The notes under the pieces were generated by a model, which was not told the origin of the DNA, did not search any database, and saw only the letters and a list, made by a program, of their open reading frames with translations. DNA of 21,558 bases from a virus. The stretch covers positions 1 to 21,558 of the IMG/VR virus record IMGVR_UViG_3300032224_000874. One strand, written 5' to 3'. Numbering within the stretch: position 1 is the first letter of the stretch; each line of letters starts with the position of its first letter. The position numbers were made by a program, and so were the translations under genes. Positions 1 to 21,558 of this stretch are shown here, one piece after another.

Positions 1-375
1 CCAATGATGACGGCTGCTGACTACAAGATTCAGGCTCAGGCAGCGTTGACTGCAGCTAAGGCCGAACGTCAGGCTGGATTGAACGTGAGCACACAGTTTG
101 CTGAACGAGTTGCCCGCGCTGGACTAACTGACATTCAACAGACAAATGCATTTGAAAGTGTGGTTGGCATGCGTGAACTTGGTCGTGCCGCAACATCAGA
201 AGCAGGTCTAACACAGGAACAAGTAGCTGGTTCAGCTCTTGGTCTAGACGTTGAGGCAAAGCGTAAGCTCGATGAACTAAGGCGTCAAAAAGTTGCAGCA
301 ATGAGTGGCGGTGGAACGTTCAGTCAACGTCAAGTTGGTGGAGCGATAAGGTCATCAATCGCAACACAACAGTAA
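1..375 (+). CDS. Partial helical virion-region protein (C-terminal end)
   Basis: The reading frame is open to the left edge, so the ATGATG at 4-9 may be internal and the true start may lie outside the window. The visible 120-odd residues are rich in Ala, Gln, Arg and Glu and look helical. The tail has a charged stretch (EAKRKLDELRRQKVAAM) followed by a short GGG and a Ser/Gln-rich end. I recall similar ends (charged helix, then a Gly-rich tail) on actinophage proteins located between portal and scaffold genes, and its place just before the scaffold and capsid genes fits that. No catalytic motif is visible. Function is unknown; a portal-adjacent or internal head protein is the best inference. 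Confidence 0.6.
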   Translation, partial: PMMTAADYKIQAQAALTAAKAERQAGLNVSTQFAERVARAGLTDIQQTNAFESVVGMRELGRAATSEAGLTQEQVAGSALGLDVEAKRKLDELRRQKVAAMSGGGTFSQRQVGGAIRSSIATQQ

Positions 376-411
376 CCGTCCATCTTTTTTAGTAGGTGGT
401 GTACTATTGAA

Positions 412-510
412 TTAGTTCCAAGAGGAACTAACCATTGGAAACCCCCCAGTTTCAATGTGCACATTAGGGGTGTATTAAGTTACGCAGCCGTTTGGTTCCT
501 CCAACCAGAC
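412..510 (+). promoter_or_regulatory. Three-hairpin leader upstream of the scaffold gene
   Basis: Three consecutive inverted repeats fill most of the 155-nt gap. Hairpin 1 is a perfect 8-bp stem, TTAGTTCC (412-419) with GGAACTAA (424-431), loop AAGA. Hairpin 2 pairs 433-442 with 449-457 (9 bp, one bulged G) around a C-rich loop at 443-448. Hairpin 3 pairs GTTTGGTT (490-497) with AACCAGAC (503-510), with loop CCTCC (498-502). Loop 3 is complementary to the Shine-Dalgarno core GGAG at 521-524, and the C-rich loop of hairpin 2 could meet the GGGG at 467-470. The inverted repeats are direct sequence observations; a role in translation control is inference. Confidence 0.45.
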
Positions 511-530
511 GTGGGCAGAAGGAGTGGGTC

Positions 531-1001
531 ATGTCAGAACAAGACTTCTATGAAGAAGAGGATGTTCAAGACCAAGTGCAGCAACCTCGCGATCCGGTCA
601 GGTCACACCTGAAGAAACTGGAACAAGAGAACAAAGAACTTCGACAGCTGAAAGCAGATGCTGAAGCAGCCAAGAGGAAGTTAGCTTTCGTGGAAGCAGG
701 CGTAGACCTGTCAAGCCCGGTAGCTGAATACTTCGTCAAAGGCTACGACGGCGAGATCACTGCTGAAGCCATCAAGTCTGCAGCTTCCAAACTTAATCTC
801 ACACCGCAAAGTGCACCAGCACCTCAGCAGGTAGCGCCAGCCGAACAGCAGGCGTGGAACCGAATGGGGAACGCAGCGCGAGTAGGCGATGTGGGTGAGC
901 CACAAGTTGACTTTGCCGCACGAATCGCGAACGCTAAATCTGAACGAGAAGTGATGGAATTACTGGCCCAGGCGCGAGCCAACCAAACCAACATCATCTA
1001 A
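531..1001 (+). CDS. Putative scaffolding protein
   Basis: This encodes 156 residues starting MSEQDFYEEED. I chose ATG 531 because AGAAGGAG lies at 517-524 with 6-nt spacing; an in-frame TTG at 492 has no such site. The N-terminus is very acidic, followed by a predicted coiled coil (about residues 20-55, heptad-like LKKLEQENKELRQLKADAEAAKRKL), a middle part and a Pro/Gln/Ala-rich linker. The C-terminus is a short helical segment (VDFAARIANAKSEREVMELLAQA). That build, plus its position immediately before the major capsid gene, is typical of phage scaffolds that template procapsid assembly and are then removed. No protease motif is visible. The family is inferred from architecture and context, not from a conserved catalytic signature. 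Confidence 0.7.
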   Translation: MSEQDFYEEEDVQDQVQQPRDPVRSHLKKLEQENKELRQLKADAEAAKRKLAFVEAGVDLSSPVAEYFVKGYDGEITAEAIKSAASKLNLTPQSAPAPQQVAPAEQQAWNRMGNAARVGDVGEPQVDFAARIANAKSEREVMELLAQARANQTNII

Positions 1002-1022
1002 CTCAACTAAGGAATAAATAAT

Positions 1023-1982
1023 ATGGCAGGCGAAACAACCACCTCGTCACTGTCCGTAGACCAAGTAGCGTTTGATCGTCTTGCATACTTTGCATTGCGT
1101 TCAGAACTCTTGTTCGATCAGGCAGCTGACGTACAACCAGTAGCTCAGGCAATGCCTGGCACCGGCGTAACATTCACTATCTTCAACGACATCTCGGCAG
1201 CGACCAGCACGTTGAACGAAGTGACCGACGTAACTCCTACTGCCCTTTCGGACAGCCAGAAGACCGTCACCCTCTACGAATACGGCAACGCCGTTGTGAC
1301 CACAGCTAAGCTCCGTGGCACAGCGTTCTTGGACGTAGACGCAGCAGCAGCAAACGTTATCGGTTACAACGCCGGTGACTCAATGGACCAAGTTGTGGCA
1401 GCGGTTCTTGCTGCAGGCGACAACGTGGCCTACGCTAATGGCAAGTCAAGCCGTGTAGGTTTGGCTGTCGCTGACGTGCTGTCAGCAAACGACATTCGCA
1501 AGCAGGTAGCTGCTTTGCGTAAAGCCAACGTTCCAACCTTCAACGGTTCGTACATCGGCTTCATCCACCCAGACGTTTCGTACGACTTCCGTTCGGCAAC
1601 CGACGCATCAGCATGGCGCACGCCAGCTAACTACGTTGATCCAACCGGGATCTACAACGGCGAAATTGGTCTCTTTGAATCAGTACGATTCATTGAAACC
1701 CCACGCGCACCAATCTTTGCTAACGTCTTCAACGGCGCTGGCGCAGCTGGCACAGGTGACTCGTATGCAACTCTTATCATGGGTCGTCAGGCTCTTGCTA
1801 AGGCATTCAGCACCCAGGATGGAAACGGCGCAATGCCAAAGGTTGTTCGCGGCAACGTGACCGACTTGCTCATGCGCTTGATGCCAATTGGTTGGTACTG
1901 GCTCGGTGGTTACGGCCGCTTCCGCGAAGCATCTTTGCGTCGCATTGAGTCAGCATCGTCAATCGGTGCAAACGCTAGCTAA
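1023..1982 (+). CDS. Major capsid protein, N4-gp56-like HK97 fold
   Basis: This encodes 319 residues preceded by AAGGAA at 1009-1014. The N-terminal half carries the pattern I associate with the N4-gp56 family of HK97-fold capsid proteins: an early helix with FDRLAYFALRSELLFDQAA, then GTGVTFTIFNDISAATSTLNE, VTLYEYGNAVVTTAKLRG and a long helix (NAGDSMDQVVAAVLAAG). The later part contains a domain with YIGFIHPDVSYDFR and ends with VVRGNVTDLLMRLMPIGWYWLGGYGRFREASLRRIES, the usual closing region of this family. It would build the icosahedral shell. It follows the scaffold by 21 nt and is closed off by a strong terminator, consistent with a late, highly expressed transcript. Confidence 0.9.
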   Translation: MAGETTTSSLSVDQVAFDRLAYFALRSELLFDQAADVQPVAQAMPGTGVTFTIFNDISAATSTLNEVTDVTPTALSDSQKTVTLYEYGNAVVTTAKLRGTAFLDVDAAAANVIGYNAGDSMDQVVAAVLAAGDNVAYANGKSSRVGLAVADVLSANDIRKQVAALRKANVPTFNGSYIGFIHPDVSYDFRSATDASAWRTPANYVDPTGIYNGEIGLFESVRFIETPRAPIFANVFNGAGAAGTGDSYATLIMGRQALAKAFSTQDGNGAMPKVVRGNVTDLLMRLMPIGWYWLGGYGRFREASLRRIESASSIGANAS

Positions 1983-2009
1983 GTAGTTAACTACATAGCA
2001 GTAATCAGT

Positions 2010-2043
2010 AAAGCCCCTCCGCTTTGAAAGGCGGGGGGGCTTT
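2010..2043 (+). terminator. Strong hairpin terminator after the capsid gene
   Basis: A 13-bp stem (one T-G wobble) pairs 2010-2022 (AAAGCCCCTCCGC) with 2031-2043 (GCGGGGGGGCTTT), with loop TTTGAAAG. The run after it is only CTTT and then GCTATACT, so the U-tract is short; the stem is long and GC-rich and the position 28 nt after the capsid stop is right for an intrinsic terminator. Confidence 0.8.
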
Positions 2044-2051
2044 GCTATACT
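2024..2051 (+). promoter_or_regulatory. Sigma-70-like promoter nested in the terminator
   Basis: TTGAAA (2024-2029) lies in the terminator loop, and an extended -10, TGCTATACT (2043-2051), sits 16 nt after it. The -35 agrees at 5 of 6 bases and the -10 at 5 of 6 plus the TG extension. Transcription would begin near 2058, leaving a leader of about 14 nt with AGGAG at 2063-2067 before ATG 2072. Matches were read by eye. Confidence 0.55.
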
Positions 2052-2071
2052 AATTAAGAACTAGGAGTCAC

Positions 2072-2440
2072 ATGTCAATTTCAAACTACGCAGAACTTAA
2101 GATTCTCGATCACACAACAGGCAGGGCTGCATGGACAATGCCAACTACTGTGTATGTAAAATTACATACTGCTGATCCGGGTGAAGATTGCACTACCGCT
2201 GCCGCATCAAATACTTCACGCCAGTCAGCATCATGGTCTGCTGCAGCTTCTGGCGCAATTGCAACTTCAGCAACAATTACTTGGACAAACGTTTCTGCAA
2301 CTGAAACATATTCACACTGGTCACTGTGGGATGCCTCTACTGCTGGCAACCCTTTGTGGTCTGGTGCGCTTTCATCTTCTGCTGCTGTAACTGCTGGAGA
2401 CACTTTCCAAATCACAGCTCTTACACTGTCACTAGATTAG
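2072..2440 (+). CDS. Small virion protein of the Gp80-like tail-fibre/decoration type
   Basis: This encodes 122 residues with AGGAG 5 nt upstream. The sequence opens SISNYAELKILDHTTGRAAWTMPTTVYVKLHTADPGED. It continues with alternating Ala/Ser/Thr beta strands, a motif SHWSLWDASTAGNPLWSGAL, and closes AGDTFQITALTLSLD. I recognise this arrangement (leader with LLDHxTGRxxxTxPTxVYVxLxTxDPGE, central FxIWDAxxGGNxLxxGxL, end GDTFxIxxLxxxLD) from many phage structural proteins annotated as tail fibre, head decoration or Gp80-like. It is all-beta with no enzyme motif. It stands first behind the new promoter, directly after the capsid gene. Whether it decorates the head or sits in a fibre cannot be decided from sequence alone. 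Confidence 0.7.
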   Translation: MSISNYAELKILDHTTGRAAWTMPTTVYVKLHTADPGEDCTTAAASNTSRQSASWSAAASGAIATSATITWTNVSATETYSHWSLWDASTAGNPLWSGALSSSAAVTAGDTFQITALTLSLD

Positions 2441-2445
2441 CCGGT

Positions 2446-2459
2446 AGGGGATAACCCCT
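2446..2459 (+). promoter_or_regulatory. Hairpin covering the Shine-Dalgarno site of the repeat-fibre gene
   Basis: AGGGG (2446-2450) and CCCCT (2455-2459) form a 5-bp stem with loop ATAA, ending 1 nt before ATG 2461. The AGGGG is also the only ribosome-binding candidate, so the hairpin could hide it and tie translation to ribosomes arriving from the upstream gene, which stops at 2440. Confidence 0.35.
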
Positions 2460-2460
2460 C

Positions 2461-3408
2461 ATGGCGACAGTAATAAGATTCACTGAACCTTATGTAGCTA
2501 CAAGCAAGTTCTACAACGGCGTACCAGTAGACCGTACGGCAACAGGTTCTGGACTTGGAACACAGACATCCACCGGTCTGCATGTATCTCTACGCACTGC
2601 AACTGGTTCTGGAACTGGAACACAAACAGCAGTAGGTGCAAGAGTTAAGCAGGTAACTGCTACTGGTTCTGGAGCTGGAACAACCAATGGTGGAGCAACA
2701 AAGTTGCACATATCTCCACGTACTGCAACCGGTTCTGGAACGGGAACACAAACAGGAATTGGCGCAAGGTTAAACGCTAAAACTGCTAGTGGGTTTGGAA
2801 CCGGAACAAATAATGGCGGAGCATCTCGCCTTATTACTCGTTATAGATCCGGAAGCACGTCAGCAGGAACCGGATCTTCGTCTTCTTTTAAGATCATAAT
2901 TGGAATTAGATATGCAACAGGTTCTGGGGCTGGATCGCAGACATCCATTGGTTTGCATGTATCTCCACGTACTGCAACTGGATCTGGAGTTGGATCTCAA
3001 TCTGTAATAAGTTTCTCAACAAGGTTTAGAACAGCAACTGGATCTGGTTCATCTAGCCAAGCTTCAAATGGTCTGCATACTTCTCCAAGAAACGCAACTG
3101 GATCTGGGCTTGGTGTGACTGGTGGCGATGCAGTCTGGATAAAGTCTCACATCTTCCGTGTTCCAAATACAACTAATTATTCATGGGCTGAACTTTTTAA
3201 CGATAACCCAAGAGACAGAATTTTCTCACACCTTTCACAAGGAATAAGAGTAGAGAACTTGTATCGCCTGTCTGACGGATCATATACAATTAATGACCCG
3301 GGTTACGGTCGTTCAACGAGACAGTACCTTGGTGGTCATAACATATTCCTAAGTGACGAAGAGATAACCGAACTGACTGCAGCTGGATACGGAGCATACA
3401 TATCGTGA
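2461..3408 (+). CDS. Repeat-rich fibre-like structural protein
   Basis: This encodes 315 residues in three parts. Residues 1-25 (VIRFTEPYVATSKFYNGVPVD) form a lead peptide that is also found, in variant form, at the start of the 619-residue tail protein at 5362. Residues 26-220 are about ten copies of a 20-residue unit whose core is TATGSGxGTQ, with partners such as TGLHVSxR between. Two units are diverged (ASGFG near 109, RSGSTSAGTG near 129). Residues 222-315 form a non-repeated C-terminal domain (WIKSHIFRVPNTTNYSWAELF to the end) with LSDEEITELTAAGYGAY at its close. A Gly/Ser/Thr repeat of this kind suggests an extended beta rod, and I recall similar TATGSGTG repeats in actinophage virion proteins. 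It is probably a fibre or appendage; the exact attachment is unknown. Confidence 0.65.
   Translation: MATVIRFTEPYVATSKFYNGVPVDRTATGSGLGTQTSTGLHVSLRTATGSGTGTQTAVGARVKQVTATGSGAGTTNGGATKLHISPRTATGSGTGTQTGIGARLNAKTASGFGTGTNNGGASRLITRYRSGSTSAGTGSSSSFKIIIGIRYATGSGAGSQTSIGLHVSPRTATGSGVGSQSVISFSTRFRTATGSGSSSQASNGLHTSPRNATGSGLGVTGGDAVWIKSHIFRVPNTTNYSWAELFNDNPRDRIFSHLSQGIRVENLYRLSDGSYTINDPGYGRSTRQYLGGHNIFLSDEEITELTAAGYGAYIS
2536..3120 (+). repeat. Tandem 60-bp coding repeats (20-residue TATGSG units)
   Basis: Units recur at about 60-bp spacing, marked by variants of GCAACTGGTTCTGGA. Codon choice drifts along the array, from GGTTCT-type units early to GGATCTGG-type units late, which suggests old duplications followed by divergence or local conversion. 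Residue starts of ATGSG are 27, 47, 67, 89, 152, 172, 192 and 212, with two degenerate units between. Confidence 0.85.
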
Positions 3409-3674
3409 TTCACCAACAGACTCATCCAACCCTAGATGTAGAAGGATGCTTTGCCTGTCGTGTTTCAGGGATTCGTATGGGTATGAATACCACAACAACG
3501 CGTGGTCAGAATGTTGCATCTATCAACAACACTGAGCGTAACTGGCAGAAAGATATGCCGGCTTATAAGCGTTTACGTAAAGAAGGTCTACAACCAAAGC
3601 GCATCGATGGTGCTGCCGAGGTTGAGAAAAAAGCAGAAACAAAATTTCAAGTAGAGACTGGAATAGGAATATGA
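3405..3674 (+). CDS. Small hypothetical phage protein with CFAC motif
   Basis: This encodes 89 residues from GTG 3405, overlapping the previous stop as GTGA. The start region HPTLDVEGCFACRVSGIRMG contains one CxxC pair. It continues with a central TTRGQNVASINNTERNWQKDMPAYKRLRKEGLQPKRIDGAAEVEKKAETKFQVETG. I recall this pattern (HPTxxVxGCFxCKxxxI, then LxxDxxAYKRLRxxGLQPxxIDG) in small actinophage proteins encoded near structural genes; none has a function I can name. The CxxC alone is not enough for a complete zinc site, so two copies or a partner would be needed for metal binding. It is the first of four small genes joined by overlapping stop and start codons. Confidence 0.7.
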   Translation: MIHQQTHPTLDVEGCFACRVSGIRMGMNTTTTRGQNVASINNTERNWQKDMPAYKRLRKEGLQPKRIDGAAEVEKKAETKFQVETGIGI

Positions 3675-3829
3675 AAAAGAAGACAGACAAGATGGGCAAA
3701 GTAATGCATGAGTTCAAGGGTGGAACACTCAAGTCCTCATCTGGCAAGAAGGTCACATCACGTAAGCAAGCTATTGCTATTGGTATGTCAGAGCAAGCTG
3801 CTGCAGCCAAAAAGAAAAAGAAGAAGTAA
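3671..3829 (+). CDS. Small basic protein, DUF6496-like
   Basis: This encodes 52 residues. It starts at ATG 3671 inside an ATGA overlap with the preceding stop and ends at TAA 3827-3829. The core KVMHEFKGGTLKSSSGKKVTSRKQAIAIGMSEQA matches the pattern I know as DUF6496 (KVMHEFKxGxLKSxxGKKVxxRKQAxAIxxSEA), common in phages and some bacteria. Both ends are lysine runs (MKKKTDK and AAAAKKKKKK), making the protein highly basic. A nucleic-acid or capsid-associated role is plausible but unproven. The position inside a run of four overlapping genes implies coupled translation. Confidence 0.75.
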   Translation: MKKKTDKMGKVMHEFKGGTLKSSSGKKVTSRKQAIAIGMSEQAAAAKKKKKK

Positions 3830-4212
3830 TGGCTGCTGAAGTTATCAATGGTTGTCCTGCAGCAACGCAGGATATTACGGTCAACCTGAAGAACAGGCAG
3901 ACCTGCATTGATAAAGCTAACTATGGTCCAATGAACCCGAAACTTTCAAACCAGGACTTCTGGAACAAGAAAGCTGCAATGTTTAAGACCACTTCTGACG
4001 TGGCAAAGACTGCACGTTGCAAGAACTGTGCTGCATTTGTCCAGACTCCAAAGATGATTTCATGTATTGAGAAAGGTCTTGGGAATGAACCCGGCAATGT
4101 GGCAGCAGATATTGTCGACAAAGCAAACCTTGGTTACTGTGAGATCTTTGACTTTAAGTGTGCAGGAGATCGCACTTGCGATGCTTGGGTTACAGGAGGA
4201 CCAATCAAATGA
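3829..4212 (+). CDS. Cysteine-rich phage protein, possible metal or Fe-S binder
   Basis: This encodes 127 residues; the start shares its A with the preceding TAA (TAATG). Eight cysteines are at 9, 26, 64, 67, 79, 104, 111 and 117. The C-terminal half has the layout RCKNCAAF, ISC, GYCEIFDFKC, RTCDAWVTGGPI. I recall the same layout (CxxCxxF, then GYCxxxxFKCxxxRTCDxW) in many marine and freshwater phage proteins of unknown function, some compared with high-potential iron-sulfur proteins. The spacing here is not the classic HiPIP one, so I only claim a conserved Cys-rich domain. It belongs to the four-gene overlapping run. Confidence 0.7.
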   Translation: MAAEVINGCPAATQDITVNLKNRQTCIDKANYGPMNPKLSNQDFWNKKAAMFKTTSDVAKTARCKNCAAFVQTPKMISCIEKGLGNEPGNVAADIVDKANLGYCEIFDFKCAGDRTCDAWVTGGPIK

Positions 4213-4460
4213 CAATTGAATACAGGGGCGAAAAGTTTGCTGGTTACAATAAACCAAAGAAAACTCCAGGTGCCTCAAAGTCTCATGCTGTCCTAGCCAA
4301 AGATGGAGACAAAGTCAAACTCATCAGGTTCGGACAACAAGGAGTTCAAGGCTCACCAGATGGCACAGCCCGAAACAAGGCATTCAAAGCACGCCACGCA
4401 AAGAACATCGCAAAGGGCAAGATGTTTCCAGCTTATTGGGCAAACAAGGTTAAATGGTAA
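4209..4460 (+). CDS. Small basic hypothetical phage protein (KAFKARH motif)
   Basis: This encodes 83 residues starting MTIEYRGEKFAGYNKPKKTPG at an ATGA overlap with the preceding stop. An upstream in-frame ATG at 4158 lies inside the previous gene and is less likely. The body KSHAVLAKDGDKVKLIRFGQQGVQGSP, then ARNKAFKARHAKN and a closing YWANKVKW, follows a layout I know from many phage proteins (KSHAVLAKxGxxxKxIRFGxQ, then RKSFRARHxC, then YWSCxxW). Those often have cysteines where this one has N and N, so any metal site is missing here. Strongly basic; function unknown. Confidence 0.7.
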   Translation: MTIEYRGEKFAGYNKPKKTPGASKSHAVLAKDGDKVKLIRFGQQGVQGSPDGTARNKAFKARHAKNIAKGKMFPAYWANKVKW

Positions 4461-4470
4461 GATTTAACAA

Positions 4471-5358
4471 ATGACTACAGCTGCAACTCTTATAGATAGG
4501 ACGTTGCGCCAACTTCTATCCGGTACGGTTGAGGCGCGCAACAAGCTCGCCACCACCATTAACTCATCTGCGACAAGTGTCACAACAACGTACGCACTTG
4601 AGTCTCTTCGTGCTGGTCAGGTATTTGAGATTGAGTCAGAGATGTTCTATATCTGGGAAGCTGATTCCGCAAGCAAGACGCTTACCGTGCAGCGTGGATA
4701 CAACGGCACCACTGCTGCCGCTCACACTGCAGGAGCGATCATCACAGCCAGCCCTCGTTTCCCTCGCGCTCAGGTTCTTGAGGCAATCAATGACGAGCTG
4801 ATGGATCTGTCATCCCCAATGAATGGACTGTTTCAGGTTAAAACGCTTGACTACACCTATAACGGAAACGATAGAATGATTAACCTTACTGGCGTAACGA
4901 GCATGATTGACCTTCTTGGGGTTTCTGTTCGCTACCAAAACGACGACTATCCAGTCGCACGAAAGGTTAAACTTGTTCGCGATCTTCCCACTGACGACTT
5001 TGCTTCTGGCTTTGCTATCAAGTTTGACCAGAACGTATATCCGGGACGACTACGCATCGTGTACAAAGCTGCATATAGTGGCGCAACCAGCGAATCTACC
5101 GACATCAACTCAACATGTGGTGTGCAGGAGTCAATCACAGACATTGTCACTATTGGCACTCAAATTCGTTTAATGGCCCCACGCGAGGTAAAGCGAAACT
5201 TTACCGAATCACAGGGCGATACCCGTCGCGCCGAAGAAGTTGGAGCTGGTGCAATTACAGCTTCAATATCCAACCTAAAGCAGCTTCGCAAAGATCGAAT
5301 CACAGCGGAGGCAGCACGACTAGCTAGGGCATACCCAACGTTCTTAACACGGGAGTAA
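4471..5358 (+). CDS. Head-tail connector/neck-like structural protein
   Basis: This encodes 295 residues. After a short helix (MTTAATLIDRTLRQLL) comes a beta module (about residues 25-95) that ends in LTVQRGYNGTTAAAHTAGAII, the same module seen at the same residue positions in the fibre protein at 7230. From about 96 a helical start (FPRAQVLEAINDELMDL) leads into a domain of mixed strands with a Tyr-rich core, and the end is helical and charged (LKQLRKDRITAEAARLARAYPTFLTRE). A helix ARAQVLEAINDEL behind such a module, placed between head and tail genes, recalls connector or adaptor proteins of short-tailed phages. No enzyme motif is visible. It ends 3 nt before the next start, so the two are probably co-translated. 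Confidence 0.6.
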   Translation: MTTAATLIDRTLRQLLSGTVEARNKLATTINSSATSVTTTYALESLRAGQVFEIESEMFYIWEADSASKTLTVQRGYNGTTAAAHTAGAIITASPRFPRAQVLEAINDELMDLSSPMNGLFQVKTLDYTYNGNDRMINLTGVTSMIDLLGVSVRYQNDDYPVARKVKLVRDLPTDDFASGFAIKFDQNVYPGRLRIVYKAAYSGATSESTDINSTCGVQESITDIVTIGTQIRLMAPREVKRNFTESQGDTRRAEEVGAGAITASISNLKQLRKDRITAEAARLARAYPTFLTRE

Positions 5359-5361
5359 GCC

Positions 5362-7221
5362 GTGGTCGGCCTGCTCGCGTTTACAGAACCTTTTGTAGAC
5401 ACCAATCCATTCTTTACAGGAAAGCCGCTTAACAACTTGGTACCAGACATCTTCCCAGTAGCGATTGACGGACGGCCATACTTGGTTGATCAGAAGTCAA
5501 ATCAGTTCTCACGTGGGTTTGAGGCGCGCGTACGCGACTCTGTAGACCAGTCAACAGCTCCAGGCGAAGCAGCTATCAACCCGCAGGGTTTGTGGCGACG
5601 TGGTGAAACATCGTGGCATTTGGGCGCAGGACAGCTGTATGCTGATACCGCAGAGGCACAGGACTATAGGTTTTATTCCAGCAAGGGTATTAACCCGTGG
5701 ACTAAGGGTCAGCTTAAACTTCTAAACAAGGTAAAAGAATCCCTTAGCTCAGCTAACACCAACCTCGGTTTGCATGTTGCTGACGGCAAGGTGTACGTGT
5801 CTGACGGGTCTACCATCAAGTACTCATCTAACCCATTTGATTCTTCACCAACATGGACCTCGGTAACCGGTCTTCCTGCATTAACTCCTCGTGACATGGC
5901 TTCAGACGGAAGCAACATTTATTTGACATACGCAGGCACCACGGCTTCGTTTGGACTGTGGAAGATTAACGATGCACAGGTTGCATCAAACGTTGCGTAT
6001 GGCCACCAGCTTTACTACGTTGATTTTGTAAAGGGATACGTAATGGTGTCTGGAAACAGTACATCCGGAAATGCTACGGATCTTTATTACAGCCCAACAG
6101 GAAACATTGGTGCTGATGATTACTCGCATCCACTAACAACCTGGAACTGGACAAGTTTTGCTTCTGGACAAAACGCCATCTATGTGGCTGGATACAGTGG
6201 AGACCGTGGTGCTATCTACAAGATAACCATTGCAAGTACTGGTGTTCTTGATACCCCAGTTGTAGCACTTGAGTTCCCAACGGGAGAAATACCAAAAACC
6301 GTTTTTGGATACCTTGGCGGAATCTTCATTGGAACAAGCAAGGGTGTGCGTTATGCAACGACTGACGCTGACTCAAACCTTACTTCTGGTTCTTTGATCC
6401 CTGTGTCCGGTGGGGTTACTGCATTCACGGCTGATGACAAGTACGTATGGTTTAACTGGTCCAACTATGACGGTGTGTCTACCGGCCTTGGTCGCATTGA
6501 CCTGTCTTCGTTTACCTCACCTAACACTCCGGCATATGCAACAGATCTGATGCTTACATCCACAGCAAATGTCAACAATGTAATTACGTACGACAACAAG
6601 CGGATCTTCTCGGTATCTGGAGATGGCGTGTACGTGGAGGACACAGCCAACCTGGTCGAGACTGGCGAGATAGTTACCGGCACATACCGATGGGGAATCC
6701 CTGACCGTAAGTTCGTTGCAAAGTTTGACTTGCGGACAACCCCACTTGAGGGAACCGTTACCCCATCTGTATCTCTTGACTCTGGTAGCTACACGGCAAT
6801 GTCCGCTGCTGTACTACAGGCATCCACCGAAAAGGTATCTACTGGACCTCAGACAAAGTTCATAGAAGCAAAGTTCAAGCTAGAGCTAGCTAGGTACAGC
6901 GCGACTAATGGGCCTACCGTCACACGTTGGATGGCTCGTGCGTATGCGTCCCCTGCTCGCAGTCAGGTGTTCCGTGTGCCATTGCTTATGCATCATAAGA
7001 TTCTGGACAACCATGGATCAGAGCATTACTTTGACGTTGAGGCTGAACTACAGGCGTTGCGAAATCTAGTGACAAACCCTGTAGTGGTAAACTATCAGGA
7101 AAATACCGAAACATTTTCGGTGGTTGTCGAGGACCTAGAGTTTCAGGTTGTCGATGGCTACAATCAAAACTGGGACCTAGAAGGAACCTGTATTGTAACA
7201 ATGCGTTCGGTACAAGATTAG
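5362..7221 (+). CDS. Large tail protein with propeller-like repeats
   Basis: This encodes 619 residues from GTG 5362, with GGGAG at 5351-5355. It begins LLAFTEPFVDTNPFFTGKPL, matching the lead peptide of the repeat fibre at 2461. Residues about 110-410 show recurring strand patterns such as GLHVADGKVYVSDGSTIKYS, DMASDGSNIYLTYAG, GQNAIYVAGYSGDRGAIYKI and VTAFTADDKYVWFNWSNYDG. These read as beta-propeller blades (hydrophobic strand, Asp/Gly turn, YV or IY). The end (residues about 520-619) has VFRVPLLMHHKILDNHGSEHYFDVEAELQALRNL and VVVEDLEFQVVDG, a domain I recall from actinophage minor tail proteins. A propeller-type nozzle as in T7-like tails is a plausible role. The propeller is inferred from strand pattern only. 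Confidence 0.6.
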   Translation: MVGLLAFTEPFVDTNPFFTGKPLNNLVPDIFPVAIDGRPYLVDQKSNQFSRGFEARVRDSVDQSTAPGEAAINPQGLWRRGETSWHLGAGQLYADTAEAQDYRFYSSKGINPWTKGQLKLLNKVKESLSSANTNLGLHVADGKVYVSDGSTIKYSSNPFDSSPTWTSVTGLPALTPRDMASDGSNIYLTYAGTTASFGLWKINDAQVASNVAYGHQLYYVDFVKGYVMVSGNSTSGNATDLYYSPTGNIGADDYSHPLTTWNWTSFASGQNAIYVAGYSGDRGAIYKITIASTGVLDTPVVALEFPTGEIPKTVFGYLGGIFIGTSKGVRYATTDADSNLTSGSLIPVSGGVTAFTADDKYVWFNWSNYDGVSTGLGRIDLSSFTSPNTPAYATDLMLTSTANVNNVITYDNKRIFSVSGDGVYVEDTANLVETGEIVTGTYRWGIPDRKFVAKFDLRTTPLEGTVTPSVSLDSGSYTAMSAAVLQASTEKVSTGPQTKFIEAKFKLELARYSATNGPTVTRWMARAYASPARSQVFRVPLLMHHKILDNHGSEHYFDVEAELQALRNLVTNPVVVNYQENTETFSVVVEDLEFQVVDGYNQNWDLEGTCIVTMRSVQD

Positions 7222-7229
7222 GAGAATAA

Positions 7230-7994
7230 ATGCCATACGCAACTAGGAGATCGTATTCGGGTTCAGCGCCAACGTGCACCCTCACGTCTTCAATCACGTC
7301 TGGTGACACAACTGCTAGTTTGACTGGAACTGTAACCAACTGGCCAGCAACAGCCAACGGTCCTTTCTACATGGTTATTGATCCGGGTCTTGCAAGCGAA
7401 GAGAAGGTACTCGTAGCTGCTCGCACCACAACATCTCTATCAAGCATTACCCGTGGTATTGATGGAACTACAGCTTCATCTCACTCAGCTGGAGCAATTT
7501 GCTACCCAGTATTTACTGCTACGGATGCGGATCAAGCTAACCTTATTGCCTCAGCGTTGACTACAAAAGGTGACACTCTTGTAACTGATGGATCAACCAT
7601 TACTCGTCTTGCAGTTGGTGCAGATAGAAAAGTTCTTACTGCAGACTCAACAACAACGTATGGAGAAGTTTGGAACTATCCATCTGATTTAACACTAAAT
7701 GCTCAGACCGGAACCACCTACACACTTGCACTTACCGACAGCGGGAAATTTGTAACTTGTTCAAATGCTGGTGCAATTACAGTAACCATACCCCTTAACT
7801 CTTCTGTTGCGTTTCCAACTGGATCTCAGGTAAACATTCTTCAACTTGGAGCTGGACAGGTTACATTTAGTCCGACTGGTGGAGTAACAATGTACGCTCA
7901 AGGAAGCAAAACAAAAACATTTGGTCAATACTCGGTTGCAACCCTCGTAAAGATTGCTTCAGATACGTGGGTGCTCTGCGGAAACATTGCATAG
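7230..7994 (+). CDS. Tail fibre/virion protein with GTTA-H-AGA module
   Basis: This encodes 254 residues with AGGAG 6 nt upstream. The N-terminal module (about 15-95) closes SITRGIDGTTASSHSAGAI, matching the connector-like protein at 4471. The middle has ALTTKGDTLVTDGSTITRLAVGADRKVLTADSTTTYGEVW (about 109-148), a link common in phage fibres (KGDLLVGxGxxxxxRLxVGxxGxVLTADSxxxxGxxW). The last 90 residues form a beta domain (GKFVTCSNAGAITVTIP, FPTGSQVNILQLGAGQVTF) with the standard ending ASDTWVLCGNIA. Its stop is an amber codon in the same frame as the next gene, with only TTT between the amber and the next ATG. It is probably part of the receptor-binding apparatus. Confidence 0.7.
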   Translation: MPYATRRSYSGSAPTCTLTSSITSGDTTASLTGTVTNWPATANGPFYMVIDPGLASEEKVLVAARTTTSLSSITRGIDGTTASSHSAGAICYPVFTATDADQANLIASALTTKGDTLVTDGSTITRLAVGADRKVLTADSTTTYGEVWNYPSDLTLNAQTGTTYTLALTDSGKFVTCSNAGAITVTIPLNSSVAFPTGSQVNILQLGAGQVTFSPTGGVTMYAQGSKTKTFGQYSVATLVKIASDTWVLCGNIA

Positions 7995-7997
7995 TTT

Positions 7998-9302
7998 ATG
8001 CAAATTCTTGCTCAAGGTCCATACGGTGGGCCACCAACAACAGCTCCAACATCTTTAAGTGCTGTACCAACAAACGTTGATGTAGCTATTTCATTTACTG
8101 CACCATCCAATGATGGTGGTTTGACAATAACAAACTACGAGTACTCGTTTAATAACTCAACATGGACTGCTCTTTCCCCAGCTGATGCTATTACACCAGT
8201 CACTGTTGGTGGTTTAACACAAAACACCGGGTACACCGTATACCTTAGAGCAGTAAACGCTGCTGGTTCAGGCCCAGCATCTACTGGTGTTTCGTTTACA
8301 ACTGCTGGGGTTCCAACTGGAACAGCAACAATCAGTTCAGTTACTGTTGGAACAACAACAGCTACGGTTACATTCTCAGTAGCAGCTGGTGGCGGTGCGA
8401 TAACTGGGTATGATCTGTATGTTGCCAACCAAACAAATGCTTGGAACAATACAACGGCAAGTCCAATATCTGTTACTGGACTAACCTCAAACAGCTATTA
8501 CGTTTTTTATGTAAGAGCAAAAAATGCTTATGGTGTTGGTCCACAATCAGCTGGTGTTGGTGCTACAACAAACCCAACATTTATTGTTGCATCAGGTGGA
8601 TCAACTGTTGACTACGTAAGTGGTTCATACACGTATAGAGCTCATACGTTTACTGGATCAAGCACATTTACAATTAGTAGTGCCGGTTCATTCCCAACTG
8701 TTGATGTTCTCATTGTAGCTGGAGGTGGCGGCGGTGCAGGAGATAGAGGTTCTGGTGGTGGTGGAGGTGGTTTCCGTCAACTTTCATCTCAGTCTATTTC
8801 TGCAACTTCATACACTGTTACCGTTGGCGGTGGTGGTTCTGCTTGTGGAACTTGGAACGCAGGTGGAGGATCTGGTGGGAACTCACAGTTTGGTGGATTG
8901 TTCTCCACTGGAGGCGGTGGTGCCGATCAGTTTTATGGTGGTGCAAAAAAAACTGGTGGGTCAGGTGGGGGTACTAGATATTCTCCAGCTGCAGCAGGAA
9001 ACATTGGTGGATACAGTCCAGTAGAAGGTTATTCCGGTGGTGTTCATAACACATGGGGTGGTGGTGGAGGCGGTGCTGGTAGTGCTGGACTAGTAAACAC
9101 ATATCCTGCAAACTCTGCTGGTGGTTCTGGTGCATATAATGCTTGGGGAAATAACAGTAACGAGTATTTTTCACCAGGTGGAAATAACCATACTAGTGGG
9201 ACTTCAGTAAATGGATACTACGGTGGTGGTGGAAAGGGTGTTAATCCAGGAGGACAAGCAGGAGCACAAGGAAAAGTTGTAGTCAGGTACAGGATTTCAT
9301 AA
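7998..9302 (+). CDS. Adhesin-like tail fibre: two FN3 domains plus glycine-rich tip
   Basis: This encodes 434 residues. FN3 domain 1 spans about 16-103 (APTSLSAVPTNVDVAISFTAP, ending YTVYLRAVNAAGSGPAS). FN3 domain 2 spans about 106-191 (ending YYVFYVRAKNAYGVGPQS). A linker with TYRAHTFTGSSTFTIS leads to VDVLIVAGGGGGAGD and a C-terminal domain made largely of Gly runs with Ser, Asn and Tyr, closing GKVVVRYRIS. FN3 pairs followed by a glycine-rich domain of the LIVAGGGGG type are typical of phage fibre tips and of surface-binding proteins. ATG 7998 has no convincing Shine-Dalgarno site (only CGGAAA about 13 nt away) and lies one codon past an in-frame amber, so re-initiation or readthrough from the previous gene is likely. 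Confidence 0.8.
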   Translation: MQILAQGPYGGPPTTAPTSLSAVPTNVDVAISFTAPSNDGGLTITNYEYSFNNSTWTALSPADAITPVTVGGLTQNTGYTVYLRAVNAAGSGPASTGVSFTTAGVPTGTATISSVTVGTTTATVTFSVAAGGGAITGYDLYVANQTNAWNNTTASPISVTGLTSNSYYVFYVRAKNAYGVGPQSAGVGATTNPTFIVASGGSTVDYVSGSYTYRAHTFTGSSTFTISSAGSFPTVDVLIVAGGGGGAGDRGSGGGGGGFRQLSSQSISATSYTVTVGGGGSACGTWNAGGGSGGNSQFGGLFSTGGGGADQFYGGAKKTGGSGGGTRYSPAAAGNIGGYSPVEGYSGGVHNTWGGGGGGAGSAGLVNTYPANSAGGSGAYNAWGNNSNEYFSPGGNNHTSGTSVNGYYGGGGKGVNPGGQAGAQGKVVVRYRIS

Positions 9303-9670
9303 TGGCAACATTTGCTCGATTAGATGAAAACAATGTCGTTATTGATGTAATAAAAGTTAGCAACGAAGATTGCGCTGGTGGTAATTTTCCATCCTCAGAA
9401 TCTATAGGACAAGAATTTATTAAGTCAATTGGTCTTGAGGGAAACTGGATTCAAACATCTGTATCAGCTGAATTTAGGGGAAAACATGCTGGAATAGGTG
9501 ATAAGTATTCTCCAACACTTGATGCGTTTGTACCGGATTATGGATCTACAAAACCATACCCATCATGGATTCAAAGAGATGGGGAAGTTGGTTGGTTCCC
9601 ACCTGTTCGTATTCCAGATGTAGAAGGCTGGTGGCAATGGGATGAGGAAGCAGGAGAATGGACTCGTTAA
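9302..9670 (+). CDS. Hypothetical tail-associated protein
   Basis: This encodes 122 residues whose ATG shares its A with the TAA of the fibre gene (TAATG). The sequence runs MATFARLDENNVVIDVIKVSNEDCAGG, then GQEFIKSIGLEGNWIQTSVSAEFRGKHAGIGDKYSPTLDAFVP, then PYPSWIQRDGEVGWFPPVRIP and ends WWQWDEEAGEWTR. I recall this exact layout (ATFAxLDENNxVxxVxxV, GxWxQTSxxxxFRxxxAGIGxxYDxxxDAFxP, PxPSWxLxxxxxxWxxPxxxP, YxWDExxxxW) in many phages of aquatic bacteria, always near tail fibre genes. No function is established to my knowledge; a fibre chaperone or small tail component is the natural guess. Confidence 0.75.
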   Translation: MATFARLDENNVVIDVIKVSNEDCAGGNFPSSESIGQEFIKSIGLEGNWIQTSVSAEFRGKHAGIGDKYSPTLDAFVPDYGSTKPYPSWIQRDGEVGWFPPVRIPDVEGWWQWDEEAGEWTR

Positions 9671-10203
9671 TACATTGTTCTTTTCCAAGGTCGGGTAATA
9701 ATTATCTTCAAGCAATACTGGAAAAAGCTCTTCCACATTCAAATCCTATTTGGTTGATGCATAGGATTAAAGACCTTACTATAAACAACAATGTAGTAAG
9801 CATCATAAGAAACCCTCTTGACTGTGTCCCGTCTTGGACTGCGTTCAACCCGGAAAAACGAGATGGTATGGAGGAAAGAAATCTTGAATGGTACATCGCA
9901 TACTGTAAAACGTACAAAGAAAATTTAGGAAAGATACTTGTCCTTTCTTTTGAACAATTAATTTCTAATCCGATCAAATGCTTAGATAAAATATCTAATC
10001 AATATGGATATGAACCACCGTTGTTTTCTACAAAAGAAGACCTTGACAAACAGTTCGATAACGATTCAAATTTTATTGGCAGAACACCAGATGATATCAG
10101 GGAAACTTTTGCATCAATAAAAGAAATCACAATGTCGTCCCCTTCATTCAATCAGGCAAACGAATTGTTTATGGAAATAAATGAGCAAGTTAAAATTCAA
10201 TAG
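9658..10203 (+). CDS. Sulfotransferase-family protein (short)
   Basis: This encodes 181 residues whose start overlaps the previous gene by 13 nt; GAGGAAG at 9644-9650 is 7 nt upstream. Residues 8-18 (SFPRSGNNYLQ) match the 5'-phosphosulfate loop of PAPS-dependent sulfotransferases (PRSGNTWL). Residues 46-60 (VVSIIRNPLDCVPSW) match the 3'-phosphate-binding motif (RNPxDxxxS). Later, KILVLSFEQLISNPIKCLDKI fits the conserved 'vlxYExLxxdPxxxlxxI' helix region. Between them LMHRIKDL may hold the catalytic His. At 181 residues it is shorter than usual family members (roughly 250-300), so only the core fold is present. The gene is clearly A+T-richer than its neighbours (many AAA, AAT, ATA, AGA codons), a sign of recent transfer. 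The substrate, perhaps a surface glycan or fibre, is unknown. Confidence 0.8.
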   Translation: MDSLIHCSFPRSGNNYLQAILEKALPHSNPIWLMHRIKDLTINNNVVSIIRNPLDCVPSWTAFNPEKRDGMEERNLEWYIAYCKTYKENLGKILVLSFEQLISNPIKCLDKISNQYGYEPPLFSTKEDLDKQFDNDSNFIGRTPDDIRETFASIKEITMSSPSFNQANELFMEINEQVKIQ

Positions 10204-11608
10204 CAGATGGTTAATACTTGTTCCAGCTATTGGGTTTGCGTTATTTGCTAAACCAGCTAAAGCCGATGTTCTTGGTGACTGGACATTTAGCCAGTCCAAA
10301 AACTGTGGTGGATCTGTTGAGGTAGTTAACAACACTATTATTCTTCACGGTCCAGATAACAATGGTTGTTCTGGTCAAGCTCACTGGGTAAAGATCGAAA
10401 CAACTGTCCCTGCTGGTGTGAACACAGTTGACTTTACATGGTCATATCAAACCAACGATGCACCGTATTATGACCCGCCACAGTATGCGGTAAACGGTGC
10501 GTACGTGATGCTCGGAACAATGTGGCAGCAAACTCAAAGTGGGTCAGCATCTATTTCTGTCCAAGAAGGTGATGTGTTTACGTTTCGTCAGTACTCAATT
10601 GACACCTGTTGTGCCCCCGGTCATCTGACTATTGCTAACCTTTCTCTATGGGAATTTACAACAACATCCACGACTTCAACGACGACTACTACTACTACTG
10701 TCCCGTCAACGACTGTCCCTGCCATAGTCCCGACTACTACGACAGTTCCAGAAACTACGACAACAAGTACGACTACTACAACCTCGTCGACGACAAGTAC
10801 TACAACGACAAGTACAACGGTGGTTTTACCGGATACCTCAACTAGTTCTTCTTCCGTACCCCAAACAACATTGCCAGAATTAGTACCGACCACGACACTA
10901 CTGCCAGAAATTCCAACATTTATACCTCCTCAAATATACGAGCCAGAACCGACTGAGCTTTCCGTTCCTGAAGAGATCGTTGAAGTACCGACAGGCACCA
11001 CAACGACAGTAGTAGAGGAGCCCATCCAAGAGGAGATGCCTCTCGAAGAAACAACCACAACAACTGAGCTAGTTCCAGAAACATATCCTGATACTACCGA
11101 GGAAACTACTACTTCCACAACAGCTCCAGATTTAGTATCAAATTTAGATCCAGATGTTCCGTTGACCGACGATCAAGTTACATCAATAATTGAGCAAGCT
11201 GAAAGCGCTGAGGCCCTTGTTGCGATTCTTGAACAGCTTGCACCCGAACAAGTAGCGCAAGTTGTTGATCAGATCCTTGCCGATGAACCGACGCAGGAGC
11301 AGGCAATAGCGCTTGCTACATCTCCCGAGGTGCTTGCTGCAGTTAGCGGTGAGCAGGCAGCCCAGATCTTTGAAGCTCTCGATGTTGCAGAACTTAGCGA
11401 CGCACAGACAGAACAGCTGATTGCTGCAGTACAGGGCGCTTCAGCTGAGGTGCGATCTAGTTTTGAAGACAAGATCGATATCTTCAAGAATGCCCTTGAC
11501 ACCTACGTACCGCTTGGATCAAACATTCCAGTGGGTACAAGGCGCACATTGATTGCCGTAACTGTGGGGATAACCCTCGCGGCAGCAGGTACTAGAATTA
11601 GACGTTAA
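10181..11608 (+). CDS. Secreted, Thr-stalked, membrane-anchored surface protein
   Basis: This encodes 475 residues; the start overlaps the sulfotransferase gene by 23 nt. Residues 1-28 form a signal peptide (basic start, hydrophobic LILVPAIGFALFA, AKA cleavage site). Residues 29-158 look like a beta-sandwich domain with four cysteines (42, 63, 143, 144). Residues 160-315 are a Thr/Ser/Pro stalk (long Thr runs, VPxTTVP, ETTTT), then an acidic Pro/Glu part. Residues 325-435 are helical with repeated LxxEQ patterns (LTDDQV, LAPEQV, LSDAQT). Residues 456-470 (TLIAVTVGITLAAAG) form a likely transmembrane segment followed by RIRR. Such Thr stalks are common in actinobacterial exported proteins. It lies between the sulfotransferase and the holins, so it probably acts on the infected cell envelope rather than in the virion; this is inference. 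Confidence 0.7.
   Translation: MSKLKFNSRWLILVPAIGFALFAKPAKADVLGDWTFSQSKNCGGSVEVVNNTIILHGPDNNGCSGQAHWVKIETTVPAGVNTVDFTWSYQTNDAPYYDPPQYAVNGAYVMLGTMWQQTQSGSASISVQEGDVFTFRQYSIDTCCAPGHLTIANLSLWEFTTTSTTSTTTTTTTVPSTTVPAIVPTTTTVPETTTTSTTTTTSSTTSTTTTSTTVVLPDTSTSSSSVPQTTLPELVPTTTLLPEIPTFIPPQIYEPEPTELSVPEEIVEVPTGTTTTVVEEPIQEEMPLEETTTTTELVPETYPDTTEETTTSTTAPDLVSNLDPDVPLTDDQVTSIIEQAESAEALVAILEQLAPEQVAQVVDQILADEPTQEQAIALATSPEVLAAVSGEQAAQIFEALDVAELSDAQTEQLIAAVQGASAEVRSSFEDKIDIFKNALDTYVPLGSNIPVGTRRTLIAVTVGITLAAAGTRIRR
10658..10830 (+). repeat. Low-complexity ACG/ACT/ACA tract encoding the Thr stalk
   Basis: The segment is almost entirely threonine triplets mixed with TCC/TCG/AGT serine codons. It is short-period and impure, so it also opens spurious frames on both strands (long Val runs in reverse, Tyr/Asp runs in another + frame). 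Such tracts commonly change length by slippage. Confidence 0.8.
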
Positions 11609-11769
11609 TGAGAAAGATCTTTGATTATCTAGCTGAGAACTCCTGGACGTATGCCGGTACTGGCATGGTCCTAATCACCCTGTCTGGCCCCACTTTACGC
11701 CAAGCTGTATGGATTACTGGTGTAACATTGGTGTTGCATTCTGTACTCACATTAAGTAAGAAAGACTAA
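11608..11769 (+). CDS. Small two-helix membrane protein, putative holin
   Basis: This encodes 53 residues; ATG 11608 shares its A with the previous TAA (TAATG) and it stops at 11767-11769. The sequence starts with a charged MRKIFDYLAENSW, then has two short hydrophobic segments (about 14-28, YAGTGMVLITLSG, and about 34-49, VWITGVTLVLHSVLTL) and ends SKKD. Two membrane spans, a charged tail and placement two genes before the endolysin suggest a holin or holin partner that would make the membrane lesion at lysis. No family assignment is possible from motifs. Confidence 0.6.
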   Translation: MRKIFDYLAENSWTYAGTGMVLITLSGPTLRQAVWITGVTLVLHSVLTLSKKD

Positions 11770-11771
11770 CT

Positions 11772-12023
11772 ATGGCAAAGCTCCAAAACATCATCTTCCG
11801 TATCTTCGCATTGTTCGGTTCATCCGCATTGGCAGCTGTTGCCGGTGGTGCATTGATCGGTGTGCAGTTGTGGAAGTCTGCGGCTTTAGCAGGAATCATG
11901 GCATGCGCCCAAGTAATCGAGAAGCTCCTCCGCTTCAGTGTTGACGGTTCACTCACCAAAGAAGAAATTGAACTTGCGTTCACTGGTGCAGTAAAGCCAC
12001 AGCCTGAAGCAGCAGCTGAGTAA
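11772..12023 (+). CDS. Putative holin
   Basis: This encodes 83 residues. A hydrophobic N-terminal half contains two likely membrane helices (about 5-29, IIFRIFALFGSSALAAVAGGALIGV, and about 36-54, SAALAGIMACAQVIEKLL) with a short turn (QLWK). It then has an acidic, Pro/Ala-rich tail (SLTKEEIELAFTGAVKPQPEAAAE). The pattern recalls the small holins found beside lysins in actinophages (r1t-like group), but I cannot confirm the family by eye. The stop overlaps the endolysin start (TAATG), which argues for joint expression. It starts 2 nt after the preceding small membrane gene. Confidence 0.65.
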   Translation: MAKLQNIIFRIFALFGSSALAAVAGGALIGVQLWKSAALAGIMACAQVIEKLLRFSVDGSLTKEEIELAFTGAVKPQPEAAAE

Positions 12024-12562
12024 TGTCGCTGCCAATAGTACCGATCAAGTACTGCGAGCACATCAAAGGAAAGAAGCCAAGCGAGATAACACCAGCTATG
12101 CTGCGCAAGTTATCCACAGGTGGACAGATGCACCATTGTGCTGCCCGTGCCTTCGAAGCTTTAGTTGCAAAGGCAAAGGAAGATGGAGTGGTTATCAAAC
12201 CGACTTCAGCCGGTGACACATTCCGCAGTATCGACCAGCAGCTCAAAGGATTCCTTCAGCGCTACAGCGAGACCGATACTGGTACCGGAAAGACACGCAC
12301 ATACAAAGGTAAGAAGTGGTTTCTCAAGCCAGGCAACGCCCCTCTTGCAGCACCTGAGGATGATCCGAACAAGTGTTCGCGTCATATGCTTGGCATTGCT
12401 GTCGATGTTGCTAACGCTAATGACAAGATACTTGAGTGGATGAAGCTCAACATTGCAGCTTTTGGATTCTCTTGGGAAGTTGTGCCTGAAGAACCATGGC
12501 ACATCCGCTGGGTAGACAGCACACCATCGCAAGCTGTTCTTGACTTCGAGGCCAAGGCATAA
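12023..12562 (+). CDS. Endolysin, M15 (VanY/D-Ala-D-Ala carboxypeptidase) peptidase
   Basis: This encodes 179 residues. The zinc peptidase motif S-x-H-x-x-G-x-A-x-D is present as SRHMLGIAVD, with H121 and D128 as ligands. The second motif, PEEPWHI, gives E157 as likely base and H160 as third ligand. The preceding part has the usual R-S-x-x-x-Q type element (DTFRSIDQQ, about 65-73). M15 endolysins cut peptide stems or cross-links of peptidoglycan. There is no signal peptide, so the protein would need the adjacent holins for export. There is no separate wall-binding domain of recognisable type, although the first 50 residues (with AMLRKLSTGGQMHHCAARAFEALVAKA) could position it. Its length is normal for a single-domain M15 lysin. 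Confidence 0.85.
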   Translation: MSLPIVPIKYCEHIKGKKPSEITPAMLRKLSTGGQMHHCAARAFEALVAKAKEDGVVIKPTSAGDTFRSIDQQLKGFLQRYSETDTGTGKTRTYKGKKWFLKPGNAPLAAPEDDPNKCSRHMLGIAVDVANANDKILEWMKLNIAAFGFSWEVVPEEPWHIRWVDSTPSQAVLDFEAKA

Positions 12563-12566
12563 CCTT

Positions 12567-12770
12567 GTGGATGCTGGGGTCGCTCTCGTTCTTGCTGCTG
12601 TTGTTACTGGTGCTTTTAGTTTGCTAACAGTGCTTGTGCAGAAGTTCCGCAAAGAGAACGCCCGTGATCACGATGTAGTTATGGGCATGCTGAAGCACAT
12701 GCACAAGGGGATAGTTCGTACAGAGAACAAGCTAGAGACTCACATCCGGGATCACGACAGAAAGATCTGA
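12567..12770 (+). CDS. Membrane-anchored coiled-coil protein of the lysis cassette
   Basis: I chose GTG 12567, 4 nt after the endolysin stop, with AAGG at 12554-12557; an in-frame TTG at 12540 inside the endolysin is the alternative. The 67-residue product has one transmembrane helix (VALVLAAVVTGAFSLLTVLV, about 5-24), then a basic QKFRKEN and a charged helix with repeated ARDHDVV, MLKHMHKG and HIRDHDRKI. I recall actinophage proteins beside lysins with this layout (membrane helix, RRENxxDHxxV, RDH end), usually called membrane protein or holin-like. A role in lysis is likely from position; the mechanism is unknown. Confidence 0.6.
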   Translation: MDAGVALVLAAVVTGAFSLLTVLVQKFRKENARDHDVVMGMLKHMHKGIVRTENKLETHIRDHDRKI

Positions 12771-12948
12771 TGCCCCCCGTCGGGTTGCCACAGTCCGACT
12801 CCCTAAAACAAATACACAGCGCACAGCCACACGACATGGCTGACTACCCAGGTTCCCCTGTTTACTGCCCACCCTCTGCGACAAGGGCACACACATGCGA
12901 CTAGCCAGTTGTTGATCGAACACGATATAGGCATGCCCAAACTTTTGC

Positions 12949-12960
12949 AACATGCATGTT
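12949..12960. promoter_or_regulatory. Perfect 12-bp palindrome, candidate operator
   Basis: AACATGCATGTT reads the same on both strands and sits 83 nt before the HTH protein gene. A dimeric repressor site is one reading; the phage's own HTH protein at 13043 is a possible binder, but nothing in the sequence proves it. Confidence 0.35.
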
Positions 12961-12972
12961 AATGTTTCTTCC

Positions 12973-13019
12973 GTCACTCGGGGGCTTTGGTTATTCCCTT
13001 CCTTGGGCCCCCGGGTGAC
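12973..13019 (+). terminator. 13-bp stem-loop at the end of the lysis region
   Basis: GTCACTCGGGGGC (12973-12985) pairs with GCCCCCGGGTGAC (13007-13019) through 13 positions with one T-G wobble, around a 21-nt loop. There is no U-run after it (ACTCACATACGG), so it may terminate weakly, act in the reverse direction, or be a structured 5' leader of the gene starting at 13043. Confidence 0.6.
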
Positions 13020-13042
13020 ACTCACATACGGAAGGAAAAACA

Positions 13043-13249
13043 ATGAGCAAGTTTGCAGAAGTACTATCAACCAAACAAGTTGTTCCAGCTCAAGACAGAA
13101 TTAAAAATGCTCTTGATAAAGAATCGTACGACGATTTCATGGAAGCAATGAATAACCCAGGGATCACAGCTGCAGCTATCTGTCGTGCACTAAAAGATCT
13201 TGGTGTCGAAGTATCTGTTATGAGCATCCAAAGATGGAGGCAGAAGTGA
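13043..13249 (+). CDS. Small HTH DNA-binding-like protein
   Basis: This encodes 68 residues with GGAAGGA at 13030-13036. The first part (MSKFAEVLSTKQVV) is followed by RIKNALDKESYDDFMEAMNNPGITAAAICRALKDLGVEVSVMSIQRWRQK. The final 30 residues read as a helix-turn-helix: ITAAAICRALKDLG, turn, VEVSVMSIQRWRQK, with a basic recognition helix. I recall small actinophage proteins of this build (EDxxxFxxAxxDxxISAAAISRALxxxGxxVSxxxIxRxR) just before metallophosphoesterase genes. It may be a repressor, terminase-small-subunit-like or other DNA binder. Its stop overlaps the next start as GTGA, implying that the two act together. Confidence 0.65.
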   Translation: MSKFAEVLSTKQVVPAQDRIKNALDKESYDDFMEAMNNPGITAAAICRALKDLGVEVSVMSIQRWRQK

Positions 13250-14262
13250 GCAGTAAGTTTCAAGAGTCTGTAGAGTTGCAGAATGAAATTGCAGAACTTA
13301 GGCGCGCACTTAAAACGAGCCAGCTTGCTGAATCAAAATCAAAGATCAAGTCGCAAGGTATCATTGATGCGGTCTATCGCGCTGCTAAGGATGCGTCTCT
13401 TGCTACTGGCAATGCTCGCAGAACACAAGCGTTACCAAAGAAAGATGTACGCAAAGGAAAGACTGAAGTAGCTCTTGTCCATGCCACTGATTGGCAATGT
13501 GGGAAGAAGACTCAGTCATACGACATCGCAACTCTCTCACAACGAATGGAAGAGTTTGCAAACAAAGTACTTGAACTTACTGACATTCAACGTGCACATC
13601 ACCCTGTAAAGGAATGCGTTCTTATGTTTGGTGGTGACATGGTGGAAGGTGTATCAATCTTCCCCGGCCAAGCATACGAAATTGAAGCACACTTGTTTGA
13701 ACAGTTGTTTGAAGTCAGCCGGATCATGGAACAAATGGTGCGCACATTCTCCTCATACTTTGAGAAGGTTCATGTTGTGTGTGAATATGGAAACCATGGA
13801 CGCTTGGGTCGCAAGGGAGATATGCCAGGCGGAGACAACATTGACCGTGTTGCATATAAGATAACCAGTGAACGCACAAGCGATCTAAAGAATGTGACAT
13901 GGCAACAGTCAGGAGACTGGCATCAGATTGTCACAGTTGGAAAGTATCGTGCGTTACTTGTACACGGAGATGAGATCAATAGCTTTGGTGGAAACACTCC
14001 GGCTTTTGGTATCTTGCGTAAGTGCAACGCTTGGTCAACTGGTGTAGTCGATGAGTTCCAAGACGTGTACATGGGTCACTTCCATACACCGATGACACTT
14101 ACAATGGCAAACGCAGGACGTATCTTTGTATCTGGTTCACCTGAATCACACAACGAATATGCTCGTGCGTTCATCGCTGCAGTTGGTCAGCCATCACAGC
14201 GCCTCCACTTTGTAGACCCCGTCAAGGGACGAGTGACTGCAGAGTACACATGTTGGCTTTAA
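13246..14262 (+). CDS. Metallophosphoesterase (calcineurin-like/Mre11-like nuclease)
   Basis: I chose GTG 13246 because GGAGG at 13236-13240 is 5 nt upstream and the start overlaps the previous stop; an upstream ATG at 13234 would add four residues and lose this site. The 338-residue protein has all five metal motifs in order: D82-W-Q84 (TDWQCG), GGD 129-131, GNH 182-184, H240-GD (VHGD) and GHFH 277-280. The first 35 residues are a coiled-coil-like helix. A Gln in motif I and a long insert between motifs II and III occur in phage members of the SbcD/Mre11-like group. Nuclease or phosphodiesterase action on DNA is the likely role, given the exonuclease and annealing genes downstream. No SbcC-like ATPase partner is visible. 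Confidence 0.85.
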   Translation: MSSKFQESVELQNEIAELRRALKTSQLAESKSKIKSQGIIDAVYRAAKDASLATGNARRTQALPKKDVRKGKTEVALVHATDWQCGKKTQSYDIATLSQRMEEFANKVLELTDIQRAHHPVKECVLMFGGDMVEGVSIFPGQAYEIEAHLFEQLFEVSRIMEQMVRTFSSYFEKVHVVCEYGNHGRLGRKGDMPGGDNIDRVAYKITSERTSDLKNVTWQQSGDWHQIVTVGKYRALLVHGDEINSFGGNTPAFGILRKCNAWSTGVVDEFQDVYMGHFHTPMTLTMANAGRIFVSGSPESHNEYARAFIAAVGQPSQRLHFVDPVKGRVTAEYTCWL

Positions 14263-14264
14263 TC

Positions 14265-14280
14265 ACGCGCGTGTGCGCGT
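14265..14280 (+). terminator. Short GC hairpin after the phosphoesterase gene
   Basis: ACGCGC (14265-14270) pairs with GCGCGT (14275-14280) around a GTGT loop, 2 nt after the stop. No T-run follows, so termination efficiency is uncertain. Confidence 0.35.
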
Positions 14281-14307
14281 GCGTTACGAAAGGTGTCGTT
14301 CCGCGCA

Positions 14308-14322
14308 CCCCGATCTGCGGGG
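14308..14322 (+). promoter_or_regulatory. Hairpin covering a ribosome-binding site
   Basis: CCCCG (14308-14312) pairs with CGGGG (14318-14322), loop ATCTG. The 3' arm includes the Shine-Dalgarno core GGGGAG (14319-14324) of the gene starting at 14332, so the stem could limit its translation. The layout resembles the hairpin at 2446-2459. Confidence 0.35.
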
Positions 14323-14331
14323 AGAAACTCG

Positions 14332-14631
14332 ATGACGAAGATGAATGAACCACTGACCTATATATACGTGACATGGAAGGACGCGCACTCCGGCACGACA
14401 ACGTGGACACAGCCGTCCGAACTGGACAGCGAGCCGTGCATTGTGAAAACGTCTGGATTTCTTCTGGCAGAAGCAGAGGGCGGGAAACCGGAGCACATCA
14501 CCGTGTTCCAGTCCATCACCCCCGATGGTGACATTGATCACGTCCTGCATATCCCAGTCAAGATGGTTGTGGATTTCAAATGCGTCCAAGTTGATTTCAA
14601 TGCAGGGGTTGTCATAACCCGACAGAGCTAG
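14332..14631 (+). CDS. Hypothetical early-region protein
   Basis: This encodes 99 residues from ATG 14332 (MTKMNEPLTYIYVTWKDAHSG), with GGGGAG 7 nt upstream; an in-frame ATG at 14293 would need the hairpin region to be coding. The body reads CIVKTSGFLLAEAEGGKPEHITVFQSITPDGDIDHVLHIPVKMVVDFKCVQVDF. I recall small phage proteins with the same layout (VxWxDAxSxxxWT, VxTVGWLxxExxxHVxVxQSxxxxxxxDxxLxIPVxMV) of unknown function. It is compact, beta-rich and has two cysteines. It stands between the phosphoesterase and the recombination pair. Confidence 0.6.
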   Translation: MTKMNEPLTYIYVTWKDAHSGTTTWTQPSELDSEPCIVKTSGFLLAEAEGGKPEHITVFQSITPDGDIDHVLHIPVKMVVDFKCVQVDFNAGVVITRQS

Positions 14632-14660
14632 TAGCGTGATCCCACCCACAAGGAGGGAAC

Positions 14661-15602
14661 ATGGAAAACAAGTACCAAATTACAAAGCCTGAGCACGGAA
14701 GCCAGGAGTGGTTACTAGCACGTTGGCAAGATGAGAAAGGTCGCAAGCGTATTGCTGCGTCTGCTGCAGCTGCTGTGCACAATGATCACAAGTACATGAC
14801 ACCCGGAGATCTTGCTACTGAATTGTTGGCAAGCGAACCACCAATGCCAAAGCCACCGACCCAAGCAATGGAGCGTGGCAATCGTATGGAACCGATGATT
14901 ATTCAATGGGTTGCAGACGAAGAGCGCATTGAACTATTCACACCTAATGAGTTGTATTGCTTTGACGATGGTCGCGCACGAATGATCGCTACCCTTGACG
15001 CACAAGACGGAACAGGAACACCATTTGAAATCAAGACGATCAACAAGAAGTGGGATGGCAAGCTCCCTCCACACTGGTACTGGCAAGGAGTACAGCAATC
15101 AATCTGCTCCGGCATGCGTGATATTGAATGGCGTGTCTTTGATAGCGAGATGGTTATCCACCGCTATAAGCAAACCGTTTCGTCTGACGAGCGTCAGGTA
15201 CATATCGAGGCAGTTGCAAAGTTTCTTGAAGCTATCGACAAACAAGAAGTACCTGAGACAGCATTCCTCTCATACGACAATGTGAGTGAGATGTATTCAA
15301 AGTCAATGCCAACACAGGTAGAACTACCTAATGAGGCAGCTCTCATTATTGGTGATCTTGAGAAAGTCAAGAAGATAATCAAAGAGCTGGAAGAAAGAGA
15401 AAGTGTTCTCAAGGCGGAACTTGGGAAGCTACTGCAAGATGCAGAAGAAGGTGTTCTCGGCGGGGAAGTCGTGATCACTTGGAAAGAACAGAAGCGTACA
15501 TCGTTTGACTCAGCGCGATTTGACAAGGAACGTCCGGAGCTGGCAAAGTTGTACAAGAAGGACACGAAGTTTCGTGTCATGAAAATCAAGGGAAGGAAAT
15601 AA
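14661..15602 (+). CDS. YqaJ-like viral recombinase (lambda-exonuclease family)
   Basis: This encodes 313 residues with a near-ideal AAGGAGGG at 14650-14657. Family motifs are in order: GSQEWLLARW (13-22), IAASAAAAV with S34, ERGNRMEP with E77, the PD-(D/E)XK core IATLD (D113) and FEIKT (E123, K125), and YWQGVQQSI with Q142. The C-terminal third contains a coiled coil (LEKVKKIIKELEERESVLKAELGKLL, about 232-257) and a basic end. Such nucleases resect double-stranded DNA 5' to 3' and hand single strands to an annealing protein, here very likely the next gene 2 nt downstream. It would work in phage DNA replication, repair and recombination. Confidence 0.88.
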   Translation: MENKYQITKPEHGSQEWLLARWQDEKGRKRIAASAAAAVHNDHKYMTPGDLATELLASEPPMPKPPTQAMERGNRMEPMIIQWVADEERIELFTPNELYCFDDGRARMIATLDAQDGTGTPFEIKTINKKWDGKLPPHWYWQGVQQSICSGMRDIEWRVFDSEMVIHRYKQTVSSDERQVHIEAVAKFLEAIDKQEVPETAFLSYDNVSEMYSKSMPTQVELPNEAALIIGDLEKVKKIIKELEERESVLKAELGKLLQDAEEGVLGGEVVITWKEQKRTSFDSARFDKERPELAKLYKKDTKFRVMKIKGRK

Positions 15603-15604
15603 CA

Positions 15605-16273
15605 ATGGCATCATTCAACTTAGAGAACTACGAAACCGTAGAAGATCGACTCATCAAGTTTTGGGAAGATCACAAGCAGGGTCGTATACTCACATCAATC
15701 CATTACTACGATGACAATCGCATTCTTGTACGTGCAGAGATCTACTTCAACCGTGAAGATGATCGTCCTGTAGCTACCGGATACGCAGAAGAAATTCGTG
15801 GTGCATCTCCAGTCAACCGGACTAGCCATGCCGAGAACGCCGAGACCAGCGCAATTGGGCGCGGACTTGCGAACTGTGGCTATGCCGCTAAGGGTTCACG
15901 CCCTAGCCGTGAAGAGATGGAGAAGGTACAACGCATGGGATCAACACCTGCACCATCCAGGCCAGTAATGCCAAGTGCACCTGCACAACCAAAGCAAGTT
16001 GACAACCGTTCAACAGATGAGATCATCAATGGACTTATGGATACATTCAGTGCAGAGAAGGTGGACACACCAACCTCAACACCAATGATTAAGAACCCAG
16101 GTGAGTCAGCATCAGAGAAGCAGATCAATATGATCCGTGCGGTCCTATCAGGCCAAGGCATCAAGGGCAAAGAGGTTCTTGAGCTGTGCGGTGCAACTCT
16201 TGGTCGTGAGCTAGATAGCTTTGACACCTTGACCAAGGGCGAAGCATCAACGCTTATCACTAAGTTCAAATGA
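15605..16273 (+). CDS. Putative single-strand annealing/ssDNA-binding protein
   Basis: This encodes 222 residues, with GGAAGGA upstream, 2 nt after the exonuclease. The N-terminal domain (about 1-100) has ETVEDRLIKFWEDHKQGRILTSIH, RILVRAEIYFN, PVATGYAEEIRGASPVNRTSHAENAETSAIGRGLANCGYA. That last string (TSxxENxETSAIGRALAxxGYA) is the hallmark I know from ERF/Rad52-type annealing proteins of phages and from proteins annotated ssDNA-binding in actinophages. A Pro-rich linker (about 115-165) follows, then a C-terminal helical domain (SEKQINMIRAVLSGQGIKGKEVLEL, then LTKGEASTLITKF) often found at the end of phage recombination proteins. Pairing with a YqaJ-type exonuclease makes a two-part SynExo recombination system the best reading. 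The exact annealing family is not settled. Confidence 0.75.
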   Translation: MASFNLENYETVEDRLIKFWEDHKQGRILTSIHYYDDNRILVRAEIYFNREDDRPVATGYAEEIRGASPVNRTSHAENAETSAIGRGLANCGYAAKGSRPSREEMEKVQRMGSTPAPSRPVMPSAPAQPKQVDNRSTDEIINGLMDTFSAEKVDTPTSTPMIKNPGESASEKQINMIRAVLSGQGIKGKEVLELCGATLGRELDSFDTLTKGEASTLITKFK

Positions 16274-16485
16274 CATTCGACGAATGGATGAGGGTCGGCC
16301 TGGACAATGGCTGGGCTGGCCCTCCCATTTGTTTCACACATGACGGATTGCCTTGCTCTGTTGAAGAAGAAGAACTAGACGACAACTGCATGCACATCAT
16401 CCGGCTGTACGAAAGCAACGAACACAAGCTGCAGGTTGAGGACAACCACAGCCCATCACTATGGAGGAATAGTTATGACAGATGA
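16270..16485 (+). CDS. Small conserved phage hypothetical (MTFDEW)
   Basis: This encodes 71 residues; ATG 16270 overlaps the preceding TGA as ATGA. The sequence MTFDEWMRVGLDNGWAGPPICFTHDGLPCSVEEEELDDNCMHIIRLYESNEHKLQVEDNHSPSLWR follows a layout that I know from many actinophages (MTFDEWxxxGxxxGWxGPPVCxTHDGxPxxxxExxxFxxGxDxCxHxxRLYxxxxxxxxVExNHSPxxWR). Its conserved Cys and His positions suggest a metal site, but no function is known to me. It lies in the recombination gene cluster and its end overlaps the next gene by 11 nt. Confidence 0.75.
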   Translation: MTFDEWMRVGLDNGWAGPPICFTHDGLPCSVEEEELDDNCMHIIRLYESNEHKLQVEDNHSPSLWRNSYDR

Positions 16486-16921
16486 AAGGAAAGGTGAGTG
16501 TGAAGGAAACAAAGATAAGTGCAACGCTGTGGGATGCCCGCTCTTCGGTGCCCTCGGCAGACCAGACCGTAACGGTACGCGTCGCATTAGAAACTGCGGT
16601 GACCCTGCAGCTCGCGGTAAAAGGAATAGATCGAAAGGGGATTCGAAGGCGCGTAGAGCGCGTAAAAAACTTGGGTTGGGCGGTCACCTTACCCGTCACG
16701 AAGAGAACTGGGGTGGTGCTTTTCGTTGCGAGGTCAAGGCAGGCGCTCAGGTTGGTCCGATTTGGACACGGTTCCGAGACGCAAAGGGTCAAAGTGACGC
16801 GGCTAAATCGTTGGGTGATAACCGTCCGTTTGTAATGGTAGCTATGCCTGACGGTACAACTGAAGGCGTAGTGCTAATGACTCTCACTGAGTTCACTGAA
16901 ATTGTAAGCCTTATTCCATAA
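16475..16921 (+). CDS. Zn-cluster plus PD-(D/E)XK-like resolvase/nuclease
   Basis: This encodes 148 residues from ATG 16475, chosen for GGAGGAAT at 16463-16470; an ATG at 16436 inside the previous gene is less supported. The N-terminus has four cysteines (9, 16, 21, 41) in a short basic segment, a possible zinc cluster. A basic helix follows (GKRNRSKGDSKARRARKKLGL), then RHEENWGGAFRCEVKAG with E76/E77 and the E86-V-K88 pair, then a Gln at 106 and GDNRPFVMVAMPDG. The order (upstream Glu, ExK, later Q, then a strand with a P/F motif) is that of small Holliday-junction resolvase-like nucleases, and I recall actinophage proteins with this same string. No third acidic residue of the motif can be fixed by eye, so the nuclease call is moderate. 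Placement beside the annealing pair fits. Confidence 0.6.
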   Translation: MTDERKGECEGNKDKCNAVGCPLFGALGRPDRNGTRRIRNCGDPAARGKRNRSKGDSKARRARKKLGLGGHLTRHEENWGGAFRCEVKAGAQVGPIWTRFRDAKGQSDAAKSLGDNRPFVMVAMPDGTTEGVVLMTLTEFTEIVSLIP

Positions 16922-16955
16922 GGGTTAGAGGAAGAAACTATAATGGGAGGGAACG

Positions 16956-17477
16956 ATGAACAGATTTACTCGGTGCTTTATTGCACCCCTACTCTGCCTC
17001 GGAGTTATGACAGCAGAAGCGAAAGCAGCTGGAGCTCCGGAGCACCTAAGCTCACCTGCCCCTGTGGGGAAACATGCAGATGTGAGGTCATTGACGACCC
17101 CAATCCAATTCAAACATGGGGATATCTCATGGTTGCCGGAGCTGGCAAGAGCAGCTGGCTGGAAGGATGGGCAAATCAAAAAGCTTGGACAGATAATCCT
17201 GAGGGAATCAGGCGGTTGCCCGAACCGCAGAGGTGGTGACATTGTGGACTCTAGCTGCAATGTAACTGGTGTATCCGAATGGACGCACAGATCTGACAGC
17301 GGACTGTTGCAGATCAATGGTGTGCACTGGAAGAAGGATCACCCACAGTACGCAGGTCTTGTGTGCAAGCAGATGAAGGTGTGTGAGCAGAGTAAACTAC
17401 TTGACCCGCTTACAAACCTAAAGGCCGGGCGACTCCTATTTGAAGTAGCGGGATGGGGGCCCTGGTCCACGAACTGA
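16956..17477 (+). CDS. Secreted lysozyme-like (SLT) transglycosylase
   Basis: This encodes 173 residues with GGGAGGGAA just upstream. Residues 1-24 form a signal peptide (MNRFTRCFIAPLLCLGVMTAEAKA, cleaved after AKA). The catalytic domain begins near 55: GQIILRESGG with E84 as general acid, SGLLQINGVHW (115-125) as the conserved GLxQIN loop, LLDPLTNLKAGRLLFEVAGWGPW (148-170) with the N-x-x-A and the WxPW end. These are the classic landmarks of goose-type/SLT transglycosylases, which cut the glycan between MurNAc and GlcNAc. Four further Cys (88, 101, 137, 143) could form disulfides outside the cell. It sits in the early DNA-metabolism region, far from the M15 endolysin, so it may serve a different purpose, such as wall remodelling during infection. 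Confidence 0.8.
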   Translation: MNRFTRCFIAPLLCLGVMTAEAKAAGAPEHLSSPAPVGKHADVRSLTTPIQFKHGDISWLPELARAAGWKDGQIKKLGQIILRESGGCPNRRGGDIVDSSCNVTGVSEWTHRSDSGLLQINGVHWKKDHPQYAGLVCKQMKVCEQSKLLDPLTNLKAGRLLFEVAGWGPWSTN

Positions 17478-17483
17478 GGACTG

Positions 17484-17786
17484 ATGGCAAATGAGAAACG
17501 AAGGGAAGTTTCGATGGACATTCTTAATGAATGGAATCTAACCAATCAGAGGTTCGATTGGATGGATGAAGCAAGGTGCAAAGGGATGACACACATGTTC
17601 TTCCCGGAGCAAGGCGATGAAAACAATTATGTAGAAAGAGCTAAAGCTGTGTGCGCTACATGTTCAGTCAAGGATGACTGTCTTCAGTTTGCATTGGACA
17701 ACTGTTTCGTCTACGGTATTTGGGGTGGCATGAGCGCACGCCAACGCAAGACACACAAGGCGCAACTACGAAGGGCAAGACGATGA
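17484..17786 (+). CDS. WhiB-like iron-sulfur transcription factor
   Basis: This encodes 100 residues. Four cysteines in WhiB order (C32, C57, C60, C66; CxxC then 5 residues to the last) would hold a 4Fe-4S cluster. WMDEARCKG, FFPEQGD, ERAKAVCATC and the GIWGG turn (78-82) followed by basic SARQRKTHKAQLRRARR complete the signature. WhiB proteins are restricted to Actinobacteria and their phages, where they bind sigma factors and adjust host or phage transcription. Start: ATG 17484 has GAGGA only 3 nt away; ATG 17514 (MDILNEW) has AAGGGAAG 5 nt away and is a real alternative giving 90 residues. It stops in an ATGA overlap with the next gene. Confidence 0.93.
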   Translation: MANEKRREVSMDILNEWNLTNQRFDWMDEARCKGMTHMFFPEQGDENNYVERAKAVCATCSVKDDCLQFALDNCFVYGIWGGMSARQRKTHKAQLRRARR

Positions 17787-17953
17787 TCAATCAACGTGCG
17801 TTACTAAATGCATCCAAGTTTCTACGACGTGTGTACGTTGGAAGAGTGGAAGAACAAGATCTGCACGATACCATCGAAGCAATCGACTCCGAGATATACC
17901 GACAACTAAGGGAGAAAGCAAATGAAACCAGAAAACATCGACCTCTTCATTGA
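17783..17953 (+). CDS. Small hypothetical protein
   Basis: This encodes 56 residues from ATG 17783 in an ATGA overlap with the WhiB stop (MINQRALLNASKFLRRVYVGRVEEQDLHDTIEAIDSEIYRQLREKANETRKHRPLH). An upstream in-frame ATG at 17720 lies inside WhiB and is unlikely. Two amphipathic helices with a basic end are predicted; no motif is recognised. Its end overlaps the next gene by 32 nt. Confidence 0.55.
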   Translation: MINQRALLNASKFLRRVYVGRVEEQDLHDTIEAIDSEIYRQLREKANETRKHRPLH

Positions 17954-18362
17954 TCGTCTGTGTGGTGTGTTCCCAAAGGATAACATCGCACGCAACACAG
18001 TGAAGCGAGCATGGTCAGCTGATGACTATCTGCTCAAGTCCTCCGTTGAGGATTGTCGCAAAGCCCTATTGATACTGGAGAAAGACGGATCATTCCCGTC
18101 ACTGCCACGCGTTAAGCAGGTACTGCGTAGCTTGTCTCCAGTCAAAGAGTTCACTCGTACATGCAACAAGTGTGACCGCACAGGATATGACACTGGTATT
18201 CGGCTCAAGCGTGACTGGTCAGCAGAGGAAGAGACATGGATCATGGAGCGTGGCACATACACGACCGAAGTTAATGGTCATGAATACTCTATTGTCAAGC
18301 GTTGCTCATGCAGTGAGGAGGCAGCACCTGATGCAGAAACAGTGGCGATGTCCTATTTGTGA
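17922..18362 (+). CDS. Helicase-loader-like protein with zinc ribbon
   Basis: This encodes 146 residues with GGGAG before ATG 17922. The N-terminal 70 residues (IDLFIDRLCGVFPKDNIARNTVKRAWSADDYLLKSSVEDCRKALLILEKDGSFPSLPRVKQVLR) follow the helical pattern of phage helicase-loader/G39P-like domains (FP-x-TVxxW, then AxxxLxxxxxFPxxxxI). The second part has CNKCDRTG (C81, C84) and RCSC (C128, C130), a possible zinc ribbon around an acidic TWIMERGTY. Loading or recruiting a replicative helicase is plausible, but no helicase gene is in view, so the call is tentative. Start of a run of short, overlapping genes. Confidence 0.45.
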   Translation: MKPENIDLFIDRLCGVFPKDNIARNTVKRAWSADDYLLKSSVEDCRKALLILEKDGSFPSLPRVKQVLRSLSPVKEFTRTCNKCDRTGYDTGIRLKRDWSAEEETWIMERGTYTTEVNGHEYSIVKRCSCSEEAAPDAETVAMSYL

Positions 18363-18495
18363 CATGACTCTTACTACATACATCGAACCGAAGGGTTCGC
18401 CGGTATGCTTCAATAGAAGTAAACATTCATTGGTTGCGGTAGAAATGGTTAGCAATGAGAAGGAGAAAAAACATGGTCGCTATCACAGAGACTGA
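18331..18495 (+). CDS. Small zinc-finger-like protein
   Basis: This encodes 54 residues from ATG 18331 (MQKQWRCPICDMTLTTYIEP, then GSPVCFNRSKHSLVAVEMV and a basic end), with GAGGAGG at 18315-18321. C7, C10, C26 and H32 could hold one zinc. Upstream in-frame ATG 18172 lies wholly inside the preceding gene and would add an unlikely N-terminus. It overlaps the previous gene by 32 nt and the next by 23 nt. Phage proteins with W-x-C-xx-C, PxC and H in this order occur; no function is known. Confidence 0.55.
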   Translation: MQKQWRCPICDMTLTTYIEPKGSPVCFNRSKHSLVAVEMVSNEKEKKHGRYHRD

Positions 18496-18670
18496 CAAAG
18501 AACAAATAGAAAATCTACTTACAGAGATACTGATGCTGGCGCTCGTCGCAGCTCCACACATCAGGCCGTTGATCACAGACATAGCTATCGGAGTAGCTGA
18601 TCTGTTGCCGGCAGAAGCAGTAGAAAGAAGCAAAGAGTACGCACAGTACAGAGCAAGGGGAATTGTATGA
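18473..18670 (+). CDS. Small hypothetical protein with hydrophobic helix
   Basis: This encodes 65 residues from ATG 18473 (MVAITETDKEQIENLLTEILMLALVAAPHIRPLITDIAIGVADLLPAEAVERSKEYAQYRARGIV). GAGAAGGAG at 18457-18465 is a good ribosome site with 7-nt spacing; ATG 18455 would place that site inside the gene. The middle is a long apolar helix, weaker than a standard membrane span because of Pro, Asp and His. The stop overlaps the next start (ATGA). No homology recognised. Confidence 0.55.
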   Translation: MVAITETDKEQIENLLTEILMLALVAAPHIRPLITDIAIGVADLLPAEAVERSKEYAQYRARGIV

Positions 18671-19191
18671 ACCTAGATGAAGAACTACAACAGATCATGG
18701 ATGACGCATACAAGAACATCGCAAGAGATGGCTTGCTTGCTGAGATGGAAGACTTCATACATGTAGAAGAAGAACTAAATGACAACAACCCAGTTCTTAA
18801 CAATCGTGTAGACATGTGGTACATGACAACCGAAGAAGTAGACGACGGAAGAATGCAAGAGTACATCGAGCTTGACTTCGAAGGTCGTGAGTCACTGTTC
18901 ATTAACTACGCTGATTCATTCTCTAATGCAAGCGATTTCCTTGGTGACCAAGATCGTTTCAAGTGGATCAAGAAAGCTGAACCAGTTGGTATTATCAGCA
19001 GGTTCTCAACACCATCCGGCAAAGATGATCTGACCACCAGGGTCACGGTGCTGATGACACAGCGTGGTGCACATGTGATTGTGCGCAAGACTGATGACAC
19101 GTTGATCTGTGAGTCAATACCAAAGCGAGAAATATACAAGCAAGACATGAAGTTCTTATCGTCGTTCTTCGACGCTTGCTTTACTTGGTAG
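18667..19191 (+). CDS. Acidic hypothetical protein
   Basis: This encodes 174 residues from ATG 18667 in an ATGA overlap. The N-terminal half is strongly acidic and helical (MNLDEELQQIMDDAYKNIARDGLLAEMEDFIHVEEELNDNN), the C-terminal half is mixed strand/helix (GIISRFSTPSGKDDLTTRVTVLMTQRGAHVIVRKTDDTLI) and ends FDACFTW. No motif is recognised. It is the last gene before the structured 400-bp region; its TAG stop lies inside the first copy, inverted, of the hexamer array at 19187-19220. Confidence 0.6.
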   Translation: MNLDEELQQIMDDAYKNIARDGLLAEMEDFIHVEEELNDNNPVLNNRVDMWYMTTEEVDDGRMQEYIELDFEGRESLFINYADSFSNASDFLGDQDRFKWIKKAEPVGIISRFSTPSGKDDLTTRVTVLMTQRGAHVIVRKTDDTLICESIPKREIYKQDMKFLSSFFDACFTW

Positions 19192-19220
19192 CTGCTACCG
19201 CTACCGCTACCGCTACCGCT
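19187..19220 (+). repeat. GCTACC hexamer array with one inverted copy
   Basis: One inverted unit GGTAGC (19187-19192) is followed after a single T by four direct GCTACC units and a partial GCT (19194-19220). The inverted unit covers the TAG stop of the preceding gene. Any direct copy can pair with the inverted copy, so several alternative stems are possible. It is too short for a CRISPR array. Confidence 0.8.
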
Positions 19221-19240
19221 GCGGAGTTTGATTCGCGTGT

Positions 19241-19279
19241 GAGATTCCCCTCCCCTCGTCGGGTGGGGTGGGGTGTCTC
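19241..19279 (+). terminator. Long GC hairpin at the end of the 13-19 kb gene block
   Basis: GAGATTCCCCTCCCC (19241-19255) faces GGGGTGGGGTGTCTC (19265-19279): 12 Watson-Crick pairs, one T-G wobble and two T-T mismatches, loop of 9 nt. Downstream is CTCGTCTCCG then a run of six A, which in the reverse direction would read as a T-run before the stem, so it could terminate on the minus strand as well. Confidence 0.6.
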
Positions 19280-19292
19280 CTCGTCTCCGAAA

Positions 19293-19343
19293 AAATTGCG
19301 AGGTTGCGAAAATTGCGAGACGGTGATAGCGTGGATCTCGCAA
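19293..19343 (+). repeat. TTGCGA iteron-like cluster
   Basis: Three direct copies of TTGCGA(G) begin at 19296, 19304 and 19313, two within AAATTGCGAG. An inverted copy TCTCGCAA lies at 19336-19343 and pairs exactly with TTGCGAGA at 19313-19320. Clustered copies of this kind suggest protein binding, for instance an initiator or repressor. Confidence 0.5.
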
Positions 19344-19470
19344 GTTCGCACAACAGAACTGCTTAGGGTCTTACCCTTTCTATCCCTAAGTTAGTAAGTC
19401 CGCTAACACTTATGGACTACTTGGCTGACATACCCAAGCAAGTTAGTGAGTATGTCTTTGTCTCTTATAT

Positions 19471-19554
19471 CCCGTGAGCACTTAGGGTTAGCACCCCATA
19501 CCGCAACCCCCTGACTCTAAGTGTTCACGGGTTACAAGAATAAACCCTTGTAAC
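19471..19554 (+). repeat. Nested inverted repeats before the AAA+ gene
   Basis: CCCGTGAGCACTTAG (19471-19485) pairs with CTAAGTGTTCACGGG (19517-19531) over 15 positions; the single difference is a G-T pair. A second stem, GTTACAAG (19531-19538) with CTTGTAAC (19547-19554), begins at the last base of the first. ATG 19594 follows 40 nt later. Confidence 0.75.
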
Positions 19555-19593
19555 TATTACCAATAACCAATACAACAAGGGAGAATAAATCAA

Positions 19594-20334
19594 ATGGAAG
19601 CAATACCTAATACCCAACCTCTTGCCCCTTTGGGCGAGTGGGAACAAGCAGACTTTGCCTTAGCTAATGGCTTAGGGCGAGTCCTATTACACGGTGAGCC
19701 CGGTACTGGTAAGACCTATTACGGTCTCCACTATCACCTCAACGACAAGCCATCGTTCCGCCTAGTCTGCAACGACGAGATGTCTGAGGGTCATATCCTT
19801 GGCACTTGGAAGCAGGAGACTAACGACAACGGTCAGGTGGTTACTAAGTTCCATGAAGGCCCAGCAGTAGAGGCTTGGCGCACTGGTGGTCGCTTAGTCA
19901 TTGACGAGATCAACATGGCTAATAGTGCAGTGACTGGTGTGCTTATGTCCATGATTGACACTAGCCATAGTTCACGGTGGCGTAACCCTCAGACTGGTGA
20001 GATCGTTACTCCTCACCCTGAGTTCTCAGTCGTGGCAACTATGAACGGTGAGCCTGATGACTTGACCCGTGCTATCCGTGACCGCTTAGTGGTTCAACTA
20101 GAGATCAACACACCACACCCTGACGGTGTTATGTCGTTGCCTGAGTACCTTAGGGAGATTGCCCTATCGTTCGGTAGTCGTAGCGGTAAGGATCGCTACT
20201 CACTACGCAACTTCGTAGAGTTCGCGCAACTCTATAGCAAGACTGGCAACTTACAGCACTCAGCCCAAGTGTGTCTGCCTCGTATCCAAGAGACCCTTAT
20301 GGACACGATCCTCTTAGCAAAGGTGGAAGCATAA
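19594..20334 (+). CDS. MoxR/CbbQ-like AAA+ ATPase
   Basis: This encodes 246 residues with AAGGGAG at 19577-19583. Walker A GEPGTGKT (34-41), Walker B LVIDEI (101-106), sensor 1 VVATMN (146-151) and arginine finger region RAIRDRL (159-165) are all present. EGHILGTW (65-72) fits the region after strand 2 in MoxR/CobS-type ATPases. The C-terminal lid is short. Such ATPases usually remodel a partner protein together with a VWA-domain protein. The next two genes overlap or abut and may be the partner components. TTA leucine codons and CTTAG strings are frequent here and rare in the earlier genes, so this gene belongs to a compositionally different block. Confidence 0.85.
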   Translation: MEAIPNTQPLAPLGEWEQADFALANGLGRVLLHGEPGTGKTYYGLHYHLNDKPSFRLVCNDEMSEGHILGTWKQETNDNGQVVTKFHEGPAVEAWRTGGRLVIDEINMANSAVTGVLMSMIDTSHSSRWRNPQTGEIVTPHPEFSVVATMNGEPDDLTRAIRDRLVVQLEINTPHPDGVMSLPEYLREIALSFGSRSGKDRYSLRNFVEFAQLYSKTGNLQHSAQVCLPRIQETLMDTILLAKVEA

Positions 20335-20804
20335 TGACTAGCCTCATGGACTTAGCAGTAAGCGTTGAGAAAAACCTCAACGATAAGCGAGGCTTTGGCT
20401 TCACTATGAAAGACGCTTGCCTTTACGGCGTAGATACTGACGGACTTGTAGTCCTTTGCGATAAGGGTTCTGATATCTATGAACTCTTAGAGGGTTATGG
20501 CGTAGCCGATTACCTTACGGTGTACAGCCATATCGCTGTAGCCACTACGGGTTGGGCTGCACCTAGCGACGAGGACAATGACACTCCACCGTCTGAGCGT
20601 ACTGATAGGCGCAGAGTTCGCCTAGTTGTCACGGCTGACAAGAGTGGCATGGCTAGCGTCTTACGCTTTAGTGATGATCCTGAGCGCATTATCACTGACG
20701 AGGGTAAAGCACTTGGCTCATTGGCTGACGCTATCACTGAGGCAACTAACCACGCCCCTAGTGCTAAGCCTTGGGACTTCTTGGCAGGTGATGACAATGA
20801 GTAA
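20334..20804 (+). CDS. Hypothetical acidic partner of the AAA+ ATPase
   Basis: This encodes 156 residues from ATG 20334, whose A is shared with the TAA of the ATPase gene. An in-frame ATG at 20271 lies inside that gene. The sequence has KNLNDKRGFGFTMKDACLYGVDTDGLVVLCDKGSDIYELLEGYGVADYLTVYSHIAVATTGWAAPSDED, then a charged linker (PPSERTDRRRVRLVVTADKSGMASVLRFSDDPERIITDEGKALG) and ends SAKPWDFLAGDDNE. No family is recognised; strand patterns suggest a compact alpha/beta domain. Translational coupling to the ATPase suggests that the two act in one complex. Confidence 0.6.
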   Translation: MTSLMDLAVSVEKNLNDKRGFGFTMKDACLYGVDTDGLVVLCDKGSDIYELLEGYGVADYLTVYSHIAVATTGWAAPSDEDNDTPPSERTDRRRVRLVVTADKSGMASVLRFSDDPERIITDEGKALGSLADAITEATNHAPSAKPWDFLAGDDNE

Positions 20805-21558
20805 GTACAACTCACTAGCACCTGAAGCTCTTAGTCAGAGACCTGACTTAGCCCATAACCGTTATCAGTCAGCAGGTCAGCCAATGGACATTAGCGGTGT
20901 ATCTGTATCGTTTGGTTCTAAGACCAAGCCTCACACTTATACTGCACCTACTGGTGATGGACTTGTTAGTCGTAGGCTTAGACGCTTTGCTCTTACGCTT
21001 ACTCGTTTCCAGATCCCTAAGGCTTCGACATACGCTAAGCGTTGGGGTGTGTCGGAGACTGCGCTTCAGTCGGCTACTAACATTATTGCTAGTAATGCTT
21101 ACGCTACAGCGTTTGGTGACGATCCAACTAACGGCACTATAGATACCAAAGTACTGGTGTCTCTACTCAATGAGCCTAACCCTAGTAAGGAAGCGTTCCT
21201 AAAAGCCTCGTCATTTATTGGCACTCAGGCTTATCAGGAGATCCTTATGGGTGTCGCTAACCCTGCGCAAGTAGGTGTTATGTCTGACATGAACGATACG
21301 GTAGTTCGTAACTGGCTATCGGGCATGAGGTGGCGGTGTATCCTAGAGATCAACGATCAGGACAAGATCAGGCGTAGGAACGCTAGGAATCAGTACGCAA
21401 GGTTGGCTTCGTTCATAGAGAACCAGTCAGAGGAGAACGCTAAAGCGTTTAGTTCCAAGACTGCCAAAGACGCTAAACGTGCTGACACCAGTGAGTTCGG
21501 TAACGGTAAGGCTCAGGTGGCTGAGGGTGGCGGTTGGTATCCGCTGTATGTCTCTAAG
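20797..21558 (+). CDS. Unrecognised protein, open at the right edge
   Basis: The frame from ATG 20797 overlaps the previous gene by 8 nt and stays open to the end of the window (254 codons). Residues 1-100 include SLAPEALSQRPDLAHN, VSFGSKTKPHTYTAPTGDGLVSRRLRRFALTLTRFQIPKASTYAKRW, then a helical middle (TALQSATNIIASNAYATAFGDDPTN). The last third has EINDQDKIRRRNARNQYARLASFIENQSEENAKAFSSKTAKDAKRAD and GGGWYPLYVSK at the edge. The charged, helical linker near the end could lead into another domain beyond the window; in MoxR systems this would often be a VWA domain, but no MIDAS motif (DxSxS) is visible here. No function is assigned. Confidence 0.6.
   Translation, partial: MSKYNSLAPEALSQRPDLAHNRYQSAGQPMDISGVSVSFGSKTKPHTYTAPTGDGLVSRRLRRFALTLTRFQIPKASTYAKRWGVSETALQSATNIIASNAYATAFGDDPTNGTIDTKVLVSLLNEPNPSKEAFLKASSFIGTQAYQEILMGVANPAQVGVMSDMNDTVVRNWLSGMRWRCILEINDQDKIRRRNARNQYARLASFIENQSEENAKAFSSKTAKDAKRADTSEFGNGKAQVAEGGGWYPLYVSK

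Follow-up and report, generated by a model that had tools for sequence, protein, structure and literature searches.

The question raised by this locus is what a sulfotransferase-like gene is doing among the tail and lysis genes of a phage. The window, which is the whole stretch of DNA analysed, is a linear viral record of 21,558 bp from IMG/VR. The gene at 9658–10203 (+) had been identified from the sequence as an open reading frame of 181 aa, and it is borne out as a real reading frame. The motifs that had been named in it are placed correctly, with PRSGNNYL at residues 10–17, RNPLDCVPSW at residues 51–60 and FEQLISNP from residue 98, and the gene does lie with the tail tip on one side and the lysis genes on the other. 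Rfam and tRNA searches found no matches.

The original prediction of a PAPS-sulfotransferase fold is upheld by the sequence, by an AlphaFold2 model and by motif conservation, with the PAPS pocket judged from its residues. The protein matches PF00685 (Sulfotransfer_1) with an E-value of 1.7e-6 and 28.1 bits against a curated cut-off of 22, while its match to PF13469 (Sulfotransfer_3), at 23.6 bits, is below the curated cut-off of 27. Most of the short relatives, taken singly, are under the PF00685 cut-off. SULT structures are also recovered with a profile built from the family (7d1x, E=1.5e-6). The AlphaFold2 model of the 181-aa protein, made with 13 relatives as input, has a pLDDT of 89.4 and a pTM of 0.85. 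In the model and its Foldseek matches there is a predicted central sheet, with the strand-loop-helix and strand-turn-helix of a PAPS site. The best PDB match is 2h8k (SULT1C3 with PAP; E=5.7e-5, prob 1.00), and 50 of the 50 matches listed are PAPS sulfotransferases or members of the superfamily (retinol dehydratase), which argues against placement in an unrelated P-loop family. The viral fold search is likewise led by sulfotransferases, the best match being BFVD A0A6J5S636 (161 aa, TM 0.78/0.86). TM-scores against the SULTs are moderate, about 0.4–0.6, because the segment from the PAPS loop to the His is short, at about 20 residues where the SULTs have about 60. The 181-aa protein belongs to the PAPS-sulfotransferase superfamily and is probably a minimal enzyme attaching sulfate groups.

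Relatives of this protein are not readily found. None were identified in PHROG, NCBIfam or phage records at the sensitivity used, by tblastn against 50,697 phage records, or when phages and viral contigs were scanned with the single protein. Family members were instead found via their neighbours, and then through alignments, giving 41 clusters after dereplication at 90% identity. R11, H35, R51, P53, S59 and F98 are invariant in all 41, yet identity between members is only about 20–40%. The retention of R11, H35, R51 and S59 despite this divergence argues for retained PAPS chemistry. The PAPS-binding (5'-phosphosulfate) loop is SFPRSGNNYL, residues 8–17 (9679–9708, +), in which Arg11 replaces the usual Lys. 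This Arg of the PRSGN segment is present in 41/41 clusters, with a conservation of 0.90 for P10, 0.88 for S12, 0.93 for N14 and 0.83 for G13, where the rest have Ala. The mycobacterial Stf0 likewise has Arg at the basic position of its PAPS loop (PMC11625862). His35 stands where region II begins, in the sequence WLMHRI (codon at 9760–9762, +), and by analogy is presumed to be the catalytic base (PMC4199319). The 3'-phosphate motif RNPLDCVPS, residues 51–59 (9808–9834, +), conforms to the RxxxDxxxS consensus of PF00685 (PMC11625862); D55 has a conservation of 0.76, with Glu in seven of the other clusters. The GxxGxxK PAPS motif of region IV is absent from the window protein, and residues at about 140–144 are not conserved across the 41 clusters. 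The protein is therefore placed in the superfamily only, and not as a cytosolic SULT.

The gene had also been described as A+T-rich and of foreign composition. Its GC content of 34.4% is indeed low against a mean of 47.7% (SD 3.6) for the 31 other genes (z -3.7). In codon usage it departs from the phage more than all 67 length-matched pieces do, but its GC3 is unremarkable and lies inside the spread (z -1.1). The composition is thus foreign numerically, but this does not demonstrate recent transfer. A low GC content, of 24–38%, was found in 15 of the 15 homologues checked, in phages or loci of 40–50% GC, indicating that the low GC of the gene is mostly due to the amino-acid make-up of the family. 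It is a lasting family trait, largely amino-acid driven, and dates no transfer. A cellular donor was sought with one pattern scan across 84,980 genomes; it gave three weak matches only, and no donor was found. Pairwise dN/dS between close relatives is 0.08–0.36 (for some of the pairs, dS is close to saturated) and shows that purifying selection acts on the sulfotransferase in these relatives. The nearest matches to the major capsid protein, at about 40%, are in Streptomyces phages, and a WhiB-type regulator (17484–17786) adjoins the gene for an SLT-like lysozyme. These features suggest that the host is likely to be actinobacterial.

The sulfotransferase gene had been thought to be a single-gene insertion. 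Instead, a whole adhesin cassette, with approximate limits of 7619–10207 from the blastn breakpoints, has been swapped. Homology with six relatives (L002, L003, L005, L007, L009 and L039) ends at 7594–7663 and restarts at 10201–10256. With L006 and L008 it runs further, to 8,414 and 8,836. Both flanks have about 73–84% nucleotide identity in these eight relatives, with none across about 7,620–10,205. On the left, the cassette begins within the gene for a structural protein (7230–7994, +), of which the N-terminal ~148 aa are conserved and the C-terminus is exchanged in most relatives. This is followed by the exchanged gene for a 434-aa tip protein (7998–9302, +) with fn3 (1.3e-16) and Gly_rich_2 (6.9e-12) domains, presumed to be the receptor-binding adhesin. 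The right flank is the gene for a conserved Thr-rich protein (10181–11608, +), which overlaps the sulfotransferase gene by 23 nt. This protein has no family match; it appears to have a signal at the N-terminus, ahead of a long mucin-like run of Thr, Ser and Pro and, at the C-terminus, a membrane-like segment, and is possibly a surface or lysis protein. Elsewhere in the window, 2461–3408 contains degenerate TATGSGxGxQT repeats that vary in length and sequence between relatives. Its identity is 42–46% in most relatives, against >80% for several neighbours, and it is a second variable structural gene.

The cassettes contain the C-terminus of the structural protein, the Gly-rich tip protein, usually a phrog_7759 protein and an optional enzyme. 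The enzyme slot holds the short sulfotransferase in the window and in L003. In L009 it holds a longer Sulfotransfer_3 protein (8918–9625) followed by a 2OG-Fe(II) oxygenase (9622–10182), in L039 a 2OG-Fe(II) oxygenase-like protein below the cut-off (2754–3413), and in L006 a 242-aa protein that matches neither Pfam nor NCBIfam (8451–9179); in L002, L005 and L007 it is empty. Closely related phages therefore differ in the presence, absence and kind of enzyme. In L009 and L081, a slot of this kind is filled by independent longer sulfotransferases. Proteins of ~240 aa, grouped by eye, recur in the adhesin cassettes (L006:8451–9179, L071:4881–5600, L072:4797–5528 and L085:6600–7322) and often adjoin a sulfotransferase or a 2OG-Fe(II) oxygenase. 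The L052 cassette has two different short sulfotransferases (3699–4253 and 4958–5557) with a 241-aa gene between them.

Directly 5' of the sulfotransferase gene in the window is a gene for a tail-tip associated protein of 122 aa from the phrog_7759 family (9302–9670, +; E=5.6e-27), for which the AlphaFold2 model has a pLDDT of 92.3. The stop of this gene and the start of the sulfotransferase gene overlap by 13 nt (9658–9670, +). In other phages the two proteins are fused. Across the family, phrog_7759 is fused to or directly upstream of the sulfotransferase in 31 of the 41 clusters, compared with 7 of 452 other genes at the same loci, and is absent from this adjacency in the remaining 10. Nine of these clusters have the fusion as one open reading frame and 22 have phrog_7759 directly upstream, 11 of them with an overlap of exactly 13 nt and 11 with other spacing. 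The 11 clusters with the 13-nt overlap, including that of the window, form one clade (support 98/93), and the tree indicates at least two origins of the fusion. Some loci (L022, L023, L029 and L024) were found with phrog_7759 as the query and are hence biased; most clusters came from sulfotransferase queries and are unbiased. The adjacency could reflect shared cassette membership only. That phrog_7759 is a known tail-fibre chaperone was considered and rejected, as sequence and PDB fold searches gave no significant match, the best informative fold match being to the fiber of cyanophage Pam3 (E=1.3, prob 0.47).

A sulfotransferase requires PAPS, and an APS-kinase-like gene lies just downstream of the sulfotransferase gene in many distant relatives (PF01583, 63 bits; PAPSS1 kinase domain, E=1e-13). 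The encoded protein is a fusion to an HxGH nucleotidyltransferase, its C-terminal half resembling NMN adenylyltransferase and not ATP sulfurylase. A phage module for PAPS supply, made up of the sulfotransferase and an APS kinase, was rejected on a control: only 5 of the 80 best APS-kinase-like loci in viral contigs have a sulfotransferase nearby. The gene is widespread and seldom near a sulfotransferase, and the link is therefore not used as evidence. In Clavibacter phage 33, for example, the APS-kinase-like gene is near a MagZ-like pyrophosphatase, with no sulfotransferase nearby. The fusion itself, of about 250 aa (L022:5608–6366 and L055:6555–7307), is highly conserved and has at least 543 relatives in viral contigs. 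A search for an APS kinase in the window and in contigs of the 13-nt group, up to 43.9 kb long and most of them possibly fragments, gave none.

The best explanation of these observations, put forward at a little below even confidence, is that the gene encodes a minimal PAPS sulfotransferase which is part of an exchangeable receptor-binding cassette, is translated in a coupled manner, sulfates the phage's own tip complex and so tunes receptor binding. Translation of the sulfotransferase would be coupled to that of phrog_7759 and the Gly-rich tip protein. As the phage group yielded no APS kinase, the PAPS would be host-derived, and a hydroxyl on the tip complex, either on phrog_7759 or on the Gly-rich adhesin, would be O-sulfated. 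The added negative charge would then shift the receptor binding of the tip, and hence adsorption. The invariant residues point to the PAPS-dependent activity, and the coupling of translation and the phrog_7759 fusions suggest that the tip complex is the acceptor. A host surface glycan or a phage glycoprotein had been proposed as the substrate, with an effect on adsorption that may follow from either; given the adhesin cassette and the fusions with phrog_7759, a role at the tail tip is more likely than could have been known at that time. A Tyr-rich tip was considered as a signature of the acceptor and rejected, as the Tyr content of tip proteins is 4.0% next to a sulfotransferase and 3.5% without one (p=0.13). 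The acceptor therefore has no visible signature, and tip composition favours neither tip nor host-glycan sulfation.

The main rival to tip sulfation is that, within the infected cell, the enzyme adds sulfate to a glycan of the host surface or to another molecule of the envelope and so alters the receptor, leading to superinfection exclusion or allowing progeny to avoid re-adsorption to debris. The enzyme would then travel with the adhesin as both must match one receptor. This is somewhat less likely than tip sulfation, but the fold and motif evidence fits it equally well, and the joint exchange of enzyme and adhesin is in keeping with a match to one receptor. In S-SRM01, moreover, a nucleotide-sugar epimerase and a glycosyltransferase accompany the annotated sulfotransferase, an indication that some phage sulfotransferases, at least, act on glycans. 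Against this, no glycan-synthesis genes are recognised in the cassette of the window, and direct fusion to phrog_7759 in nine clusters is more natural for a domain that acts at, or is carried on, the tip.

Fusion to a presumed virion-associated protein would also fit a domain that has lost sulfate transfer and is kept as a structural or binding part of the tip, for example for sulfated or phosphorylated ligands, as would the minimal size and the lack of the GxxGxxK region. Such a loss is improbable in light of the four residues R11, H35, R51 and S59, which are invariant in 41/41 clusters at such low identity. An unrelated P-loop protein that merely resembles sulfotransferases is more improbable still, to the point of being discounted; the single-sequence scores of some relatives are weak (PF00685 E=0.11 for L003 and no match for L029), but the window protein is above the Pfam cut-off and the profile, PDB and viral fold searches are all led by sulfotransferases.

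If tip sulfation is correct, then a receptor-binding tip is modified by an enzyme encoded in its own cassette, which would add a second layer of host-range variation besides sequence. A broader interpretation, possible but held with less assurance, is that there is a dedicated class of minimal phage sulfotransferases that sulfate their own receptor-binding tip and travel with, or are fused to, a tip accessory protein, so that adhesin chemistry is exchanged along with adhesin sequence. The family is tied to a defined place, the adhesin cassette, and to a fixed partner, the overlapping or fused phrog_7759. This gives a short list of acceptors, and the role of phage sulfotransferases becomes testable through the adhesin-cassette setting of the gene.

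Compared with the SULTs of PF00685 (SULT1C3, 2h8k; plant SOT16, 8k9y), the window protein has the same fold, PAPS loop, catalytic-type His and RxxxDxxxS motif, but it is 181 aa rather than about 300, has a shorter segment between the PAPS loop and the His, has Arg for Lys in the loop and lacks the GxxGxxK region. Sulfotransferases are known from phage genomes, where their function has been called unclear (PMC10580990). Those of PF13469, in Synechococcus phage S-SRM01 and OM43-type phage genomes (PMC10580990), are likewise a phage-borne PAPS-sulfotransferase family; the window gene is much shorter, forms a separate group and is below the PF13469 cut-off. The T2/S16-type gp38 tail-fibre adhesins are alike in kind only, as a Gly-rich, hypervariable and modularly exchanged tip, and the sections of that account available describe no enzyme gene as part of the adhesin (PMC6630733). 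No paper on tail-linked phage sulfotransferases was found in the literature searched. A further likeness is BFVD A0A6J5S636, from an uncultured Caudovirales phage and itself uncharacterized, which has the full-length short fold at 30% identity. As far as the literature and databases searched show, this minimal and separate group of sulfotransferases, bound to an adhesin cassette and repeatedly fused to a small accessory protein, is new.

Follow-up and report, generated by a model that had tools for sequence, protein, structure and literature searches.

The locus analyzed here raises the question of whether two overlapping viral genes, one for a sulfotransferase (SULFO) and one for a Thr-stalked surface protein (THR), form a functional unit that changes the surface of the infected cell, as the original prediction had it. 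They lie in a viral record 21,558 bases long, referred to here as the window, which as a whole gave no megablast match to phage records. A WhiB-type regulator gene at 17484-17786 (+; 68.6 bits), which resembles those of actinobacteriophages, points to an actinobacterial host for the phage. The genes around the overlap are arranged as follows.

7998..9302, + strand: glycine-rich tail-fiber-type protein with FnIII domains, at the left, in the fiber module (Pfam fn3, 61 bits; Gly_rich_2, 46.3 bits; phrog_2295 and tail phrogs)
9302..9670, + strand: G9302, a phrog_7759 protein behind the fiber and constant upstream neighbor of SULFO (E 5.6e-27)
9658..9670, + strand: G9302/SULFO overlap of 13 nt, kept in relatives (40-43 nt where the mechanically called start is longer)
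9658..10203, + strand: SULFO, compact PAPS-type sulfotransferase, 181 aa (Pfam, 16-row alignment, model, fold matches)
10181..10203, + strand: SULFO/THR overlap, a generic junction (ORF coordinates, junction analysis)
10181..11608, + strand: THR, stalked surface-display protein, predicted to be exported, 475 aa (relatives, signal peptide, model)
11608..11769, + strand: TMP53, a 53-aa membrane protein and THR partner that starts on the THR stop codon (phrog_29041; fusions to the C-domain)
11772..12023, + strand: holin-like small membrane protein (hydropathy 2.02; phrog_26427, annotated in PHROGs as nuclease), from sequence and position a putative holin
12023..12562, + strand: VanY-type peptidase, the likely endolysin (Pfam VanY, 40.8 bits)

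The two ORFs do overlap as described, by 23 nt on the + strand, and this overlap is one link in a chain of tight junctions, given the 13 nt shared by G9302 and SULFO and the 1 nt (TAATG) shared by THR and TMP53. Such a layout makes it plausible that the genes are translated one after the other. In 12 SULFO loci, six G9302 loci, and L123, the stop codon of the upstream gene lies at the same place within the THR codons W-L-I, in another frame, and this embedding accounts for the final Gly that is common to non-homologous upstream proteins. In the window and in L045 the upstream gene ends a few codons before the W-L-I place. The overlap is a generic junction and no sign of a bond between SULFO and THR.

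The occurrence of the two genes in related phages was assessed in contigs that are nearly all metagenomic and often fragmentary. Counts rather than frequencies are given, as sampling was non-random and some THR-only records may be incomplete: THR lies downstream of SULFO in 17 of the 23 loci with a visible upstream gene, from a set of 24 non-identical SULFO genes (two of the 17 are cut off after the THR head), and SULFO lies upstream of THR in 4 of the 46 loci with an intact upstream gene, from 49 non-identical loci recruited by a scan with the THR C-terminal part. The six SULFO loci that have no adjacent THR instead continue with a 2OG-Fe(II) oxygenase (L034, 72 bits), a second fiber set (L047), or other genes (L039, L048, L138, and L153). 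In the remaining THR loci the upstream gene is G9302 itself, a 2OG oxygenase, a different sulfotransferase (in L002 with 54.8 bits to Sulfotransfer_3, in L123 recognized by motif only), or a small cysteine-rich protein. The last type, found just upstream of THR in L022, L026, L029-L031, and L089, is 75-86 aa long and has CxxC pairs as well as a conserved GTTRPWD stretch. In nine records 36-92 kb long (G005-G009 and G014-G017), THR is present and SULFO is absent throughout. Each gene is thus found repeatedly at this site without the other, in both directions, an outcome that had been named beforehand as refuting the pairing.

Divergence points the same way. Across 15 loci, the pairwise distances of SULFO are uncorrelated with those of the THR C-domain (rho -0.14, p 0.74) and of its N-terminal part (rho -0.09, p 0.65), while the distances of the two ends of THR agree with each other (rho 0.79); those of SULFO and G9302 are weakly related (rho 0.23, p 0.045, uncorrected for six comparisons). 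In favor of a joint action, in which SULFO would alter the infected-cell surface by sulfating host glycans or the stalk of THR (its sugars or its residues), the two genes adjoin and overlap in the window as they do in 16 other SULFO loci. We nevertheless regard it as highly improbable, since each gene occurs without the other, the junction is generic, and divergence is uncorrelated; in addition, a cytoplasmic PAPS enzyme would be hard to bring to sugars on an exported stalk, as different compartments are to be expected. The functional pairing that had been predicted is therefore unsupported, and we reject a SULFO-THR unit on the co-occurrence, junction, and distance evidence. Instead, we are rather confident that the window joins a fiber module and a surface-display module that are independent and exchangeable.

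The identity of the first gene as a sulfotransferase was borne out. SULFO scores 28.1 bits against Pfam Sulfotransfer_1, over the gathering score of 22, and 23.6 bits against Sulfotransfer_3, under the cut-off of 27. Invariant residues in the 16-row family alignment are F9, R11, S12, His35, Arg51, Pro53, Ser59, and Trp60, of which the RS pair corresponds to the P-loop (the 5'-phosphosulfate loop), Arg51 and Ser59 to the 3'-phosphate motif, and His35 to a catalytic-type residue. The AlphaFold model (pLDDT 90, pTM 0.85) finds sulfotransferases throughout among the Foldseek matches listed, with prob 1.00 to SULTs, and its best VIA-align match is mycobacterial STF9 (Z 11.3, 170 residues aligned, rmsd 4.2 Å). 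Judged by Pfam score, motifs, and predicted fold, SULFO is a PAPS-dependent sulfotransferase. It shares with that group (PF00685/PF13469; the SULT, tyrosylprotein, and heparan sulfotransferase folds) the fold, the P-loop, the 3'-phosphate motif, and the conserved His, but differs in being only 160-181 aa long, in a much shortened stretch between the motifs, and in being tied to a phage fiber module. A hydrophobic signal was not evident in SULFO (best 17-aa hydropathy window 1.21), and dN/dS values of 0.08-0.22 in the four pairs that yielded a ratio indicate purifying selection. SULFO alone as query found no relatives in viral contigs, where they were recovered with the alignment as query, and tblastn against phage records gave none. 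The sulfotransferases of cyanophages S-SKS1, S-SRM01, and S-SCSM1 are phage-borne like SULFO but match the Sulfotransfer_3-type protein of L002 instead.

SULFO is best read as part of a fiber/host-range cassette. G9302 lies directly upstream in 22 of the 23 loci, the exception being L153, the most distant SULFO member (E 8e-13), and upstream of G9302, where visible, is a glycine-rich fiber-type gene. The G9302 alignment is too variable for scanning; in pelagiphage HTVC025P, cyanophage S-SSM5, and phage DSL-LC04, relatives of G9302 have fiber or 2OG-oxygenase genes nearby. This strict linkage makes a target within the fiber module the most likely one for SULFO, and we put the chance that SULFO does sulfate the fiber module at almost even. 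The fibers beside SULFO contain 4.0% Tyr vs 3.4% and do not differ in acidic residues (Asp/Glu), so that this simple composition test gives no clear support for tyrosine sulfation. In the fiber slot of two loci, L002 (4741-6005) and L034 (6001-7082), the gene immediately after a sulfotransferase, of a different type in each, encodes a 2OG-Fe(II) oxygenase, and hydroxylation and sulfation possibly work there in series. A literature search on phage-encoded sulfotransferases and fibers found nothing, and the terms lectin, surface, and sulfotransferase are absent from a paper on freshwater phages (PMC6802176). A sulfotransferase slot linked to fibers suggests that chemical modification of phage adhesins is possible.

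The second gene encodes a protein with the following parts.

10181..10264, + strand: signal peptide, residues 1-28 (...AKPAKA/D; read from the sequence and conserved in 21 relatives)
10265..10654, + strand: head, residues 29-158, a jelly roll like those of carbohydrate-binding modules (model, Foldseek, VIA-align)
10655..11134, + strand: Thr/Pro/Glu stalk, residues 159-318, predicted to be disordered (48% T+S; pLDDT < 50)
11153..11515, + strand: helical C-domain, about residues 325-445, common to host proteins (pLDDT 80-93; profile matches, host genomes)
11534..11605, + strand: C-terminal (G)TRR...RIRR end with a marginal transmembrane segment (model helix 451-471 at low confidence)

Of the architecture that had been predicted, the signal peptide and the Thr/Ser stalk (Thr makes up 62 of its 160 residues) stand, and the C-terminal anchor proved marginal on its own, with a best 17-aa Kyte-Doolittle window of 1.72, pLDDT < 50 from residue 458, and, in one subgroup, prolines in the transmembrane end. 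THR is under purifying selection (dN/dS 0.15-0.37 in pairs) and has no match to named families; ORF_12_N, DUF7438, and TAC were dropped as candidates, their scores being under their cut-offs. With THR as query 31 relatives were found; a whole-length alignment retrieved nothing from genome contigs, where the C-domain matched one MAG locus.

The top Foldseek matches of the head are CBM35, CBM16, CBM6, and similar modules, and VIA-align matches many CBMs at Z 7-9. The best VIA-align match is VesC (Z 11.6), a protease with such a jelly-roll domain, so that sugar binding by the head is a presumption. Among the Pfam models scanned, those of CBMs gave no match. By profile, 10 of 75 THR genes lack the jelly-roll head: L142 carries PA14 above the cut-off, L035 and L036 carry PA14 below it, L029 and L031 have another domain, and in L125 the ORF is just split. 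Relatives in BFVD are annotated with PA14, FnIII, and SUEL lectin domains. The THR heads are best read as swappable and of a binding type.

What anchors such heads appears from the gene that follows. The next gene after THR in 71 of 75 loci is TMP53 or the holin-like gene; where the latter comes first, a longer ORF call that overlaps TMP53 often conceals it. Phage DSL-LC01 encodes a 944-aa protein whose C-terminal part consists of the C-domain and then TMP53 (45 bits). Within the class to which the Acidimicrobiaceae MAG belongs, the C-domain profile matches 5 of 296 genomes, and within a single family of that class it matches 13 of 150 (E 8e-26 to 2e-41). In 12 host loci, TMP53 is found in the same ORF (8 of 12, four of these fusions matching weakly at 15.8-16.7 bits) or in the next small ORF (4 of 12). 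THR has both elements of this host-type anchor, the homologous helical C-domain and, in the next ORF, TMP53. Hence, as read from sequence, the partner of THR is TMP53, to which it is coupled in the window, fused in DSL-LC01, and fused or adjacent in all 12 host loci.

The host proteins (L161-L165 and L170-L176) are encoded on Acidimicrobiia chromosomes and combine RCC1-like or other heads with Thr/Pro-rich stretches and the C-domain plus TMP53 anchor; we found no description of this surface-protein family. A prophage origin of the host loci is argued against by the similar neighbors of L161 and L162 and the metabolic neighbors of L054. The Acidimicrobiia proteins resemble THR in the signal peptide, where the start was read, in the Thr/Pro-rich stretch, and in the C-domain and TMP53 anchor, but differ in their heads (RCC1-like repeats) and in that the anchor is usually fused in one ORF. 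The DSL-LC01 protein (WJZ48438.1, annotated as hypothetical; PMC10611076) likewise shares the signal peptide, Thr stalks, and the C-domain with TMP53, but is longer, with several head domains and a fused anchor. The best reading of THR with TMP53 is a surface-display module of host type whose heads can be swapped. The homologous chromosomal proteins with the same anchor strengthen a role for THR at the cell surface, and its display on the infected cell, predicted from the signal peptide and membrane segments, is probable.

We now put forward a hypothetical mechanism in which the window contains the seam of two independent actinobacterial-phage modules, a fiber/host-range module to the left and a receptor-masking surface display to the right, a reading that as a whole we hold with a little less than even confidence. 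In the left module, a glycine-rich fiber gene and the phrog_7759 gene would be followed by an enzyme gene open to exchange. In the window this enzyme would be a compact PAPS-dependent sulfotransferase of the cytoplasm, most likely sulfating a component of the fiber module. In the right module, THR would be produced alongside the holin and endolysin, before lysis, and exported, and its 160-residue Thr/Pro stalk could cross a thick wall. The jelly-roll head would then be exposed while the end of THR lies in the membrane with TMP53, an anchor pair common to chromosomal Acidimicrobiia surface proteins. We propose that the head most likely binds a surface glycan of the same cell and covers the receptor, so that sibling phages would not be wasted on infected cells or debris. 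The signal peptide, the long stalk, the membrane end with its membrane partner, the swappable ligand-type heads, and the site before the holin and VanY genes together make a glycan-binding display that hides the receptor the most likely role; we advance masking of the phage's presumed glycan receptor tentatively.

The comparison with phage T5 bears on this proposal. Its Llp is a phage-made outer-membrane lipoprotein that is made early, binds the protein receptor FhuA, and brings about superinfection exclusion (PMC9586334). THR is likened to Llp by proposed role only, as a phage-made protein of the envelope that keeps phages from adsorbing to infected cells or debris (PMC9586334), but would be stalked and wall-spanning with a CBM-like head, whereas Llp is a small lipoprotein, and we claim no sequence relation. 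Against masking, Llp and other known receptor-masking proteins are early products, while THR is among the presumed late genes; against glycan binding, jelly rolls also occur in non-lectins.

Three other roles for the right module must be weighed. The strict site before the holin-like and VanY genes and the coupling to a small membrane protein would suit a lysis accessory, in which THR and TMP53 tether or strain the envelope, or control the holin, as infection ends. The swappable binding-type heads fit display better, as do the chromosomal host homologues, beside which no lysis genes were seen in the stretches read, and we judge the lysis role somewhat unlikely. THR might also act in trans as an adhesin, its head sticking infected cells or debris to neighbors or particles and so bringing progeny near hosts; the head-stalk-anchor build and exchangeable heads are those of adhesins, but planktonic hosts would be sparse, and this role seems to us quite unlikely. 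The conserved signal peptide and an anchor common to chromosomal host proteins with membrane segments speak against THR being a virion component, for example a fiber or tail decoration, even though its gene comes just after the tail-fiber genes and many tail proteins have jelly-roll heads; such a placement is improbable. We therefore retain surface display on the infected cell as the role of THR with TMP53.

THR-type proteins are common in IMG/VR, with 524 confirmed stretches found by the C-terminal alignment, and the anchor they share with host proteins provides a testable idea of what phages of aquatic actinobacteria do to the infected-cell surface. A wider proposal, which we consider speculative and unlikely to hold in full, is that aquatic actinophages have captured a host anchor, the helical C-domain with TMP53, have split it where hosts have it fused, and use it ahead of lysis to present swappable glycan-binding heads on infected cells. 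In this proposal the enzymes of the adjoining fiber module, a 2OG oxygenase and a sulfotransferase that are likewise swappable and in some loci adjacent, would hydroxylate and sulfate the fiber and so set host range. Elsewhere in the window, a putatively exported lysozyme-like protein with a signal-like N-terminus (16956-17477, +; SLT_3, 24.8 bits, just under the cut-off of 27) is a possible second lysin besides VanY, a 315-aa protein (2461-3408, +) without a Pfam family contains many TATGSGxGTQT-like repeat units, and an AAA_5 ATPase (19594-20334, +; 71.3 bits) is MoxR-like by eye.

Follow-up and report, generated by a model that had tools for sequence, protein, structure and literature searches.

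A non-coding patch between two transcription units

The window analysed here is the whole of the linear, 21,558-bp IMG/VR virus record IMGVR_UViG_3300032224_000874 (freshwater setting, bacterial host). Its genes include those for head and tail proteins, a YqaJ exonuclease and WhiB-like proteins, and because the major head protein is ~42% identical to its counterpart in Streptomyces phages, the virus looks like an actinobacterial phage. No close annotated phage was found, all ATPase matches lying below 30% identity, and the last ORF of the window gave no match. The patch of interest is non-coding and lies between ORF 18667-19191 and an AAA_5 ATPase ORF at 19594-20334. It holds a predicted structured leader RNA of ~240 nt, whose 3' end is the ribosome-binding site of the MoxR-like ATPase gene. 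For ORF 20797-21558 a full-length homologue in record L052 carries the VWA DxSGS motif, and the ATPase gene followed by the VWA-homologue gene makes a MoxR/CobS-like plus VWA pair in a phage. The features of the region are as follows.

19187-19220, no strand assigned: GCTACC array with one inverted GGTAGC, just past the stop of ORF 18667-19191, with some overlap
19241-19279, plus strand: C/G-rich hairpin closing the upstream unit, terminator-like, lacking a U-tract
19304-19332, plus strand: predicted promoter, -35 TTGCGA (19304-19309), 17 nt, -10 TAGCGT (19327-19332), start predicted near 19339
19362-19390, plus strand: hairpin P-I, stem CTTAGGG/CCCTAAG, pyrimidine loop UCUUACCCUUUCUAU; compensated stem changes
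19395-19412, plus strand: core hairpin P0, TAAGT/ACTTA, loop with strand A (CGCTAAC, 19401-19407); 10 different stems in 14 representatives, all paired
19420-19438, plus strand: core hairpin B, CTTGG/CCAAG, loop made of CU (19425-19426) and strand C (GACATAC, 19427-19433); 16 different stems in 21 representatives, all paired
19442-19448, plus strand: strand A' (GTTAGTG), partner of the P0 loop; 12 different A/A' pairs in 15 representatives
19449-19456, plus strand: spacer A, then strand C' (GTATGTC), partner of the B loop
19463-19539, plus strand: hairpin P-III (19471-19485/19517-19531) with extension TCTT.TA/TA.AAGA using the 5' strand of P-IV; window's clade only
19531-19554, plus strand: hairpin P-IV, GTTACAAG/CTTGTAAC; cannot form together with the P-III extension
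19545-19581, plus strand: possible anti-SD helix, CCCTTGT (19545-19551) with ACAAGGG (19575-19581), given an open P-IV
19594-20334, plus strand: MoxR-like AAA_5 ATPase gene, first downstream gene (Pfam PF07728, E 1.1e-19)
20334-20804, then an ORF starting at 20797: ORFs after the ATPase gene

The original prediction had described this patch as a dense block of repeats and dyads, possibly a replication origin or an undescribed RNA element. Its features resolve into the boundary between two transcription units. On the upstream side, the hexamer array with an inverted copy was found as described, with GCTACC repeated 4.5 times at 19194-19220 and GGTAGC at 19187-19192. Short arrays directly after the upstream stop codon were also seen in many relatives, with a unit that varies between GCTACC, GCTACCAGTAACG and CCA (window; L003, L010, L015); in L010 a (CCA)n array occupies the position of the GCTACC array. 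The supposed terminator hairpin at 19241-19279 does exist as a C/G-rich hairpin, but a U-tract is absent and a terminator rule rejects it. A C-rich hairpin is present at the equivalent position in seven relatives (L001, L002, L038, L042, L043, L045 and L048).

On the downstream side lies the TTGCGA cluster (copies at 19296, 19304 and 19313, inverted partner TCGCAA at 19338), in which 4 of the 21 copies of the window fall within 50 bp. Judged by conservation, we read the cluster as a -35 element with its neighbours in a predicted promoter. The pattern TTGCGA-N17-TANCGTGG occurs once in the window and in none of 100 shuffles, and it recurs at the equivalent position in seven relatives (L038, L042, L043, L045, L046, L048 and L049). 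Variants are TTGCGA-18-TATCGT in L001, TTGACG-17-TAGCGT in L002 and, more distantly, TTGACA in L005. A rule for the E. coli consensus promoter does not accept TTGCGA-N17-TAGCGT. An operator role for the TTGCGA dyad was considered and dropped, the inverted partner not being conserved. A second TTGCGA-N17-TANCGTGG was noted ~3.9 kb downstream of the first in two relatives (L045:4803-4833 and L048:9900-9930), which suggests a family of phage promoters whose -10 (TANCGT) is unusual. In L038, L042, L043 and L046 an ORF is inserted between the promoter and an intact RNA block; the RNA is therefore a discrete unit.

The remaining features of the prediction were recovered with few corrections: CTTAGGG is repeated (19362 and 19481), the 12-nt direct repeat (19388/19440) is present with identity at 11 of 12 positions, and both the 15-bp inverted repeat with its single G-U pair (19471-19485/19517-19531) and the abutting 8-bp inverted repeat (19531-19538/19547-19554) stand. 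Relatives do not keep the CTTAGGG pair, the 12-nt repeat or the inverted TTGCGA partner, and these seem incidental. The predicted change in sequence style holds in part: GC skew (~+0.1) and AT skew (~+0.15) do drop to ~0 at 19.2 kb in the window, but in a 38.7-kb relative with this element there is no switch. This bears on the proposed origin or other DNA-level site. The repeats, the dyads and the flattening skew would suit such a site, but the skew check in the 38.7-kb relative speaks against it, as do the conservation on one strand, the tolerated G-U pairs, which point to RNA rather than DNA structure, the lack of conservation of the CTTAGGG and 12-mer repeats, and the reading of the TTGCGA cluster as a conserved promoter with a spacer of 17 nt. 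We consider a DNA-level site very improbable.

The double-pseudoknot core

Folding relative to shuffles was stronger on the plus strand (z -7.1) than on the minus strand (z -3.2). Hairpin P-I lies ahead of the core; its stem varies in relatives (CTATCGGG/CCCGATAG, CTACTGGG/CCCAGTAG, CTTATTGGG/CCCAATAAG, CTTCTAAGG/CCTTAGAAG, CGCCTAGG/CCTAGGCG) around a constant loop. The pyrimidine run of this loop (ACCCYUUUC; window 19369-19383) is retained despite the stem changes in L001, L042, L002, L214 and L216. We take the loop to resemble the 3' end of 16S rRNA, and weak pairing with SD sequences could be possible. The conserved core follows at 19395-19456 and is built of pseudoknots, which were absent from the features listed earlier. 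It is a double pseudoknot in which the loops of the neighbouring hairpins P0 and B pair with the adjacent downstream strands A' and C'. The order is the P0 hairpin (loop A), a spacer, the B hairpin (loop CU plus C), a short linker, A', one A and C'; the single A usually separates A' and C' in relatives as well. Alternative C/C' pairs include TGCATAC/GTATGCA, GGCATAC/GTATGCC, GGCAGAC/GTCTGCC and GATATAC/GTATATT. Constant in sequence are the loop dinucleotide CU, in every match to the full architecture, and most of stem C.

Relatives were collected through ATPase protein matches and DNA patterns, and in the final viral scan the ATPase alignment served as the sole query, with the structure descriptor applied afterwards. 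In the window's clade of nine members, 7 pairs of the core changed on both sides and 98.1% of cells were paired, while no slid control exceeded 1 such pair or 43.5% pairing. The covariation score of the clade exceeded all shuffles and all slid controls, both for the core and for P-III. The full descriptor with loop CU yielded 17 distinct sense-strand matches in 0.4 Mb; no match came from the antisense strand, from any of the remaining 15 loop dinucleotides or from 8 Mb of dinucleotide-shuffled sequence. A looser descriptor gave 14 CU matches and two non-CU matches, the latter in low-complexity GC-rich sequence.

Among hand-picked representatives we counted 10 different strand pairs for P0, 12 for A, 16 for B and 9 for C; these representatives were selected by the descriptor, so that the counts describe the element, and the tests are the clade covariation and the descriptor runs. 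Own partners were paired at 99-100% (A/A' 99%), and mismatched partners at 46% for P0, 49% for A, 58% for B and 87% for C, the last value remaining high because C is partly constant in sequence. The architecture was found with other stems upstream of or near ATPase genes in nine records (L203, L205, L214, L215, L216, L235, L240, L254 and L264) and with a bulged B in four (L233, L256, L257 and L259). Candidates in L138, L140, L056, L060 and L066, and coding matches in L038, L047 and L049, were rejected as chance. The comparison of relatives shows the core to fold as a double pseudoknot, on this strand and at this place, and it likewise establishes P-I, P-III, P-IV and the promoter motif. The original prediction of an undescribed RNA element is supported by stems conserved with many compensatory changes, as its proposed covariation check had asked of relatives, on one strand and with no Rfam family.

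Known-family searches were carried out with Rfam 15 (4227 models) on the window, L059, L052, L139, L240 and L214, and the best matches stayed far below the gathering threshold (E at least 1). Neither a second copy by pattern nor tandem copies were found in the same records. In bacterial and archaeal genomes (~85,000 species) the strict pattern had no match and no copy passed the structural test; a looser pattern gave 27 matches, mostly in apparent coding sequence, of which 0 had B of at least 5 and C of at least 7. Many ATPase relatives showed no recognisable copy of the element; IMG/VR records are frequently fragments, and little weight is hence placed on absences.

In marine T7-like phages the B-C pseudoknot occurs singly, again with CU and CAUAC/GUAUG, where an SSB-like gene and the primase gene flank it. 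Both of its stems vary with compensation, B as CTTGG/CCAAG, CTTAG/CTAAG, CTCAG/CTGAG, GCTAG/CTAGC and GCTGG/CCAGC, and C as GACATAC/GTATGTC, CACATGC/GTATGTG and AGCATAC/GTATGCT. P0 is absent from this version, and a possible A-A' pairing would join AGGAG with a C-rich linker. Upstream of the primase gene in L070-L101, the linker between B' and C' (CUCCCUCCUCCUC) was seen to be the complement of both the SD that follows (GGAGGAGG) and the AGGAG just before B; in the T7-like relative L103 a plain hairpin (AGACATACGC..TGTCT) stands at this place instead of the pseudoknot. The T7-like and actinophage versions may reflect either shared descent or convergence. B and C are also present in an intergenic gap of L139, from a 57-kb contig.

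Searches of annotated phages gave no DNA match to the RNA of the window and chance matches only to the T7-like version, and no such pseudoknot was found upstream of the primase genes of isolated pelagiphages, a roseophage, Pasto and CHOED. The Pelagibacter phages HTVC200P (L270:434-676) and HTVC119P (L273:426-670) share ~245 nt of conserved non-coding sequence ahead of the primase gene, possibly another phage RNA; it differs from the double-pseudoknot motif, and the HTVC200P stretch, used as a control, has no Rfam match.

The 3' domain and the ribosome-binding site

Between the core and the ATPase gene, the window's clade has an additional domain, P-III and P-IV, which is confined to this clade and absent from L002, L006, L203, L214, L216, L235, L240 and L254. 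P-III with its extension has 6 pairs changed on both sides and 96.8% of cells paired; P-IV has 2 such pairs and 100% of cells paired, and is weaker against shuffles (30/500). P-IV and the P-III extension compete for the strand GUUACAAG. The anti-SD helix appears in the minimum-energy fold of 8 of the 9 clade members and cannot form in L001; being invariant, it is uninformative on covariation. In an energy comparison that leaves the pseudoknots out, the SD-hidden fold of the window is better than the SD-free fold by ~6 kcal/mol (-35.9 vs -29.6 kcal/mol), and 8 of 9 members favour the hidden fold. Most other families have a core that stops ~18-32 nt short of an exposed SD, with an open A/C-rich linker (e.g. 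ACACAACAACCACAACCCACAGGAG in L240). Because the domain is missing in the eight relatives named above and the anti-SD helix is impossible in L001, a P-III/P-IV switch is not the general mechanism.

Proposed function and comparison with known systems

We propose that the element serves as the 5' leader in a phage operon, a cis-acting RNA that would control translation of the downstream operon, and we give this reading about an even chance. The leader would run from the promoter through a structured cis-acting RNA round the double pseudoknot to the ribosome-binding site. The core would act as a recognition platform for a protein or ligand upstream of the ribosome-binding site, much as the T4 gene 32 operator does. 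In the window's clade the added 3' domain could fold in two ways: the P-III extension together with CCCUUGU:ACAAGGG would hide the SD, and formation of P-IV would free it. In most other families the core would simply be followed by an exposed SD ~18-32 nt on. Translational control of the downstream operon is most likely on comparative grounds, and the protein-anchored relatives, which keep the architecture with different letters, support it.

The element occupies leaders of the ATPase/VWA operon or gaps between its cistrons; in L214, L215 and L038 it is found between genes. The genes that follow it differ: an ATPase, small ORFs (L006; L235/L240/L254) or, in T7-like phages, the primase. Because it precedes different genes in different phages, the case for gene-specific control is weakened, and mRNA stability, antitermination and a riboswitch stay rivals. 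A compact pseudoknot that shields the operon mRNA from 5'-side decay (RNase J or RNase E) and keeps structure further upstream away from the ribosome-binding site would fit a placement independent of the gene and at or near the predicted 5' end, the lack of a second copy in the records searched and the open A/C-rich linker of most families. However, the constant loop CU and most of stem C exceed the needs of a mechanical block, and in L214, L215 and L038 the element stands between genes and not just at 5' ends, so that we regard a role in stability or processing as doubtful.

The constant nucleotides within variable stems (CU, most of CAUAC/GUAUG, the spacer A) and the mutually exclusive downstream helices of the window's clade would also suit a riboswitch, with the double pseudoknot binding a small molecule and P-III/P-IV as one expression platform; the P-III extension and P-IV both covary, whereas the anti-SD helix shows no covariation and is impossible in L001. 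A riboswitch is nevertheless unlikely: there is no obvious metabolic gene downstream, no Rfam match, and no structurally passing copy in the genomes of ~85,000 bacterial and archaeal species, among which one would expect to find a metabolite sensor.

A broader and tentative reading, towards which we lean less than halfway, is an undescribed class of sensory or protein-recruiting RNA, marked by the CU/CAUAC double pseudoknot and shared by freshwater actinobacteria-type and marine T7-like phages of probably unrelated hosts. Such a class would have one conserved partner, either a universal host factor (ribosome, RNase, RNA polymerase) or a widespread metabolite. Few well-supported structured RNAs come from phages of uncultured bacteria, and the present element combines strong comparative support, a compact design and constant nucleotides in variable stems with a range so far limited to phages. 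If it is a regulator, it would offer a handle on operon control in freshwater and marine phages, and the constant core would point to a shared, identifiable partner.

Among known leaders, the E. coli alpha-operon RNA bound by S4 forms a nested double pseudoknot that controls translation and contains the start site. The double pseudoknot in a leader is common to both, but the one described here lies well upstream of the SD (~18-130 nt) and has no Rfam match. Processive antitermination, in which the RNA acts on the polymerase as it transcribes so that a long downstream operon is read through, would be favoured by a site just past a promoter or within a long one-directional operon, whatever the gene. 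The element is also present in T7-like phages, however, and most of these use their own polymerase. The model for such an RNA is HK022 put, a cis-acting early phage leader RNA of ~70 nt just past the promoter, with two stem-loops and RNA polymerase as target (PMC9378689). In the window the position is similar, but put consists of two plain stem-loops and not a double pseudoknot, and the pseudoknot here lies near ribosome-binding sites in most families; antitermination is thus a distinctly unlikely explanation. The STAXI motif (RF01728), in which 2-3 tandem pseudoknots lie close to genes for SSB and other DNA-handling functions (PMC2864571), likewise shares a pseudoknot near such genes; its model matched none of six records (the window and five related ones) at E ≤ 10, and tandem copies were not found.

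In the T4 gene 32 operator an mRNA-leader pseudoknot is followed by a less structured stretch holding the SD (PMC535899), and in most families described here a phage leader pseudoknot likewise stands upstream of an open stretch with the ribosome-binding site. In contrast, the window's clade has P-III/P-IV between pseudoknot and SD, and our element has two interlocked pseudoknots (~60 nt) and P-I in addition, and stands ahead of several different genes. The UUAAA/UAAA repeats of the operator do not occur in the linkers here, which are A/C-rich. The operator is bound by gp32, an SSB; an SSB-like gene adjoins the element in T7-like phages only, and there upstream of it. Of the systems compared, the T4 gene 32 operator is the closest in anatomy, and the element may work alike, whether or not it belongs to this class.
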